NCBI RefSeq assembly: GCF_003855255.1
Contig: NZ_CP034072.1
Span: 6,841,962 to 6,905,961, forward strand
Length of the DNA: 64,000 bases
Direction: 5' to 3'
Origin: Mycolicibacterium nivoides
Lineage (GTDB): Bacteria > Actinomycetota > Actinomycetes > Mycobacteriales > Mycobacteriaceae
Both the position numbers and the translations under genes were made by a program. Position 1 is the stretch's first letter, and the number at the start of each line of letters is the position of its first letter. The notes under the pieces were generated by a model. That model was not told the DNA's origin and ran no database searches. It worked only from the letters and a program-made list of their open reading frames with translations. Of this stretch, positions 1 to 64,000 are shown one piece after another.

Positions 1-298
1 GCGGGGTGAGTCGCAGGCGGACCACCCGGCGATCCGCGTCGTCGGTGGTTCTGGTCAGCAGTCCGTCGGCGACCAGCCGTGACACCAGCGTGGACGCGGT
101 GTTGGGTACCAGGCTGAGCTCGGCGGCCGATTCCCGCACCGAGATGTCCGGTCTGCGCCCGACCAGGCGTAACAGTTCGCCCTGGGACTGGGTCAATCCG
201 GTGGCGTCGAAACCGCCCCCGGTGGACCGGCGCAGCTGTCTGCGGAACCGGCCGACGACCGAGAACAGCTCGCTGACGAGATCACGCTGTTCCTGCAT
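1..298 (-). CDS. MarR-family transcriptional regulator (3' end outside window)
   Basis: Reverse-strand gene with its ATG at 298; the C-terminal part runs off the left edge, so only about 99 residues are visible. They form the MarR winged-helix core: an N-terminal dimerisation helix (MQEQRDLVSELF), a helix-turn-helix with recognition segment NTASTLVSRLVADG, and a wing containing DDADRRVVRLRL. MarR dimers usually repress their own or a neighbouring gene and release DNA on binding a phenolic ligand or on oxidation; no ligand can be inferred here. A perfect inverted repeat lies 11 bases upstream of the start and is the likely autoregulatory operator. The regulated partner is probably outside the window. 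Confidence 0.85.
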   Translation of the reverse strand, partial: MQEQRDLVSELFSVVGRFRRQLRRSTGGGFDATGLTQSQGELLRLVGRRPDISVRESAAELSLVPNTASTLVSRLVADGLLTRTTDDADRRVVRLRLTP

Positions 299-308
299 GT
301 ATCCCACG

Positions 309-329
309 ATACCTCTGTAGCAGAGGTAT
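309..329. promoter_or_regulatory. MarR operator candidate (perfect 9-bp inverted repeat)
   Basis: ATACCTCTG, a 3-base spacer, then CAGAGGTAT: 9-bp arms with no mismatch. It lies just upstream of the MarR start at 298, the usual place for an autoregulatory MarR dimer site. The binding assignment is inferred from position and symmetry. Confidence 0.6.
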
Positions 330-597
330 TTGAAGCGAGAGACTGCCCGGTGAACATCGGATGAACCGATCGGGCTGAGAATTGGGTGTCGCGGCAAAGC
401 CGCTCAGAGGCCGCAGCCGTGGCCGCAGGGTAGTTGCCGCCGCTCTTCGGCTCGTACCCCCCAGCCCGCCCGGCCGGTGACATCGAACAAGCGCTCAATG
501 TCTACTTAGGCGGCCACGGCTGCTACATGCTCAAGGTACCAGATTTCCTGGTTAGGACAGGGACATCCGTCCGATGAGCAACTCTTTGAATTGACGT
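330..597. other. Non-coding gap between the MarR gene and glgX
   Basis: No convincing gene. Short open frames on both strands lack ribosome sites and family features. The right-hand end is the 3' flank of glgX. I see no clear terminator or repeat. Confidence 0.5.
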
Positions 598-2748
598 TCA
601 ATCTGATTCTGACTGCAGTACGAGGACGGCTCGGGCATCCACTTTCACCGCGTTCCCGGCGGTGGCCGCATCGCGTGTGGAGTTTGCCGAAGTGCTGATC
701 GCCGGAATCCAGCGGGCGGCGAATTGTGCCGGGGGTAAAACGAACTCGATCGGTTCGTAGTGCGCGTTGAAGCACAGCAGGAACGAGTCGTCCACCACGC
801 GTTGTCCCCGGACATCCGGGTCGGCGATGCCCTGTCCGTTCAGGTACATCGCCACCGACTTGGCGTACCCGGTCTCCCAGTCCTCAGCGGTCATGTCGGA
901 GCCGTCGGGTGCGAACCAGGCGATGTCGGGCAATCCGGCGCTGCCGGCCTCGCGTACCGGACGGCCGTCGAAGAACCTGCGGCGCCGGAACACCGGGTGT
1001 GCCGCGCGCAGCGCCGACACCGAGCGGGTGAACTCGATGAGATCGGAATCGGCAGTGGCCCAGTCGATCCAGGAGATGTCGTTGTCCTGGCAGTAGACGT
1101 TGTTGTTCCCGCGCTGGGTACGCCCCAGCTCATCGCCGTGCGAAAGCATCGGAACGCCTTGCGAAAGAAGCAGAGTGGCAAGGAAGTTGCGCTGCTGGCG
1201 GGCGCGCAGTGCAGTGACGGCCGGATCGTCCGACGGACCTTCGGCGCCACAGTTCCACGACTTGTTGTTGCCCTCCCCGTCGCGGTTGTCCTCGCCGTTG
1301 GCCTGATTGTGTTTCTCGTTGTAGGACACCAGGTCACGCAGGGTGAATCCGTCATGCGCGGTGACGAAGTTGATGGAGGCGAACGGGCGCCGGCCGGTCT
1401 GCTCATACAGATCGGCCGAACCGGTCAGACGGTAGGCGAACTCGTCGAGCGTGGCCGGTTCGCCGCGCCAGTAGTCGCGCACGGTGTCGCGGAACTTGCC
1501 GTTCCACTCGGTCCACTGCGGCGGGAAGTTGCCCACCTGGTAGCCGCCGGGGCCGACGTCCCACGGCTCGGCGATCAACTTCACCTGGCTGACGATCGGA
1601 TCCTGTTGCACCAGTTCGAAAAACGCGCTCAGCCGGTCCACGTCGTAGAACTCGCGGGCCAGCGTGGCGGCCAGGTCGAAGCGGAACCCGTCGACGTGCA
1701 TCTCGGTGACCCAGTACCGCAACGAGTCCATGATCAGTTGCAGTGAATGGGGATGGCCGACGTTGAGACTGTTGCCGGTGCCGGTGTAGTCCATGTAGTA
1801 CTGCTTGTCGTCGTCGACCAACCGGTAGTAGGCCGCGTTGTCGATACCGCGCATCGACAGCGTCGGCCCGAGGTGGTTGCCCTCGGCCGTGTGGTTGTAG
1901 ACGACGTCGAGGATCACCTCGATGTCGTTGGCGTGCAGTTCGCGCACCATGGCCTTGAATTCCTGGACGTGACCGCCGGGGGTGCCTGCCGAACTGTAGC
2001 GGGGGTCGGGTGCGAGGAACCCGATCGTGTTGTAGCCCCAGTAGTTCGACAAGCCCTTCTCGACGAGCGTGGAGTCGTCGACGAAATGGTGCACCGGCAT
2101 CAGCTCGATGGCGTTGACCCTCAACGCTTTCAGATGCTCGATGATCACCGGGTGGGCGACGGCGGCATAGGTTCCGCGCAACTGTTCGGGGATGTCCGGG
2201 TGGGTCTGGGTGAGCCCCTTGACGTGAGCCTCGTAGATGACGGTGTCGGCGTACTCGTGACTGGGCGGGTGGTCGACGCCCCAGTCGAAATACGGGTTGA
2301 TCACTACTGCTTTCGGCATGCTGGCCGCCGAATCGTCGTCGTTGCGGCTGCCCGGGTCGTCGAAGTTGTACGAGAACAGCGGCTGACCCCACTCGAAGGC
2401 GCCTTCGATGGCCTTGGCGTACGGGTCCAGCACGAGCTTGTTCGGATTGCAGCGCTGACCGGACGCCGGGTCGTACGGGCCGTGCACCCGGTAGCCGTAG
2501 CGCTGGCCGGGTTCGATCCCGGGAACGAAACCGTGCCAGACGAATCCATCCACCTCGGGAAGCGTCACCCTGGTCTCGCGCAGCGTCCCGGATTCGTCGG
2601 GATCGAACAGGCACAACTCGACCCGGTCGGCGACCTCACTGAACAACGCGAAGTTGGTGCCCGAACCGTCGTAGGTGGCACCGAGTGGGTAGGCCTTGCC
2701 CCGCCACGTTTCCAGCCCGCTTTGGTCAGCTTGATCCGTGGAAGTCAC
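598..2748 (-). CDS. glgX: Glycogen debranching enzyme GlgX/TreX
   Basis: Hydrolyses alpha-1,6 branches of glycogen-type glucans, releasing maltodextrins. With the GTG start at 2748 the product is 716 residues, the usual GlgX/TreX length; an upstream frame extension to 2940 is rejected because it would run through the divergent crotonase gene start. An N-terminal CBM48 domain (about residues 15-150) precedes the GH13 barrel. Catalytic residues visible are nucleophile D358 (GFRFDLA), acid/base E394 (LIAEPWDVG) and transition-state D466 (TAHDGF); region I (DVVYNHT) is at 281-287. It stands alone here, without the treYZ partners common next to treX, so a general glycogen-turnover role is more likely than trehalose synthesis. 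Divergent from the following crotonase gene with 94 bases between. Confidence 0.93.
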   Translation of the reverse strand: MTSTDQADQSGLETWRGKAYPLGATYDGSGTNFALFSEVADRVELCLFDPDESGTLRETRVTLPEVDGFVWHGFVPGIEPGQRYGYRVHGPYDPASGQRCNPNKLVLDPYAKAIEGAFEWGQPLFSYNFDDPGSRNDDDSAASMPKAVVINPYFDWGVDHPPSHEYADTVIYEAHVKGLTQTHPDIPEQLRGTYAAVAHPVIIEHLKALRVNAIELMPVHHFVDDSTLVEKGLSNYWGYNTIGFLAPDPRYSSAGTPGGHVQEFKAMVRELHANDIEVILDVVYNHTAEGNHLGPTLSMRGIDNAAYYRLVDDDKQYYMDYTGTGNSLNVGHPHSLQLIMDSLRYWVTEMHVDGFRFDLAATLAREFYDVDRLSAFFELVQQDPIVSQVKLIAEPWDVGPGGYQVGNFPPQWTEWNGKFRDTVRDYWRGEPATLDEFAYRLTGSADLYEQTGRRPFASINFVTAHDGFTLRDLVSYNEKHNQANGEDNRDGEGNNKSWNCGAEGPSDDPAVTALRARQQRNFLATLLLSQGVPMLSHGDELGRTQRGNNNVYCQDNDISWIDWATADSDLIEFTRSVSALRAAHPVFRRRRFFDGRPVREAGSAGLPDIAWFAPDGSDMTAEDWETGYAKSVAMYLNGQGIADPDVRGQRVVDDSFLLCFNAHYEPIEFVLPPAQFAARWIPAISTSANSTRDAATAGNAVKVDARAVLVLQSESD

Positions 2749-2842
2749 AAATCGACCATACGGCGCTCGGGCGACTGCGGCCGGTCGAACGGACGGCGGT
2801 ACGTTACGCACACCGGGTTCACGCACTGGATGGGAGTCAGCC

Positions 2843-3658
2843 GTGACCACACGTTCTGAGCTGCCGGAGTACAAGACCCTGCGGATCACAGTCGACGAGT
2901 CCGTGGCGATCATCACGTTGGACCGCCCGCAGCAACGCAATGCCTTCGGTGGCGGGATGCGCGAGGAACTGGCCGACGCCTACCTGCGTTGCGACGGCGA
3001 CGACGCCATCCGGGTGATCGTGCTGACCGGCGCCCCGCCCGCGTTCTGCGCGGGCGCGGACCTCGGTGCCGGGGAGCAGACCTTCACCGAGCCGGGTCAG
3101 GAATTCAGCGCCGCGGGCCTGGCCGTGCCGGCCTGGACTCTCGGCAAGCCGGTGATCGCCGCGGTAAACGGACATGCCATCGGCATCGGCCTGACTCTCG
3201 CATTGCAGTGCGACATCCGGTTTTTCGCCGCGGATGCGCGTTATGGCGTGGTGCAGGCCCGTCGCGGTATGGTCGGCGACGCGTACTCGCACTGGATCCT
3301 GCCTCGGCTGGTGGGGCTTGCCAACGCCGCGGAGATCTTGCTGACCGGAGCCACTTTCGACGGGCACCGCGCCGTCGAACTCGGCCTCGGCAGCCGGGTA
3401 CTGCCGGCCGATCAGGTGCTGCCCGCCGCAGTGGAACTCGCACACGACATCGCGGTCAACACCGCACCTATGTCGGTCGCCGCCAGCAAGCGGCTGCTGT
3501 GGGACTCGTATGACCTCGACCGTGCCGGCGTCGGTGCCCGGGAGACAGAGATCCACCTGCGCTTGATGGAGCACGACGACGCGCGCGAAGGGGTGCGTGC
3601 CTACGTCGATCGTCGGGACCCGCGCTGGACAGGGCGGCCCGTGGACCCGACTAGCTGA
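2843..3658 (+). CDS. Enoyl-CoA hydratase/isomerase family protein (crotonase fold)
   Basis: 271-residue crotonase-fold protein that probably acts on an acyl-CoA thioester in the cytoplasm. The GTG at 2843 is chosen because GGGAG sits about 7 bases upstream and the domain begins right after it. CoA/oxyanion-hole elements are visible (DRPQQRNAF near residue 34; APPAFCAGADLG around 65-76; AVNGHAIGIGL around 110). At the position of the usual hydratase QPE glutamate the sequence reads VVQ followed by ARRGMVGDAY, so a classical hydratase reaction is doubtful; mycobacterial echA paralogues are numerous and mostly unassigned. Its 3' end overlaps the convergent pncA gene by 8 bases. Confidence 0.85.
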   Translation: MTTRSELPEYKTLRITVDESVAIITLDRPQQRNAFGGGMREELADAYLRCDGDDAIRVIVLTGAPPAFCAGADLGAGEQTFTEPGQEFSAAGLAVPAWTLGKPVIAAVNGHAIGIGLTLALQCDIRFFAADARYGVVQARRGMVGDAYSHWILPRLVGLANAAEILLTGATFDGHRAVELGLGSRVLPADQVLPAAVELAHDIAVNTAPMSVAASKRLLWDSYDLDRAGVGARETEIHLRLMEHDDAREGVRAYVDRRDPRWTGRPVDPTS

Positions 3659-4220
3659 TTTCCACTCCGGCGCTGCGAAGTTCATCGATTGCCGTCCTGG
3701 AGGTCTCGGGCGCGACACCGGCGGTCAGGCCGGTCAGCACCCGTGTGCGCAGTCCGGCCCTGACCGCGTCGGCCGCGGTGGCCGCCACGCAGTAGTCGGT
3801 GGCGATGCCCACCACGTCCACCGCCTCGACGCCCCGCCGGCCAAGCCAGTCCGCCAGCGTCGTCCCCGAGTCGTCGACGCCCTCGAATCCGCTGTAGGCC
3901 GCCGAATGGTGGCCCTTCTCGAACACCGCCTCGACCGCGGCCGGATCGAACTCGGGATGAAAAGCGGCACCAGGAGTATCGGCCACGCAGTGCCGCGGCC
4001 ATGAGGTCTTGTAGTCGGGGGTGTCGGAGAAATGCTCACCGGGGTCGATGTGAAAATCCTTGGTGGCCACGACATGGTCGTAGCCGTGGTCGGTGGCCAG
4101 GAGTGCGGTGATGTCCCGCGCCACCGCAGCGCCGCCGGCGACCGCCAGCGAGCCGCCTTCGCAGAAATCGTTCTGCACATCGACGACGATGAGTGCCCGA
4201 GTCTGCTTGGACCTCCGCAT
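3651..4220 (-). CDS. pncA: Nicotinamidase/pyrazinamidase PncA
   Basis: Converts nicotinamide to nicotinate for NAD salvage; the mycobacterial enzyme also hydrolyses pyrazinamide. The 189-residue protein is close to the 186-residue M. tuberculosis PncA with a constant +6 offset. The catalytic triad is intact (D14, K102, C144) and so are the four iron ligands (D55, H57, H63, H77). Hallmark strings are VDVQNDFCEGGSLAV, KDFHIDPGEHF and VVGIATDYCV. The six extra N-terminal residues (RRSKQT) suggest that a slightly later start is possible, but no better start codon is visible. The gene is convergent with the crotonase gene and separated by only 10 bases from the next reverse-strand operon, whose last gene lies upstream of it. 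Confidence 0.95.
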   Translation of the reverse strand: MRRSKQTRALIVVDVQNDFCEGGSLAVAGGAAVARDITALLATDHGYDHVVATKDFHIDPGEHFSDTPDYKTSWPRHCVADTPGAAFHPEFDPAAVEAVFEKGHHSAAYSGFEGVDDSGTTLADWLGRRGVEAVDVVGIATDYCVAATAADAVRAGLRTRVLTGLTAGVAPETSRTAIDELRSAGVEIS

Positions 4221-4230
4221 GATCCCGACG

Positions 4231-5517
4231 CTACCCGCCGAACAGCAGGTACAGCCCGGTAAAGGTGTAGCCGACCATCACCAGCATCGTCGCGAGCTGG
4301 CCGGTGAGCTGGTGTTGCTTCGGCAGCAGGCGCAGTGCCCGGTCGTGTGCCGCGATCACGCCGGCGACGTGACCGGCCAGCACGAATCCGACCTTCAGGC
4401 TGGCCAGAAGCGTTGGGTGAACGGACAAGAAGTAGCTGACCTGCACATCGTGGAGCCCGAACAGCAGGATCACCGTCTGCTGGCCCCGCTCCACCAGGTA
4501 GGACAGGTAGTGGGCGAACACGTAGCCGATGACGATGGGGATCAGGGAATGCGCCATCAGCCCCGGCAATTCGCGGCGCAGCCGGCGATCGACCCCGCCG
4601 GTGGTGCGGGTGGCGGCCCAGAACGTGACCGCCACCGTGGTGGCGAACACCAGTAGACCCGTGGTGCGGATCAGGCTGGAGGCCAGCGGGGATCCGGCGT
4701 GCGCGTCGACGAAGTTGCGCCACTGGGGCATGGCCGAGAAGCTGTCGAACGCCGTGGATCCCAACAGGACTGCCAGCACGGCGACGAGCCCCGGTCGCAC
4801 GGGCATCGAGGGCAGGTGATCGAAAGGGTTGCCGAGCACGATCTGACCGTCGTGGCGGCGCAACGGCGACACCCGCGAAGCAACCGTGCTGTACACCTCG
4901 AACGGGTCGGCGCTCTCCAGCCAGCGCTGCCCGCAGCACAGTGCACCGGCCAGCGTCACCGCAAGATAGATCAACAGCCAGGTGCGAATGGCCGCAACCG
5001 ATCCCGGGTCCGGGCCGGCCAGCTCCAGCCACACGAAGGCGAACAGCCCCGCGGCAGCCGGCCAGTAGCCGAGCCGTTCCGGGTAGCGCCGGCGGTCAGG
5101 ACCGGGCAGGAACTGGTACAGCGCGCGGACGGGAGAGATCAGCCGCCAGACCGGGCCGAACAACACCGAGGCCGCGACCAGTCCCACCCACAGCAGGACA
5201 TAGAAGACACCCGGCAGCGGATTGGCGCCCGCCGGCCGGGTGACTGCGGTGTACGCCACCCACCCGGTGAGGGCGAGTGAGAGCAGGCCCACCACCCAGC
5301 GCGTCACGGCGGAGTCCACGGTCGTCGTCACCCAGGACGGCAGTGGCAGGCCCGGCTTCTCCGGATCGAACCTCGGCCGTCGCCAGGCCAGTGCCACCAC
5401 CGCAAAGGTGAACGTCAGCGTCCATGCCGCGCCGATCAGCGCGTAGGTGTAGGGGATCGGGAGATCGGTCGAACCGCCCAGACCATGGGCCAGGACCGCG
5501 GTCGACCGGGGCGTCAC
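4231..5517 (-). CDS. Conserved polytopic membrane protein, last gene of a four-gene membrane operon
   Basis: 428-residue integral membrane protein with roughly ten hydrophobic segments (for example near 24-44, 74-92, 102-122, 150-168, 180-196 and several in the C-terminal half). The loops carry conserved-looking polar stretches: PGPDRRRYPERLGYWP, ESADPFEVYS and GNPFDHLPSMP. The C-terminal helices are histidine-rich (FAHYLSYL, FGLHDVQ, LSVHPTL, LAGHVAG, AAHDRAL), which is unusual for a simple permease and hints at metal or heme binding. Its ATG overlaps the stop of the upstream lipoprotein gene by 4 bases, so the two are translationally coupled. I do not recognise a named family; a transport or assembly role for a metal centre is inference from the operon. 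Confidence 0.8.
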   Translation of the reverse strand: MTPRSTAVLAHGLGGSTDLPIPYTYALIGAAWTLTFTFAVVALAWRRPRFDPEKPGLPLPSWVTTTVDSAVTRWVVGLLSLALTGWVAYTAVTRPAGANPLPGVFYVLLWVGLVAASVLFGPVWRLISPVRALYQFLPGPDRRRYPERLGYWPAAAGLFAFVWLELAGPDPGSVAAIRTWLLIYLAVTLAGALCCGQRWLESADPFEVYSTVASRVSPLRRHDGQIVLGNPFDHLPSMPVRPGLVAVLAVLLGSTAFDSFSAMPQWRNFVDAHAGSPLASSLIRTTGLLVFATTVAVTFWAATRTTGGVDRRLRRELPGLMAHSLIPIVIGYVFAHYLSYLVERGQQTVILLFGLHDVQVSYFLSVHPTLLASLKVGFVLAGHVAGVIAAHDRALRLLPKQHQLTGQLATMLVMVGYTFTGLYLLFGG

Positions 5518-5954
5518 TGCTGCACTTGCACGCTGGCGATCGTGCGGTTCAGCTGATGCAGCTCGATGTCGACGGTGCCGGGCACGTCGACGGTGAACTG
5601 GAACTGCTGACCGTTACGCGGCTCGATCTTGAAGCTGTGCTCGGGATTGGAGTGCACGTGCAGCTCGTCGGCGGCGTCGCTGTTTACGCGCACCACGATC
5701 GGCTCGCCGACCTTGCCCTTCAGCGGCTGGTTGGTCGGGGTGACCTCGCCGCCCTTGATGGTGACGTCGATCAGCAGCCTGGTCGGCGCCTGCTGCTGGT
5801 TGGTCATGTCCGACGGATTGACCGTGGTGGCCGAAGGAGTGGCGGAACCGGCTGAGCCGTCGGTCTTCTGAGTCTCGCCGGAGCCGCCACAACCGGCCGT
5901 CACCAGGGCGAGAACGGACGCCAGGACGATGACACTGCATTTGAGGTTGATCAC
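5514..5954 (-). CDS. Lipoprotein with cupredoxin-like beta domain
   Basis: 146-residue secreted lipoprotein: hydrophobic signal followed by lipobox VTAGC with Cys22 as the acylation site, a Ser/Thr-rich linker (about 23-55), then a beta-sandwich of about 90 residues. The domain carries strands LLIDVTIKGGEVTP, EPIVVRVNSDAADELHVHS and TVDVPGTVDIELHQ. This is the pattern of cupredoxin-like domains, with HVH and ELH histidines at places where blue-copper folds hold ligands, but the usual Cys/Met ligands are not evident. It should sit on the outer face of the cytoplasmic membrane and could deliver or sense a metal for the membrane partners. It overlaps both neighbouring genes by 4 bases. Confidence 0.82.
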   Translation of the reverse strand: MINLKCSVIVLASVLALVTAGCGGSGETQKTDGSAGSATPSATTVNPSDMTNQQQAPTRLLIDVTIKGGEVTPTNQPLKGKVGEPIVVRVNSDAADELHVHSNPEHSFKIEPRNGQQFQFTVDVPGTVDIELHQLNRTIASVQVQQ

Positions 5955-6148
5955 GGTGAACCATCTTCGCCTGAGAGGTCGACACCTTCATCTTGAGTAT
6001 TGTCATCCGGCTCGCGGCTGTCGTCATTACGCGGCTCGCCGCGGCGGTCCCGCATGGCGATGTACACCACGACACCCACCACGACGAGGGCCGGAGCGAA
6101 GGCGGGCAACGCCAGCAGCAACGTGTGGTCGGCCTGGTACTGGATCAT
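5951..6148 (-). CDS. Small single-pass membrane protein of the four-gene operon
   Basis: 65 residues: a short N-terminus, one membrane helix (about residues 10-32, LLLALPAFAPALVVVGVVVY) and a charged, mostly acidic cytoplasmic tail (DRRGEPRNDDSREPDD and on). Length and layout resemble small subunits of membrane complexes such as CcoQ or CydX-like proteins, but there is no sequence-level match I can claim. Start and stop overlap the flanking genes by 4 bases each, which argues strongly that it is real and made in fixed ratio with them. Confidence 0.75.
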   Translation of the reverse strand: MIQYQADHTLLLALPAFAPALVVVGVVVYIAMRDRRGEPRNDDSREPDDNTQDEGVDLSGEDGSP

Positions 6149-7977
6149 GCGAGCTCGGCGGGTTCACGCCCCGCGGCCAGCTCCCTGGCATTGATCCGGC
6201 CGGCACCCCAGGTCAGCCCCGCGATCAGGATCAGCGTGCACACCAGGACCACCAGCGAAGCCACGTTGTACAGCCAGGTCGGGTGATCGAGGTTGCGTTC
6301 GCGCTGCAGGATCGTGATCTCCTGCACGAACTCCCGGGTGTTCGACGACAGCGCAGGCGTCTCGGCGGCACCGATACCCGGGTCGGCGGGCAGGAAGATC
6401 GGCACACCGGCCATGGTGGTTCCGTCCTGCACGCGCAGCAGGGTCTTCCAACTGCCCGAAACCGGGATGGGCTGCGTCGAGCGGTAGTGCCCCGGGCCCA
6501 CCTTCTCCAACCGGTCGATGACCAGGCCGCGATGGTTGGCCAGGCCACCCTGCCACGCCAGGATCGACACCCACTCCGGGTCGTCGCCGACCAGGCCGGG
6601 CGGGGTGATCTGGACGTCGGCCGAGGCCATGCGGTGCCCGTTGTCAGCCGGGAGGTCCGTCAAAGTGATGGTGGCACTGGCATTTTGCGGAACCTCGGTG
6701 CGCAGCCCGTTGGCCACCGCGCCCCCGATGACCAGCACGGTGGCCACCACGATGGAGATCCCCACCGCGGGCCGGGGGAGCGGCTGACCGGTGAGCACCA
6801 GCGCCAGCAGCGCGCCGCACAGACCCATCGCGACGGCCACCGGGATGGCCATGGCCAGCGCCTCACCCCACATGCTGGTCGGCCACGGGTAGTGATAGAC
6901 CGCGCCGATCCACAACGACTCCAGCCACAGTCCGACGGTCGCCACGCCGAGACCGGCCACCGCGCCGAAAAGGATGGGCCGCTTGACAAGCGGGGTCAGC
7001 GCGATGAGTTCGACCACCAGTGCGGGGCCGAGGTAGAGCGCGAACCAACTCGTCGGTGCACCGAGTACCGGGCCGACGATGAAGGCCACGGCCCCGCGCA
7101 GGGCTATCGCGAACCCGGCGGCGATCAAGGCCGCGCCCGGGCCCAGTACCAGTCGCGCAGCGACCGCGGCCAGCGCCGCGGCGCCCGCGATCATCATCGG
7201 CTGCAGTACCAGGCGGAACTGCTCGACGCCGAAGTCGTATTCGATCTGGAACACCGAGAGTCCGATGAACAGGCCGCCGAAGGACAGGAAGTAGAGGAAC
7301 TTGTTGAACTTGCTGTCCTCACCCACGCTTTCCGGGCCCATCGCGACCCTGCCCTCGTGCTCCAGCAGGAGCACGGCGATCAACGACAATCCCGCACCGC
7401 CGATCAGCATCAAATGCGTTGGCCCCCAGAGGGTGACGTCCTGGCCGAAGATGCGGTGCCAGATGTCGTCCAGCGGGAACCCGATGAGGGCGTAGAGCCC
7501 GCACAGCGCCATCAGGACACCGCCGACCGGGGCGTACCAGGTGCGGGTGATCCTGATGGCGGCCGGGCCGGGCTTGTCGTAGGGCAGCACGATGGCCATC
7601 GAACCGGCGATGAACAGCAGGAACAGCCCGATCAGGATGAAGTAGTGCGCGGGGTTGGCCAGCGGTCCGGCGTCACGTCCCTTGCCGATGTGCAGGCTGA
7701 CGTCCCAGATGAAGCCGAACAGCGCGCAGATGATGGTCGCGGTGAACAGGAACACCTGCAACGCGACCCACGGCGGCCGGTGGAACTTGCGGCCCAGCCA
7801 TTCGGCGAAGTTGTTCAGCCAGGTGATGCGCCGGTTGCGGTGCAGGTAGCCGATCCACAGGAGTGCGACCGTGACGATCAGGGCGACCACCGACATGCCG
7901 ATCACCTGATCGAGTGCGGCACCACCGCCTTCCGTGCCGGCGGCTGCGGTGAGCGTGACATCCGATGTGCCCATCAT
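6145..7977 (-). CDS. Large polytopic membrane protein with duplicated Asp/His motif and C-terminal exported domain
   Basis: First gene of the operon, 610 residues. About twelve membrane helices (first near 28-46, last of the bundle near 405-425) are followed by an exported beta-rich domain (about 430-560; GPGHYRSTQPIPVSGSWKTL resembles YtkA/FixH-type domains) and a final helix (571-593). Two helix-loop units carry the same pattern, D92-x3-H96-x5-D102-x8-H111 and D170-x3-H174-x5-D180-x7-H188, each followed by a short LIG helix start. Such paired His/Asp sets suggest a metal or heme site. The start is either ATG 7977 or the adjacent ATG 7974; GGAGG is 2 bases before the first and 5 before the second, which favours 7974. 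Function unknown; a role in copper or oxidase biogenesis is inference. Confidence 0.85.
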   Translation of the reverse strand: MMGTSDVTLTAAAGTEGGGAALDQVIGMSVVALIVTVALLWIGYLHRNRRITWLNNFAEWLGRKFHRPPWVALQVFLFTATIICALFGFIWDVSLHIGKGRDAGPLANPAHYFILIGLFLLFIAGSMAIVLPYDKPGPAAIRITRTWYAPVGGVLMALCGLYALIGFPLDDIWHRIFGQDVTLWGPTHLMLIGGAGLSLIAVLLLEHEGRVAMGPESVGEDSKFNKFLYFLSFGGLFIGLSVFQIEYDFGVEQFRLVLQPMMIAGAAALAAVAARLVLGPGAALIAAGFAIALRGAVAFIVGPVLGAPTSWFALYLGPALVVELIALTPLVKRPILFGAVAGLGVATVGLWLESLWIGAVYHYPWPTSMWGEALAMAIPVAVAMGLCGALLALVLTGQPLPRPAVGISIVVATVLVIGGAVANGLRTEVPQNASATITLTDLPADNGHRMASADVQITPPGLVGDDPEWVSILAWQGGLANHRGLVIDRLEKVGPGHYRSTQPIPVSGSWKTLLRVQDGTTMAGVPIFLPADPGIGAAETPALSSNTREFVQEITILQRERNLDHPTWLYNVASLVVLVCTLILIAGLTWGAGRINARELAAGREPAELA

Positions 7978-8051
7978 GACCTCCGGTCAACCGACTGTGG
8001 TGTCGGTGACTGATGTTGCCAGAACAGACCCGGTCGAAACAGGCGTTCCCG

Positions 8052-8846
8052 TCAGCTCCATGGCGTGACGGGACGCTCCTTGCGTTCGCCGTCGACGAAG
8101 ACGTCGACCCGTTCGTCGAAGAAGCAGATGTGGTCGCGGACCTGCACCGCGTCGATCAAGGGCTCGTGATAGGACCAGGCCAGATCGGCGGGTCCACCGG
8201 GCAGTGAATAGTAGGTGGCCCGTCCTTTGTACGCGCAGTACGTGACGGTGTCGCTCACGTCGAGAACGGCGGTCACGTCTTCGCGGGGGAGATAGTGACG
8301 GGTGGGTAGTCCGGTCTCGAATAGCAACATGGGACTGCAGGATTCGGCCAGCACCTTCCCGTCTATCTCGATGCGGATGCGCCGTCGGCTGCGCCGGATG
8401 TCGATCCGGTGGAACGGATCGTGCGGGTGCGCGACGATCGGCTCGTCCTCCTCGCGCCATTCGAAGGTCGCGAAGTCCAGGATCACGTAGTCGGCCAGTT
8501 CCGGATCGTCCGGCCGAAACGCCGCCGCGGCGCCGGTTTCGTCACCGGCGATGACGTCGAACGCCGTTCCGGGACACGTGTGCGCGGTGAACGGCACCGA
8601 AGGGTCGAGGAACCCGGGGATCTCGTCGTCGCCCACATCCCCGCCTGCCGGGACGAGCTGTGCCGCAAATGCCGAACGCGGCACGGCGTACGTCGGCACC
8701 ACCCGCCGCGGCTCCCAGATCAGGACCGCCTCACCGGTATCGGCGACCGGCTCGCCGCCCAGGCAGATCCGAATTCGTTTGGCAGTGGGCTGGTATCGCA
8801 GAGCGCCCAGGTTGCGGCCCAGCAGATCATCCATTTTCACTGCCAT
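8052..8846 (-). CDS. DUF427 protein with two tandem domains
   Basis: 264-residue protein made of two DUF427 (CYCXC-type beta) modules. The first covers about residues 20-110 and is degenerate (RIRICLGGEPVADTGEAVLI); the second covers about 160-250 and holds the full signature (RRIRIEIDGKVLAES, TRHYLPREDV, TYCAYKGRATYYSLPGG, LAWSYHEP). DUF427 proteins are widespread in actinobacteria and have no agreed function. A single-domain paralogue is found at 24235-24594. The gene sits 75 bases upstream of the four-gene membrane operon and is separated from it by a gap without a clear terminator, so co-transcription is possible but not shown. Confidence 0.88.
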   Translation of the reverse strand: MAVKMDDLLGRNLGALRYQPTAKRIRICLGGEPVADTGEAVLIWEPRRVVPTYAVPRSAFAAQLVPAGGDVGDDEIPGFLDPSVPFTAHTCPGTAFDVIAGDETGAAAAFRPDDPELADYVILDFATFEWREEDEPIVAHPHDPFHRIDIRRSRRRIRIEIDGKVLAESCSPMLLFETGLPTRHYLPREDVTAVLDVSDTVTYCAYKGRATYYSLPGGPADLAWSYHEPLIDAVQVRDHICFFDERVDVFVDGERKERPVTPWS

Positions 8847-8882
8847 CTGGTCATTATCGACTCAGATGGCGGTGGCTGTCTG

Positions 8883-9200
8883 CTACTTGACGTCGACGTA
8901 CACCGTGCGCGTGGTGACGGCGCTCAGTGTGTCGGTGCGGCTGAAGTTCGGCCCGGGTCGTACGGCGACGACGGAAGCCTGATCCAGCGGTGAGGATCCC
9001 AGGCGGTTGACGATCACGGTGTAGCCCTGGGATTGAAGTTGTCTGATCGTCTGTTGGGCATTGCTGGGGCCATTGGGTGCAGCCGTGGCAAGGCCGGCCG
9101 ATCCGATGACGGCGGCAGCAATTCCACCGACGGCGGCGGCGAGGATTCGCGACTTTCCGATTGAGTTTCGCACTGGGGTGTCCTTCTTGTCTTGGTTCAC
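8883..9200 (-). CDS. Small secreted protein, mycobacterial hypothetical
   Basis: 105 residues with a Sec signal (about residues 15-42, LAAAVGGIAAAVIGSAGLATAA, cut here at AAP). The exported part, about 63 residues, contains PNGPSNAQQTIRQLQSQGYT and strands ending in VYVDVK; small proteins of this kind (a QxTIxxLQSxGYxV core) are common in mycobacteria and uncharacterised. It is divergent from the cysteine-peptidase-like gene starting at 9223, with only 22 bases between the two proposed starts, so the promoters must overlap one gene or the other. Confidence 0.8.
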   Translation of the reverse strand: MNQDKKDTPVRNSIGKSRILAAAVGGIAAAVIGSAGLATAAPNGPSNAQQTIRQLQSQGYTVIVNRLGSSPLDQASVVAVRPGPNFSRTDTLSAVTTRTVYVDVK

Positions 9201-9222
9201 CGGAACTTCGGTACGCTGCGGT

Positions 9223-9837
9223 ATGTCGGGTAAAACCGGCAGCTCAGAAGCTTTAGTTCCGATGGCAGAAATTGATCGACTCGATGACCGGATCTGTGTG
9301 AAGCCAGCGAGATTGGCGGCCCTACGGCTACGTCAGCGTGACGGGATCACCTGTGGTCCGACGGTCGCGGTGGTGGCCGGCGCCATGCTGGATCACACCT
9401 ACAGCGCGGAGTTGCTGAACCCTGACGGTGAGGCCTGGTTCGCTGCCGAGCAGGGCCGAATTCACGCCGCCGTCAACCGAATCTGGCCACGGCAACTGGG
9501 GACCACGCCCGCGGGGATGGCCCGCGCGCTGACCGACCACAGTGCGAAACGCGGAGTGACATACCGATGGCGGCGCTTCCGCGGTGCCCGCGATGCGTTG
9601 TCGGATGTGCGGAGTGCCGTCGACGAGGGCTGGCCGGTGGCGATGCTGATCGGCGAGCGGGGAATTCCGCGGCACTGGGTGTTGATCGTCGGCGCAGGCC
9701 AGGATGTTCTGGAGTGCTACGAACCGTCCTCGGGCAAGGTGCTGCCGATCGATCCCGCCGCAGTGCGGGGCGCTCGGCTGACCGGGCTGGGTTTTCCGCG
9801 GCCGTTCGCTTTTGTCGTGCCGGATCAGGTTGGCTGA
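9223..9837 (+). CDS. Predicted papain-like (C39-type) cysteine peptidase-like protein
   Basis: 204 residues. The core resembles C39-type papain-like peptidases: Cys in the motif DGITCGPTVAVVAG, a later His in RHWVLIVG, and an acidic/Asn-position residue in LECYEPSSGKVLPID. No signal peptide is visible, so it should be cytoplasmic. The substrate is unknown. Two starts are possible: ATG 9223, or ATG 9262 (MAEIDRLDD). The second is attractive because a 22-base sequence covering it recurs at 20653-20674, and because it would leave a normal gap to the divergent secreted-protein gene. Function is inferred from motif order only. Confidence 0.7.
   Translation: MSGKTGSSEALVPMAEIDRLDDRICVKPARLAALRLRQRDGITCGPTVAVVAGAMLDHTYSAELLNPDGEAWFAAEQGRIHAAVNRIWPRQLGTTPAGMARALTDHSAKRGVTYRWRRFRGARDALSDVRSAVDEGWPVAMLIGERGIPRHWVLIVGAGQDVLECYEPSSGKVLPIDPAAVRGARLTGLGFPRPFAFVVPDQVG
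9257..9278 (+). repeat. Copy 1 of a 22-base exact repeat (other copy 20653-20674)
   Basis: The sequence beginning TTCCGATGGCAGAAATTG and ending ATCG is identical at both places, about 11.4 kb apart. Here it spans a possible start codon (ATG 9262) of the peptidase-like gene. In both places a gene for a small secreted protein lies close by on the opposite strand. Confidence 0.7.
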
Positions 9838-9880
9838 CAGGCTGTTTGATGAACTCCGCGGAACGACTACCGTCGGAGGG

Positions 9881-10336
9881 ATGGCCCGGAAATACGCGAC
9901 CGCCGACACCGTGGGTATCGAGGAACTCCTGGACTTCGTGCGCCCGAGACACCACATGGTGCTCACCACGTTCCGCGCCGACGGCTCGTTGCAGACCTCA
10001 CCGGTGACGGGCGGCGTGGACGATCAGGGCCGGATCGTGATCGCCAGCTATCCGCAGCGGGCGAAGGCCGCCAACCTCCGGCGCACGCCCCGGGCCAGCG
10101 TGACGGTGCTGTCCGAGGAGTTCAACGGACCGTATGTGCAGGTCGACGGTGACGCCGAGGTGATCGGACTGCCGGATGCGGTGGAGCCGCTGGTCGACTA
10201 CTTCCGGGCCGTCGCCGGTGAACACCCGGATTGGGATGAGTACCGGCAGGCGATGGTGGATCAGGGCAAGTGCCTGATCCGGATCACCCCGGTCCGGTGG
10301 GGTCCCGTTGCCACAGGTGGCTTTCCTCCGGCGTAG
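9881..10336 (+). CDS. PPOX-class F420-dependent flavin/deazaflavin oxidoreductase family protein
   Basis: 151-residue split-barrel protein of the pyridoxamine-phosphate-oxidase-like superfamily. Visible features are the N-terminal strand HHMVLTTFRADGSLQTSPV, the cofactor-phosphate loop IASYPQRAKAANLRRTPRASV, and the C-terminal strand LIRITPVRWGP. In mycobacteria this subgroup generally binds F420 rather than FMN and reduces enones, quinones or biliverdin; the substrate cannot be told here. ATG 9881 is preceded at once by GGAGGG, very close to the start; an upstream extension would run into the peptidase-like gene end. A strong promoter and operator for the next operon begin 16 bases after the stop. 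Confidence 0.85.
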   Translation: MARKYATADTVGIEELLDFVRPRHHMVLTTFRADGSLQTSPVTGGVDDQGRIVIASYPQRAKAANLRRTPRASVTVLSEEFNGPYVQVDGDAEVIGLPDAVEPLVDYFRAVAGEHPDWDEYRQAMVDQGKCLIRITPVRWGPVATGGFPPA

Positions 10337-10351
10337 ACGCCGGCCGACGCG

Positions 10352-10396
10352 TTGCGTTGGATAGCAGGTCAAACTATAGTCTGGACACATGTCCAG
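10352..10396 (+). promoter_or_regulatory. Promoter with overlapping TetR-type operator for the glycosyltransferase operon
   Basis: TTGCGT (10352-10357) and TATAGT (10375-10380) are spaced by 17 bases, a near-consensus SigA-type promoter. Directly after the -10 lies CTGGACACATGTCCAG (10381-10396), a palindrome with 7-base arms that would cover the transcription start. The core GGACAC recurs in a partial palindrome at the start of the TetR gene at 14257, so that TetR is the likely ligand-responsive repressor. Confidence 0.7.
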
Positions 10397-10466
10397 AGGG
10401 TTCGGAGTCAACGCGTGAGCGTGTATTCCCAGCTCAGCACGATTCCGGCCGTCGGGTGATCTGATT

Positions 10467-11711
10467 ATGCGTATCGCGTTGCTGTCCTATCGGAGCAAGA
10501 CTCATTGCGGTGGCCAGGGCGTGTACGTGCGCCATCTGAGCCGCGGGCTGGCCGAACTCGGCCACGAGGTCGAGGTGTTCTCCGGCCAGCCCTACCCCGA
10601 GGGCCTGGACCCGCGGGTCAAGCTGACCAAGGTCCCCAGCCTGGACCTGTACCGCGAGCCGGACCCGTTCCGCGTGCCCCGGCCCAGCGAGATCCGCGAC
10701 GGTATCGATGCCCTGGAGCTGGCCACCATGTGGAGCGCCGGGTTCCCTGAGCCGCGGACTTTCATGATGCGTGTCGCCCGGATCCTGGCCGACCGCCGCG
10801 ACGAGTTCGACGTGGTCCACGACAACCAGAGCCTGGGCTCGGCACTGCTGAAGATCGCCGATAGCGGCCTGCCGGTCGTGGCCACGGTGCACCACCCGAT
10901 CACCCGCGACCGGGTGGTCGAGATCGCCGCCGCCAAGTGGTGGCGCAAGCCGCTGGTGCGGCGCTGGTACGGGTTCGCCGAGATGCAGAAGAAGGTGGCC
11001 CGCAAGATCCCCGAGTTGCTCACGGTCTCGTCGTCCTCGGCCGCCGACATCGCCGAGGACTTCGGGGTGGCGCCGAGCCAGCTGCACATCGTGCCGCTGG
11101 GGGTGGACACCGAACTGTTCAAGCCGGCCGAGCACCGCGTGAACGGACGCATCATCGCGATCGCCAGCGCCGACGTGCCGCTCAAGGGTGTGAGCAACCT
11201 GCTGCATGCGGTGGCCCGGCTGCGGGTGGAGCGCGACCTCGACGTGCAGTTGGTGTCCAAGCTCGAGCCGAACGGGCCGACCGAGAAACTCATCGCCGAA
11301 CTCGGCATTTCCGACATCGTGCACAGCTCCAGCGGGCTGACCGATGAGGAGCTCGCCGCGCTGCTGGCCTCGGCCGAGGTGGCCTGCATCCCGTCGCTCT
11401 ACGAGGGCTTCTCGCTGCCCGCCGTGGAGGCCATGGCCAGCGGCACCCCGATCGTGGCGAGCCGCACGGGTGCTCTGCCAGAGGTGGTCGGGGACGACGG
11501 GTCCTGCGCCCGCCTGGTACGCCCGGCCGACGTCGACGAGCTGACCGCCGTCCTCGGCGAACTGCTCGACTCGCCGCTGGAGCGCCGCAAGCTCGGCGCG
11601 GCCGGCCGGCAGCGGGCGCTCGATGTCTTCAGTTGGGAATCGGTTGCCGCACAGACGGTATCGGTGTACGAGATGGCCCGTGAGAGGACCAGGAAGGTGG
11701 CGCAATGCTGA
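10467..11711 (+). CDS. GT4-type glycosyltransferase
   Basis: 414-residue GT-B fold glycosyltransferase. The N-terminal Rossmann half begins MRIALLSYRSKTHCGGQGVYV with the acceptor-side loop; the C-terminal half contains the nucleotide-sugar site with the retaining-GT signature EGFSLPAVE (E-x7-E) followed by AMASGTPIV. No membrane helix, so it is cytosolic, working on a soluble or membrane-bound acceptor. It heads a cluster: the next methyltransferase overlaps it by 7 bases, and an alpha/alpha-toroid enzyme follows. Donor and acceptor are unknown; synthesis of a methylated glycoconjugate or glycolipid is an inference from the neighbours. Regulated by the promoter/operator at 10352-10396. Confidence 0.9.
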   Translation: MRIALLSYRSKTHCGGQGVYVRHLSRGLAELGHEVEVFSGQPYPEGLDPRVKLTKVPSLDLYREPDPFRVPRPSEIRDGIDALELATMWSAGFPEPRTFMMRVARILADRRDEFDVVHDNQSLGSALLKIADSGLPVVATVHHPITRDRVVEIAAAKWWRKPLVRRWYGFAEMQKKVARKIPELLTVSSSSAADIAEDFGVAPSQLHIVPLGVDTELFKPAEHRVNGRIIAIASADVPLKGVSNLLHAVARLRVERDLDVQLVSKLEPNGPTEKLIAELGISDIVHSSSGLTDEELAALLASAEVACIPSLYEGFSLPAVEAMASGTPIVASRTGALPEVVGDDGSCARLVRPADVDELTAVLGELLDSPLERRKLGAAGRQRALDVFSWESVAAQTVSVYEMARERTRKVAQC

Positions 11712-12442
11712 CCGTCGATTTCGACCGTCTCGGTGTCGGACCGGGCACCACGGTGATCGACGTCGGCTGCGGCGCGGGCCGGCACACCTTCGAGGCCTAC
11801 CGGCGGGGAGCGAACGTCATCGGTTTCGACCAGAGTGCGTCCGACCTCAACGACGTCGACACGATGCTGCAGGCCATGCGGGAAGAGGGCGAGGTCCCGC
11901 TGTCCGCGAGGGGCGAGGCCGTCAAAGGTGACGCGCTCGACCTCCCGTATCCCGACGCCAGCTTCGACTGCGTCATCGCCTCGGAGATCCTGGAGCACGT
12001 CCCGGAGGACGACCGGGCCATTTCCGAGCTGGTGCGTGTTCTCAAACCCGGTGGCTCGCTGGCCATCACGGTGCCGCGCTGGCTTCCGGAGAAGCTCTGT
12101 TGGCTGCTGTCGGACGAGTACCACGCCAACGAGGGCGGACACATCCGCATCTACAAAGCCGACGAGCTGCGCGACAAGGTCCTGGCGCACGGGCTCACCC
12201 TCACCCATACGCACCACGAGCATGCGCTGCACTCGCCGTACTGGTGGCTCAAATGTCTTGTCGGCACCGAGAAGAACGACCACCCCGCGGTCAAGGCCTA
12301 CCACCAGCTGCTGGTGTGGGACATGATGGGTCGGCCGTGGCTCACCCGTACGGCCGAGTCGCTGCTGAACCCGGTGATCGGCAAGAGCGTGGCGCTGTAC
12401 TTCCGCAAGCCCGCATTCCGCGTACCGGAATCCAACGGGTAG
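11705..12442 (+). CDS. Class I SAM-dependent methyltransferase
   Basis: 245 residues of the Methyltransf_11 type: SAM motif I VIDVGCGAGRHTF near the N-terminus, motif II acidic VIGFDQS, and post-motif ASEILEHVPEDD with LKPGGSLAITVP. The C-terminal half (WLPEKLCWLL to FRKPAFRVPES) is an additional, probably substrate-binding part. The ATG at 11705 lies inside the end of the glycosyltransferase gene, so the two are translationally coupled. A likely job is O-methylation of a sugar or of the product of the glycosyltransferase; this is inferred from coupling only. Confidence 0.88.
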   Translation: MLTVDFDRLGVGPGTTVIDVGCGAGRHTFEAYRRGANVIGFDQSASDLNDVDTMLQAMREEGEVPLSARGEAVKGDALDLPYPDASFDCVIASEILEHVPEDDRAISELVRVLKPGGSLAITVPRWLPEKLCWLLSDEYHANEGGHIRIYKADELRDKVLAHGLTLTHTHHEHALHSPYWWLKCLVGTEKNDHPAVKAYHQLLVWDMMGRPWLTRTAESLLNPVIGKSVALYFRKPAFRVPESNG

Positions 12443-12451
12443 GCATCCGCA

Positions 12452-14802
<2,351 letters not shown>

Positions 14803-14826
<24 letters not shown>

Positions 14827-15420
14827 ATTCGCTGTCATGATCGCCGTCGACGCGGCAACCGCGGGTCCGTAGATGTCGTGGATGTCGCCACCGTCCTCGA
14901 CGATCAGCGCGGTCAATTCCCGTAGCCCGCCCAGCAGGATGATGGCCATCGGTTCGGTGAGCCGGGGCAGGCCGGCCCGCCCGAAGCCGGCGCTGCCGCT
15001 GAGTTCGATCAGCAGATCGGTCAGTTCCCGCAGGGCCGCACGCTGCAGCGGACGGGCCCTGCTGCCCAGCGCGGGAAGTTCGCGGATCCAGCTCAGCGTG
15101 ATCGCCGGGGCGGACGCGATGTGATCGACGTAGGCGCCGACCGCCTGCCCGATCTGATCCGTCCAGGCGGCCTCGGGATCGACGGCGGCCTGGATGCCGT
15201 CGACCAGTGCCGAGTTGTTGGCGCGCAACAGTTCGAGGAAACCGTCCTCTTTGGTGCCGAACTGGTCGTAGAACGTGCGCTTGGAGGTGCGGGCGTGGCG
15301 GACGATGTCGGCCACCGTGGTGTCGCGGTAGCCCTTGTCGTTGATCGCCGCCGCGAGTCCGTCGAGCAACCGCAGCCGGTAGGTGTCAGCGGGAGATTCG
15401 GCATGGCTGAGTGCGGTCAT
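14803..15420 (-). CDS. TetR-family regulator next to CYP138-like gene (Rv0135c-like)
   Basis: 205 residues. HTH: LAAAINDKGYRDTTVADIV followed by ARTSKRTFYDQFGTKEDGF. The C-terminal helices include SWIRELPALGSRARPLQ and ILLGGLRELTALIVEDG. It is divergent from the P450 gene, the arrangement known from M. tuberculosis Rv0135c/cyp138, and two GGTAC-N6-GTACC operators lie in the 92-base control region. AGGGGG precedes the ATG at a normal distance. Its 3' end overlaps the convergent TetR gene by 24 bases. Expected role: ligand-sensitive repression of itself and the P450. Confidence 0.9.
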
Positions 15421-15445
15421 AGTGGCTGACCCCCTTGCGCTGCCT

Positions 15446-15493
15446 GGTACCTGGGAGTACCGTACCTCATAACGATTGGTACTGGGCGGTACC
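15446..15493. promoter_or_regulatory. Two TetR operators GGTAC-N6-GTACC in the TetR/P450 divergent region
   Basis: GGTACCTGGGAGTACC (15446-15461) and GGTACTGGGCGGTACC (15478-15493) are both GGTAC-N6-GTACC palindromes, their centres 32 bases apart, about three DNA turns. They are also inverted copies of each other over 19 bases apart from a 4-base core. Position between the two start codons (15420 and 15513) fits repression of both genes. Confidence 0.75.
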
Positions 15494-15512
15494 AGGACTG
15501 GCGGGAGATGGT

Positions 15513-16874
15513 ATGACCGAGCTTGCAGCTGCTGAGAAGACCACCGAGAACCCCACCGAGAGCGCCGCGCCGGGCCGGACTCCGCCGCCCGCGCGGGTTC
15601 CGAAGCCGCTGCAGGCCATCGGCTTCGCCCTCGCCAGGCGCTGGGTGGTCAAGCAGATCGCCAGCCGTCAGGGCGACGTGTTCAGCCTCAAGCTCCCGAT
15701 CTTCGGCCCCACCGTGATGATTGCCGATGCCCAGCTGGCCAAGCAGCTCTTCACGGCCAACACCGAAGACGTCGGCAACATCCAGCCCAACCTGAGCCGC
15801 ATCCTCGGATCCGGATCGGTGTTCGCCCTCGACGGCACCGATCACCGTCGCCGTCGCAAGCTGCTCACCCCGCCGTTCCACGGCAAGAGCATCAAGAACT
15901 ACGAGCAGATCTTCGAAGAGGAGACCCTGCGGGAAACGGCGAACTGGCCGCAGGGGCAGGAGTTCGAGACGCTCGAGCCGATGATGCGGATCACCCTCAA
16001 CGCGATCCTGCGTGCGGTGTTCGGCGCCGACGGTGAACAGCTCGACGAGTTGCGCCGCATCATCCCGCCCTGGGTCACCCTGGGCTCCAGGCTCGTGGTG
16101 GTCCCGACCCCTAGCCGGACGTTCGGCCGGTTCAGCCCGTGGGGCCGGCTCGCCTCGTACCGTCGACGCTACGACACCGTCATCGACCGGCTGATCGACC
16201 GGGTCGAAGCCGACCCCGACTTCGACAAGCGCGACGACATCCTGGCGCTGCTGTTGCGCAGCACGTACGAGGACGGATCGGCCATGTCCCGCAAGGACAT
16301 CGGCGACGAGCTGTTGACCCTGCTGGCCGCCGGGCACGAGACCACCGCCTCGACCCTGGGCTGGGCCTTCGAGCGGATCAGCCGTCATCCGCAGGTGCTG
16401 TCCGGACTGGTGGCCGAGGCCGCCACCGATGGCAACGAATACCGTCAGGCCACCATCCTGGAGGTGCAGCGCAACCGCACCGTCATCGACTTTGCCGGCC
16501 GTCACGTCTACGCACCGTCAATCCGGCTGGGCGAGTGGGAGATTCCGCGTGGGCACTCGATCATCGTGGCCATCTCCCAGATCCAGGAAGCCGAAAAGGA
16601 GTTCGCCGATCCGGACCGGTTCGACCCGCAGCGATTCGTCGGCAGCCGGCCCGGGCTGGGCTGGCTCCCGTACGGCGGCGGCACCCGGCGCTGTGTCGGG
16701 GCGGTGTTCGCCAACGTAGAGATGGATGTGGTGCTGCGAACGGTGCTGCGCCACTTCGTCATCGAGACCACCACCGCACCGGGAGAAAAGGTGCACTCCC
16801 GCGGCGTGGCCTACACCCCCGCGGCGGGCGGGCGCATCGTCGTACGTCGCCGCGCCACGCCGCTGGGGGCCTGA
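15513..16874 (+). CDS. Cytochrome P450 (CYP138-like)
   Basis: 453-residue P450 monooxygenase. Visible landmarks: I-helix LLAAGHETTASTLGW, K-helix ExxR as EVQR, aromatic PERF-type region DPDRFDPQRF, and heme-thiolate loop PYGGGTRRCVG with Cys394 as iron ligand. The loop starts with Tyr where most P450s have Phe. The divergent TetR gene and the downstream convergent msrA reproduce the M. tuberculosis Rv0135c-cyp138-msrA order, which supports the CYP138-like label. ATG 15513 is chosen because the ORF extension upstream would cover both operators. Substrate unknown; needs a ferredoxin and reductase encoded elsewhere. Confidence 0.9.
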   Translation: MTELAAAEKTTENPTESAAPGRTPPPARVPKPLQAIGFALARRWVVKQIASRQGDVFSLKLPIFGPTVMIADAQLAKQLFTANTEDVGNIQPNLSRILGSGSVFALDGTDHRRRRKLLTPPFHGKSIKNYEQIFEEETLRETANWPQGQEFETLEPMMRITLNAILRAVFGADGEQLDELRRIIPPWVTLGSRLVVVPTPSRTFGRFSPWGRLASYRRRYDTVIDRLIDRVEADPDFDKRDDILALLLRSTYEDGSAMSRKDIGDELLTLLAAGHETTASTLGWAFERISRHPQVLSGLVAEAATDGNEYRQATILEVQRNRTVIDFAGRHVYAPSIRLGEWEIPRGHSIIVAISQIQEAEKEFADPDRFDPQRFVGSRPGLGWLPYGGGTRRCVGAVFANVEMDVVLRTVLRHFVIETTTAPGEKVHSRGVAYTPAAGGRIVVRRRATPLGA

Positions 16875-16880
16875 CCCGCT

Positions 16881-17405
16881 CTACTGGCTCGCGGTCTGCC
16901 GCTTGGGCAGCTTCCATCCCGCGCGCGGGAAGTGGCAGGTGTACCCGTTCGGGTAATGCACCAGGTAGTCCTGGTGCTCGGGCTCGGCCTCCCAGAAGTC
17001 GCTGGCCGGGGTCACCTCGGTGACCACCTTGCCCGGCCACAGTCCCGACGCGTCCACATCGGCGATGGTGTCCAGCGCGACGCGCTTCTGCTCGTCATCG
17101 AGGTAGAAGATCGCCGACCGGTAGCTGCTGCCGACGTCATTGCCCTGCCGGTCCTTGGTGGAGGGATCGTGGATCTGGAAGAAGAACTCCAATAGCGCCC
17201 GGTAACTGGTGCGAATCGGATCGAATTCGATCTCGACGGCCTCGGCGTGGCCCGGATGATTGCGGTACGTCGGATGGTCGTTGCGGCCGCCCGTGTAGCC
17301 GACCCGGGTGGAGACCACGCCGGGCTGCTTGCGGATGAGGTCCTGCATGCCCCAGAAGCAGCCGCCCGCGAGGATCGCTGTCGAATAGTTGCCCATGTGC
17401 CCCAT
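16881..17405 (-). CDS. msrA: Peptide methionine-S-sulfoxide reductase MsrA
   Basis: Repairs methionine-S-sulfoxide in oxidised proteins and free methionine. 174 residues, with the catalytic motif GGCFWG (Cys16 counted from ATG 17405), [23 protein letters not shown] and the C-terminal NGYTCHF carrying the likely resolving cysteine. The sequence is collinear with M. tuberculosis MsrA apart from a shorter tail. A second ATG at 17396 is equally plausible as start. The gene is convergent with the P450 gene (6-base gap) and divergent from a lipoprotein gene whose start at 17432 leaves only 26 bases between. Confidence 0.95.
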
Positions 17406-17431
17406 TGTGCTCCGTGATTACCGTGGTGGTC

Positions 17432-17836
17432 ATGCGTGTAGTTGCAACCTCGGCGGCTGCCGGTTTACTCCTGCTGGCCGGATGCCCCACCGCGGCGGCC
17501 GAGCCGAACCCGGTCGCGGTGCCCGAGGTGCCGCCTGATCCCGGCCGGACGCTGTTCACCGACAACCCCGCGATCGTCGACCCTCACATGACCACGATCG
17601 AATCCTTCAGCCGCGACGGGGACGGCCTGCTGGTCAACTTCACCGCGGGTACCCCGGATTGCTTCGGAGTGCACCTGGTCACGCAGGAGACCGCCGACGC
17701 GGTGACGATCGAGCTTCGCGGAGGAACGCCACCGGAGTCCGTCGGCCGCATGTGTATCGCGCTCGCGGTGCACGGCAGTGCCGAGGCGGCCCTGCAGGCC
17801 CCGCTGGGTTCCCGGCAGGTGCTGGCGGTGCCGTGA
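17432..17836 (+). CDS. Small exported protein, probable lipoprotein
   Basis: 134 residues. The N-terminus MRVVATSAAAGLLLLAGC is a signal with a lipobox LAGC (Cys18); an alternative signal-peptidase I site after PTAAA is possible. The mature part has one disulfide-capable cysteine pair (PDCFGVHL and GRMCIALAV) and strands LLVNFTAG, AVTIELRGGTPP and SRQVLAVP, typical for small mycobacterial exported beta proteins of unknown function. ATG 17432 is chosen over a longer frame from 17405 because the longer form would bury the signal sequence. It lies head-to-head with msrA and 42 bases before the SnoaL-like gene. Confidence 0.75.
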   Translation: MRVVATSAAAGLLLLAGCPTAAAEPNPVAVPEVPPDPGRTLFTDNPAIVDPHMTTIESFSRDGDGLLVNFTAGTPDCFGVHLVTQETADAVTIELRGGTPPESVGRMCIALAVHGSAEAALQAPLGSRQVLAVP

Positions 17837-17856
17837 CGGGCCTCGACAAAGGCTGG

Positions 17857-17870
17857 TAGAACGTGTTCTA
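17857..17870. promoter_or_regulatory. KstR-type box
   Basis: TAGAACGTGTTCTA is a perfect palindrome and fits the published mycobacterial KstR consensus TnnAACnnGTTnnA, the cholesterol-catabolism repressor. It lies 8 bases before the GTG start of the SnoaL-like gene at 17879, in position to block its transcription. Binding is inferred from sequence. Confidence 0.7.
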
Positions 17871-17878
17871 GTTTTGGG

Positions 17879-18385
17879 GTGACGAGCAGCCCCTTCAGCC
17901 GCGAGGAACTCGCCGCTGCCTTCGAAACGTTCGAGCAGACCGTCGACCGGGCCGCGCAGACCAAGAACTGGGATGTGTGGGCCGACCACTACACCGTCGA
18001 CGTCGACTACATCGAGCACGCCGTGGGCACCATGAAGGGACGCGAGCAGGTGCGGCCGTGGATCTGGAAGACCATGACCACCTTCCCCGGCAGCTACATG
18101 ACGTCGTTCCCGTCGCTGTGGTCGGTGATCGACGAGCCGACCGGCCGCATCATCTGCGAGCTGGACAACCCCATGCGCGACCCGGGTGACGGCACCATCA
18201 TCAGCGCCACCAACATCTCGATCCTGACCTACGCCGGTGACGGCCTGTGGTCACGTCAGGAAGACGTCTACAACCCCCTCAGATTTGTTTCCGCGGCCCG
18301 TAAATGGTGCCGCAAGGCCGCTGAACTCGGGACGCTGACCGAGGAGGCCGACCAATGGTGGAAGCAGTTCGGGGGCGGCAAGTGA
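17879..18385 (+). CDS. SnoaL-like/NTF2-fold protein (Rv0138-like)
   Basis: 168 residues from GTG 17879. Small alpha+beta barrel of the NTF2/SnoaL type: helix EELAAAFETFEQTVDRAAQ, catalytic-cavity region HYTVDVDYIEHAVG, and strands IICELDNPM, ISILTYAGDG. SnoaL-like proteins act as isomerases, cyclases or dehydratases on polycyclic or steroid-like substrates. A KstR box directly upstream and translational coupling to an SDR gene (GTGA overlap at 18382) suggest a two-step conversion of a sterol or related lipid intermediate. M. tuberculosis Rv0138-Rv0139 has the same pair. Confidence 0.82.
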   Translation: MTSSPFSREELAAAFETFEQTVDRAAQTKNWDVWADHYTVDVDYIEHAVGTMKGREQVRPWIWKTMTTFPGSYMTSFPSLWSVIDEPTGRIICELDNPMRDPGDGTIISATNISILTYAGDGLWSRQEDVYNPLRFVSAARKWCRKAAELGTLTEEADQWWKQFGGGK

Positions 18386-19398
18386 GCGCCAAGCTGGTCA
18401 TCGGGGCCAACGGATTTCTCGGCTCTCATGTGTTGCGGCAGCTGGTCGCTGCAGACGACGGGTCGGAGATCCGGGCCATGGTGCGGCCGAATGCCAACAC
18501 CATCGGGATCGACGATCTCGACGTCAAACGGGTACTCGGGGATGTCTTCGACACCGATGCCCTGCGCGAGGCGATGACCGGCTGCGACGTCGTCTACCAC
18601 TGCGTCGTCGATGCCCGTGGCTGGTTGCGCGACCCGGCGCCGCTGTTCCGTACCAACGTCGAGGGCACCCGCAACGTGCTCGACGTGGCCGCCGGGTTCC
18701 CCGAATTGCGAAAGTTCGTCTACACCAGCAGTTACGTCACCGTCGGCCGCAAGCGCGGAAAGCGCTCGACCGAAGCCGACGTCGTCGACGTGCAGGGGGT
18801 GACGCCCTACGTGCGGTCGCGGGTGCAGGCTGAAGATCTGGTGTTGCGGTACGCGCGGGAGCGTGGTGTGCCCGCCGTCGCGATGTGCGTGTCGACCACC
18901 TACGGCAGCGGCGACTGGGGCCGGACCCCGCACGGTGCGATCATCGCCGGTGCCGCGTTCGGCAAGCTGCCGTTCGTCATGAGCGGGATCGACCTGGAAG
19001 CCGTCGGAATCGACGATGCGGCCAAGGCCATGATCCTGGCCGCCGACCGGGGCACCCCGGGCGAACGCTATCTGATCTCGGAGAAGATGATCAGCAACGC
19101 CGAGGTGGCACGCCTGGCCGCCGAGGCCGCCGGCGTCGCGCCTCCGCAGCGGTCGATTCCGCTGCCGGTGTCCTATGTGCTGGCCGCGGCGGGCACCATC
19201 AAGGGCAAGCTGCGTGGCACCGATGAGCGTCTGTCACTGGAGTCCCTGCGACTCATGCGGGCTGAAGCCGAGCTCGATCACTCCAAGGCTGTGCGTGAAC
19301 TCGGTTGGCAGCCAAGGCCTGTCGAGGAATCGATCGCCGAAGCGGCGAAGTTCTGGGTGGGCCTGCGCGCCGCCAAACGCGCGCAGAAGAGCGGCTGA
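18382..19398 (+). CDS. NAD(P)-dependent epimerase/dehydratase, extended SDR (Rv0139-like)
   Basis: 338 residues from GTG 18382, whose GTGA overlaps the previous stop. Rossmann motif G8-x2-G11-x2-G14 (GANGFLG). Active-site Ser in YTSSYVT (116-117) and Tyr143 in YVRSR; the Lys expected four residues after Tyr is Arg147, so the classical YxxxK is YxxxR. The rest (3-beta-HSD-like FVYTSSY, GIDLEAVGIDDAAKAMILA) resembles the 3-beta-hydroxysteroid dehydrogenase branch. An upstream ATG at 18355 would overlap the previous gene by 31 bases and is less likely. Probably oxidises or epimerises a hydroxyl on a sterol-like or lipid substrate. Confidence 0.85.
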   Translation: MSAKLVIGANGFLGSHVLRQLVAADDGSEIRAMVRPNANTIGIDDLDVKRVLGDVFDTDALREAMTGCDVVYHCVVDARGWLRDPAPLFRTNVEGTRNVLDVAAGFPELRKFVYTSSYVTVGRKRGKRSTEADVVDVQGVTPYVRSRVQAEDLVLRYARERGVPAVAMCVSTTYGSGDWGRTPHGAIIAGAAFGKLPFVMSGIDLEAVGIDDAAKAMILAADRGTPGERYLISEKMISNAEVARLAAEAAGVAPPQRSIPLPVSYVLAAAGTIKGKLRGTDERLSLESLRLMRAEAELDHSKAVRELGWQPRPVEESIAEAAKFWVGLRAAKRAQKSG

Positions 19399-19460
19399 AC
19401 ACCACGCCGACGGGTGTTAAGCCACTGGGCGGCAAGCGTATTGCGGCCTAACCTGGCGAT

Positions 19461-20279
19461 ATGACCGACAAGCTGAAAGTCGACCTGTCCGGGGCTCCGC
19501 AGACCATGTTGGCGACGTTCTACGCCAAGGCGCTCGACGCCGGGATGCCCAACCCGATCCTCGGTGACCAGATGGCGAAAGAGATCGCCGACCGCATCGA
19601 CTATGACTGGAGCCGTACTTCGATCACCGAGGCGACGTCACCATCGGTGACCACCCGCAGCGCGCACTTCGACCGGTGGACCCGCCAGTTCCTCGCCGTG
19701 CACCCCGAGGCCGTCGTGCTGCATCTGGGCTGCGGATTGGATGGTCGCTTCTTTCGGCTGCAGCCGGGCCCCGGTGTCGAGTGGTACGACATCGACTACC
19801 CTGACGTCGCGCACCTGCGCGAACAGCTCTACCCGTCGGCCGAGCACTATCACGTGGTGGCCGCCTCGGTGACCGACCCGGCCTGGCTGCGTGACGTCCC
19901 CGCCGACCGGCCGACCCTGATGATCGGTGAAGGACTCACCATGTACCTCACCGAACACGACGGTGTCGCGCTGCTGCGCCGCATCGTCGACGGATTTCCT
20001 TCCGGGGAACTGCAATTCGATGCGTTCAACACCCTCGGTATCAAATCGCAGTGGAGTAACACCGTGGTGCGCCGGTCCGGCGCCAAACTTCACTGGGCCA
20101 TCAACAAGCCCGAGGACATCCTGCGTGCGGTACCGGGCACCAGGCTGTTGGCCTGGGTATCGCCCTTCGCTGACAACGTGTTCAATACGCTGCCCTGGTA
20201 CTACCGGATGATGCTGGCCATCATGAAGCCTGTGCCCGTGCTGCGGTACATGGCGCAATATCACCGCTACGCGTTCTGA
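19461..20279 (+). CDS. SAM-dependent methyltransferase of the leucine-carboxyl-methyltransferase/TcmP-like family
   Basis: 272 residues. Features: TRSAHFDRWTRQFLAVHP, SAM motif VLHLGCGLDGRFFRL, WYDIDYPDV, and PTLMIGEGLTMYL, typical for the LCMT/TcmP-like O-methyltransferases that are expanded in mycobacteria. The substrate is unknown; this branch methylates carboxyl or phenolic groups in polyketide-like compounds. The gene stands alone, 62 bases after the SDR, and is followed by a hairpin at 20298-20327. Confidence 0.85.
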   Translation: MTDKLKVDLSGAPQTMLATFYAKALDAGMPNPILGDQMAKEIADRIDYDWSRTSITEATSPSVTTRSAHFDRWTRQFLAVHPEAVVLHLGCGLDGRFFRLQPGPGVEWYDIDYPDVAHLREQLYPSAEHYHVVAASVTDPAWLRDVPADRPTLMIGEGLTMYLTEHDGVALLRRIVDGFPSGELQFDAFNTLGIKSQWSNTVVRRSGAKLHWAINKPEDILRAVPGTRLLAWVSPFADNVFNTLPWYYRMMLAIMKPVPVLRYMAQYHRYAF

Positions 20280-20297
20280 GCGTCGCCGAAAAGCGAA

Positions 20298-20327
20298 GAG
20301 GAGCAACCCATCTCTGGGCTGCCCCTC
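20298..20327. terminator. Hairpin between convergent genes
   Basis: GAGGAGCAACCC, a 6-base loop, then GGGCTGCCCCTC: 12-base arms with two mismatches. It lies between the methyltransferase stop (20279) and the end of the convergent secreted-protein gene (20343), so it can stop transcription in both directions. No U-run, as usual in mycobacteria. Confidence 0.55.
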
Positions 20328-20342
20328 TGTCGTCTGCGGGTG

Positions 20343-20561
20343 TCAGCGGCCGCTGTGGCGAACGGTGTTGTCCACCTTGGGAACCATCGGCTTCGGGTGC
20401 AGCTGGTCAAGCCAGTCCAAGTGGTCCACACCTGCCGAGATGGTGACGCTGCTGGGGGCTGCGACGTGAGCGGGCTCGGCGGCCAGGGCCGGTGCGGCCA
20501 GCCCCAGAACGGCTGCACCCAGTCCGCTGGCGGCGACGATGGCGAATCCGAACTTCTTCAT
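20343..20561 (-). CDS. Small secreted protein with Sec signal
   Basis: 72 residues with ATG at 20561, preceded by AGGAAA. The N-terminus KKFGFAIVAASGLGAAVLG is a clear Sec signal ending in ALAAEP. The mature part of about 43 residues is V/H/P-rich with VDHLDWLDQLHPKPMVPKV. Mycobacteria carry families of such small secreted proteins of unknown role. The gene is separated from the methyltransferase by a hairpin. About 86 bases upstream of its start lies an inverted repeat that contains the second copy of the 22-base repeat. Confidence 0.8.
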   Translation of the reverse strand: MKKFGFAIVAASGLGAAVLGLAAPALAAEPAHVAAPSSVTISAGVDHLDWLDQLHPKPMVPKVDNTVRHSGR

Positions 20562-20646
20562 TTTCCTGCTTCTCTCTGTTTCTTCCGGCTGTTGTTTCTG
20601 GTGCTGTCCGTGCCGGTTATGCCTGTGTAAACCGAGGGCTCGGAGC

Positions 20647-20672
20647 ATCAATTTCCGATGGCAGAAATTGAT
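20647..20672. promoter_or_regulatory. Inverted repeat upstream of the small secreted protein gene; contains most of copy 2 of the 22-base repeat
   Basis: ATCAATTTC, 8-base spacer CGATGGCA, then GAAATTGAT: perfect 9-base arms. The 22 bases at 20653-20674 are identical to 9257-9278. A repressor site or a small hairpin is possible. On the + strand an ATG at 20658 would encode MAEIDRL as in the 9-kb locus, followed by an unrelated short frame. Confidence 0.5.
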
Positions 20673-20697
20673 CGCCTCATGGCAGAAAGAAGCATGT

Positions 20698-21171
20698 TCA
20701 AGCGGTTTCGTGCGGCACCCGTATGCCGAGAACGGGTTGGCGGGGACCGCCCCGATTGAACTCGGAACACCAGGGTGAGTGGCCGTGCCGGTCATGCCAC
20801 ACGACCTGCAGCGCGCGGATGTCGTAACCGCACAACTCCACTGCGAAGCTGAGATGGGCGGTGGGCTCGCTGACTTCGACGAACTCGGCGAACCAGTCAT
20901 CGGGCAGCGTGATGGTGTCGCCGGGGGCGGGTTCGGTCTCGTTCACCATGTATTCCGCCACTGTGTTGAGCAGCTTCAACGTCATCAGCGGCTCCAGCCC
21001 GGTGATCAGCAACTCGGGTAGCCCGGCCTCGCTGAGCCCGATGGTGTAGCCGAACGGCCTGCGGTCGTGCTCGACGTATTGCACGGCCCAGCCCCGCTTG
21101 AAGGTCTTCTCCCGCAGGCACTCGAGATAGTCCTGTCTGGTTGCCTCGGGGTGATCGCAGATCCAGCACAT
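20698..21171 (-). CDS. DUF4262 domain protein
   Basis: 157 residues from ATG 21171 (MCWICDHPEATRQDYLECL). The pattern CWICDHP, then GWAVQYVEHDRRPFGYTIGL and LPELLITGLEPLMTLKLLN matches DUF4262, a family of unknown biochemical role. The later part includes DDWFAEFVEVSEPTAHLSFA and ALQVVWHDRHGHSPWC. Cys2 and Cys5 near the N-terminus could bind a metal. It is divergent from the DUF222/HNH gene. Confidence 0.85.
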   Translation of the reverse strand: MCWICDHPEATRQDYLECLREKTFKRGWAVQYVEHDRRPFGYTIGLSEAGLPELLITGLEPLMTLKLLNTVAEYMVNETEPAPGDTITLPDDWFAEFVEVSEPTAHLSFAVELCGYDIRALQVVWHDRHGHSPWCSEFNRGGPRQPVLGIRVPHETA

Positions 21172-21266
21172 CAGGCGCCCCTTTCGTTGGTGCTTGGCCG
21201 TCACATTCCTCCCGGGGTACGACATGTCCGGCAGGGCCCAGCGGTTGTCGGTGGGCTTGATTAAGC

Positions 21267-21282
21267 TAGAACGTATGTTCGA
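21267..21282. promoter_or_regulatory. LexA (SOS) box overlapping the DUF222/HNH start
   Basis: TAGAACGTATGTTCGA differs by one base from the mycobacterial SOS consensus TCGAAC-N4-GTTCGA. The start ATG (21275) lies inside the N4 spacer, so LexA would cover the start codon and the transcript is probably leaderless. Confidence 0.75.
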
Positions 21283-22555
21283 CAGTGATTCCGATGCGGC
21301 ATTGATCGACAGGATCAGTGCCGCGGCGCGGGTGGAGTCGGTGGCGATCGCGGCCCGGTTGGCCGCGATCGGGGCGTTGGACACCCTGCGCGACATCGAG
21401 TTGGCCGAGTCCATTTTCTGGCGGACCGATCCGTTCGAGGAGGTCGCCGCCGAAGTGTCAGCGGCGTTGCGGATCAGCCGGGGCCGTGCCGGCACGCAGG
21501 TTCACCGTGCCCGGGTGTTGCGCGACAAGCTGCCGTTGGTGGCGGCACGGTTGGCGGCCGGGGAGATCGATTATCGGGTGGTATGCATGATCATCGCGCG
21601 CACCGGCATCGTCGACCCGGACGTGCGGGCCGCTGTGGATGAGGCGCTGGCGCGGCGCGCCCATGCGTGGATGCGGCTGTCGGAGCCGAAACTGCGGGAT
21701 CGGGTGGATCAGTGGATCGCCAAACTGGATCCGAATGGGGTGCGGGTCCCGCCGAATATCGATGATGAGCGGTTCGTCGAGATCGACCCGAGCAGCCCCG
21801 GCATGACCTCGGTGTGGGCCAACATCCATGCCACCGACGGCGCGGCATTGAATCAACGTTTGGATGCCCTGGCGGCGACGGTGTGCCCCAACGATCCGCG
21901 CACCCGGCAGCAGCGCCGCGCCGATGCTGTCGGTCCGTTGGCGCGGCTGGAGTCGCAGTTGGCTTGCCTGTGTGGGCTGCCGGATTGCCCCGCGGCCCAG
22001 AAACGAGCCGCCGCTAATGCCGCGGTGATTCATGTGCTGGCCGACCAAACCACCCTGGAGGGCGCCACGGATGATCCGGGGTATCTACCCGGGCATGGGA
22101 TCCTGCCCGCCCAGTCGGTGCGAGACCTGGCCGCCGCGGCCAAACTCAAGCCGTTGCACGTGCCCACCGAGCCGAGCGAACCGGCTGAGCCGGGGTATCG
22201 CCCCTCGGTGGCGCTCTCAGAGTTTATCCGCTGGCGTGACCTCACGTGCCGGTTCCCCGGTTGTGACGCGCCTGCGACGGCAACCGACATCGACCACACC
22301 GTGCCCTATCCGTGGGGCCCGACCCATCCGTCCAGCACCAAGCTCTACTGCCGGACCCATCATTTGGTGAAGACTTTCTGCGCCGGGTGGTCGGATCGCC
22401 AACTACCCGACGGCACAGTGGAAATCACATCCCCCACCGGGCACACCTACACCACCGAACCGCACGGCGCCGGTATGTTCCCGGCCCTGGGAACCCCGAC
22501 CGGGGAACTGAACCTCCCCGAACCCCGGCCGCGAGCCCGCACCGCGGCGCGATGA
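21275..22555 (+). CDS. DUF222/HNH endonuclease, 13E12-repeat family
   Basis: 426 residues from ATG 21275. The N-terminal two thirds is DUF222 (about residues 1-290, including ALRISRGRAGTQVHRARVL, DYRVVCMIIARTGIVD); the C-terminus is an HNH nuclease module with RWRDLTCRFPGCDAPATATDIDHT and YCRTHHLVKT. These genes are scattered in mycobacterial genomes as the 13E12 family, and several M. tuberculosis copies are LexA-regulated. The SOS box at 21267-21282 fits. The biological role is unknown; a DNA-damage-induced nuclease or a relict of a mobile element are both discussed. The frame begins earlier at 21194, but ATG 21275 within the box is the natural start. Confidence 0.88.
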   Translation: MFDSDSDAALIDRISAAARVESVAIAARLAAIGALDTLRDIELAESIFWRTDPFEEVAAEVSAALRISRGRAGTQVHRARVLRDKLPLVAARLAAGEIDYRVVCMIIARTGIVDPDVRAAVDEALARRAHAWMRLSEPKLRDRVDQWIAKLDPNGVRVPPNIDDERFVEIDPSSPGMTSVWANIHATDGAALNQRLDALAATVCPNDPRTRQQRRADAVGPLARLESQLACLCGLPDCPAAQKRAAANAAVIHVLADQTTLEGATDDPGYLPGHGILPAQSVRDLAAAAKLKPLHVPTEPSEPAEPGYRPSVALSEFIRWRDLTCRFPGCDAPATATDIDHTVPYPWGPTHPSSTKLYCRTHHLVKTFCAGWSDRQLPDGTVEITSPTGHTYTTEPHGAGMFPALGTPTGELNLPEPRPRARTAAR

Positions 22556-22704
22556 TGCCCACCCGCCGCCGAACCCGCGAACAAGACCGCAAAGACCGCA
22601 TCACCGCCGAACGACGCTTACGCGCCGAACTCAACAACGACCTCGAATTCGAACGCCAATACCAAGCCTGGCTGAACACCAGCGCAGAACCACCACCGTT
22701 CTGA
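22552..22704 (+). CDS. Small charged protein coupled to DUF222/HNH gene
   Basis: 50 residues beginning with ATG 22552, overlapping the DUF222 stop by 4 bases (ATGA). Very rich in Arg, Glu and Asp (RRRTREQDRKDRITAERRLR), ending YQAWLNTSAEPPPF; a single long helix is likely. Overlap and coupling argue that it is a real gene made together with the nuclease, possibly an antidote or accessory subunit; that role is speculation. Confidence 0.6.
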   Translation: MMPTRRRTREQDRKDRITAERRLRAELNNDLEFERQYQAWLNTSAEPPPF

Positions 22705-22726
22705 GCCACCAGATGTAGCCCTCGGC

Positions 22727-23182
22727 TCAAGCCTCGGCGCGCTCCTTGAGCCGCTGCAGGGTGAGCTGAATGTGCTCGGCGTTGGCGGTGTCGCGGTCGG
22801 ATACCCCGGTGGCCAGACCCGCGACCTTCTTGAACCAGCCCGCGCGGCGATCCCAGGTGGACTCGGTGACCGTGCAGCCGCCGTCAGAGGCGGCGATGTC
22901 GTAGCGCCAGTGCGCGACGGGGAACACGAGGGACTTCACGTCGAAGGCGAAGGTCTTGCCCGGCTCGGCGTCGGTGATCGTGCAGACGGTGCTCCAGGCC
23001 TTGGAGCCATTGCGGTTGTGCCCCTTGAAAACCGAACCGGGGCTGGCGGAGGTGCCCTTCTGCCACTCCATCGCGTGGGCCTCCTCGGCGAGCGAGGCCA
23101 GCGTGGACAGATCGGTGATGAGTGCGTACACCGCCGCGGGATCGGCAGCGATGGACACGGTGGCTTTCACAGGCTCGGTCAT
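22727..23182 (-). CDS. SRPBCC-superfamily (START-like) ligand-binding protein
   Basis: 151 residues of the polyketide_cyc2/SRPBCC type: N-terminal strand VKATVSIAADPAAVYALITDL, middle EPGKTFAFDVK, and a long C-terminal helix VSDRDTANAEHIQLTLQRLKE. These helix-grip folds bind hydrophobic ligands; no catalytic residue can be assigned. Cytosolic. It is convergent with the DUF222-linked small gene and followed by the aldo/keto reductase on the same strand; a gap of 20 bases to that gene suggests a shared transcript. Confidence 0.85.
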   Translation of the reverse strand: MTEPVKATVSIAADPAAVYALITDLSTLASLAEEAHAMEWQKGTSASPGSVFKGHNRNGSKAWSTVCTITDAEPGKTFAFDVKSLVFPVAHWRYDIAASDGGCTVTESTWDRRAGWFKKVAGLATGVSDRDTANAEHIQLTLQRLKERAEA

Positions 23183-23202
23183 GCGGCGATCGTAGCCCCG
23201 GG

Positions 23203-24183
<981 letters not shown>

Positions 24184-24234
24184 CGCCCCAGTCTGCCCGG
24201 GAATCGGTGGCCACGCCCCGACGTTGTGCGGCAT

Positions 24235-24594
24235 ATGACCGAGCGCCAGGTGCTGCTGCCCAGCGCAGCCCACCCCATCACCATCACCCCGACCGGACGT
24301 CGGGTCACCGTCACGATCGGCGGCGCGATCGTCGCGCAGACCGATGGCGCCTTGACCCTGCAAGAGTCGACCTATCCAGCGGTGCAGTACATCCCGCGTG
24401 CCGACGTGGTGTTCGAGACGCTGACCCGCAGTGCCAACACCACCTACTGTCCGTACAAGGGTGAGGCGAACTACTACGACGTCGGCGGGGTCGCCGACGT
24501 GATCTGGACCTATGAGGACCCATATCCGGCCGTCGCCGAAATCGCCGGTCACCTGGCGTTCTACCCGGAGAAGGCTCAGATCGTCCTGGCCTAA
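24235..24594 (+). CDS. DUF427 protein, single domain (Rv0140-like)
   Basis: 119 residues from ATG 24235. Complete DUF427 signature: [64 protein letters not shown] and the end [12 protein letters not shown]. Compact beta fold of unknown function; a short version of the tandem protein at 8052-8846. It is divergent from the aldo/keto reductase gene and followed after 9 bases by the DNA-glycosylase gene, the same order as in the M. tuberculosis Rv0140-Rv0142 region, so the two may form one transcript. Confidence 0.9.
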
Positions 24595-24603
24595 TCTGGT
24601 GCA

Positions 24604-25503
24604 GTGCCCTCAACCAGCGTCGTATTCGAGGGTCCGGCCAGCCCGGGCCTGACGTTGGCCCCGTGGCGACGCGGCGGTGGTGATCCCTGCAACCGGGTCG
24701 GTGCCGACGGCGCGATCTGGCGCGTCAGCGCGATGAATACCGGTCCGGTCACCGTGCGGATCACCAAATCGGCCCCCGAAACCGTGGACTGCGAGGCGTG
24801 GGGCGCCGGCAGCGCGGAGTTCCTCGACGGATTCGCGGCGCTGGTGGGTGCCGATGACGACGCGACCGGCTTCGACCCTGTCGAACCGACGATCGCCGAG
24901 GCCCACCGGCGGGTGCCGCATCTGCGTCTCGGTCGCAGCGGCCGGGTCCTGGAGGCCCTGGTGCCCGCGATCATCGAGCAACGGGTCTCGGGCATGGATG
25001 CCTGGCGGGCCTGGCGGCGGTTGGTGACGACGTACGGCGCCCCCGCTCCGGGGCCGGCGCCCGCGGGGATGCGGGTGCCGCCCACCGCCGAGGCGTGGCG
25101 ACGCATCCCATCATGGGAATTCCACCGGGCCAACGTGGATCCGGGTCGGGCCCGCACCATCGTGGGGTGCGCCCAGCGCGCCGACGCCCTCGAACGGCTC
25201 ACCGCTGAGCGGGCCGTGACGGCGCTGCGGTCGCTGCCCGGCGTCGGCGAATGGACGGCAGCCGAAACCGTGCAACGTGCCTTCGGCGACGCCGACGCAC
25301 TGTCGGTGGGGGACTACCACCTGGCGACGATGGTGGGACGCACCCTGATCGGCCGGCCGATCGATGACGCGGCCATGGTGGAACTGCTCGAACCGCTGCG
25401 CCCACACCGGCAGCGGGCCGTTCGATTGCTGGAAGCCAGCGGGCTGGCCCGTAATCCGCGATTCGGAGCGCGTCAGCCCATTCCGAACCTGCGGGCGCTG
25501 TAG
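24604..25503 (+). CDS. HhH-GPD DNA glycosylase-like protein (AlkA/3-methyladenine type)
   Basis: 299 residues from GTG 24604. The C-terminal half is an HhH-GPD fold: helix-hairpin-helix [17 protein letters not shown] followed by the catalytic-loop region [12 protein letters not shown] with the acidic residue expected in the active site. The N-terminal half (about 1-110) resembles AlkA-type N-domains. Expected job: removal of alkylated or oxidised bases in base-excision repair; specificity unknown. It matches the size and place of M. tuberculosis Rv0142. Confidence 0.82.
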
Positions 25504-25573
25504 CCGGGCTGATTGCGCGCCGCGATTGTCGGGTACCCGGGGACGGAACCCATCGTGAATCAAAGGAGCCGCA

Positions 25574-26125
25574 ATGACCTCGTTCACCATTCCCGGACTG
25601 ACCGACAAGCAGGGGAGCGACGTGGCCGAGCTGTTGCAGAAGCAGCTCAGCACATACAACGACCTACATCTCACGCTCAAGCACGTCCACTGGAACGTCG
25701 TCGGTCCGAACTTCATCGGAGTGCACGAGATGATCGACCCGCAGGTGGAGCTGGTGCGGGCCTACGCCGACGAGGTCGCTGAACGGATTGCCGCACTGGG
25801 CAAATCGCCTAAGGGCACCCCGGGCGCCATCGTCGCTGACCGCACCTGGGACGACTACTCCGTCGGACGTGACAAGGTGCAAGCCCACCTCGCGGCGCTC
25901 GACCTCGTCTACAACGGGGTGATCGAGGACATCCGCAAGGCGATCGGCCGCCTGGAGAAACTCGACCTGGTCTCCCAGGACATCCTCATCGATCACGCTG
26001 CCGAACTCGAGAAGTTCCAATGGTTCGTCCGGGCCCATCTGGAGAGTGCCGGAGGCACGCTGGCCCATGAGGGCGCACCCACCGAGCGCGGTGCGGCCGG
26101 GAAGGCGCGACGCAAGAGCGCTTGA
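25574..26125 (+). CDS. dps: DNA-binding ferritin-like protein Dps
   Basis: 183 residues, closely similar to M. smegmatis Dps1. Four-helix ferritin-like monomer forming a dodecamer that oxidises and stores iron and coats DNA in stress. Ferroxidase ligands of the inter-subunit site are H39, H51, D66 and E70 (LKHVHWNVVGPNF, GVHEMIDPQVEL, YADEVAER). The C-terminal tail is long and basic (GKARRKSA), the part that in M. smegmatis Dps1 binds DNA. A good ribosome site AAAGGAG precedes ATG 25574. A GGGTAC at 25531-25536 looks like a SigF/ECF-type -10, but no matching -35 is obvious. Confidence 0.96.
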   Translation: MTSFTIPGLTDKQGSDVAELLQKQLSTYNDLHLTLKHVHWNVVGPNFIGVHEMIDPQVELVRAYADEVAERIAALGKSPKGTPGAIVADRTWDDYSVGRDKVQAHLAALDLVYNGVIEDIRKAIGRLEKLDLVSQDILIDHAAELEKFQWFVRAHLESAGGTLAHEGAPTERGAAGKARRKSA

Positions 26126-26159
26126 CCTGAACCATTGTTGAGGTGCCAAGCTCGGCGGT

Positions 26160-26984
26160 ATGCCTACTTGGATTTGCACGGGATGTGGTGTGGAACACCC
26201 GGATTCCGATACCGAACCGGCGACCAGCTGCGTGCTGACCTCCGAGGCGGTGTCGATCGAGGAACGTGGCGACCTGCCACCGCACGGCACCTGGACCACG
26301 CTGGATGAACTGGCGGCCCAGCCGCACCACACGGAACACGTCGACCACGGCCGCGGGGTGCACAGCCTGCGCAGAGCGCCCAAGTTCGCCATCGGGCACC
26401 GGTCGTTCCTGGTGCAGACCGCGAACGGAAACCTGTTGTGGGATTCGCCGGGTTACCTGGACGACGAGATCGTCGGCCTCGTTCACGGCCTCGGGGGTGT
26501 GGCTGCTGTTGCCGCCAGCCATCCGCACATGTTCGGAGCGCAACTCAGTTGGAGCAGGGCGTTCGGGGGAGTGCCGGTATATGTGAACTCCCTTGATGCC
26601 GAGTGGCTTCCGGGTCCGGATCCGCTGATCGAGCTGTGGGACGGGCAGTCCGAACCACTGCCCGGACTACGGCTGATACATGTCGGCGGCCACATGCGGG
26701 GCAGTTCGGTGGCACTGACGACCGACGGCACCCTGCTGGTCGGGGACACCATCTCCGGTGGGCTGGCCCGGAACTGGGTGTCGTTCCAACGGAACTTCCC
26801 CAAGCACGTCCCGCTGTCGGCCGCGGTGGTGCGGCGGATCGTGGACCGGCTCGATGAATACGACTACGACCGGCTCTACACCCTTGGCGGCGATGAGATA
26901 GACAGCGCCGCCAAGGATGTAGTGCACCGGTCAGCCGAGACTCATATTCGTTGGGTCAGTGGTGAATTCGACCACCTGACCTGA
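26160..26984 (+). CDS. Metallo-beta-lactamase-fold protein with altered metal motif
   Basis: 274 residues. The N-terminus WICTGCGVEHPDSD is a small zinc-ribbon-like knuckle with only one Cys pair. The body has the MBL fold order, but the first metal motif HxHxDH is replaced by ASHPHMFGAQ, the second appears as VGGHMRGS and the third as LLVGDTI. Two of the usual ligands are therefore lost, so it may bind one metal or act as a non-hydrolytic relative. Beginning 34 bases after dps, it may be read from the same promoter. Confidence 0.75.
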   Translation: MPTWICTGCGVEHPDSDTEPATSCVLTSEAVSIEERGDLPPHGTWTTLDELAAQPHHTEHVDHGRGVHSLRRAPKFAIGHRSFLVQTANGNLLWDSPGYLDDEIVGLVHGLGGVAAVAASHPHMFGAQLSWSRAFGGVPVYVNSLDAEWLPGPDPLIELWDGQSEPLPGLRLIHVGGHMRGSSVALTTDGTLLVGDTISGGLARNWVSFQRNFPKHVPLSAAVVRRIVDRLDEYDYDRLYTLGGDEIDSAAKDVVHRSAETHIRWVSGEFDHLT

Positions 26985-26993
26985 TCCGCCGGG

Positions 26994-27755
26994 CTACCGG
27001 TCGAGCGCGTCCTCGCGTACCGGGCGGTCGGCCAGTTCGTCGGCGACTCCGAACAGGAACGAGTAGGCCAGCCCGGCGATGGCCGCACCGACCAGCGGGG
27101 CCAGCCAGAATGCCCAGAGCTGCGCGGGTGCGCCGTTGCCGTTGAAGAACGCGACCGCCGTGGAGCGGGCCGGGTTGACCGACGTGTTGGAGATCGGGAT
27201 CGAGATCAGGTGGATCAGCGTCAGGGTGAGGCCGATCGCCAGTCCGGCAAAGCCCTTCGGTGCGCGGTCGTCGGTGGAGCCGAGGATTACCAGCAGGAAC
27301 ACCGCGGTGAGGATCACCTCGGCGAGAAGGACCGCAACCAGCGAATAGCCGCCGGGGGAGTGCTCGCCGAACCCGTTGGCGGCCATGTTCCCGGTGGCCG
27401 ACCAGCCGTCCTTGCCGCTGGCGATCACGTAGATCACCACGCCGGCGACCAGACCGCCGATCACCTGTGAAATCCAGTACGGCACAACGGCTGCCCACTC
27501 GACGCGACGGGCCAGCGCGGCGCCCAGCGTGACCGCCGGATTGAAGTGCCCGCCCGAGACGGTGCCGAAGGCGTACACGCCGGTCAGCACCGTCAGGCCG
27601 AACGCCAGGGCGACCCCGAGGAAACCGATTCCCACGGAGAAGCCGTCTGAGAGAAACTTCGCGGCGAACACCGCGCTACCGCAACCGCCCAGGACCAGCC
27701 AGAACGTCCCGATGAATTCGGCTGCCAATCGATGTGACATAGTCGGCGTACTCAT
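26994..27755 (-). CDS. aqpZ: Aquaporin Z
   Basis: 253 residues, six transmembrane helices and two half-helices with NPA motifs (HFNPAVT and SVNPARS). AqpZ signature strings include [14 protein letters not shown] and [14 protein letters not shown]. The narrow-pore pattern (HFNPAVT with SVNPARS) fits a water channel rather than a glycerol facilitator. GGAGGA is placed 7 bases before ATG 27755. Convergent with the MBL-fold gene, 9 bases apart. Function: passive water flow during osmotic shifts. Confidence 0.93.
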
Positions 27756-27869
27756 GGCGAACTCCTCCGTAGATGTGGTTCATTCCGGAGGGTTTCACGC
27801 CAGTGCGCAATGGCAGCATCGTTGTTGTGAAATCGATTGCACAGTGAAATTTACGTTGCCGTGGCGAAA

Positions 27870-28679
27870 TCAGCGGTACGCGGTCAGCCGGGCGATCAGG
27901 GCGACCGCACCGTCGTCGCCGATGGCCTGCGCATCGGCTACACCGGAGCTTCGTCCGGTGCGTAATGCCCTTGCCTCATAACGGGATTCGTTGCCACCGC
28001 GGAACTGGCGCAGATAGTTGACCCGCAATGAGGCCGTCTGCCATGGCGCACCGGTGCCGTCGCTGAGGGCGGCCGAGCCCACGAGTTCGAGCGCCGCCGC
28101 GGACACCCCGCCGTGCACGATGCCGATGCTGTTGTTGATGACGGGATCCGGCAGCTGCCGCAACACCGCAGCCTGGCCGCCGGTCTCGGCGACCTCGACC
28201 GACATGCGGTCTTCCAGGGCAGCGGGTGGGATTCCCTCGGTCGAGCTCGAGGGCCAGGCGACGATGTGTCCCGGAACGTGGATGTGAAAGGACCGCACCG
28301 TCGCGGTCCCCACCAACTGGCCGCTGTGCGTCAGCTCGGACAGGCTCAGCGAACCCGTGCCCTTCGGGCCGAACGGCCGTGCACTCGCGACCACGGGCTC
28401 CTCCGGCGCGGCCGCGACGAGCTCGAGCGCGTGCGGGGTCAGCTCGATGGCCAGCTCGCTGGACACCGTCCACTCGTCTTCATCGCGGCGATAGTGGTTG
28501 ACCAGGCCGCCGATGTGGTCGACCAGCATCGCCAGCGGGGCGGCGGTCGGGACGTGCGTCAGCGGATTGAGCAGACCGCCCACGGGTATGGAGGCCACGC
28601 AGCGGTCCGGGCCCTCCTCAAGGGTTTGGACGCCCATGCGGCCCAGCGGGGTGTTCAGCGGATAGTGCATCGCCGTCAA
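27870..28679 (-). CDS. Double-hotdog acyl-CoA thioesterase family protein
   Basis: 269 residues made of two hotdog domains in one chain (about 1-130 and 140-269). The second carries the PaaI-type signature NNSIGIVHGGVSAAALELVGS with the HGG motif; the first has LAMLVDHIGGLVNHY. Hydrolyses an acyl- or aryl-CoA thioester; chain preference unknown. Between it and aqpZ lie 114 bases without recognisable features. It is divergent from the copper ATPase gene, with 53 bases that contain the CsoR-type operator. Confidence 0.85.
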   Translation of the reverse strand: MTAMHYPLNTPLGRMGVQTLEEGPDRCVASIPVGGLLNPLTHVPTAAPLAMLVDHIGGLVNHYRRDEDEWTVSSELAIELTPHALELVAAAPEEPVVASARPFGPKGTGSLSLSELTHSGQLVGTATVRSFHIHVPGHIVAWPSSSTEGIPPAALEDRMSVEVAETGGQAAVLRQLPDPVINNSIGIVHGGVSAAALELVGSAALSDGTGAPWQTASLRVNYLRQFRGGNESRYEARALRTGRSSGVADAQAIGDDGAVALIARLTAYR

Positions 28680-28704
28680 CAGTTACGCCCATCACGGTGG
28701 CCAG

Positions 28705-28721
28705 ATACCCCCTAGGGGTAT
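28705..28721. promoter_or_regulatory. CsoR/RicR-type copper operator
   Basis: ATACCCCCTAGGGGTAT: perfect ATACCCC/GGGGTAT arms around a 3-base centre, the pattern of CsoR-family sites (TACCC...GGGTA) in mycobacteria. It ends 11 bases before the ATG of the CopB-type ATPase, so copper-dependent derepression is expected. Confidence 0.7.
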
Positions 28722-28732
28722 ACAGTGGCGAC

Positions 28733-30790
28733 ATGACCACGACCGAACACGCGATGCACGAGCACGAACACACCGGTCACGAGGGGCATGGCGGCCACGG
28801 CGACCATGTCGCGCAGTTCCGGAGGTTGTTCTGGGTCATGGCCGCGCTGGCCGTGCCGACCGTCGCACTCTCACCGATGTTCGCGATGCTCCTCGGCTAC
28901 GACCTACCGAGTTTCCCCGGGGCACGCTGGATCTCGCCGGTGCTCGGCACGGTCATGTACGTATGGGGCGGCCGGCCGTTCCTGACCGGCGCGATCAGCG
29001 AGATACGTTCGCGCGCACCGGGAATGATGCTGTTGATCGGACTGGCGATCACGGTCGCGTTCATCTCGTCGTGGGGGGCCAGCCTCGGGGTGCTGCACCA
29101 CGAGCTGGACTTCTGGTGGGAGCTCGCGCTGCTGATCGTGATCATGCTGCTGGGCCACTGGATCGAGATGCGGTCGCTGGCCCAGACCACTTCGGCACTC
29201 GACTCGCTGGCCGCGCTGCTGCCCGACGAGGCCGAGCGCGTCGAGAACGACGGCGATGCCGAGCAGGTGGTGACCGTGGCCCCGGCGGATCTACAGGTCG
29301 GCGACCTGGTGATCGTTCGGCCGGGCGGCAGCGTGCCCGTCGACGGCCGCATCGTCGACGGTGCCGCCGACATGGATGAGTCGATGGTGACGGGCGAGTC
29401 GCGGACGGTGCGCCGAAGTGCTGGTGACGACGTCGTCGCGGGAACCGTCGCCACCGACTCCGGACTGCGGATCCGGGTGACGGCCGTCGGCGACGACACC
29501 GCGCTGGCCGGCATCCAACGGTTGGTCGGCGAGGCGATGAACTCCTCGTCCCGGGCGCAGCGCCTGGCCGACCGGGCCGCGGGCTGGCTGTTCTGGTTCG
29601 CGCTGGGTTCGGCGGTGCTGACGGCGCTGGCGTGGACCCTGTTGGGCGAACCCGACCAGGCCGTCGTCCGCACGATCACGGTGCTGGTCATCGCGTGCCC
29701 GCACGCCCTGGGCCTGGCCATCCCGCTGGTGGTGTCCATCGCGACCGAGCGGGCCGCCCGGGGCGGGGTGCTGATCAAGGACCGCCTGGCGCTGGAGACC
29801 ATGCGCACTGTCGGCGCGGTGCTGTTCGACAAGACCGGAACCCTCACCAAGGGGGAGCCGGCCGTCACCGCGGTGGTGGCCACGGACCGGCCGGAGAACG
29901 AGGTGCTGGCATTGGCGGCGGCCGCGGAGGCGGATTCCGAACACCCGCTGGCCCGCGCCATCGTCGCGGCGGCACAGCACCGCGGCCTCGACATCCCGGC
30001 GGCGAGCGATTTCAGTTCCTCTCCCGCGGTCGGGGTCAGCGCCCTGGTCGGTGGGCAGCGCGTGCAGGTCGGCGGGCCCGCGCTACTCGAACAGGCCGGG
30101 CAGACCCCGCTGCCGGACACCGTCCGGTGGGATGGCGCCACCGTGCTGCACGTCCTGGTCGACGGGAGCGTGGCCGGCGCGTTGGCCCTGGCCGACGAGA
30201 TCCGGCCGGAATCCCGTCAGGCCGTCGACGCACTGCACGCGCTGGGCATCGAAGTGGTGATGATCACTGGCGACGCCGCTCCGGTGGCCTCCGCGGTGGC
30301 CTCAAAGCTGGGTATCGACCGCGTATTCGCAGGTGTACGGCCTGAAGACAAGGCCGCCAAGGTCGCCGAACTCCAGCGCGAAGGCCTGAAGGTGGCCATG
30401 GTGGGCGACGGCGTCAACGATGCGCCCGCACTGGCCGCCGCGGACGTCGGCATCGCCATCGGCGCGGGTACCGACGTCGCCATCGCGTCGGCGGGCGTCA
30501 TTCTGGCGAGCTCGGACCCACGATCGGTGCTCTCGGTCATCGAGCTTTCCCGGCAGTCCTACCGGAAGATGAAGCAGAACCTTTGGTGGGCAGCGGGTTA
30601 CAACCTGATCTCGGTCCCGTTGGCCGCCGGTGTGGCCGCGCCGCTGGGTTTTGTAATGCCCATGTCCGTCGGAGCGATATTGATGTCAGCGTCGACGGTT
30701 GTCGTGGCACTCAATGCGCAGTCGCTACGTCGCCTCGACTTGCGGCCCGAGGCCGGCGTGCGCAGCGTTACGCAGGTCTCGGGGCGCTGA
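28733..30790 (+). CDS. Copper-translocating P-type ATPase, CopB-like (P1B-3)
   Basis: 685 residues from ATG 28733. Histidine-rich N-terminus (nine His in residues 6-25) instead of a CxxC HMA domain. P-type landmarks: TGES in the actuator domain, CPH metal site C322-P323-H324 in helix 6, phosphorylated D366 in DKTGTLTKG, hinge MVGDGVNDAPAL, and about eight membrane helices. CPH plus the His-rich head assigns it to the CopB group, which exports Cu2+/Cu+ rather than Zn. The CsoR-type operator directly upstream supports copper control. An in-frame ATG 12 codons upstream would place the operator inside the gene and is not preferred. Confidence 0.93.
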   Translation: MTTTEHAMHEHEHTGHEGHGGHGDHVAQFRRLFWVMAALAVPTVALSPMFAMLLGYDLPSFPGARWISPVLGTVMYVWGGRPFLTGAISEIRSRAPGMMLLIGLAITVAFISSWGASLGVLHHELDFWWELALLIVIMLLGHWIEMRSLAQTTSALDSLAALLPDEAERVENDGDAEQVVTVAPADLQVGDLVIVRPGGSVPVDGRIVDGAADMDESMVTGESRTVRRSAGDDVVAGTVATDSGLRIRVTAVGDDTALAGIQRLVGEAMNSSSRAQRLADRAAGWLFWFALGSAVLTALAWTLLGEPDQAVVRTITVLVIACPHALGLAIPLVVSIATERAARGGVLIKDRLALETMRTVGAVLFDKTGTLTKGEPAVTAVVATDRPENEVLALAAAAEADSEHPLARAIVAAAQHRGLDIPAASDFSSSPAVGVSALVGGQRVQVGGPALLEQAGQTPLPDTVRWDGATVLHVLVDGSVAGALALADEIRPESRQAVDALHALGIEVVMITGDAAPVASAVASKLGIDRVFAGVRPEDKAAKVAELQREGLKVAMVGDGVNDAPALAAADVGIAIGAGTDVAIASAGVILASSDPRSVLSVIELSRQSYRKMKQNLWWAAGYNLISVPLAAGVAAPLGFVMPMSVGAILMSASTVVVALNAQSLRRLDLRPEAGVRSVTQVSGR

Positions 30791-31185
30791 CTGTGCAAAT
30801 CTAAGAATCTGACTAAGCTTTCCTGCAAATATCAATAGTGGGTATAACAGCACTATAACGACATATTTATATGCACCCAGCAAATAAATATGATGATTGG
30901 AGCAGTGGTTGACCCGGAAGGGGGGTGGGGGTCCCCCTGTTGGGAATGCGTGAAATATCAAGGGCCGCAATGTGATTGACCATCTCTGCGACTGGTCTGT
31001 CCGCAGGGCTGAAAGCCGCCGACGGAGTATCGTTAGGCTTAGCTAAGTTGGCATCTGCCACGGTAGTTGCCTTATCGTTTTCTCCACTTATGGCGTGTGG
31101 GACATAGCCGTCGTCCAGTGCTGCACGGAGGCCACCCACGCCGAGCCGGCTTCTTCGTAGAAGCGTGTTGAAGGGCAAGGTGGGA
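30791..31185. other. 395-base non-coding region before gltB
   Basis: Markedly AT-richer than the neighbours in its first half (30800-30895), then a GGGGG-T-CCCCC hairpin (30927-30937), and a 19-base sequence at 31033-31051 that starts TTAGG and contains GCTAA, matching the IdeR consensus at 12 of 19 positions only. It probably holds the gltB promoter and a long leader; no ORF with a convincing start is seen. Confidence 0.5.
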
Positions 31186-34100
31186 ATGGCGCCCAGCAAG
31201 GTCGGGCTGTACAACCCCGCATACGAACATGATGCGTGCGGTGTGGCAATGGTGGCAGACATTCATGGTCGCCGCAGCCGGGACATCGTGGACAAGGCCA
31301 TCACGGCACTGGTGAACCTAGAGCACCGCGGTGCCCAGGGCGCCGAGCCGAACACCGGCGATGGCGCCGGCATTCTGCTGCAGGTCCCGGACTCGTTCCT
31401 GCGTGAGGTCGTCGACTTCCAGCTCCCGGAGCCCGGTAGCTACGCCACCGGTATGGCCTTCCTCCCGCAGTCGTCGCGCGACGCGGCCGCGGCAGCCGAA
31501 GCCGTCGAGAAGATCGTCGAAGCCGAGGGCCTGCAGGTGCTGGGCTGGCGCGAGGTGCCCACCGACGACTCGTCACTGGGCGCACTGGCCCGTGACGCCA
31601 TGCCGACGTTCCGGCAGCTGTTCATCGGCGGTGCCTCCGGCATGGACCTGGAGCGCAAGGCGTACGTCGTGCGCAAGCGGGCCGAACACGAGCTGGGCAC
31701 CAAGGGCCCGGGCCAGGACGGCCCCGGTCGCGAGACGGTGTACTTCCCGAGCCTGTCCGGCCAGACCTTCGTCTACAAGGGCATGCTGACCACCCCGCAG
31801 CTCAAGGCCTTCTACCTGGACCTGCAGGACGACCGGATGACCAGCGCGCTGGGCATCGTGCACTCCCGCTTCTCCACCAACACGTTCCCGTCCTGGCCGT
31901 TGGCCCACCCGTTCCGGCGGATCGCCCACAACGGCGAGATCAACACCGTCACGGGCAACGAGAACTGGATGCGCGCACGTGAGGCGCTGATCCGCACCGA
32001 GGTGTTCGGCACCGACGGACTCGACAAGATCGTCCCGGTCTGTACCCCCGGCGCGTCGGACACCGCGCGCTTCGACGAGGTGCTCGAGCTGCTGCACCTC
32101 GGCGGCCGCAGCCTGCCGCACGCCGTGCTGATGATGATCCCCGAGGCGTGGGAACGCCACGAGTCGATGGATCCCGCCCGCCGCGCCTTCTACGAATTCC
32201 ACGACTCGCTGATGGAGCCCTGGGACGGCCCGGCCTCGGTGTGCTTCACCGACGGCACCGTCATCGGCGCCGTGCTGGACCGCAACGGCCTGCGCCCCTC
32301 CCGCATCTGGGTGACCGACGACGGCCTCGTCGTGATGGCATCCGAAGCCGGCGTGCTGCCGCTCGACCCGTCCACCGTCGTCCAGAAGCTGCGCCTGCAG
32401 CCCGGCCGGATGTTCCTGGTGGACACCGCCCAGGGCCGCATCGTCTCCGACGAGGAGATCAAGGCTCAGCTGGCCAGTGAGCAGCCCTACCAGGAATGGA
32501 TCGAGGCGGGCCTGTTCCCCCTCGACGAGCTGCCGCCGGGTGACTATGTCCGGATGCCGCACCACCGCGTGGTGCTGCGCCAGCAGATCTTCGGCTACAC
32601 CTACGAGGAACTGAACTTGCTGGTGGCGCCCATGGCGCGCACCGGGGCCGAGGCGCTGGGTTCGATGGGCACCGACACCCCGGTCGCCATCCTCTCGGCG
32701 CGGCCGCGGATGCTGTTCGACTACTTCCAGCAGCTGTTCGCCCAGGTCACCAACCCGCCGCTGGACGCCATCCGCGAAGAGGTGGTCACCAGCCTTCAGG
32801 GTGTCATCGGACCCGAAGGCGACCTGCTCAACCCCGGTCCGGAATCGTGCCGGCAGATCGTGCTCCCGCAGCCGATCCTGCGCAACGCCGACCTGTCCAA
32901 GCTGATCTGCGTCGACCCCGACCATGAGGTCCGGGGCCACAAGCACGGCATGCGCGCCGCGGTGATCCGTTGCCTGTACCCGGTCAACCGGGGCGGCCAG
33001 GGCCTCAAAGAGGCGCTGGACAACGTCCGCGCCAAGGTCTCGGAGGCGATCCGCGAGGGCGCCCGCATCATCGTGCTGTCCGACCGCGAATCCAACGAGA
33101 CCATGGCGCCGATCCCGTCGCTGCTGTCCGTGGCCGCGGTGCATCACCACCTGGTCCGCGAGCGCACCCGCACCAAGGTCGGCCTGGTGGTCGAGGCCGG
33201 TGACGCCCGCGAGGTGCACCACATGGCCATGCTGTGCGGCTTCGGTGCCGCCGCGGTCAACCCGTACATGGCCTTCGAGTCGATCGAGGACATGGTCGAC
33301 CGGGGTGTGATCTCCGGAATCAACAGCGACAAGGCCAAGGCCAACTACGTCAAGGCCGCGGGCAAGGGCGTGCTCAAGGTGATGTCCAAGATGGGCATCT
33401 CCACCCTGGCGTCCTACACCGGTGCGCAGCTGTTCCAGGCGATCGGCATCTCCCAGGAAGTGCTCGACCAGTACTTCACCGGGCTGAGCTGCCCGGTGGG
33501 CGGCATCGACCTCGACGACATCGCTGCCGACGTCGCAACCCGCCACTCACTGGCCTACCTGGACCGCCCCGACGAGCGCGCCCACCGCGAGCTCGAGGTC
33601 GGCGGCGAGTACCAGTGGCGCCGTGAGGGCGAGTACCACCTGTTCAACCCGGACACAGTGTTCAAGCTCCAGCACTCCACCCGCACCGGTCAGTACTCGA
33701 TCTTCAAGGAGTACACCGCGCTGGTCGACGACCAGAGTGAGCGGATGGCCTCGCTGCGTGGCCTGCTGAAGTTCAAGGACGGTGTCCGCCAGCCGATCTC
33801 GATCGACGAGGTGGAACCCGCCTCCGAGATCGTCAAGCGCTTCTCCACCGGCGCCATGAGCTACGGCTCGATCTCGGCCGAAGCACACGAGACCCTGGCC
33901 ATCGCGATGAACCGCCTCGGCGGCCGGTCGAACTCGGGTGAGGGCGGCGAAAGCGTCGACCGGTTCGACCCCGACGAGAACGGTGACTGGCGCCGCAGCG
34001 CCATCAAGCAGGTGGCCTCCGGCCGGTTCGGTGTGACCAGCCACTACCTGACCAACTGCTCCGACATCCAGATCAAGATGGCCCAGGGCGCGAAACCTGG

Positions 34101-35775
34101 TGAGGGTGGCCAGCTTCCGGGACACAAGGTGTACCCGTGGGTGGCCGAGGTGCGGCACTCGACCCCGGGTGTCGGTCTGATCTCGCCGCCGCCGCACCAC
34201 GACATCTACTCGATCGAGGATCTGGCACAGCTGATCCACGACCTGAAGAACGCCAACCCGGCCGCTCGTGTGCACGTGAAGCTGGTTTCGGAGAACGGTG
34301 TCGGAACGGTCGCCGCGGGTGTCTCCAAGGCACACGCCGACGTCGTGCTGATCTCCGGCCACGACGGCGGTACCGGTGCCACCCCGCTCACCTCGATGAA
34401 GCACGCCGGTGCGCCGTGGGAGTTGGGCCTGGCCGAGACTCAGCAGACCCTGCTGCTCAACGGCCTGCGTGACCGCATCGTGGTGCAGGTCGACGGTCAG
34501 CTCAAGACCGGCCGCGACGTCGTGGTCGCCGCGCTGCTTGGCGCCGAGGAATTCGGTTTCGCCACTGCGCCGCTGGTGGTTTCGGGCTGCATCATGATGC
34601 GCGTCTGCCACCTCGACACCTGCCCGGTGGGTGTGGCCACCCAGAACCCGGTGCTGCGTGAGCGGTTCAACGGCAAGCCCGAGTTCGTCGAGAACTTCTT
34701 CATGTTCATCGCCGAAGAAGTCCGTGAACTCATGGCGCAGTTGGGCTTCCGCACCGTCAACGAGATGGTCGGTCAGGTCGGCGCGCTGGATACCACCCGG
34801 GCCGCCGAGCACTGGAAGGCGCACAAGCTGGACCTGACGCCGGTGCTGTACGAGCCCGAGTCGGCGTTCATGAACCAGGACCTGTACTGCAGCTCGCGTC
34901 AGGACCACGGCCTGGACAAGGCACTGGATCAGCAGCTGATCACCCAGAGCCGCGAGGCCCTGGACTCCGGCTCGTCGGTGCGCTTTTCGACGAAGATCAC
35001 CAACGTCAACCGCACGGTGGGCACCATGCTCGGTCACGAGGTCACCAAGGCCTATGGCGGGCAGGGACTTCCGGACGGCACCATCGACATCACGTTCGAC
35101 GGGTCGGCCGGCAACAGCTTCGGCGCGTTCGTGCCCAAGGGCATCACACTGCGGGTCTACGGCGACGCCAACGACTATGTCGGCAAGGGTCTGTCGGGTG
35201 GCCGCATCGTGGTCCGCCCGGCCGACGAAGCACCGGCCGGCTTTGCCGCCGAGGACAACATCATCGCCGGCAACGTGGTGCTCTTCGGCGCCACCAGCGG
35301 CGAGGCGTTCCTGCGCGGCCAGGTCGGCGAGCGGTTCGCGGTCCGTAACTCCGGCGCCCACGCGGTCGTCGAAGGTGTCGGCGACCACGGCTGCGAGTAC
35401 ATGACCGGCGGCAAGGTCGTCATCCTCGGACCCACCGGCCGCAACTTCGCGGCGGGTATGTCCGGCGGTGTCGCCTACGTCTACGACCCGGCAGGCGTGC
35501 TGGGCGAGAACCTGAACACCGAGATGGTGGAGCTGGAAGCCCTCGAGGCCGCTGATGTCGAGTGGCTGCACGGCATCCTCACAGCCCATGTCGACGCAAC
35601 CGATTCGGCTGTGGGACAACGGGTCCTAGACTCCTGGGATGGATCGGATGGAGCGTTGAAGCATTTTGTGAAGGTCATGCCGCGCGACTACAAGCGCGTG
35701 CTGGCCGCGATCGCCGAAGCCGAACAGGCCGGCGTCAATGTGGACGAGGCGATCATGGCGGCGGCCAATGGCTGA
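31186..35775 (+). CDS. gltB: Glutamate synthase large subunit
   Basis: 1529 residues, the alpha subunit of NADPH-dependent GOGAT, which makes two glutamate from glutamine and 2-oxoglutarate. N-terminal Ntn amidotransferase with Cys18 ([11 protein letters not shown]), which becomes the first residue after propeptide removal; then the central domain, the FMN-binding synthase barrel, and the 3Fe-4S cluster cysteines in [19 protein letters not shown]; a C-terminal beta-helix ([21 protein letters not shown]). The start is ATG 31186 ([16 protein letters not shown]), collinear with M. tuberculosis GltB; the frame extends to 31165 through GTG and TTG codons. gltD overlaps it by 8 bases, so both are one transcript. 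Confidence 0.97.
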
Positions 35776-37234
35776 TCCGCGCGGTTTCCTCAAGCACACC
35801 TCCAAGGAGCTTCCGTCCCGCCGGCCGGTTCCGCTGCGGCTGAAGGACTGGAAAGAGGTCTACGAGGACTTCTCCCACGATTCCTTGCAGGACCAGGCAT
35901 CGCGATGCATGGACTGCGGTATCCCGTTCTGCCACAACGGCTGCCCGCTGGGGAACCTGATCCCCGAGTGGAACGACCTGGTCTACAAGGACCGGTGGCG
36001 CGACGCGATCGAGCGGCTGCACGCCACAAACAACTTCCCGGAGTTCACCGGACGGCTCTGCCCCGCACCGTGTGAGGCATCGTGCGTCCTGGGCATCAAC
36101 CAGGATCCGGTCACCATCAAGCAGGTCGAGGTCGAGATCATCGACAACGCCTTCGACCAGGGCTGGGTCGTTCCGAAAATGCCCGATGTGCAGACCGGTA
36201 AGAAGGTCGCCGTCGTCGGGTCCGGACCGGCCGGACTGGCCGCCGCCCAGCAGCTGACCCGGGCCGGCCACACCGTCACGGTGTTCGAGCGTGCCGACCG
36301 CATCGGCGGTCTGCTGCGCTACGGCATCCCCGAGTTCAAGATGGAAAAGCGCCACATCGACCGGCGTCTGGAGCAGATGGCTGCCGAGGGCACCCAGTTC
36401 CGGCCCGGCGTCAACGTCGGCGTCGACATCACAGTGGCCCAGCTGCGGCTGAACTACGACGCGGTCGTGCTGGCCGGCGGAGCGACCGCATGGCGCGATC
36501 TGCCGGTCCCGGGTCGCGAGCTCGACGGCATCCACCAGGCCATGGAGTTCCTGCCCTGGGCCAACCGCGTGCAGCTCGGCGATGACGTCCTCGACGAGAA
36601 CGGCCAGCCGCCGATCACCGCCAAGGACAAGCACGTCATCATCATCGGCGGTGGCGACACCGGCGCGGACTGTCTCGGCACCTCGCACCGTCAGGGCGCG
36701 GCCAGCATCCACCAGTTCGAGATCATGCCGCGCCCGCCGGAGACCCGCGCCGACTCGACCCCGTGGCCGACCTACCCGCTGATGTTCCGGGTGTCCTCGG
36801 CCCACGAAGAGGGCGGCGATCGCGTGTTCTCGGTCAACACCGAGGAATTCACCGGCGCCGATGGTCACGTGACCGGCCTGCGTGCGCACGAGGTCAAGAT
36901 GAACGCCGGCAAGTTCGAGAAGGTCGAAGGGACCGACTTCGAGCTCAAGGCCGACCTGGTGTTGCTCGCGATGGGCTTCGTCGGGCCGGAGAAGGAAGGT
37001 CTGCTGACCAAGCTCGGTGTCGAGCTGACCGACCGCGGAAACGTCTCGCGCGACAACAACTTCCAGACCTCGGTGCCCGGCGTCTTCGTCGCCGGTGACA
37101 TGGGTCGCGGGCAGTCGCTGATCGTGTGGGCGATCGCCGAGGGCCGGGCCGCTGCCGCGGGCGTGGATCGTTACCTGATGGGCAACACCGCCCTGCCGGT
37201 GCCGATCAAGCCCACTGCCGCACCGCAGCGCTAG
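35768..37234 (+). CDS. gltD: Glutamate synthase small subunit
   Basis: 488 residues, the same size as M. tuberculosis GltD. Delivers electrons from NADPH through FAD and two 4Fe-4S clusters to GltB. Cysteine motifs in the N-terminal domain: [17 protein letters not shown] and [18 protein letters not shown] site [22 protein letters not shown] site [16 protein letters not shown], and second FAD contact [17 protein letters not shown] 35768 lies inside the end of gltB, giving translational coupling. Its stop overlaps the convergent LuxR-type gene by 4 bases. Confidence 0.97.
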
Positions 37235-37791
37235 CCGTGTAACAGACGGGTGAGCAGTTCGGTCCGCGAATGCACGGCCGACTTTCGATAGACGTGCTGC
37301 AGATGGCTCTTCACCGTCGGAACACTGATGAACAGGGCGCGCGAGATATCGCCGTTACTCGCGCCCTGTGCGAGTAGTTCGACGACGTCGCGCTCGCGGG
37401 CGGACAGTTGCCAATGTTCGGGAACAGCAGAAGAATTCGGTGCGCTCGGCAGTTGACCGAGCATGCAGTACGACTGCTCGACAAATCCGTGGGACTTCTG
37501 CAGGAACTGGATCTCATCTTTTGTGAAGTCGCCGTCCTTGGCGCTCTTCAGCAGCGAGACCCCGGCCACGATGCGACCGGCATGGCGCAGGTACAGCTCC
37601 GCCTCGTACCGGTAGCCCATCGGGCGGAAGAACCCTGCGTAGTAGTCGGTTCTGTCCAATCGCTGTCCGAGATCGCTCGACGTCGCCAGCTCAGCTCCGG
37701 ACCCCGCGAACCTGCGGGGATGAAACGGGTCCAACTCGTGGAAATAGCCGGTGTACGGGCCGTTGTCCTCGGGACGGATCCGGTCGAACAC
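37231..37791 (-). CDS. LuxR-type response regulator, N-terminus probably missing
   Basis: 186 residues from GTG 37791. The C-terminal 60 residues are a clear LuxR HTH (LSARERDVVELLAQGASNGDI, SVPTVKSHLQHVYRK). The N-terminal part is a GAF-like or unknown fold (YTGYFHELDPFHPRRF, EAELYLRHAGRIVAGVSLL). The reading frame remains open with protein-like sequence (QVPSQPAPGNRCAGEHV) up to a stop at about 37850 without any start codon, so the gene looks 5'-truncated or the true start is non-canonical. Regulated genes unknown. Convergent with gltD. Confidence 0.65.
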   Translation of the reverse strand: MFDRIRPEDNGPYTGYFHELDPFHPRRFAGSGAELATSSDLGQRLDRTDYYAGFFRPMGYRYEAELYLRHAGRIVAGVSLLKSAKDGDFTKDEIQFLQKSHGFVEQSYCMLGQLPSAPNSSAVPEHWQLSARERDVVELLAQGASNGDISRALFISVPTVKSHLQHVYRKSAVHSRTELLTRLLHG

Positions 37792-38103
37792 GTGCTCGCC
37801 GGCGCACCGGTTTCCCGGAGCAGGCTGACTGGGGACCTGAACTTCAGAGATTTCTTAATTAACTGATGTGTCCTGTATCACAGTTCCTCGGGGCGCTGAC
37901 CGGCGGTGAAAAGTGATCCAAGTCTCTTATTTTGTCGCTCACGCCGCCACATTCGTCTCAGGAGTCCCATAAGAAACATCAGATTTTTCTTCGGCGTGGC
38001 TCACGCTGTTTGCCGGATGACGGGTATCTAATGACGTGGTGAGAGTGCTGCGGTAACGTAGAACTACGGGTACAGCAACCAGTAATTCGCAGGAGTGATC
38101 ACC
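37792..38103. other. Non-coding region between the LuxR gene and the 46-codon ORF
   Basis: About 310 bases, AT-richer than the average, with no gene above 20 codons that has a ribosome site. It must hold the promoters of the divergent LuxR-type gene and of the small ORF at 38104. GGGTAT (38029-38034) and GGGTAC (38069-38074) look like SigF-type -10 elements, but no GTTT partner at the right distance is present. Confidence 0.4.
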
Positions 38104-38244
38104 GTGTACATCAATCCGATCAGTCGGTCACGGATGGGTCGTATTGCCTGGTCATTGTTCCGTCATCCGATGAAGAGCCGTGAGTTTCCGGCCAAGAACG
38201 AACGCCTGGCCACGGCGGACGAGCTACTTCGCTTCGGTGTTTGA
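38104..38244 (+). CDS. 46-residue small protein, unannotated-type ORF
   Basis: GTG start at 38104 with AGGAG 7 bases before it, stop TGA at 38242-38244. The sequence begins MYINPISRSRMGRIAWSLFR, is followed by HPMKSREFPAKNERLA and ends TADELLRFGV. Basic, with one amphipathic or weakly hydrophobic stretch (RIAWSLFRHP). It has the base use of a coding region and is followed by a good hairpin at 38311-38350. I recognise no family; it may be a small regulator or envelope protein. Confidence 0.55.
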   Translation: MYINPISRSRMGRIAWSLFRHPMKSREFPAKNERLATADELLRFGV

Positions 38245-38310
38245 CGGGTATCCGTCACGCCGGCCCGGGGTGGAGTGCGCCCCGTTGCTGTTTTTCGACT
38301 GAAATGGACA

Positions 38311-38350
38311 ACGCCCTCGAACCGACGCGATAGCGCCGATCCGAGGGCGT
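38311..38350. terminator. Bidirectional hairpin between the small ORF and the F420 gene
   Basis: ACGCCCTCG (38311-38319) pairs perfectly with CGAGGGCGT (38342-38350) across a 22-base loop that can form inner pairs. It lies between the small ORF and the convergent LLM gene, which ends at 38362. Confidence 0.6.
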
Positions 38351-38361
38351 AGCCGTATGCG

Positions 38362-39213
38362 TCAGCGCGTCAGCTGGCCGGAATCCCTGATCGCCTCGGC
38401 CAACGGCTCGAGTACGGCCGGGTCGTAGGGCGGCGGCAGGTAGATGATCGCGAGATCGAGTCCCTCGGCACCGAGCGCCGCGGCCTCGTCGACCACCTTC
38501 TTGTAGTCGCGGTCCTCGCCGAGGCGCACATGCGCCGACAAGGTGATCTCCTTGGGGTCCCGGCCGATGTCGGCGCAGTGCGCGGCCAGCACATCGCGCT
38601 TACGGGCAAACTCCTCCGGCGGCCCGCCGACGAAATTCCAGTGATCGGCGTACTGCGCGGTGATGCGCAGCGTGCGCTTCTCGCCACTGCCGCCGATGCA
38701 GAACGGCGGGTGCGGCTGCTGCGGGCCCTTCGGCTCGTTGCGGGCGTCCTTGAGTTGGTAGAACTTGCCGTCGAACGTCGTCGTCTCCTGCGACAGCAGG
38801 CCTTTGAGAACCTGGCAGGCCTCCTCGAACCGGTCGAAGCGCTCCTTGATCGAACCCAGTTCGATGCCGTAGGCCCCGGACTCCTCCTCGTTCCAGCCGG
38901 CGCCGATACCGAGCTCCAGGCGGCCGTTGGAGACGATGTCGAGTGCGGAGGCCATGTTCGCCAGCACGGCGGGATGGCGGTAGTGGATGCCGGTGACGAG
39001 CACGCCGACGCGGAGCCGCTCAGTGGCCTGCGCCAGGGCGGTCAGCGTCGTCCAGCCCTCGAGGCAGGGACCGGACGAGTCGGAGAAGATCGGATAGAAG
39101 TGGTCGAACGTCCAGCCGGATTCGAAGACGTCGATCGTGTCGGCAGCTTTCCAGATGGCGAGCATGTCGGCCCAGGTCGTGTTCTGCGGGGAGGTTTTGA
39201 AGGCGAAGCGCAC
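38362..39213 (-). CDS. LLM-class F420-dependent oxidoreductase
   Basis: 283 residues from GTG 39213 (VRFAFKTSPQNTTWADM). Luciferase-like TIM barrel: SGWTFDHFYPIFS, LVTGIHYRHPAVLAN, GRLELGIGAGWNEEE, HPPFCIGGSGEKRTLRI. These strings mark the F420-binding branch common in mycobacteria; hydride transfer to an unsaturated or carbonyl substrate is expected, with the substrate unknown. An ATG at 39246 would add 11 residues and has no better ribosome site. It ends toward the small ORF with the hairpin between. Confidence 0.9.
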   Translation of the reverse strand: MRFAFKTSPQNTTWADMLAIWKAADTIDVFESGWTFDHFYPIFSDSSGPCLEGWTTLTALAQATERLRVGVLVTGIHYRHPAVLANMASALDIVSNGRLELGIGAGWNEEESGAYGIELGSIKERFDRFEEACQVLKGLLSQETTTFDGKFYQLKDARNEPKGPQQPHPPFCIGGSGEKRTLRITAQYADHWNFVGGPPEEFARKRDVLAAHCADIGRDPKEITLSAHVRLGEDRDYKKVVDEAAALGAEGLDLAIIYLPPPYDPAVLEPLAEAIRDSGQLTR

Positions 39214-39400
39214 GCCATCACAAACTAGTCGCGTCCGACGATTCATTCCTGGACTCGCGCAACTGCCAGGAGCCTTTCAGGTCCCGCCCCGGATCCGTTG
39301 TGCTGATTCCGTATCTTCAGTGCCATTCTGGCGTCGCAATCGGTAGTCTCGGGCAGGGAAATATACGAAATCCCCCGATCCGACCCGTCTGGGAGTAAAC

Positions 39401-40747
39401 ATGAGCGAGTACGCAGTCACCGATCCGGCGACCGCCGAGGTGGTCGCCACCTATCCGACCTCGACCGACGCCGAGATCCAGGCTGCGATCGAGGCTGCGG
39501 CCAAGACCGGCCGCAGCTGGGCCCGCACCACCACGGTGGCCGAGCGCGCCGCGCTCATCGGCAAGGTCGCCGCCCTGCACGAGCAGCGCCGCGAGCAGCT
39601 GGCCGACGTCATCGTCCGTGAGATGGGCAAGCCGCGCGACCAGGCCCTGGGTGAAGTCGACTTCAGCGCCGCCATCTATCAGTACTACGCCGACAACGCG
39701 GAGAAGTTCCTCGCCGACGAGGAGATCACCCTGCTCGACGGCGAAGGCACCGCGGTGGTCAAGCGAGGCCCCGTCGGCGTGCTGCTCGGCATCATGCCGT
39801 GGAACTACCCCTACTACCAGGTCGCCCGGTTCGCCGGTCCAAACCTGATCGTGGGCAACACAATTCTGCTCAAGCACGCTCCGCAATGCCCCGAATCCGC
39901 CGAGCTGCTGCAGCTGATCTTCCTCGAGGCCGGTCTGCCGCAGGGCGCCTACGTCGACATCCGTGCCACCAACGACCAGGTCGCCGAAATCATCGCCGAC
40001 CCACGGGTGGCCGCGGTCTCGCTGACCGGTTCCGAGCGGGCCGGTGCCGCGGTGGCCGAGATCGCCGGCCGCAACCTCAAGAAGTGTGTGCTGGAACTCG
40101 GCGGCTCCGATCCGTTCATCGTGTTGTCCACCGATGACCTCGACGCGACCGTGCAGTCCGCGGTCGAAGGCCGGATGGAGAACACCGGACAGGCCTGCAA
40201 TGCCGCGAAGCGGTTCATCGTCGCCGAGAACCTCTACGACGACTTCCTGGCCAAGTTCACCGAGAAACTGCTGGCCGCCGCCGACGGGATCGCCCCGCTG
40301 TCTTCGGAATTGGCCGCCGAGAGGCTCGAGCAACAGGTCAAGGCCGCTGTCGATCAGGGTGCCAAGCTGACCTCGGCGGGGGAGCGCCGCGGCGCCTTCT
40401 ACCCGCCGGCCGTACTGACCGGTGTCACCGTAGACAACGACGCCTACCGGCAGGAGCTGTTCGGTCCGGTCGCCGTGGTGTACAAGGCCGGCTCGGAGGA
40501 CGAGGCCGTCGAAATCGCCAACGACACCCCGTTCGGGCTGGGCTCCTATGTCTTCACCACCGATGCCGATCAGGCCGCGCGCGTGGCCGACCGCATCGAT
40601 GCGGGCATGGTGTTCGTCAACGCCGTCGGCGCCGAAGGGGCCGAGTTGCCGTTCGGCGGCATCAAGCGATCCGGTTTCGGGCGTGAGCTCGGCAGGTTCG
40701 GCATGGACGAGTTCGTGAACAAGAAGCTGATCCGTACGGTCAGCTGA
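39401..40747 (+). CDS. Aldehyde dehydrogenase, succinate-semialdehyde dehydrogenase-like
   Basis: 448 residues. NAD(P)-dependent ALDH fold with the proton-accepting Glu in LELGGSDPFIVL and the nucleophilic Cys in ENTGQACNAAKRF. Additional family strings: IMPWNYPYYQVARF, SLTGSERAGAAVA, ELFGPVAVVYK, PFGGIKRSGFGRELG. Closest in style to the GabD1/SSADH branch of mycobacteria, which oxidises succinate semialdehyde to succinate; the exact substrate remains open. It stands alone on the + strand and overlaps the convergent SulP gene by 8 bases. Confidence 0.88.
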   Translation: MSEYAVTDPATAEVVATYPTSTDAEIQAAIEAAAKTGRSWARTTTVAERAALIGKVAALHEQRREQLADVIVREMGKPRDQALGEVDFSAAIYQYYADNAEKFLADEEITLLDGEGTAVVKRGPVGVLLGIMPWNYPYYQVARFAGPNLIVGNTILLKHAPQCPESAELLQLIFLEAGLPQGAYVDIRATNDQVAEIIADPRVAAVSLTGSERAGAAVAEIAGRNLKKCVLELGGSDPFIVLSTDDLDATVQSAVEGRMENTGQACNAAKRFIVAENLYDDFLAKFTEKLLAAADGIAPLSSELAAERLEQQVKAAVDQGAKLTSAGERRGAFYPPAVLTGVTVDNDAYRQELFGPVAVVYKAGSEDEAVEIANDTPFGLGSYVFTTDADQAARVADRIDAGMVFVNAVGAEGAELPFGGIKRSGFGRELGRFGMDEFVNKKLIRTVS

Positions 40748-42374
40748 CGTGTGAGCGGGCATGCTCGACCGCTTCGTCGAGCGAATCGAGCAGATGGTTT
40801 TCGTGTCGCAGTGACTCGAACACGCCGACGTTGGCCAGCAACTCGGCGTGTTCGGGGCGAACACCCTTGATGATCACCGTGATACCGCGCGACTCCAGCT
40901 CGCTGGCGATCTCGGCGAGCGTGTGTGCGCCGGTGGCGTCGAGCATGCCCAGTTGCGACATCCGGATGATGACGACGGATGTCCGCGGATGCTCGGCGTC
41001 CACGATCGCGCTCGAAATACGTTCGGCCGCACCGAAGAACATCGCGCCATCGAGGCGCAGCAGCGCGATCCGGTCATCCCCGGGATGCGACGGACCCGGG
41101 AGTTCCTCACGGACGACGCTGCTGCGCCGCGCCACCGAACGCAGCGCGAAGAACGCGGCGACCACGACGCCGATCTCGACGGCCTCGATCAGGTCGAAGC
41201 ACACGGTGACCGCGGCGGTCAGCACAAACGTCAACGCATCGGATCGTGTGGAGCGCAGGATCTTCCGGATCGTGCCCGCCGAGATCATCCGGAACGACGT
41301 CACCATCAGCACCCCGGCCAGCGCGGCGAGCGGAATGGTGGACACCGGTCCGGTGGCCAGATAGACCACGCCCAGCAGGACAACCGAGTGCACGATCGCC
41401 GCCACCCGCGTCCTGGCGCCGGACCGGACGTTGACCGCCGTGCGGGCGATCGCACCGGTGGCGGGCATGCCCCCGAAGACTCCGGAGGCGACCGAGGCCA
41501 GACCCTGTCCCACCAGCTCACGGTCGGGGTCGTACGGCCCGGTCGGCGACATGGTCGCCGCGACCCGCGCCGACAGTAGCGATTCGATGGCCGCCAGTGC
41601 GGCGATGGCCAGCGCGGCGCCCAGCAGGGTGCGCATGGCGCCGAGGTCGGCGTGCGGCAGCACCGGGGCGGGCAGGTGGGACGGCAGCGCACCGATCGCG
41701 GCGACCGGAATGTGGAGCACGGAAACCAGGACGGTAACCACGATCACCGCGGTCAGCGATTCCGGGATGGCCCGGTGCAGCCGGGGCAGGGTGACCATGA
41801 GGAGCGCGACGACAGCCACCACCCCAAGGGTTTTCACGGCGGCGGTCCAATCGGCCTGGATGATCACCGTGATCGCCGCGGGCAGCGTGCGCTCACCGGC
41901 CGGGGCCTGCTGCGCGAAGGCGGCGGGAACCTGCTGCAGGAAGATGATCGCCGCGATGCCCAGGGTGAAGCCCTCGATAACCGGCCATGGAATGAACGTC
42001 ACGGCCCGGCCGAGGCCGGTGGCTCCCGCCGCCAGCACCAGCAGGCCTGCCACCACCGTAACCAGGGCGATGCTGCCGAGTCCGTGTTGCGCGACGATCG
42101 GCGCGAGGACCACCGCCATCGCCCCCGTCGGGCCGGACACCTGCACATGAGAACCGCCGAACACGGCCGCGACCAGGCCCGCGACCACTGCGGTGACCAG
42201 GCCGGCGGCGGCTCCCACGCCTGAACTGATCCCGAACGCCAACGCCAACGGCAGTGCCACCACGCCGACGGTCACGCCGGCGAGGATGTCGCGGCGCCAC
42301 GATCGCGGCAGTTCGGTGTAGTCGTCGCGATGGGGCAGCAGCCGGCGGAAGGTGCCGGCCGCGGTTCTGATCAA
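40740..42374 (-). CDS. SulP-family anion transporter with STAS domain
   Basis: About 544 residues if TTG 42374 is the start (MIRTAAGTFRRLLPHRDDYTE in translation); the frame runs open far upstream and a definite ATG is missing, so the N-terminus is uncertain. Sulfate-permease fold with 10-12 helices (LPLALAFGISSGVGAAAGLV, GPTGAMAVVLAPIV, VIEGFTLGIAAIIFLQQVP, YDPDRELVGQGLASVASGVFGG) and a C-terminal STAS domain (last 120 residues; RLDGAMFFGAAERI, GMLDATGAHTLAEIA). SulP members move sulfate, bicarbonate or dicarboxylates; substrate unknown. Divergent from the DCC-protein gene. Confidence 0.85.
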   Translation of the reverse strand: MIRTAAGTFRRLLPHRDDYTELPRSWRRDILAGVTVGVVALPLALAFGISSGVGAAAGLVTAVVAGLVAAVFGGSHVQVSGPTGAMAVVLAPIVAQHGLGSIALVTVVAGLLVLAAGATGLGRAVTFIPWPVIEGFTLGIAAIIFLQQVPAAFAQQAPAGERTLPAAITVIIQADWTAAVKTLGVVAVVALLMVTLPRLHRAIPESLTAVIVVTVLVSVLHIPVAAIGALPSHLPAPVLPHADLGAMRTLLGAALAIAALAAIESLLSARVAATMSPTGPYDPDRELVGQGLASVASGVFGGMPATGAIARTAVNVRSGARTRVAAIVHSVVLLGVVYLATGPVSTIPLAALAGVLMVTSFRMISAGTIRKILRSTRSDALTFVLTAAVTVCFDLIEAVEIGVVVAAFFALRSVARRSSVVREELPGPSHPGDDRIALLRLDGAMFFGAAERISSAIVDAEHPRTSVVIIRMSQLGMLDATGAHTLAEIASELESRGITVIIKGVRPEHAELLANVGVFESLRHENHLLDSLDEAVEHARSHVS

Positions 42375-42455
42375 GGGTATCGCCTGACGGATTGATGGAT
42401 TGAGAGATTTTGCAAGCCACTGTACGGCATCGTAAATACTGGGCAAACTGAAGGT

Positions 42456-42833
42456 ATGAGCGGCGTCCTGTACTTCGACGGCAACTGCGGCATGTGCACG
42501 CGCAGCGTCAATTCCCTGATGCGGCGGCAGCGGACCGGAGACCTGCACATCGAGCCCTTTCAGCGGCCCGGCACGGCCGAGCGGCTCGGCGTGACGGCGG
42601 ATCAGCTCCCCGAAGCGGCGTGGTGGGCGGACTCGTCGGGGGATGTGTACCGCGGGGCAGAAGCCATCAACGCCGCGCTGTCGGCCGGGATGGGTAGCCG
42701 GATTCCGTTGGGGGTGTATCGGATTCCCGGTGTGCGTCAGGTGCAGAACGCCGCCTACCGCTGGGTGGCGAGCCACCGGTACCGGTTCCCGGGCACCACG
42801 CCGCATTGCGCCGCGCGCCCAGGGGACTGCTGA
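42456..42833 (+). CDS. DCC-family thiol-disulfide oxidoreductase (DUF393)
   Basis: 125 residues. Short thioredoxin-like protein with the DCC signature YFDGNCGMCTRSV at residues 6-18 (CxxC in GNCGMC), and LHIEPFQ, WWADSSGDVYRGAEAI, RIPGVRQVQNAAYRWVASHR. The usual family motif is DGxCxxC; here it is DGNCGMC, so the redox pair is intact. Cytosolic; partner unknown. It precedes the PHP gene with 3 bases between stop and start, hence co-transcribed. Confidence 0.88.
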   Translation: MSGVLYFDGNCGMCTRSVNSLMRRQRTGDLHIEPFQRPGTAERLGVTADQLPEAAWWADSSGDVYRGAEAINAALSAGMGSRIPLGVYRIPGVRQVQNAAYRWVASHRYRFPGTTPHCAARPGDC

Positions 42834-42836
42834 ACA

Positions 42837-43847
42837 GTGCCGATGGATCCGGTAACCGCACTGCGCCAGATCGCGTACTACAAGGACCGCGCGCGGGAAG
42901 ACTCGCGGCGGGTGATGGCCTATCGCAATGCGGCCGACATCGTCGAGGCGCTGACCGACGAACAGCGCGAGCGCCTGGGTGCGACGAACAGCTGGCAGTC
43001 GTTGCCGGGCGTGGGACCCAAGACCGCGAAGGTGATCGCCCAGGCCTGGGCCGGCCGTGAGCCCGACACCCTCATCGAGTTACGTTCGGCGGCTGAGGAT
43101 CTCGGTGGGGGCGAAGTGCGCGTCGCGCTGCGGGGCGACCTGCACGTGCACTCCAACTGGTCGGACGGATCGGCCCCGATCGAGGAGATGATGCTGGCCG
43201 CGCGCGACCTGGGCCATGAGTACTGTGCGCTGACCGACCACTCACCGCGCCTGCGGGTGGCCAACGGGTTGTCACCGGAACGGTTGCGCGAGCAGCTCGA
43301 CGTCATCGAGGAACTCCGCGAACTCGTGGCCCCGATGCGCATCCTCACCGGGATCGAGGTCGACATCCTCGAAGACGGATCGCTGGACCAGGAACCCGAA
43401 CTACTCGAGCGCCTCGACGTGGTGGTGGCCAGCGTCCACTCCAAACTCACCATGGACTCGGCGGCCATGACCCGGCGCATGGTCAAAGCAGTGTCGAATC
43501 CGCACACCGACGTCCTCGGGCACTGCACCGGACGCCTGGTCACCGGCGGACGCGGCGTGCGACCGGAGTCCAAGTTCGATGCCGAGAAGGTATTCACGGC
43601 GTGCCTCGACCACGGCACCGCCGTCGAGATCAATTCCCGGCCGGAGCGGCGCGACCCACCGACCCGGTTGCTGAACCTGGCGCTGGAGATCGGCTGCCTG
43701 TTCAGCATCGACACCGATTCCCACGCGCCCGGTCAGCTCGAATTTCTCGGCTACGGGGCCCAGCGCGCCCTGGAGGCCGAGGTGCCGATCGACCGGATCG
43801 TCAACACCTGGCCCGCGGAGCGGCTGCTGGCGTGGACCGCCGGCTGA
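42837..43847 (+). CDS. PHP-domain phosphoesterase with HhH module (Rv3856c-like, PolX-like)
   Basis: 336 residues. N-terminal part (1-95) is a PolX-type helix-hairpin-helix segment (ALTDEQRERLGATNSWQSLPGVGPKTAKV); the C-terminal part is a PHP metallo-phosphoesterase with GDLHVHSNWSDGS, ALTDHSPRL, GIEVDIL, ASVHSKL, GHCTGR, EINSRPER and DSHAP, i.e. all the His/Asp metal ligands of the family. The polymerase part of PolX is absent. Reaction unknown; a nucleotide, DNA-end or sugar-phosphate phosphatase are options. GTG 42837 and ATG 42843 are both possible. Collinear with M. tuberculosis Rv3856c, which also lies beside ethR. Confidence 0.85.
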   Translation: MPMDPVTALRQIAYYKDRAREDSRRVMAYRNAADIVEALTDEQRERLGATNSWQSLPGVGPKTAKVIAQAWAGREPDTLIELRSAAEDLGGGEVRVALRGDLHVHSNWSDGSAPIEEMMLAARDLGHEYCALTDHSPRLRVANGLSPERLREQLDVIEELRELVAPMRILTGIEVDILEDGSLDQEPELLERLDVVVASVHSKLTMDSAAMTRRMVKAVSNPHTDVLGHCTGRLVTGGRGVRPESKFDAEKVFTACLDHGTAVEINSRPERRDPPTRLLNLALEIGCLFSIDTDSHAPGQLEFLGYGAQRALEAEVPIDRIVNTWPAERLLAWTAG

Positions 43848-43850
43848 GAC

Positions 43851-44141
43851 TCACGTCCCCGAGGTGAACGGATCATGCTCGGCGAGAAGCCTTTCCATGC
43901 GGGCCTCGTCGAGGCGAACCCGGACGGTGGCCGCTTCCTGCTGATCGCGGATCACCTTGGCCAGGGTGAACGCGCTGGTCACCAGGAACAGGACGGACAT
44001 CGCGAGGAACATCCGCTGCCAGGAATCGATCGGCAGGAAGAAGATCCCGCCGAGCACACCGAGGAAACTCACCCCGAATGCGATGGTGGCCTGCAGCGCG
44101 AATGCGGCGGTGACTCTCGAACTGTCGTTGAGTGCGATCAT
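43851..44141 (-). CDS. YiaA/YiaB-like two-helix membrane protein
   Basis: 96 residues from ATG 44141 (MIALNDSSRVTAAFALQAT). Two hydrophobic helices (about 11-35 and 46-65) with the YiaAB pattern: QATIAFGVSFLGVLGGIFFLP and MFLAMSVLFLVTSAFTLAKVI, followed by a charged C-terminal tail. The longer in-frame version from 44222 would overlap the divergent gene and adds a non-typical basic leader, so the shorter start is preferred. Function of YiaAB proteins is unknown; the position matches M. tuberculosis Rv3857c. Confidence 0.8.
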   Translation of the reverse strand: MIALNDSSRVTAAFALQATIAFGVSFLGVLGGIFFLPIDSWQRMFLAMSVLFLVTSAFTLAKVIRDQQEAATVRVRLDEARMERLLAEHDPFTSGT

Positions 44142-44216
44142 GTCCCGAGCCTGGCGTAGTACACGAGTCGCCGGATGCGTGAGACTACTCAAAACTCCTC
44201 GGTCTAAGCTCACGCG

Positions 44217-44648
44217 ATGCACGCGGATCTCGGGATCGACACCGTCATCACCCTGCTGGCAGCCGGCCTGATCTTCCTACTGGCGCTGGTGCTCGGGGTG
44301 TGGAAGTACCGGCAGATGGCGACCAGTGAGAACCACCTGGCCCACCCGTACGTCGACATCGCCCACCGGGCCGCCCTGCTGTATTCCTTCGCGACGCTGC
44401 TGGTGGCGGTGTTCGTCGAACTCAGCGCCTGGCCCACCTGGTTGAACCTCACCGCGGCCATGGTGCTGGTGCTGTTCTTCGTCGTCGCGATCCTGAGCTA
44501 CATCGAGCACGGCGCCAGGCGGGACACCACCAACCAATTCGAGCGGCCCACCGCGGGACTGCACGCCGGGATGGTCGCACTCATCGTCGGTGAGATCGGC
44601 GGGTTTGCCGTGCTGCTCGCCGGATTCATTGCCGCGCAACTGTTCTAG
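44217..44648 (+). CDS. Four-helix membrane protein, unknown
   Basis: 143 residues with four hydrophobic segments: ITLLAAGLIFLLALVLGVW, AALLYSFATLLVAVFVELS, TAAMVLVLFFVVAILSYI and GMVALIVGEIGGFAVLLAGF. Between helix 1 and 2 are His and Asp residues (HLAHPYVDIAHR). No named family recognised by me. It begins 75 bases from the YiaAB-like gene on the opposite strand and ends 10 bases before the convergent polymerase gene. Confidence 0.7.
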   Translation: MHADLGIDTVITLLAAGLIFLLALVLGVWKYRQMATSENHLAHPYVDIAHRAALLYSFATLLVAVFVELSAWPTWLNLTAAMVLVLFFVVAILSYIEHGARRDTTNQFERPTAGLHAGMVALIVGEIGGFAVLLAGFIAAQLF

Positions 44649-44658
44649 GGGCAGCCCG

Positions 44659-45876
44659 TCAGTAGGGCAGCGTCGGCATCTCCAAGCCGGGATCGCGCCC
44701 GACCAGCACCCCGCGGGTCAACATCGCGTTGCCGAACCGTTGACGCACCTCGTCGATGGCGCCGTCGATGGCCACCGGATCGGGCTGCGACTCGAAAGGC
44801 AGCTCCAACTGCTGGCTGCCCTCGTGATCGATGTTGGAGACCGCGAACCCGATCAGGGTCAGCCCGCGCTCGGCGATCACCGGCGCGGCGGCCGTCACCA
44901 ACGCACGGGCGGCGGCCAGGACCGCATCGGTCGAGGCGGTGGCCCGGGTCAGGGTGTGCGACCGGGTGGCCCGGCCGAAATCATCGAAGCGCAAACGCAA
45001 CACGACGGTGCGGCCGGTGCGTCCGGCCCCACGCATGCGGCGGGTGATGCGGTCCACGAGGTTGACCACCACGACGTCCACCTCCGCGGCCGACATCGTG
45101 TTGCCGCGCCGCCCGAGTGCGCGTTGGGCACCGACGGAACTGCGACGGACGCCCGTCGTCACCCGGCGTCGGTCGATGTTGCGCGACAACGCATACAGCT
45201 GCCGCGCCATCGCGCCGCCGACCATGGTGCCCAGTGCCGACTCGGACAACTCGGCCACATCGGCGACCGTCTCGACGCCGTGGGCGTGCAGCTTCTCGGC
45301 GGTCTTGGCGCCGACACCCCACAGCCGGCGGACCGGCAGCGGATGCAGGAACGCCAACTCGCGGTCGGGCGGCACCAGCAGCAGGCCGTCCGGTTTGGCC
45401 ACCTGGCTGGCCACCTTGGCCAGGAACTTGGTGCGTGCGATGCCGACGGTGATGGGCAGGCCCACCTGCTCGCTGACCTGCTCGCGCAGCCGGCGGGCGA
45501 TCTCCACCGGGGTGCCCGACACCCGGCCCAACCCGGATACGTCGAGAAACGCCTCGTCCACGGACAGCGGCTCGACCACCGGCGTGGTGTCGTGGAACAC
45601 CTCGAACACATGCCGGCTGGCTTCCGAATAGGCCGACATGCGCGGCGGCACCACCACGGCCTGCGGGCACAAAGCCCGGGCCTGGCGCCCGCCCATCGCC
45701 GTACGTACTCCGAAGGCCTTGGCCTCGTAGCTGGCGGCCAGCACGACCCCGCCGCCCACGATCACCGGGCGTCCGCGCAGGGCCGGATCGTCGCGCTGCT
45801 CGACCGATGCGTAGAACGAGTCGAGATCAGCGTGCAGGATGCTCGCAGACGCGGTTGGTGGACCCGACACGAACAT
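44659..45876 (-). CDS. Y-family DNA polymerase IV, DinB3-like
   Basis: 405 residues. Translesion polymerase. Catalytic carboxylates are in ILHADLDSFYASVEQ (D17, D19) and SVDEAFLDVSGL; thumb HhH RRLWGVGAKTAEKLHAHGVETV; a beta-clamp motif QLELPF stands near the C-terminus. Mycobacteria have two or three DinB paralogues; position next to ethR/ethA and the clamp motif suggest the DinB3 form of fast growers (inference from synteny). The ATG overlaps a LexA box at 45870-45883, so the gene belongs to the SOS response. Confidence 0.9.
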   Translation of the reverse strand: MFVSGPPTASASILHADLDSFYASVEQRDDPALRGRPVIVGGGVVLAASYEAKAFGVRTAMGGRQARALCPQAVVVPPRMSAYSEASRHVFEVFHDTTPVVEPLSVDEAFLDVSGLGRVSGTPVEIARRLREQVSEQVGLPITVGIARTKFLAKVASQVAKPDGLLLVPPDRELAFLHPLPVRRLWGVGAKTAEKLHAHGVETVADVAELSESALGTMVGGAMARQLYALSRNIDRRRVTTGVRRSSVGAQRALGRRGNTMSAAEVDVVVVNLVDRITRRMRGAGRTGRTVVLRLRFDDFGRATRSHTLTRATASTDAVLAAARALVTAAAPVIAERGLTLIGFAVSNIDHEGSQQLELPFESQPDPVAIDGAIDEVRQRFGNAMLTRGVLVGRDPGLEMPTLPY

Positions 45877-45883
45877 ATGTTCG
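45870..45883. promoter_or_regulatory. LexA (SOS) box overlapping the dinB start
   Basis: CGAACATATGTTCG is a perfect palindrome and equals the core of the mycobacterial SOS consensus (CGAAC-N4-GTTCG). The ATG of the polymerase gene (45876-45874, reverse strand) lies within it, like in the DUF222/HNH gene at 21275. A TATGCG just upstream may be the -10 of a leaderless transcript. Confidence 0.8.
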
Positions 45884-45900
45884 CATAGGTGGCGGACGGG

Positions 45901-46542
45901 TCAGGGGACCTCACCGTAGATGCTGGTCAGCCAGATGTGGGCGAGGGTGTCGACCACCTTGTCGTAGTCGACCGCGGGCTGTTCGGCGCTCAGGGCCGCC
46001 ATCATGGTCCGCTCGTTCATCAGGTTGAGTGACGTCGCGAGGTCCATGGCCGGAATGGTCTCCGGGGCACCGCCGCGTTGGCGTTCGGCAGTGATCAGGG
46101 CGGCGGTCAGGGCGATCCACTTCTGCATGAGGCCGGACCAGAGCGCGCGAAACTCCGGGCTCCTGTTGAGTGCCTCGGTGCCGGCGCGGGCCGTGGCCGG
46201 ATCCGACCCGAACGAGCTGAAGAAGATCTCGATGCCGCGGCGGATCGCCCGCCGGGGATCGGCCGGCATGGCCTCCAGCGCGCTGTCGAAACCGGTGTCC
46301 GCGCGCTTGATCAGTGGATCGAGCAGCGACAACACGACCGCTTCCTTCGACGGGAAGTAGAAGTAGAACGTCGGCCGGGAGATCCCGGCGCCTTTGGCCA
46401 GGTCATCGACGGATATGTCGGCGAACTTCTTGGTCTCCAGCAGCTGCCTGGCGGTCGCGAGAATCGCCGCTTCGCGGTCGTCGCCCGACGGGCGGGTGGC
46501 ACGGCGGCCGCGCGGGGCGCGCGTCGTGCTGGAGCTGGTCAC
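45901..46542 (-). CDS. ethR: TetR-family repressor EthR
   Basis: 213 residues from GTG 46542 (VTSSSTTRAPRGRRATRPSG). HTH region ADISVDDLAKGAGISRPTFY with FYFPSKEAVVLSLLD is almost identical to M. tuberculosis EthR, as is the end LNLMNERTMMA ... HIWLTSIYGE. EthR binds cooperatively to the ethA-ethR gap and represses the divergent monooxygenase gene ethA. The operator with multiple palindromes is intact. Ligand-binding pocket residues cannot be compared in detail here. An ATG at 46560 would overlap the operator and is not preferred. Confidence 0.95.
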   Translation of the reverse strand: MTSSSTTRAPRGRRATRPSGDDREAAILATARQLLETKKFADISVDDLAKGAGISRPTFYFYFPSKEAVVLSLLDPLIKRADTGFDSALEAMPADPRRAIRRGIEIFFSSFGSDPATARAGTEALNRSPEFRALWSGLMQKWIALTAALITAERQRGGAPETIPAMDLATSLNLMNERTMMAALSAEQPAVDYDKVVDTLAHIWLTSIYGEVP

Positions 46543-46552
46543 AATCAAGCAG

Positions 46553-46609
46553 CCTAACACCGTGTTGAGTTTCTCAACACACCGTTGACCGACTCAACAC
46601 GGTGTTGAT
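46553..46609. promoter_or_regulatory. EthR operator region with stacked palindromes
   Basis: GTGTTGAG-TTT-CTCAACAC (46562-46580) and TCAACAC-G-GTGTTGA (46594-46608) are perfect inverted repeats in the gap between ethR and ethA, with a further half site ACCGTTGA between. The size (about 55 bases) and the GTTGA repetition match the multi-dimer EthR operator of M. tuberculosis. Confidence 0.85.
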
Positions 46610-46621
46610 ACCGTCGGTCCC

Positions 46622-48091
46622 ATGACCGAACATTTCGATGTTGTGATCGTCGGTGCCGGCATTTCCGGCATCAGCACGGCCTGGCACCTGCAGGACCGTT
46701 GCCCGACCAAGAGCTACGTGATCCTCGAGCGCCGGGAGAACATCGGCGGCACCTGGGACCTGTTCAAATACCCGGGTATCCGTTCCGACTCCGACATGTT
46801 CACCCTCGGATTCCGGTTCAAGCCGTGGGAGTCGGCCAAGTCGATCGCCGACGGCGAGTCGATCTGGAACTACATCAACGAGGCTGCCGACGAGAACGGC
46901 ATCAGGAACCACATTCGCACCGGCCACCGCGTGCTCTCGGTGGACTGGTCGGACGCTGACAACCGCTGGACCGTCGACGTCGAGCACAACGGCGAAGCCA
47001 AGCAGATCACCGCGTCGTTCCTGTCGGTGTGCAGTGGCTACTACAACTACGACGAGGGCTACTCGCCTGAGTTCCCCGGCGAGGCAGACTTCAAGGGACA
47101 GATCGTCCACCCGCAGCACTGGCCCGAGGACCTCGACTACACGGGCAAGAACGTCGTGGTGATCGGCTCCGGAGCCACCGCCATCACGCTCATCCCGTCG
47201 CTGGTCAGCGGCGGCGTCGGACACGTCACGATGCTGCAGCGTTCACCCACCTACGTCGGATCCCTGCCGCTGGTCGACCCGGTGGCCGTGAAGACCAACA
47301 AGTACCTGCCCAAGAACCTGGCGCACTTCGTCAACCGGTGGAAGCAGATCGGATACAGCACCGGCCAGTACCAGGTCGCGCGCCGCTTCCCGTCGGTCTT
47401 CAAGCAGTTCCTTCGCAAGATGGGGACCCGCCGCCTGCCCGAGGGCTTCGACTACGACAAGCACTTCAGCCCGAGCTACGCCCCGTGGGACGAGCGAGTC
47501 TGCCTGGCCCCCAACGGGGATCTGTTCAAAGCCATCCGCTCTGGCAAGGCCGGCGTCGTCACCGACACCATCGACACCTTCACCGAAACCGGCATCAAGC
47601 TGAGCTCCGGTGAGGAGTTGCAGGCCGACATCATCGTCACCGCGACCGGCCTGAACATGCAGCTGTTCGGCGGCGCGGTGGCCCACCGCAACGGCGAGCC
47701 GATCGATCTGACCAAGTCCATGACCTACAAGGGCCTCATGCTCTCGGGTGTGCCGAACATGGCCATCACGTTCGGCTACACGAACGCGTCCTGGACGCTG
47801 AAGGCCGACCTGGTGTCCGAGTTCATCTGCCGCGTGCTGAACTACATGGACGCCAACGGTTTCGACCGCGTCGAACCGCAGCACCCGGGCGGTGCCGTCG
47901 ACGAGCTGCCGTTCATGGACTTCACCCCCGGCTACTTCCGGCGGGCCATGGACAGCCTGCCGAAGTCGGGTTCGGAAGCGCCGTGGAAGCTCAAGCAGAA
48001 CTACTTCTTCGACATGCGGACCATCCGGTACGGCAAGGTCGACGAAGAGTCGCTGATGTTCACCAAACACCGTGCCGCAGTGACGGTTTAG
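46622..48091 (+). CDS. ethA: FAD-containing monooxygenase EthA (Baeyer-Villiger type)
   Basis: 489 residues. NADPH/FAD-dependent Baeyer-Villiger monooxygenase; in M. tuberculosis it activates the thioamide prodrug ethionamide. FAD motif VVIVGAGISGIS (residues 7-18), BVMO fingerprint FKGQIVHPQHW (157-167, FxGxxxHxxxW), NADPH motif VVVIGSGATAITL (178-190). The gene starts at ATG 46622 directly after the EthR operator. The natural substrates are ketones, possibly linked to mycolic or other lipid metabolism. Ends with a strong hairpin at 48102-48157. Confidence 0.95.
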   Translation: MTEHFDVVIVGAGISGISTAWHLQDRCPTKSYVILERRENIGGTWDLFKYPGIRSDSDMFTLGFRFKPWESAKSIADGESIWNYINEAADENGIRNHIRTGHRVLSVDWSDADNRWTVDVEHNGEAKQITASFLSVCSGYYNYDEGYSPEFPGEADFKGQIVHPQHWPEDLDYTGKNVVVIGSGATAITLIPSLVSGGVGHVTMLQRSPTYVGSLPLVDPVAVKTNKYLPKNLAHFVNRWKQIGYSTGQYQVARRFPSVFKQFLRKMGTRRLPEGFDYDKHFSPSYAPWDERVCLAPNGDLFKAIRSGKAGVVTDTIDTFTETGIKLSSGEELQADIIVTATGLNMQLFGGAVAHRNGEPIDLTKSMTYKGLMLSGVPNMAITFGYTNASWTLKADLVSEFICRVLNYMDANGFDRVEPQHPGGAVDELPFMDFTPGYFRRAMDSLPKSGSEAPWKLKQNYFFDMRTIRYGKVDEESLMFTKHRAAVTV

Positions 48092-48101
48092 TTTCTCCGT
48101 C

Positions 48102-48157
48102 GAGCAGACGTAAAACTGCCCCTTCTCGCGTGAGAAGGGGCAGGTTTGCGTCTGCTC
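48102..48157. terminator. Long bidirectional hairpin after ethA
   Basis: Two 26-base arms around a GCGT loop, starting GAGCAGACGTAAAACTGC and ending in GTCTGCTC, with only three mispairs or wobble pairs. It separates ethA from the convergent rraA (ends at 48161) and is the strongest terminator-like structure in the window. Confidence 0.8.
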
Positions 48158-48160
48158 GCG

Positions 48161-48643
48161 CTAGGAAGCGGCGACCACGACGATGCCGTCCTCGTCGCAG
48201 TAGGCGATCTCGCCCGGGACGAAGGTCACCCCGCCGAACTCCACGGGCACGTCGCGCTCACCCTCGCCGGTCTTGGTGCCCTTGCGCGGGTTGGTGCCCA
48301 GTGCCTTGATGCCGACATCGATGGTGCGCAGCGTCGCGGCGTCCCGCACCGGTCCGTTGACGACCACGCCCGACCAGCCGTTGTCATGGGCCAGCCCGGC
48401 GATGATGTCGCCGACCAGCGCGGTGTGCAGCGAGCCACCGCCATCGACGACCAGCACCCCGCCGTCGCCCGGGGTGGACAGGATCGACTTGAGCAGTGCG
48501 TTGTCCTGAAAGCAGCGCACCGTGGTGATCGGCCCGGCGAACATCGTCTTGCCGCCGTAGTTCTGTAACTGCAGATCGCAGCTACGGACGTCGGGGTAGA
48601 TCTCGTCGACCAGATCAGCGGTGGCGCGCGGTTCGATACTCAC
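48161..48643 (-). CDS. rraA: RraA-like protein (Rv3853-like)
   Basis: 160 residues, RraA/HMG-aldolase fold (older label MenG). Signature: [56 protein letters not shown] with the Mg-binding Asp in GPVRD. Family members either bind and inhibit RNase E (E. coli RraA) or cleave 4-hydroxy-4-methyl-2-oxoglutarate/oxaloacetate; which applies to mycobacteria is not decided by sequence. Position beside ethA/ethR as in M. tuberculosis. Confidence 0.88.
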
Positions 48644-48663
48644 CCGGCGATTATCGCAGCCGG

Positions 48664-49425
48664 CTAGCCGGCGATGCTTTGCACGATGATGTCGTGCACG
48701 AACTGGGCCAGGCCCGGTTCGATGTCGTCGTAGTAGCGGGTGAACCGCTCATCCGCGAGATACATCTGTGCGAGGCAGACGTGCATGTCGTCGCTGCAGT
48801 CGTAGAACCGGGAGATGTTGGCGCGATGCCGGGCGGCCAGCGCATTCGCCTGCGGCGAGCCCGGCACGAATCCGGCGCGCTTACCCTCGGCCAGGGCGTC
48901 GAGTAGCGCGTCGTTCTCCGCCTTCATCTCGACCCAGTCCTGCTTGGTGAGTCTGGCCGCGCGCTCCTGTGACTGCCGCCATTCGTCGGTGCCACCCCAG
49001 CGCTCGCGGACCTCGTCGGCATGCTCGTCGTACACGGCACTGCCGAAGATCTCCACCTGCTCCTCGGCGGTCAGCTGGATTCCCCTGTGGTGGGCGCTCA
49101 TCAATTCCTCCACTGCCTTGATGGTCTGCTGAAGCCGCTCGGCCTGATCGCACAGCAGGCTGTGCTGGCGTCGCAGGTGGGCGAGCACGTCGGCATCGCC
49201 CTCGATCAGGGACCGGATCTCATCCAGGGCCAGGCCGACCGAGCGATACACCAGCACCAGGTGCAGGCGCTCGATGTCGGCATCGGTGTAGCCGCGGTAG
49301 CCGGCCGCGGTACGCACAGTCGGTACCACCAGACCGATGTGGTCGTAGTGATGCAGCGTGCGCACCGAGACACCTGTCAGCTCGGCGACCGCACCGACAG
49401 ATCTCGCCTCTGAATTCGCGTGCAT
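48664..49425 (-). CDS. MerR-family regulator of the TipA type
   Basis: 253 residues. N-terminal Mer[25 protein letters not shown], with the wing [19 protein letters not shown]; then a coiled-coil ([20 protein letters not shown]) and a C-terminal TipAS-like domain (about 135-253) that binds thiopeptide-type or other drugs ([38 protein letters not shown]). Its own promoter has the MerR hallmark of a 19-base spacer with a palindrome, so it is probably auto-activated. Leaderless start is likely: only 6 bases separate the -10 element from ATG 49425. Confidence 0.9.
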
Positions 49426-49431
49426 GAGGCC

Positions 49432-49462
49432 ACTATCGACCCTGACGTCGCGTCAGGGTCAA
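49432..49462 (-). promoter_or_regulatory. MerR-type promoter with 19-base spacer and palindromic operator
   Basis: Read on the reverse strand: TTGACC (49462-49457), 19-base spacer, GATAGT (49437-49432). The palindrome GACCCTGACG/CGTCAGGGTC with 3-base centre (49438-49460) fills the spacer. This is the canonical layout for activation by a MerR/TipA protein through DNA untwisting. Confidence 0.78.
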
Positions 49463-49469
49463 GCCCAGA

Positions 49470-49994
49470 TCAGCTCTCGTCGGAATGACGGCGGCTGAGC
49501 AACACCAGCAGCACGGCCAAAACGCCCACGGCCACCGCCGCGGCGAGTGGCAACTTGGACGACGGACTCTCGCTGATCGGGACCGGGACCGGGCCGGACA
49601 CCGGGTTGGCTGCCGACGTGACAGTCGACTTGGCCTGGGCCGCAGCCTCTTTGGCGGCCTTCGCGACATCCGGCAAGGGAGTGACGGGAGCGGGGGCCGC
49701 CTTGACCGGAGGCGGGGCAGGCTCAGCCTTCTTGGCCGGGGCCTTCTTCGCCGGAGCTTTCTTGGCGGCCTTGGCAGGGGCCTTCTTCGCTGCGGCCTTC
49801 TTGGCCGGAGCCTTCTTCGCGGGGGCCTTCTTGGCCGGCGGAGGACCGGGTTTGGGAGCCGGAGTGGGAGGGGCCGGAGTGGGCGGAGCCGGAGCGGGCG
49901 GGGCAGGATCCGTGCCGGCCGCTGACGCATCGGCCGCAGCCGACTCAGCCGCGGTTTCGGGCTTCTCGGCGGGTTGATCCTGCTGCTCTGCCAT
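49470..49994 (-). CDS. hns: Hns-type histone-like membrane protein (Rv3852-like)
   Basis: 174 residues from ATG 49994. Acidic Ala/Glu-rich head (about 1-50), a proline/lysine tail with PAKKAPAKKA-type repeats (about 52-92) like H1/HU tails, a linker, and one C-terminal membrane helix (LPLAAAVAVGVLAVLLVLLS) with tail RRHSDES. The same layout defines M. tuberculosis Rv3852, reported as DNA-binding and membrane-anchored. May tether nucleoid DNA to the membrane. The repeats give a GCGGC-rich, slippage-prone DNA tract at 49717-49843. Confidence 0.85.
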   Translation of the reverse strand: MAEQQDQPAEKPETAAESAAADASAAGTDPAPPAPAPPTPAPPTPAPKPGPPPAKKAPAKKAPAKKAAAKKAPAKAAKKAPAKKAPAKKAEPAPPPVKAAPAPVTPLPDVAKAAKEAAAQAKSTVTSAANPVSGPVPVPISESPSSKLPLAAAVAVGVLAVLLVLLSRRHSDES

Positions 49995-50076
49995 CTGGCT
50001 GCTCCTTTGCAGTATCTGGTGTTCCGCGGTGGGCGGGGGCCGGCAGTGTTTCCCATCATGCCAGGCGCCGCAGCGG

Positions 50077-50910
50077 TCAACCCGTGACGGCCAGAGCCGC
50101 GGCAAGGGTGACCGCAACAGCCATCATGCCCAATTCCACCAACGAACGGTGCTGCGACAACGCGGCGCTGCTGCGGTGTGCCCGCGCCGCGGGCAGCCAC
50201 TGCGACCGGTTTCGCCAGGCCAGCACCAACAAGATCACGGTCACGACCACTTTGGCCGCCAACAGCCGGCCATAGCCGGTGCCCCACAACTCGGCGGGCG
50301 AATCCAACTTGACCGCGGCTCCGGCCACACCGGCGATCAGCAGCACACCCACGCACGACAGCGACAACTGTGAGAACCGGGGCAGCACCCTGGCCCACTG
50401 GCCGCGATGCGTCACCGTCAGCACCAGCGCCGCCAGCACGCCGCACCACACCGCCGCCGCCAGTGCGTGCACGGCCACGGCCATCCCACCGATCGGGCTC
50501 TCCGAAAGATGCCCGGTCAGAGTCCTGGCCGCCATCCCGACGGCTGCGACGCCGACAATCGCGGACGTGGTGGTGGCGCCGCGCGGAACCAGGATCGCCA
50601 CCACACCGACGACGAGTGCCGCCGCGATACCGACCAGCCCCGAACGTCCGGAAGCGGTGTACAGACCGAAGTCGGTCAGGGTGCGCACGCCGATCTGCCA
50701 GAACCCGACTCCCGCGGTCTGCGCCGCCTCCACGGTCAACCGCACGATCTCGGCCAGCAGCCAGATCGCCGCGGCCAGGGCGAGTGGCCCGGTGGCCCGC
50801 CGGCTCAGCTCGGCGCGGTAGCGGTCGGATTCGAGCAGTGGCACCGCCCCCAGGCCGAGGGTGACGATGGCGGCGCCGTCAGCCAGCGCCCGGATCAGCG
50901 CGCCGGTCAC
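50077..50910 (-). CDS. CopD-domain copper resistance membrane protein
   Basis: 277 residues from GTG 50910, which overlaps the CopC stop by 4 bases. About seven to eight helices; CopD-type strings GHLSESPIGGMAVAVHALAAAVWCGVL, FSQLSLSCVGVLLIAGVAGA and WGTGYGRLLAAKVVVTVILL contain the conserved His residues expected to take over copper in the membrane. A longer frame reaches to 50979 and would overlap CopC by 73 bases. It is the last gene of a four- or five-gene copper cluster. Confidence 0.88.
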   Translation of the reverse strand: MTGALIRALADGAAIVTLGLGAVPLLESDRYRAELSRRATGPLALAAAIWLLAEIVRLTVEAAQTAGVGFWQIGVRTLTDFGLYTASGRSGLVGIAAALVVGVVAILVPRGATTTSAIVGVAAVGMAARTLTGHLSESPIGGMAVAVHALAAAVWCGVLAALVLTVTHRGQWARVLPRFSQLSLSCVGVLLIAGVAGAAVKLDSPAELWGTGYGRLLAAKVVVTVILLVLAWRNRSQWLPAARAHRSSAALSQHRSLVELGMMAVAVTLAAALAVTG

Positions 50911-51413
50911 CGTTGACGCCGGACCGCCCACCAGGCTCCGCCGCCGATGAGTACCACGGCGACCAGAACGAACGGCCACACCACGATGCCGCCGTCGGAC
51001 TGCGCCGGTGACGAGGCGGCAGGCCCCGGAGTACCAGCGCCGGCGACGGTCAGGTCGAACGACCAGGAACCCGAGACCACATGCCCGTCTGCCGAGGTCA
51101 CCCGGTAGTTCACCATGTACGTACCCGCCGGGCCGAGTGGGCGGACCCCGACGCTCAGCATCGCGCCGGCGACCAACGGATCACCCTCGGACCACAGGTT
51201 GTTGTCCGGGCCGACGACGGTCATGTTGGCGAAGGCAGGCTGCAGCGCCTCGTTGAAGGTGGCGCTCACCCGCGGGGGTGAGGCGCTGAGCGCCGCGTGC
51301 TCGGCCGGCTCCGCTGCCACTCGGGCCGCGTGCGCCGACGCCGCAGGGGCCCCGAGCATTGCGGAGGCGGCCAGGATCAGCCCGGTGAGGGCCGCGGCGA
51401 GCAGGCGGCTCAT
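50907..51413 (-). CDS. CopC-domain copper-binding protein with C-terminal membrane anchor
   Basis: 168 residues. Signal peptide (residues 1-27, ending SAHAA), then the CopC beta-barrel: mature start HAARVAAEPAEHAAL with the N-terminal His copper ligand, ATFNEALQPAF, and DGHVVSGSWSFDL with a second His; then a linker and a C-terminal helix (VVWPFVLVAVVLIGGGAWW). Binds Cu(II) outside the membrane and passes it to CopD. The ATG overlaps the YcnI stop by 4 bases. Confidence 0.92.
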   Translation of the reverse strand: MSRLLAAALTGLILAASAMLGAPAASAHAARVAAEPAEHAALSASPPRVSATFNEALQPAFANMTVVGPDNNLWSEGDPLVAGAMLSVGVRPLGPAGTYMVNYRVTSADGHVVSGSWSFDLTVAGAGTPGPAASSPAQSDGGIVVWPFVLVAVVLIGGGAWWAVRRQR

Positions 51414-52096
51414 GACCGGCGCCGGGTCAGCAGGCCTGCGACCACTGCGGCGGCCGCGACGATCAACGCTCCACCTGCCAGCCAGCGCGCCGAATTGTCG
51501 ACGGTGCTCGAGGGCTCAGCGACGGCAGGCGCGGTCTGCGCGGGTGCCAGGGGTGCCTCGGTGCCGTGTTCGGCGGATTCGGATGCGGGCGGGGTTCCGG
51601 TCAGCGTCAGTTGCGGCGCGGGATGCTCGGGCTCGCTGCCGTCGGGCAGGGGCGCCTGATCCCACCGGACCACGGAGCCGTCGGAGTAGGTCTGGGTGAC
51701 GGGGAAGCTCGCCGTCGGCGCATCGGGCAGTTTGACCGACACCCGGAACAGCGCGAACTGCTCGGGTGAGATGCCCACCCCGGGTGCCGCGGTCCAGGTG
51801 ACCGTCCGGACAGTGCCTGCGGCGGTGTCACGGTCGAGCTTGGCGGTCCACCCCGGCATGACCTCGGTGCGGGCTGAGGCGACGTCGGGCAGATCGACCG
51901 TCAATTGTGTTGTCAGCGCACCGGTATCGGACTCGCCGGGGACCCGGAAGGTGAGGACCGAGGTGGACCCCGGCGTCGGATTGTCGGCGTCGACGTGGAC
52001 ATGCGCCCATGCCGGTGCGGCGGTGAGCAGACCGGTGACGGCGACCGCCGCGGTCGTGAGCAGGGCGCGCGAGGACGCCCCGGTGAGGGATTGCAT
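51410..52096 (-). CDS. YcnI-type copper-binding membrane-anchored protein (DUF1775)
   Basis: 228 residues from ATG 52096. Signal peptide ending AWAHVHV, so the mature chain begins with His, the Cu-binding histidine of YcnI proteins. DUF1775 domain: HVHVDADNPTPGSTSVLTFR, VMPGWTAKL, GVGISPEQFALFRVSV, PVTQTYSDGSVVRWDQ; a tryptophan close to the site (PGWTA) belongs to the known motif. C-terminal helix anchors it. Coupled to copC and copD, a known combination in actinobacteria for copper acquisition or storage. Confidence 0.92.
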   Translation of the reverse strand: MQSLTGASSRALLTTAAVAVTGLLTAAPAWAHVHVDADNPTPGSTSVLTFRVPGESDTGALTTQLTVDLPDVASARTEVMPGWTAKLDRDTAAGTVRTVTWTAAPGVGISPEQFALFRVSVKLPDAPTASFPVTQTYSDGSVVRWDQAPLPDGSEPEHPAPQLTLTGTPPASESAEHGTEAPLAPAQTAPAVAEPSSTVDNSARWLAGGALIVAAAAVVAGLLTRRRS

Positions 52097-52134
52097 CTCT
52101 GGGTGTCTTTCTGGAGTTGGTCGGGGTGGGACGG

Positions 52135-52659
52135 TCAGGCGCTGACGCCGACCGGCGGACCCCGGTGAGACACCGAAGCGGCCAGGAGGAGGGCCGACTG
52201 CAGCGGCTGGTCGGTGCCGCGTGCCATGCGGCAGACCGTCGGCACCGGCCCGGTCCGGCCCTCCCGGACCATCGCGCGCACCACCCGCGACATCGCTGCC
52301 CACAACCGCGTACCCCAGGCGATCAGGCCCGCGCCGAGCGATACCGCTGCCAGGTGCGCGCAGAACATCACCAAGCCGGGCTGGGCGCTGTGCGAGTGGC
52401 CCGCCGTCGCCAGGAGCACGTGGGCCAGCAGCTGGCCGGTACCCAGCAGCCCCCACAACACCGCGGTGCGGTTCGCGCGGGCCACGGTCGCGGCCACCGA
52501 TCCGAAGGTCACCGCGAGGACGACGAGCTGGGCGGCGACCGCCCCGCCCGGCAAGGCACCGCCGGCGGCGCCATGGGCCGCTACGGCCAATGCGGCCGTG
52601 AGGGAGCCGACGGCCGTACCGCGCAGTGGGGCTGCGGAATCGATACGGACGCCGGTCAT
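52135..52659 (-). CDS. Small polytopic membrane protein of the copper cluster
   Basis: 174 residues, four or five hydrophobic segments (GSLTAALAVAAHGAAGG, VAAQLVVLAVTFGSVAATVA, AVLWGLLGTGQLLAHVLLAT, MFCAHLAAVSLGAGLIAWG). In-membrane His residues (LAAHGAAG, AHVLLATAGHSHSAQ, FCAHLA) recall copper-cluster proteins that accompany ycnI/copCD in actinobacteria. Unknown individual function. Placed 38 bases upstream of the ycnI gene and 10 bases downstream of the Rv3850-like gene. Confidence 0.78.
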   Translation of the reverse strand: MTGVRIDSAAPLRGTAVGSLTAALAVAAHGAAGGALPGGAVAAQLVVLAVTFGSVAATVARANRTAVLWGLLGTGQLLAHVLLATAGHSHSAQPGLVMFCAHLAAVSLGAGLIAWGTRLWAAMSRVVRAMVREGRTGPVPTVCRMARGTDQPLQSALLLAASVSHRGPPVGVSA

Positions 52660-52669
52660 GGAATCGGGC

Positions 52670-53326
52670 TCAGACCAGTCCCAGCCGAGCCATCAGGTCG
52701 GCATCGATGCCGTCGAGCTGAGCGGCGATGGCCGCGTGGGCGCCGCGGCGACGTGCGGTCGGCATGTTCTCGGCGGCGGTCACTGCCGCGGCCAGGTCGG
52801 TGAGCCGTTCGTTGATCGCCGTGACGAACTGCTTGGTCTCGGCGTCCTTCGGCTTCTTCTCGGCGACCTGCCGCAGCGTCTGTTCGGCCCCGGAGATCCG
52901 CGCGGACAGCTCGGCGCCGTGCCCGGAGAACTGACCGAGCTGCGCCAGCGGGACACCGAGGCGATCGGCGCGACGTTCGTCCAGGGCACCCCGGGCGGCC
53001 GTGGCGGCACGGTAGATCAGCGGCACGAGGACGGGCGCCAGCAAACGTGTGACGGTCAGCAGGCGGCGAATCCTGGCGGGGGCGAGCAGACGTCCCTCGC
53101 GGGCGGCTTTCAACTCGGTCTCGGCCACTTTGAGGGCCGCGCGGTCGCTGTCCCGCTGCGTCTTGACCTGAGCTTTGAGGGCCCGCTGCGCAGATTTTTG
53201 ATCCGACTTGATGCGACGAGCCTCGTTCTTTGCGGTGAGCCGGGCTTCCAGCTTGGCCTTGGCCTTGATGGCGCGGGCTTCGGCGCGGCGGGTGGCGCGG
53301 CTTTTTCGTCGCGTGAACAGGCCCAT
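52670..53326 (-). CDS. Conserved hypothetical protein, Rv3850-like
   Basis: 218 residues from ATG 53326, the same length as M. tuberculosis Rv3850. Highly basic, alpha-helical N-terminal half (GLFTRRKSRATRRAEARAIK, KSDQKSAQRALKAQVKTQ) with a heptad character, then a short hydrophobic segment (TRLLAPVLVPLIYRAATAA) and a further helical part. May attach to nucleic acid or to the inner membrane face; no domain is recognised. It could head the copper operon, as the gap to the next gene is 10 bases, but it also occurs in genomes where its neighbours differ. Confidence 0.8.
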   Translation of the reverse strand: MGLFTRRKSRATRRAEARAIKAKAKLEARLTAKNEARRIKSDQKSAQRALKAQVKTQRDSDRAALKVAETELKAAREGRLLAPARIRRLLTVTRLLAPVLVPLIYRAATAARGALDERRADRLGVPLAQLGQFSGHGAELSARISGAEQTLRQVAEKKPKDAETKQFVTAINERLTDLAAAVTAAENMPTARRRGAHAAIAAQLDGIDADLMARLGLV

Positions 53327-53537
53327 TCCGGTTGCCTCCCGGTCAATTCGTCGTGTGTTTGTGGTCACCGCAGAACTGCTGCAGACCCACAGTATCGTCC
53401 GGTGGATTTGCTCCGCCGCGGCTCCCCGCGATCGGGGTGGTCAATCGCCTCAGCTAGCAAATTTGCACTGCATGTTTGTGCAAGAATCGAATTCGTTAAC
53501 GAAGCGTTTGGGCGGTGCGCGAAAGGGTGGTGACAAC

Positions 53538-54785
53538 GTGCGTTCGCGGTTGCGCGTCGCCGCCTCGACCGGTCTGGTGCTTACTGGCCTGATCATCGCC
53601 GGTGTCGGGGGAGCATTGGCGTTTGCCGATCCGGATCGGGGCCGGCCCGACGGCGGTCAGGGCTCGTCGAACAGTGCCGGCAACGGGCACGGGGGCAAGG
53701 ACCACGGCCAAGGCCACGGTCAGGACGGCGACTCCCAGGGCGAAGGTGACGACGGCGGAAGCTCGCCGGGCACCCGCACGTCCCACAAACCCACCAAGAC
53801 GAGCGGCAAGCCCACCAAGACGACGGGCAAACCGACCAAGACCGACGAACCCACCGGGCCGTCGCAACCGTCCGGCACCCGGACGCCTCCGCAAACCGGA
53901 ACCGACACCAACACCCCGACCAAGACCGACACGCCGACCCCGACCAAGACCGACACGGCGACACCCAGCACGAAGCCGTCGGAGTCGGAGACACCCACGA
54001 CTTCGGGCACTGTCGAGACGACCACGGCGTCGTCGTCGACCGAGACCACGGTGACGATGTCTGCGACGACGACTGCGACCACCTCGCGCACGACCGAGAC
54101 GACAGCGACCACCACGAAAACGACCGAGCCGACAACCGAGACCACGGAGACCACCGAGACCACCGAGACCACCAAGTCGACCTCGGAGACGACCTCTGGG
54201 ACTTCGGGGACCACCACATCGGGGAGCACCGAAACCACCACGACCCTCATCGGCGGCCCGGCCGGAGGAGGCGGTGGCGTTGGCGGCGGGGTTCCCGCGC
54301 CGTTCAACTTCCCGCGCCCGCCGCAGATGCTGTTGCCGCCACCGCAGGCCCAGGTGCTCGCCGACGTGGCCGCGCCGCCCCCGCCCGGCCTCGCCGCGGC
54401 GGCCGGGGTGGCGCCGGTAGCCGTTCCGGTGGTCGTGCTGCCTGTCATCGTGCCGCCGCTCGCGGTGCCGTTGGGCGCTCCGGGTTCCGATCATGGGCCG
54501 CAGTCCGGCCCGAGGTCGGGACCCGACGTGCAGCCCAACACCAAGATGCGGACCCAGACGAGGCCTCCCGCCGCCGTCGGTTTGGACGCGGGCCTCCCGC
54601 CGGCGTCCTTCCGGGCCGGCTACACGGACTACCTGCGCACCGCAAACACGCTGGAAATCGCGGCGATGGCCCTGCCCGGCGTGACCGGGATGATGGCACT
54701 GACCGGCCTGGGCGGGCTGGTGGGTTACCGGCAGGCGAAAGCCGGCCGTACGGTCCGAATCGACGCCAGTCGATTCATGCGTTAG
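53538..54785 (+). CDS. Mucin-like Thr-rich exported protein with C-terminal membrane anchor
   Basis: 415 residues from GTG 53538. Signal-anchor (RLRVAASTGLVLTGLIIAGV, residues 5-24), a Gly/His/Asp-rich stretch (33-80), KPTKT repeats (84-103), then a long Thr/Glu/Ser/Pro region (about 104-236, with ETT units) without structure, a Pro/Ala/Val stretch (250-315) and a C-terminal helix (about 373-396) with tail RQAKAGRTVRIDASRFMR. It should be a surface-exposed, probably O-mannosylated rod. No LPxTG motif. It lies 69 bases upstream of the ImmA/IrrE peptidase gene in a short three-gene run. Function unknown. Confidence 0.78.
   Translation: MRSRLRVAASTGLVLTGLIIAGVGGALAFADPDRGRPDGGQGSSNSAGNGHGGKDHGQGHGQDGDSQGEGDDGGSSPGTRTSHKPTKTSGKPTKTTGKPTKTDEPTGPSQPSGTRTPPQTGTDTNTPTKTDTPTPTKTDTATPSTKPSESETPTTSGTVETTTASSSTETTVTMSATTTATTSRTTETTATTTKTTEPTTETTETTETTETTKSTSETTSGTSGTTTSGSTETTTTLIGGPAGGGGGVGGGVPAPFNFPRPPQMLLPPPQAQVLADVAAPPPPGLAAAAGVAPVAVPVVVLPVIVPPLAVPLGAPGSDHGPQSGPRSGPDVQPNTKMRTQTRPPAAVGLDAGLPPASFRAGYTDYLRTANTLEIAAMALPGVTGMMALTGLGGLVGYRQAKAGRTVRIDASRFMR
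54138..54173 (+). repeat. Four tandem 9-base repeats in the Thr-rich gene
   Basis: GAGACCACC-type units (first copy ends ACG) repeated four times in frame, coding for ETT triplets. Such tracts expand and contract by slippage, so the protein stalk may vary between strains. Confidence 0.7.
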
Positions 54786-54854
54786 GAACGACCTGGGAGA
54801 ATCCAGGTAAGGGGTCTTGTCCGGGCGTGCTACGAAAGGGTGGAAAGGGGGATC

Positions 54855-55346
54855 ATGTCCGCCAGTCGAAGCGTCACGCGCGCTGTCAACGAGGTTCTCG
54901 ACCTCGCCCCTCGACAGGGCGAAGTCACATTGACCCGCCTGGTCGACGCGGTGAGCGCAGACCGCGGCAGGCCGATCGAACTGACCATGGCAGAGCTTCC
55001 GCCCGGGGTCTGCGGGCAGTGGCGTCAGTACGCCGACCGCGATGTGTTCCTCATCCAGCAGGGCCTGCCGGCCTGGGACCGCACCCTGGCTCACGAGCTC
55101 GGCCACCTGGTGCTCGGCCACGAGGGCATCTCGATCGTCGACGCCGCCGCGGCCACCGCCGAGGTGGCCACCTCGGATCTGATCAGCTACATGCTCAACC
55201 AACGGACCGGCTGCATGGGTCCCAACGGCGAGGACATCGAGCAAGAAGCTGAGGACTTCGCCGCGCTCCTGCTCTACCGCCTGGGCCGGCTGCCCTCCGA
55301 CCGGTCATCGATCGTGCAGGTACGCCTCGGAGAGGCATTTGGTTGA
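54855..55346 (+). CDS. ImmA/IrrE-family metallopeptidase
   Basis: 163 residues from ATG 54855 with a purine-rich ribosome site before it. Zinc-peptidase motif HELGH in TLAHELGHLVLGH and a downstream acidic helix EDIEQEAEDFAALLL with the third ligand; these are hallmarks of the ImmA/IrrE family (DUF955), which cleaves repressors such as ImmR or DdrO. N-terminal part: LAPRQGEVTLTRLVDAVSAD. It lacks an HTH domain, which in other systems comes as a separate XRE protein. The stop overlaps the TTG start of the next gene (TTGA at 55343), so it is translationally coupled to the membrane protein. Confidence 0.88.
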   Translation: MSASRSVTRAVNEVLDLAPRQGEVTLTRLVDAVSADRGRPIELTMAELPPGVCGQWRQYADRDVFLIQQGLPAWDRTLAHELGHLVLGHEGISIVDAAAATAEVATSDLISYMLNQRTGCMGPNGEDIEQEAEDFAALLLYRLGRLPSDRSSIVQVRLGEAFG

Positions 55347-56467
55347 TCGTCTGGGTGATCGCCGGCCTCCTCGGCCTGGCTACCGGCCTGCGCATCGGTT
55401 GGGCACTGGTCAACAAGCAATCCCTGGTGAGCTCCGCGATGATCCTGTCGTTGGGCAGCCTCGGCGTCGTGGCCGCACTGAACTGGCAGCCGCTCGCCCT
55501 GCTGATCGACACGGTGGTGCACTGGCCAAACATCGCGGTCGGCCTCAGCCAGCTCGCGCTGATCGCATGTGCCGCAGGCAGTTGCGTGATGATCACGACC
55601 GCGTCCTCGGGTCATTCGGCCACACTCACCCGGCGCATCGCACTGATCCAGTACGGCATCGCAGGCGTCGTGGCCGTCATCAGCCTGGTGATCTTCTTCC
55701 GTGCGGGTAGGCAACCGGAGATGTCTCCCTCGGAGTACCTCAGGCGGGACCTCGGGTCGAGCGGCACGTCGTGGCTGCTGCCGTTGCTCTACGTGTTCCT
55801 GGCCCTCACCCTGGTGGCCTGGGCCGGTCTGCGCTACTCGAACCGCAGCCGGCGAGGGCGGGCGCTGTTCCTGTTCACCGTCGGCATGGTGCTGATCGTC
55901 GCCGCCAGCGGCTTCGTCCTGCTCCGGGCTGCGGGGCGGACCGAGCCCGTCGGCGTCGGCGCCGCGGCCACCATGCTCGGGTCCGCCATGGTCATCGTCG
56001 CCGCCGGATCACTGCTGCCGAGCGTCGAAGACTGGTTCGGTGCGCAACACGAACTGCGGACCATCAAACCGCTGCTGAATGAACTGGCCCGCCGCCAGCC
56101 CGATGTGGGCATCGGGGTCCGGCCGCGCGGGCCGCTGGTGTTCCGCGTCGCCGAACGAATGTCGCTGATCTCTGACGCGCTCTATCTGGAGGCCACCGCG
56201 GCCGACGCGCGGCGGCACGAAACCGCCGGGCCGCGTGGATCAAGTGGCGCAACAGAATTGGGAGATACCGAGCGACCTCAGGTGTCACCCCGGGATCAGG
56301 CGCGGGCCATCGCCCAGTGGATCAACGACACCCGCGAGGATGACAACGATTCGGCGTTCCCGGGGTTGGCGTGGCTCAGCCAGCCCGAATCATATTCAGA
56401 CCGGGAATGGATACTGGCGATTGCCGAGCAGTACCGGGATTTGGACCGCGCAGCGGCGCGCAGCTGA
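55343..56467 (+). CDS. Seven-TM protein with C-terminal DUF6545-like domain (MAB_1171c-like)
   Basis: 374 residues from TTG 55343. Seven membrane helices (about 2-18, 31-50, 60-84, 101-120, 143-163, 176-196, 206-226), then a cytosolic C-terminal domain (from about 228; FGAQHELRTIKPLLNELARR, GPLVFRVAERMSLISDALYL, AIAQWINDTREDD, WLSQPESYSDREWILAIAEQY). The pair of an ImmA/IrrE peptidase and this kind of membrane protein recurs in actinobacteria; the biological role is not known to me. Coupled to the upstream peptidase. Ends in a strong hairpin at 56467-56516. Confidence 0.8.
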   Translation: MIVWVIAGLLGLATGLRIGWALVNKQSLVSSAMILSLGSLGVVAALNWQPLALLIDTVVHWPNIAVGLSQLALIACAAGSCVMITTASSGHSATLTRRIALIQYGIAGVVAVISLVIFFRAGRQPEMSPSEYLRRDLGSSGTSWLLPLLYVFLALTLVAWAGLRYSNRSRRGRALFLFTVGMVLIVAASGFVLLRAAGRTEPVGVGAAATMLGSAMVIVAAGSLLPSVEDWFGAQHELRTIKPLLNELARRQPDVGIGVRPRGPLVFRVAERMSLISDALYLEATAADARRHETAGPRGSSGATELGDTERPQVSPRDQARAIAQWINDTREDDNDSAFPGLAWLSQPESYSDREWILAIAEQYRDLDRAAARS

Positions 56468-56516
56468 AACCCGCGTGAGTGGGAACCACCGAAATGGTCC
56501 CCACTCACGTGGGTTT
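56467..56516. terminator. Bidirectional hairpin between the 7-TM gene and espR
   Basis: Arms of 22 bases with two mismatches (left arm starts AAACCCGCGTGAGTGGG, right arm ends CACTCACGTGGGTTT) and a 6-base loop. It overlaps the last base of the 7-TM stop codon and lies 34 bases before the espR end. Confidence 0.8.
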
Positions 56517-56549
56517 GAGCGCGGTGAAACGCCAGACGAGTCTGACGAA

Positions 56550-56948
56550 TCAGTCGTCGAGGTGTTCCCGGCGGCGCAGCTCGTCGACCTTCTGGACCAG
56601 GTCCTGCTGAGCCTCGTTGGACAGCCCGACGGTGCGGGCGGCGATCCGGCGGATCCCCTCGTCACGCATGCTGGCCAGCCAGGTCAGCTCCTTGTCGAGC
56701 TTCTCGTAATACTCGTCGTCGGTGAAGTAAGCCGGCTTGATCCGGAAGAAGTTGGCAAGTGCGGCCATGGTTGCCGCCGACGGGTTGGTCCGGTTGCCCG
56801 AACGGAGCTGCGACAGGTACGGAGCCGACATGGTGACGCCCTCGGACTTGAGTGCGGCGATCACCTCGGCAGACGTGTGGGGTCCGCGCCCAGGCGGATA
56901 AACCGTATCGAACAGGCGGTTTAGGCGGGCGGCGAACGTCTTGCTCAT
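56550..56948 (-). CDS. espR: Nucleoid-associated regulator EspR
   Basis: 132 residues from ATG 56948 with GGAGGT 7 bases before it. XRE-type HTH with the EspR-specific N-helix (MSKTFAARLNRLFDTVYPPG), recognition part SAPYLSQLRSGNRTNPSA, and a C-terminal dimer helix (LSNEAQQDLVQKVDELRRRE). In M. tuberculosis EspR (Rv3849) is a nucleoid-associated protein that binds widely and activates the ESX-1 locus espACD. Fast growers keep it as a global organiser. It is convergent with the ImmA/IrrE-7TM genes. Confidence 0.95.
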   Translation of the reverse strand: MSKTFAARLNRLFDTVYPPGRGPHTSAEVIAALKSEGVTMSAPYLSQLRSGNRTNPSAATMAALANFFRIKPAYFTDDEYYEKLDKELTWLASMRDEGIRRIAARTVGLSNEAQQDLVQKVDELRRREHLDD

Positions 56949-57847
56949 CGATTTGACCTCCACATGCTTCACGAGCGGTACGAATAGGCGGCGTATTTGC
57001 TGACTATGGTAGCGAGTGTTGTGACGACAACCAAGTGCAAACGCCACAAAAGTTAAACGGGCTTTGCGTTTTGACGGCCTCTGGCACGGAAACCGGGGCC
57101 TTCGCCGTGGAGGTGGCGCGGGATTGCGCCGTCTGGCAATGCAAAAGGTGACGGTCGCGTTGTATTCGGCGCGGTGAGCTGCGCTCACAGGTGCGCTTGA
57201 TCATGATCAACTTGTGGGCCGGCAACCAGGGCGCAGCCGTGACTAGGGGAAACGGATATTTGCTGGAGTGCGAACCCCTCGTCGCGTCGGATTGCGCGCA
57301 AGGCTGTTGTCGAACGACGTGGAACACGTTACAGGTTGGGCGATGGAATGTGCATCAGCCCCCTTGTGCGCGATTGCCAGACCACCTCGAGAGGATTCTG
57401 GCGTCGATTCCAGGCGGGGTTGCGGGGCGGAAACCGGTGGACGTTTGCGCTGCGGCCGGACAAACGATGGCACAAATATGGCGGCGCGGACGGTTGCGGC
57501 GGGGTGCCCCGGCTATCTGAGGGTGGCGACGGGTAGCCGAATACGGCGACCCTGCTGCTGACGCCGGCGCTGACGCCTGCGGCTGCGGACATGGCGACCT
57601 TTCGACACACCGCCGGTATGTGCCGCATGCGCGGCGCACTTACATACGGTCGAAGGTCTCACTCACCCACCGCATCGCCATCTGTCGGACGGGCCTGACG
57701 CCAGCGTGTCGGCACGACGATTGCGGGCTGTTGCCCTTCGCTGATCTTGAGGACCCTATCGGCTGACGGCGTAGTCCGCTACATTTCCTACCTATTTCGG
57801 GTAGCCAGATTCTCCTGATTGGAGAGGGTGTCCCTCGACTGACAGCG
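56949..57847. other. About 900 bases without a convincing gene, upstream of espR
   Basis: Several overlapping open frames of 60-100 codons occur on both strands at 57190-57640 and 57640-57906, but none has a ribosome site, a domain or a mycobacterial codon pattern. The first 150 bases (56949-57100) probably hold the espR leader and promoter. Lower-GC patches at 56980-57060 and 57240-57310 stand out. It may contain an espR leader RNA or a non-coding RNA; nothing can be named. Confidence 0.5.
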
Positions 57848-58384
57848 TCATGCCGCCAGGAGCATAGCCAGGATCGCGGTGTCGGGGTGGCTGATCGGAT
57901 CGACACCCACCCGGCTGACCATTGATGTCACCGTGCCGTCCGATTCGGCTTCGACCCAGGCGGCTCGGTGTTCCAGCCCGAGATATGGAAGGCCAGGTAG
58001 CAGTACGCAACCCGACGCCGCGCCGGTGCACTCCGGAAGTGACGGCGTCGTCTCCGAGGGCGGATGCAGCATCAGCAGTGCCGGTGGCTGATGCTCGGCG
58101 AAATACCCGGGTGGAACCGCGGATTCGCCGACCACCGGCCCCTCGGCTATGACCAGGCCGACGGTGCCGGGCAGGGGCTGCTCGGGCAACTCCTCGCGGA
58201 CGCCGAAAACCGTTGTAGTGGAAAGCAATCCGGGAAGTGAAGCGACCCGGACGGTCACGATGAGAAGCTGCGCCCACTCCTTGGTGGATTCGGGCCATCG
58301 ACCCGCGACCACAAAACCTTTGAGCGCGCCGCCGGAATGAAAGGGGGCGATCTCGATCGCCCGGCCGGACCCCGTCGTATCCAT
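57848..58384 (-). CDS. Conserved hypothetical protein, Rv3847-like
   Basis: 178 residues from ATG 58384 with GGAGG 5 bases before it; Rv3847 of M. tuberculosis has 177. Strands and loops such as AIEIAPFHSGGALKGFVVAG, AQLLIVTVRVASLPGLLS, GTVGLVIAEGPVVGESAVPPG and PALLMLHPPSE suggest a compact beta-rich fold; no domain name can be attached. No signal peptide. Gene order espR - this - sodA is shared with M. tuberculosis. Confidence 0.85.
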   Translation of the reverse strand: MDTTGSGRAIEIAPFHSGGALKGFVVAGRWPESTKEWAQLLIVTVRVASLPGLLSTTTVFGVREELPEQPLPGTVGLVIAEGPVVGESAVPPGYFAEHQPPALLMLHPPSETTPSLPECTGAASGCVLLPGLPYLGLEHRAAWVEAESDGTVTSMVSRVGVDPISHPDTAILAMLLAA

Positions 58385-58510
58385 ATCGCCTCCGGGACAT
58401 CGGTGTTGGTGCACCGGCGGATCGGTGCTCCGACACGTCTGTGGGTCGATCACATCAGAATGCGGCAGCAGCGGGAACGGTGCAAGGCGACACGGCCCGG
58501 AAACGAGGGC

Positions 58511-58539
58511 GGGGCGTCACGCAGTACGCGCGACGCCCC
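58511..58539. terminator. Hairpin downstream of sodA
   Basis: GGGGCGTC (58511-58518) pairs with GACGCCCC (58532-58539) around a 13-base loop, 54 bases after the sodA stop (reverse strand). Likely intrinsic terminator of sodA; no T-run. Confidence 0.6.
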
Positions 58540-58592
58540 TTGGTGAGAGATCAGAAAACCGATCCAGCCCTCGAACCGGACCTATGGCCGAA

Positions 58593-59216
58593 CTAGCCGA
58601 AGATCAGGCCGTTGGTCTTGGAGGTGGCTGCCGCGTAGCGGTTCTGCACGTCCTCCCAGTTCACGACGTTCCAGAACGCCTTGACGTAGTCGGCCTTGAC
58701 GTTCTTGTACTGCAGGTAGAAGGCGTGCTCCCACATGTCGACCTGCAGCAGCGGGATGATGCCGAGCGGCACGTTGGCCTGCTGGTCGTAGAGCTGGAAG
58801 GTCAGCAGCCGGTCGCCGAGGCTGTCATAGCCGAGTACGGCCCAGCCCGAACCCTGAAGTCCGTTGGCGGCGGCGGTGAACTGCGCCTGGAACTTGTCGA
58901 ACGAGCCGAACTGGTCGTCGATGGCCGCAGCGAGGTCGCCGGTCGGCTTGTCGCCACCGTTGGGGGACAGGTTCTTCCACCAGATCGAGTGGTTCACGTG
59001 GCCGCCGAGGTGGAACGCGAGGTTCTTCTCGTTGAGGAAGATCGCCGCGTGGTCACCGTTGGCCCGCGCCTCGTCGAGCTTGGCGACGGCGTCGTTGACA
59101 CCCTTGACGTAGGCCGCGTGGTGCTTGCTGTGGTGGAGTTCGTTGATCTGCCCGGAGATGTGGGGCTCCAGCGCTCCGTAGTCGTAATCCAGGTCCGGCA
59201 AAGTGTATTCAGCCAC
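58593..59216 (-). CDS. sodA: Superoxide dismutase (Mn/Fe family) SodA
   Basis: 207 residues, the length of M. tuberculosis SodA. Metal ligands H28, H76, D160 and H164 are present ([34 protein letters not shown]). Residue 145 is Gln (LYDQQANVP), where the Fe-SOD of M. tuberculosis has His; Gln at this place is found in Mn-SODs of fast growers such as M. smegmatis, so manganese is the likely metal. No signal peptide, as usual for mycobacterial SodA, which is nevertheless found outside the cell. Ends in a hairpin at 58511-58539. Confidence 0.97.
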
Positions 59217-59362
59217 GAGATTCCTTCCTCATTATCGATCGATGGAGCCAAGCGCCCTCAGCGATCCTGAAGTTCGTCAAGATCGCTGCCAACCTTGCTC
59301 CATCGCAGGGCGCACCGCAAGGACGCGCGCGCCGACCCCACGTATACCCGATGAGGCGACGG

Positions 59363-59521
59363 TCAGAACAAGACGATGACTGCGAGCACGCCCAGCAACA
59401 GCAGGGCGATCACGCCGGCCCGAAGGAAGGCCATCAACTGGTTACGGGTGTGCAGATGCCCGGCGGAATGCCACTCGGGCTGCGGAAAGGCTGATCCCGA
59501 TCCGATCGGATGTGACGCCAT
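59363..59521 (-). CDS. Small single-pass membrane protein (52 residues)
   Basis: ATG 59521 with AGGAG 7 bases upstream. Residues 1-30 are polar with two His in AGHLHTRNQL, followed by one membrane helix (about 32-52, AFLRAGVIALLLLGVLAVIV) that runs to the C-terminus. No family recognised. Good ribosome site and base use support a real gene between sodA and the DnaA-box region. Confidence 0.65.
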   Translation of the reverse strand: MASHPIGSGSAFPQPEWHSAGHLHTRNQLMAFLRAGVIALLLLGVLAVIVLF

Positions 59522-59954
59522 CAAACACTCCTGACCTGCACGATCAATGCTTGCCCCCCAGTGAGTTCTGTCACAACAGCTGGTGTGACGCTGATCATAG
59601 ACCCTGTAATGGCCAGGGGAAAATCGGCCGCCGCGCAAGTGGATGAGGCGGGCTCCGCGCCTGGAATCAGGCTGATCCCAATCGATCCGGGTGAGGCACC
59701 CGTGGCCACGTTTAGCCGAGTGCTTAATTTCGCTCCGCATCGGTGGTGGTTGTTGATCGCTGCCGTGGACACCCCAGGTTTATCCACAGTGAAGGACAGC
59801 TACCGCACAGTAATCCCCATATCGCGGGCTTTCCCGCTGGTGCCGGCCTGTGGATGAACCTGTGGAAACTGTGGATAGCTTCTCGTTGCTAACGGCGCCG
59901 CGAGGCATCAGGGGCGGGTGCACTCGACGCCGCGGGCATGCGAGCATTGAGGGC
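59522..59954. other. Non-coding region before the rhodanese gene
   Basis: 433 bases. Contains an inverted repeat GTCACA-N8-TGTGAC near 59570 and, in its right half, the group of DnaA-like boxes described separately. The rest shows no gene with a believable start; an open frame on both strands at 59560-59780 is rejected. Confidence 0.5.
59780..59878. promoter_or_regulatory. Cluster of DnaA-box-like sites
   Basis: One perfect TTATCCACA (59780-59788) and three reverse-oriented near matches: TGTGGATGA (59849-59857), TGTGGAAAC (59861-59869), TGTGGATAG (59870-59878). Four boxes within 100 bases away from oriC, upstream of the rhodanese gene. They could titrate DnaA or control the adjacent gene; binding is inferred from sequence alone. 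Confidence 0.6.
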
Positions 59955-60296
59955 ATGGACGATGTGGAAGTCGGGCAGGCCGATATCGCTGCGGTACCCA
60001 CCACGTTCGAAGGTTCGGTCGTGCTGCTGGACGTCCGTGAGGACGACGAATGGCAACGCGGTCACGCCGCGGGCGCGCAGCACATCCCGATGGGTGATGT
60101 CCCGACGAGGATCGCCGAGATCGACCCGGATGCCGAGCTGTACGTGATCTGCCATGCGGGTGGACGTTCTCTGCGCGTGGCGAACTACCTGGCCCGCAAC
60201 GGCTACACCCCGATCAACGTCGAAGGCGGAATGCTGGCCTGGGCCGGAGCCGGTCGTCCGGTCATCACCGACGCCGGTGGCCCGGGCAGCGTCTGA
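59955..60296 (+). CDS. Rhodanese-domain sulfurtransferase
   Basis: 113 residues from ATG 59955. Single rhodanese domain: VVLLDVREDDEWQRGHAAGA, HIPMGDVPTRIAEI and active-site loop ICHAGGRSLR with Cys66, followed by VANYLARNGY and VEGGMLAWAGAG. Carries persulfide on the active Cys; acceptor unknown. The start is close to the DnaA-box cluster (77 bases). An in-frame ATG at 59850 would begin inside a DnaA box and is less likely. Confidence 0.9.
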   Translation: MDDVEVGQADIAAVPTTFEGSVVLLDVREDDEWQRGHAAGAQHIPMGDVPTRIAEIDPDAELYVICHAGGRSLRVANYLARNGYTPINVEGGMLAWAGAGRPVITDAGGPGSV

Positions 60297-60336
60297 TCGC
60301 GGGGACCGGGCGGGAGATCGTGGCTAGGCTGGTCGG

Positions 60337-61419
60337 ATGATCCAGGTGTGTTCGCGGTGCGGGACGCGCTGGAACGTGCGTGACCGGCAGCGGTCGTGGT
60401 GTCCCCGGTGCGGCGGTTCGTTGTTGGCGCCTTCTGCGTCGTCGCCTCCGTCGCCGTGGGGACCTGCTGCGCAGTCTCCCGCGTCTCCGGCACTGTCACC
60501 ACAGTCGCCGGGGGCACCCCGCACGCCGCAACTCGCGCCTGGCTACCGCTGGATCGCCCTGCGCCCGGGCGCTCCGCCACGTCAGCGGCGGCGGCGCCGC
60601 TCTCTCGGGCCGACGCCGCACTACCGCACGATTCCGAGCTGGGGCCTGCACCAGTACTTCGACGTCGATGAACAGCCGGAGAAGACCCCTGAAGAGTCCG
60701 GCGTGGCCACGGTGCGCATCATGCTCGTCGCAGCCATGGTGGTGCTGGGGATCGCGGCTTTCGCCCATGTGATCCGGTATGTGCTGCTGCTGATCAACCG
60801 CAGCGTGCTGTTGCACCCGTTGATCGCCATCGGCGGCCTGGTGATCGGTCTGCTGGCCAGCGTGGTGGCGATCGGCGTCGTGGTCATGACGGTGGTCGCG
60901 CTGGTGCGCTGGCTGATCGCGCGTCGGGCCGCCGCTTACGCCGAGCACGGCGAGGTGGATCCGCGCAGCACCACGACCCTGTGGCTCTGTTGCCTGGCGC
61001 CGGGGGTGAACCTGGTGATGGCGCCGGTGTTCGTGTGGGAACTGGCCACCCTCGAAGGGCGCCTCTCGTATCTGCGGCGCCCGATCGTGGTGTGGTGGAT
61101 TGTCTGGGTGCTCAGCGCGGTGGTTGCGACGTGGACGATGGCGAGCACCGTGTACGTGACCTTCTTCAACGACGTCCCGCAGAACATCGCCGACAACACG
61201 GTGGCCGTGATCGTCGGGTACCTGCTGGGGCTGGCGGCCTTCCTGCTGACCGCCAAGGTGTTCACCGGTTTCGAGGGCACCGGTACGACGACGGCTGAGC
61301 GCAGCGTGCGGCGCTGGGTGGTGATCGAGCCCGAGGCGACCGAGCCTTCGGAGAATCGTGAGGATTCGGCCGAATCGGCCGTTCCGGTTGAGCCCCAGGG
61401 GCAGAACCCGGCAGCATAG
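60337..61419 (+). CDS. Membrane protein with zinc-ribbon head and DUF4328-like core (Rv3843c-like)
   Basis: 360 residues. N-terminal zinc ribbon CSRCGTRWNV ... CPRCGGSLL (two CxxC pairs, about residues 5-29), Pro/Ser-rich linker (30-70), then six or seven membrane helices (about 128-148, 160-195, 215-235, 250-272, 288-305) with an acidic C-terminal tail. The DUF4328-like part contains TTTLWLCCLAPGVNLVMAPVFVW. The function of M. tuberculosis Rv3843c is unknown. It is followed by glpQ1 after 5 bases, so one transcript is likely. Confidence 0.85.
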   Translation: MIQVCSRCGTRWNVRDRQRSWCPRCGGSLLAPSASSPPSPWGPAAQSPASPALSPQSPGAPRTPQLAPGYRWIALRPGAPPRQRRRRRSLGPTPHYRTIPSWGLHQYFDVDEQPEKTPEESGVATVRIMLVAAMVVLGIAAFAHVIRYVLLLINRSVLLHPLIAIGGLVIGLLASVVAIGVVVMTVVALVRWLIARRAAAYAEHGEVDPRSTTTLWLCCLAPGVNLVMAPVFVWELATLEGRLSYLRRPIVVWWIVWVLSAVVATWTMASTVYVTFFNDVPQNIADNTVAVIVGYLLGLAAFLLTAKVFTGFEGTGTTTAERSVRRWVVIEPEATEPSENREDSAESAVPVEPQGQNPAA

Positions 61420-61424
61420 GCCGT

Positions 61425-62297
61425 ATGGAAACGGGCGACGGCGGAGGCGCTGCACAGGCGGCCCCGGGGCCTGGGCATCCGTTCGTGGTGGCCCACCGGG
61501 GGGCATCCGCCGACAAACCCGAGCACACACTTGCCGCATACGACCTCGCCCTGCGCGAGGGCGCCGACGGGGTGGAATGCGATGTGCGGCTGACCCGTGA
61601 CGGACACCTGGTGTGTGTGCACGACCGCCGGGTGGACCGCACTTCTACCGGCACCGGCCTGGTCAGCGAGATGACGCTGGCCGAGCTGCGCCGGCTGGAT
61701 TACGGGTCATGGCATGCCGGCGGACGTTCCGGCGATACCGACGCGGACGATCCGGAGGCCGGCCCGATCAGGGACACCGGGCTGCTGACGCTCGACGACC
61801 TCGTCTCGCTGGTGCTGGACTGGAACCGGCCGGTCAAGCTGTTCATCGAGACCAAGCATCCCGTGCGCTACGGCGCGCTGGTGGAGAACAAGGTGCTGGC
61901 GCTGTTGCACCGGTACGGCATCGCCGCGCCGGCCTCGGCCGATCTGTCGCGCGCGGTGGTGATGTCCTTCTCGGCGGCGGCGGTGTGGCGGATCCGCCGG
62001 GCCGCCCCGATGCTGCCGACGGTGCTGCTCGGTGAGACATCGCGGTATTTGGGCGGCAGCGCGGCCACCACGGTCGGGGCCACGGCGGTCGGCCCGTCCA
62101 TCTCTACGCTGCGTGAGCATCCCGAACTGGTCGACCGGGCCGCCGCCCAGGGACGCGCGCTGTACTGCTGGACCGTCGACCACTACGAGGACGTCCAGTT
62201 CTGCCGGGACATCGGCGTCGGGTGGGTGGCCACGAATCATCCCGGCCGCACCAAGAGTTGGCTGCAGAACGGCCTGACCGGTGCGGGCCGGGACTGA
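61425..62297 (+). CDS. glpQ1: Glycerophosphodiester phosphodiesterase GlpQ1
   Basis: 290 residues, TIM-barrel GDPD. Releases glycerol-3-phosphate from deacylated phospholipids. Catalytic His/Glu/Asp are seen in VAHRGASADKPEHTL, GVECDVRLTRDGHLVCVHD and LFIETKHP. Product is probably cytosolic since no signal peptide is visible. It matches M. tuberculosis glpQ1 (Rv3842c) in place and size (274 there); the extra length is at the N-terminus (ETGDGGGAAQAAPGPGHP). Convergent with bfrB, 3 bases apart. Confidence 0.95.
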   Translation: METGDGGGAAQAAPGPGHPFVVAHRGASADKPEHTLAAYDLALREGADGVECDVRLTRDGHLVCVHDRRVDRTSTGTGLVSEMTLAELRRLDYGSWHAGGRSGDTDADDPEAGPIRDTGLLTLDDLVSLVLDWNRPVKLFIETKHPVRYGALVENKVLALLHRYGIAAPASADLSRAVVMSFSAAAVWRIRRAAPMLPTVLLGETSRYLGGSAATTVGATAVGPSISTLREHPELVDRAAAQGRALYCWTVDHYEDVQFCRDIGVGWVATNHPGRTKSWLQNGLTGAGRD

Positions 62298-62300
62298 GAG

Positions 62301-62849
62301 TTAGAGATTGCCGCCGGCGGCCTTCGGAGCGCTCGTGTCCGGACCGGCACCGCCTGCGAGTTCGCGGGCCACGAAATCCTCGATGTGGAACAGGTTCGCG
62401 CCGGCGCGGTCGGCGATGCGCACCAGCGTCGCCATCGACGAAACCTCTTCGATCTGCTCCTTGAGGAACCACTGCATGAACTGCTCGCCGAGGTAGTCGC
62501 CCTCTTCGCGGGCCACACTGGCAAGCCGGCTGATCTGCTCGGTGACGGTGCGCTCCTGGCTGAGTGCCAGTGCGAGCGCGTCCCGGGGAGCGTCGAAGCG
62601 GTTGCACACCGCGTCGACACCGGGGATCTCGGCGTCGACATCCCGATCGAGCAGGTACTGGACCAGCATCATCGCGTGGTTGCGCTCCTCGACCGCCTGC
62701 GCATAGAAGTGCTTGGCGAGCTGCGGGAGGTCGGCGCCGTCGAAATAAACCGCGATTGCGATGTATTGCTGAGACGCGGTGAACTCGCTGCGGATCTGAT
62801 CCTGGATAAGTGCGTGAAATTTCGTGTCGAGTTCACTGGGCGTCGTCAT
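62301..62849 (-). CDS. bfrB: Ferritin BfrB
   Basis: 182 residues, non-heme ferritin subunit storing iron as a 24-mer. Ferroxidase residues lie in FTASQQYIAIAVYFDGADLPQ, YAQAVEERNHAMMLV and LALALSQERTVTEQI; the long C-terminal extension (RELAGGAGPDTSAPKAAG) is typical of mycobacterial BfrB. Two IdeR boxes lie upstream (62903-62921, 62978-62996); in M. tuberculosis IdeR with iron activates bfrB. The start is ATG 62849. Confidence 0.95.
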   Translation of the reverse strand: MTTPSELDTKFHALIQDQIRSEFTASQQYIAIAVYFDGADLPQLAKHFYAQAVEERNHAMMLVQYLLDRDVDAEIPGVDAVCNRFDAPRDALALALSQERTVTEQISRLASVAREEGDYLGEQFMQWFLKEQIEEVSSMATLVRIADRAGANLFHIEDFVARELAGGAGPDTSAPKAAGGNL

Positions 62850-62902
62850 GATCGCGAGGATATAGCAGGTCAGGACACATTGTCATCGAAGGTTGGCCTC
62901 AT

Positions 62903-62921
62903 TGAGGTCAGCTTTACCTTA
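62903..62921. promoter_or_regulatory. IdeR (iron) box upstream of bfrB, proximal
   Basis: TGAGGTCAGCTTTACCTTA matches the IdeR consensus TWAGGTWAGSCTWACCTWA at 16 of 19 positions. It lies 54-72 bases before the bfrB ATG. Confidence 0.75.
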
Positions 62922-62977
62922 GTCACTCGGCCGTGGTGTGGCGCGCACTACATTTGCTGTCGGGAATTTGCTATAGC

Positions 62978-62996
62978 CTAATTTAGCTTTGCCTAA
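62978..62996. promoter_or_regulatory. IdeR (iron) box upstream of bfrB, distal
   Basis: CTAATTTAGCTTTGCCTAA matches the IdeR consensus at 14 of 19 positions, weaker than the proximal box. It sits 2 bases after the end of the upstream LCP gene; the two boxes are 75 bases apart, resembling the tandem arrangement known for bfrB. Confidence 0.6.
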
Positions 62997-62998
62997 GC

Positions 62999-64000
62999 TC
63001 AAGGTTCGGGCTTTTCGATGACGTCGGCCGGGACAGCTGAGTCGTTGGCCAGTGCGGTGAACAGGCGGCCGGCCGCGTCACTGTCCCACACCACCACGGC
63101 GCCCGAATCGCTGCCGGTGAACTCACCGATCGGCACCGTCGTGGTGACCAGGTCGTCGCCGTGCATCGCCCAGGCCAGTCTGCCGAGGTCCCAGACGTGA
63201 GCGTTCTCGTCGACCGCCACCGAGTCGGTGGCGGCGCGGGCCATCGGCTGCCAGCGCAACGGGTTGAGCAGCACCTCCGGGCTGGTGGCCCGGTGCAGCA
63301 GCGCGGACATGAACGCCCGCTGGTGGATCATGCGGTCCAGGTCGGCGCGCGGTGTGGCGCGGGTGCGGACGTAACCGAGCGCGCTACGGCCGTCGAGCTG
63401 CTGGCAGCCGGCCGGCAGGTCGATCCCGGCGAGCGGGTCGCTGATCGGTTCGACCGGGCACATCGTCACGCCGCCGACGGCGTCGACGAGTGCGGCGAAA
63501 CCGTCGAAGCCGATCTCGGCGTAGTGGTCGAGGTGCAGGCCGGTCGCGAGTTCGACGGTCTGGGCCAGCAGCGGCGCCCCGCCCAGTGAGAACGCCGCGT
63601 TGACTTTGTCCTCGCCGTAGCCGGGGATCGGCAGATAGGAATCACGGGGTATCGACACCATGGTGGCCGGGTTGCCCGAACCGATCCCGGGGATGTGCAC
63701 CAACAGGATGGTGTCGGTGCGGCCGTTGCCGATGTCCCCGCCGGTGGCGAGGTCGGCCTGCTGCTCAGGGCTGAGGTTCTGGCGGCTGTCCGATCCGACC
63801 AGCAGCCAGGTGGTGCCCTGGGCCGCGGCGGGGCGCTCGGGGTAGTCGGCTAGGGCCGGGATGCGGTGCAGCGACGAGTCGATCCAGAAGCCGCCGCCGA
63901 TCACCGCCAGCACGACCGCCAACACGGAGACCAGGAGCACCGCCGACAGCCGACGGCCCCAGTGCCGACGGCGCCGGGGCTTGCGTACCGGAGTCGGTGC
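62999..64000 (-). CDS. LytR-CpsA-Psr (LCP) family protein, 5' end outside window
   Basis: The gene is read to the left and its start lies beyond 64000; 333 residues are visible. A basic cytosolic part (PVRKPRRRRHWGRRLSA), one membrane helix (LLVSVLAVVLAVIGGGFWI), then the LCP catalytic domain: TWLLVGSDSRQ with the pyrophosphate-binding SDSR, NGRTDTILLVHI, VSIPRDSYLPIPG, KVNAAFSLGGAPLL and GYVRTRATPRADLDRM. LCP enzymes attach arabinogalactan or other glycans to peptidoglycan; M. tuberculosis Rv3840 and the Lcp1-type proteins are relatives. Located upstream of bfrB with the IdeR boxes between. Confidence 0.9.
   Translation of the reverse strand, partial: APTPVRKPRRRRHWGRRLSAVLLVSVLAVVLAVIGGGFWIDSSLHRIPALADYPERPAAAQGTTWLLVGSDSRQNLSPEQQADLATGGDIGNGRTDTILLVHIPGIGSGNPATMVSIPRDSYLPIPGYGEDKVNAAFSLGGAPLLAQTVELATGLHLDHYAEIGFDGFAALVDAVGGVTMCPVEPISDPLAGIDLPAGCQQLDGRSALGYVRTRATPRADLDRMIHQRAFMSALLHRATSPEVLLNPLRWQPMARAATDSVAVDENAHVWDLGRLAWAMHGDDLVTTTVPIGEFTGSDSGAVVVWDSDAAGRLFTALANDSAVPADVIEKPEP

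Follow-up and report, generated by a model that had tools for sequence, protein, structure and literature searches.

Organization of the four-gene locus

The window (the whole 64,000-nucleotide stretch of Mycolicibacterium nivoides DNA that was analysed) carries four reverse-strand genes, referred to here as A to D, with 4-base overlaps between neighbours (junction sequences ATGA, GTGA and GTGA), as the initial annotation had described (Table 1). The host genome is a single contig of 6.9 Mb, and its D protein is 98% identical to the Mycolicibacterium septicum counterpart (locus L002). An isochorismatase/nicotinamidase-like gene that follows D is probably on the same transcript and lies outside the proposed A–D complex. 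Pfam and NCBIfam gave no function-naming match for any of the four proteins, and PDB sequence-profile searches with A, C and D returned no meaningful match.

Table 1. Genes, domains and motifs of the locus (positions in the window)
Feature	Position	Strand	Size or residues	Description
Gene A	6145-7977	reverse	610 aa	ORF; proposed single-chain PmoC-PmoA relative with C-terminal beta domain
PmoC-like half of A	7333..7920	(-)	residues about 20-215	hhalign against PmoC
A motif 1, G88..D92-x3-H96-x4-R101-D102..H111	7645..7716	(-)		counterpart of PmoC CuC ligands Asp156, His160, His173
A motif 2, D170-x3-H174-x5-D180-x5-P186-x-H188	7414..7482	(-)		counterpart of PmoC CuD ligands Asn227, His231, His245
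PmoA-like membrane half of A	6703..7332	(-)	residues about 216-425	best structural match 220-397
Beta domain of A	6313..6690	(-)	residues about 430-555	no conserved His or Cys
Gene B	5951-6148	reverse	65 aa	one-helix protein; conserved ADH...ALPAFAPA
Gene C	5514-5954	reverse	146 aa	cupredoxin-like lipoprotein; conserved His99, His101, His133
HVH motif of C	5652..5660	(-)	residues 99-101
Gene D	4231-5517	reverse	428 aa	polytopic protein
Isochorismatase/nicotinamidase-like gene	3651..4220	(-)		begins 10 bases past D

The AlphaFold model of A contained about 13 long helices, in agreement with the 13-helix protein first annotated, together with the beta domain and a last helix at residues 567–601. 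A YtkA/FixH-like domain had also been assigned to A, and here the beta domain itself is borne out by the model while the resemblance to the named families is weak, FixH matching 11 of the 81 A-family proteins (best E 0.11) and YtkA one of them (E 0.19). The beta domain showed no sequence relation to PmoB. Structure comparison placed A in no transporter family, and identified a PmoA fold in its second half.

Conservation and distribution of the module

Conservation of the module was surveyed in 80 loci from named genomes that were fetched via D. A was present in 78 of these loci, and was missing from a 4.5-kb contig (L028) and from a Nocardioides MAG that has C and D (L081). A B-type and a C-type ORF, picked by script, lay between A and D in all 78 A-carrying loci. 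The B/C overlap was exactly 4 bases in 64 of the 78, and the 26 B ORFs listed all contained A-D/H-H and then PAF.PA. Plain tblastn with the B sequence of this locus recovered 72 of the 80 loci, fewer than ORF picking. The A-B-C-D order is conserved beyond chance among the D-fetched loci.

Among 201 Mycobacteriaceae genomes, D was found in 66, A in 62 and neither gene in 135. Every A-bearing genome also possessed D (62/62), the two genes starting less than 5 kb apart in 61 of the 62, and the association had a Fisher P of 1e-47 (kinship not corrected for). D occurred without A in four of the 66 D-bearing genomes, one of the four being a short piece. In a sample of 296 genomes from the actinobacterial phylum, D was found in 55 genomes and A in 35. 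Outside Mycobacteriaceae (287 genomes), seven genomes possessed both genes, 21 only A and 41 only D, which is not a significant association (P 0.16), and A and D were adjacent in only one of the seven genomes with both (G214; coordinates read by eye). The homology searches scored 6509 and 5728 relatives among 8000 candidates each. The laboratory strain Mycolicibacterium smegmatis mc2 155 has a close homologue of A (82% identity). With a crude gene caller, a C-profile match immediately preceded D in 9 of the 19 distant loci where D was called (20 fetched), and a corresponding match was seen in none of the 19 where A was called (20 fetched).

As the association outside Mycobacteriaceae is not significant and one adjacency was seen among seven genomes, the four-gene module is a feature of Mycobacteriaceae and their near relatives, and the A and C-D parts are separate elsewhere. 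The earlier view of the four genes as one unit therefore holds for Mycobacteriaceae, where every genome with A also has D, but is not supported for other actinobacterial families. This distribution can also be interpreted as a module that consists mainly of C and D, with the cupredoxin and the polytopic protein serving cofactor assembly or electron transfer and A being an accessory in Mycobacteriaceae. Both the C-profile matches upstream of distant D genes and the wider spread of D (55 versus 35 of 296 genomes) point in this direction; however, the rarity of D without A in Mycobacteriaceae and the occurrence of A without D elsewhere argue against it, and we consider this reading improbable.

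No pathway was recurrent beside A outside Mycobacteriaceae in the neighbourhoods scanned (105 of 129 ORFs at ≤3.5 kb; first 25 of 139 families; crude gene caller). One of these 105 ORFs matched PpoB2 (DUF2182, 'copper chaperone'). Neighbours of D, of which 10 were scanned, had nothing notable in common.

Probable relation of gene A to PmoC and PmoA

When A was aligned with relatives, the most distant of them at 29% identity, two invariant blocks remained, G88..D92...H96..G100-R-D..H111 and D170..WH174..G178.D180..W184.P186.H188. The copper ligands of PmoC at the CuC and CuD sites are the residues listed in Table 1 (PMC12576850). Nine PmoC sequences were available for comparison, two from actinobacterial genomes (two of three found via PF04896) and seven from plasmid records (seven of ten matches); phages and viral contigs gave no PmoC match. 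All nine share D-x3-H-x4-R-D-x6-H and N-x3-H-x5-E-x5-P-x-H, separated by 71–74 residues. In A the first motif begins with the same D-x3-H-x4-RD but its final His comes one or two residues further on; the second has internal spacing identical to that of PmoC and follows the first by 76–78 residues in nearly all sequences. The CuC-type set D92/H96/H111 is invariant in the 81 aligned A sequences and present in 240 of 240 homologues among the matches listed, and the CuD counterpart retains H174, H188 and the exact spacing, with Asn replaced by Asp170. H96, H111, H174 and H188 are the only His conserved in all 81 A sequences and the beta domain has no conserved His or Cys in this set, so that the CuC/CuD histidines are retained in A, which has no equivalent of the CuB site. 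The PmoA-like half conserves E246, D248, R275, R294, E323 and E353.

A two-motif pattern fitted 240 of 240 A homologues and none of 120 D homologues, in both cases among the matches listed, as well as nine of nine PmoCs and none of six PmoAs, and all 23 matches among 641 ORFs of the fetched loci were A proteins. It is important to note that the pattern was composed with both families known, so these counts describe the families and are not an independent test, which is instead provided by shuffled sequences. The hhalign alignment of A with PmoC covers both motifs, with P values of 8.9e-4 when 81 A sequences were used and 4.3e-4 when 14 distant A sequences were used, and the N-terminal half of A alone reached a score of 35.6 (P 1.8e-4). 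None of 200 shuffles that kept the hydrophobic pattern attained this score (maximum 23.7), the reversed control scored 13.4, and the control membrane family D gave P values of 0.33 against PmoC and 0.31 against A. HHalign probabilities for A and PmoC remained at 23–48%, and this evidence is therefore suggestive when taken by itself. Searches with HMMER (filters off) returned A proteins as the best matches to the PmoC profile (residues 66–151, best E 4.3e-4), and among the matches listed, E values below 1 were obtained for 54 of the 240 A proteins and for 11 of the 120 D proteins. The PmoA profile matched only A proteins at E <1, namely 9 of the 240 A and none of the 120 D proteins among the matches listed plus the A protein of L169, at residues about 318–387 of full-length proteins.

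When PmoC and A were aligned directly with MAFFT, the motifs stayed unpaired; profile methods alone paired them. The A protein of this locus had no Pfam match at E 10, AmoC was absent from the best 25 of 36 Pfam families for the 81 A proteins, and a search of this genome for PF04896 (classical AmoC) at E 0.01 gave no match.

Overall, A is very probably a homologue within the superfamily of copper membrane monooxygenases (CuMMO). The initial annotation knew of no characterised system with this composition. A itself can now be assigned, as its membrane part is probably related to PmoC and PmoA. The likeness could alternatively be convergence in an unrelated 13-helix membrane enzyme such as a GT-C type envelope glycosyltransferase, which would share the multi-helix membrane part, an acidic motif in an outer loop and a C-terminal beta domain. 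We regard such convergence as a slight prospect.

Genes C and D

The lipoprotein assignment of C was upheld, with a lipobox LVTAGC (Cys22, read by eye) and with HVH and ELH at residues 99–101 and 131–133. To our knowledge, HVH and ELH do not make up the plastocyanin ligand set. C would resemble the cupredoxin-like proteins (PF13473, PF00127) as a small exported, putatively beta protein with conserved His, but differs in having no Pfam or PDB profile match itself at E 10. Single-sequence matches of C were weak and were to nitrite reductases (best E 0.1), and although C has HVH there was no detectable relation to PmoB (P 0.099). A PF13473/PF00127 lipoprotein is encoded immediately upstream of one distant A gene (L173).

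His11, Glu165, Asp258, His336, His383 and His391 of D are invariant in 23 aligned relatives. A number of the database entries nearest to D are named 'Fenitrothion hydrolase', which is an unverified source label; no link of this name to such a membrane protein was found in the literature searched, and by titles it appeared only in insect microbiome work.

Proposed function of the module

The observations above support a fused architecture of A, the conservation of its ligands and a conserved gene module in Mycobacteriaceae; copper as the metal, O2 activation, catalysis, oxidation of a substrate and the parts played by B, C and D are our inferences. The explanation that we favour, with reasonable though incomplete confidence, is that A is a single-chain divergent CuMMO relative acting as a copper/O2 hydroxylase served by B, C and D. 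The first six or so helices of A would be the counterpart of PmoC with both copper-ligand triads kept, the next seven the counterpart of PmoA, and an extracellular beta domain anchored by one helix would stand in the place of PmoB without CuB-type histidines. A copper ion would be held in a membrane site formed by Asp92/His96/His111 and Asp170/His174/His188, at the interface of the PmoC-like and PmoA-like halves, where it may activate O2 and hydroxylate a small or lipophilic substrate. Copper or electrons may be brought in from outside by lipoprotein C, with its His99, His101 and His133, B may pack with its one helix against A, and D may be a membrane partner for copper loading or electron supply. 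Electrons would then reach A via C and/or D, and the product would exit in the membrane.

A metal, with copper suggested, had been proposed for this locus from the start, and a metal, probably copper, remains our best guess. Of the metal binding or moving or cofactor assembly that had been envisaged, the metal is retained, while an O2-activating copper enzyme is the likelier job of A given the relation of its membrane part to PmoC and PmoA. That A is a catalytic oxygenase is, taken alone, somewhat better than an even proposition. The genes pmoC and amoC also occur singly, and the lone copies could encode copper binders. In line with this precedent, A may be a true PmoC/PmoA relative that is not an oxygenase and that binds, transfers or senses copper, handling it in the envelope with C and D. 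No substrate pathway was linked to A in the neighbourhoods scanned, C is cupredoxin-like, and D lacks A in 41 of the 55 D-bearing genomes of the phylum sample, all of which suit a copper-handling role; however, full retention of both triads and of the buried charged residues of the PmoA-like half exceeds what a copper carrier should require, and we hold this alternative to be unlikely.

The active copper site of pMMO and AMO has long been disputed between CuB in PmoB and CuC/CuD in PmoC. A shift from CuB to CuC and CuD has been reported (PMC12576850). With all CuC/CuD His in one chain next to a PmoA fold and with no CuB His, the A family would constitute a natural experiment on the active site, and A is perhaps simpler to express than three-subunit pMMO. 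If the hydroxylase reading is true, a copper oxygenase may be present in soil and opportunistic mycobacteria, which are very common, as well as in other actinobacteria; the A-bearing actinobacteria are not known as methane or ammonia users. Should A work as an enzyme, it would represent an unrecognised CuMMO branch in ordinary soil bacteria. We give an even chance to the full proposal of a widespread actinobacterial branch, with PmoC and PmoA fused, the CuB site of PmoB missing and, in mycobacteria, a lipoprotein of cupredoxin type, a protein with one helix and a new polytopic protein as partners, that oxidises neither methane nor ammonia and perhaps acts on an envelope lipid or small hydrocarbon.

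Comparison with known copper membrane monooxygenases

A resembles the CuMMOs (pMMO, AMO and the actinobacterial butane/hydrocarbon monooxygenase) in that both PmoC motifs occur in the same order and with near-identical spacing, that the second motif of either family can be written as [N/D]-x3-H-x5-[D/E]-x5-P-x-H with a gap of 71–74 residues in PmoC versus mostly 76–78 in A, and that the second half of A has the PmoA fold. In contrast, the CuD Asn is Asp in A, motif 1 is about one residue longer, the PmoA half is unrecognisable by sequence and the beta domain lacks the CuB histidines of PmoB. CuMMO genes are described as forming xmoCAB operons, with xmoC occasionally on its own (PMC6215863), whereas A unites the PmoC- and PmoA-like parts of the separate xmoC and xmoA in one ORF. 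Since A has neither separate subunits, nor PmoB with its CuB site, nor a match to the Pfam model, it does not belong to the characterised XmoCAB family in its three-gene definition. A is better described as a divergent, fused CuMMO relative that probably functions in a similar way.

No account of a fused or single-chain PmoC-PmoA was found in the literature searched, a scope that excluded preprints and most subscription papers; 'fusion' does not occur in the available text of PMC6215863 or PMC12533140, nor 'fused' in that of PMC9038741. The CuMMOs of Angelarchaeales differ from A in having separate genes in the order C-A-X-B, including an extra small gene X, with the B-site histidines kept, and blue copper proteins are encoded nearby (Diamond et al. 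2022, PMC9038741). According to the same source, their A, B and C subunits have mean identities of 16.7, 8.0 and 14.2% to the bacterial ones, and they thus provide a precedent for far-diverged CuMMOs in soil organisms.

Gene neighbourhood and copy number

Next to the four-gene module, the nicotinamidase/isochorismatase-like gene that follows D, the polytopic protein gene, is co-directional with D and lies less than 100 bases from its stop in 49 of the 80 related loci, while it occupied another location in 14 and was not found in 17. Several D homologues are labelled 'Fenitrothion hydrolase' in public databases, a name for which no support was found in this analysis. On the other side of the module, the DUF427 gene ends 74 bases upstream of A, the gene for the proposed single-chain PmoC-PmoA relative, and among the related loci compared it adjoins A in the closest relatives only.

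Features flanking the module, near distant A genes and in hydrocarbon monooxygenase operons
Feature	Location	Strand	Remarks
Nicotinamidase/isochorismatase-like gene	window, 3651-4220	(-)	starts 10 bases past D
DUF427 protein (PF04248, two stretches)	window, 8052-8846	A's strand	5' of A
Cupredoxin_1 lipoprotein	L173, 7138-7773	A's strand	upstream of A; E 7.8e-8
Fatty acid desaturase	L171, 6368-7354		near distant A
Small protein	L185, 6237-6452		after hydrocarbon monooxygenase B subunit
Small protein	L193, 3319-3615		after hydrocarbon monooxygenase B subunit

In a distant actinobacterium (L173), the gene preceding A encodes a lipoprotein that contains a Cupredoxin_1 domain; this protein is not C, the module's own cupredoxin-like lipoprotein. 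In L171 and the scanned neighbour set, fatty acid desaturase genes were found near two distant A genes and an acyl-CoA dehydrogenase close to another, which may hint at a lipid substrate for A or reflect chance proximity. Several genomes (G315, G338 and G354; G272, G226 and G274) each carry two A genes in separate places, and the paralogues may therefore differ in substrate. Of the two D genes in G074, one lies away from A.

Comparison with hydrocarbon monooxygenase operons

In both M. chubuense NBB4 and M. dioxanotrophicus, the hydrocarbon monooxygenase operon contains a small protein gene 3' of the B subunit. These small proteins, apparently one-helix and with LAHGGQ close to the N-terminus, resemble gene B of the module, which encodes a 65-residue one-helix protein, in layout.
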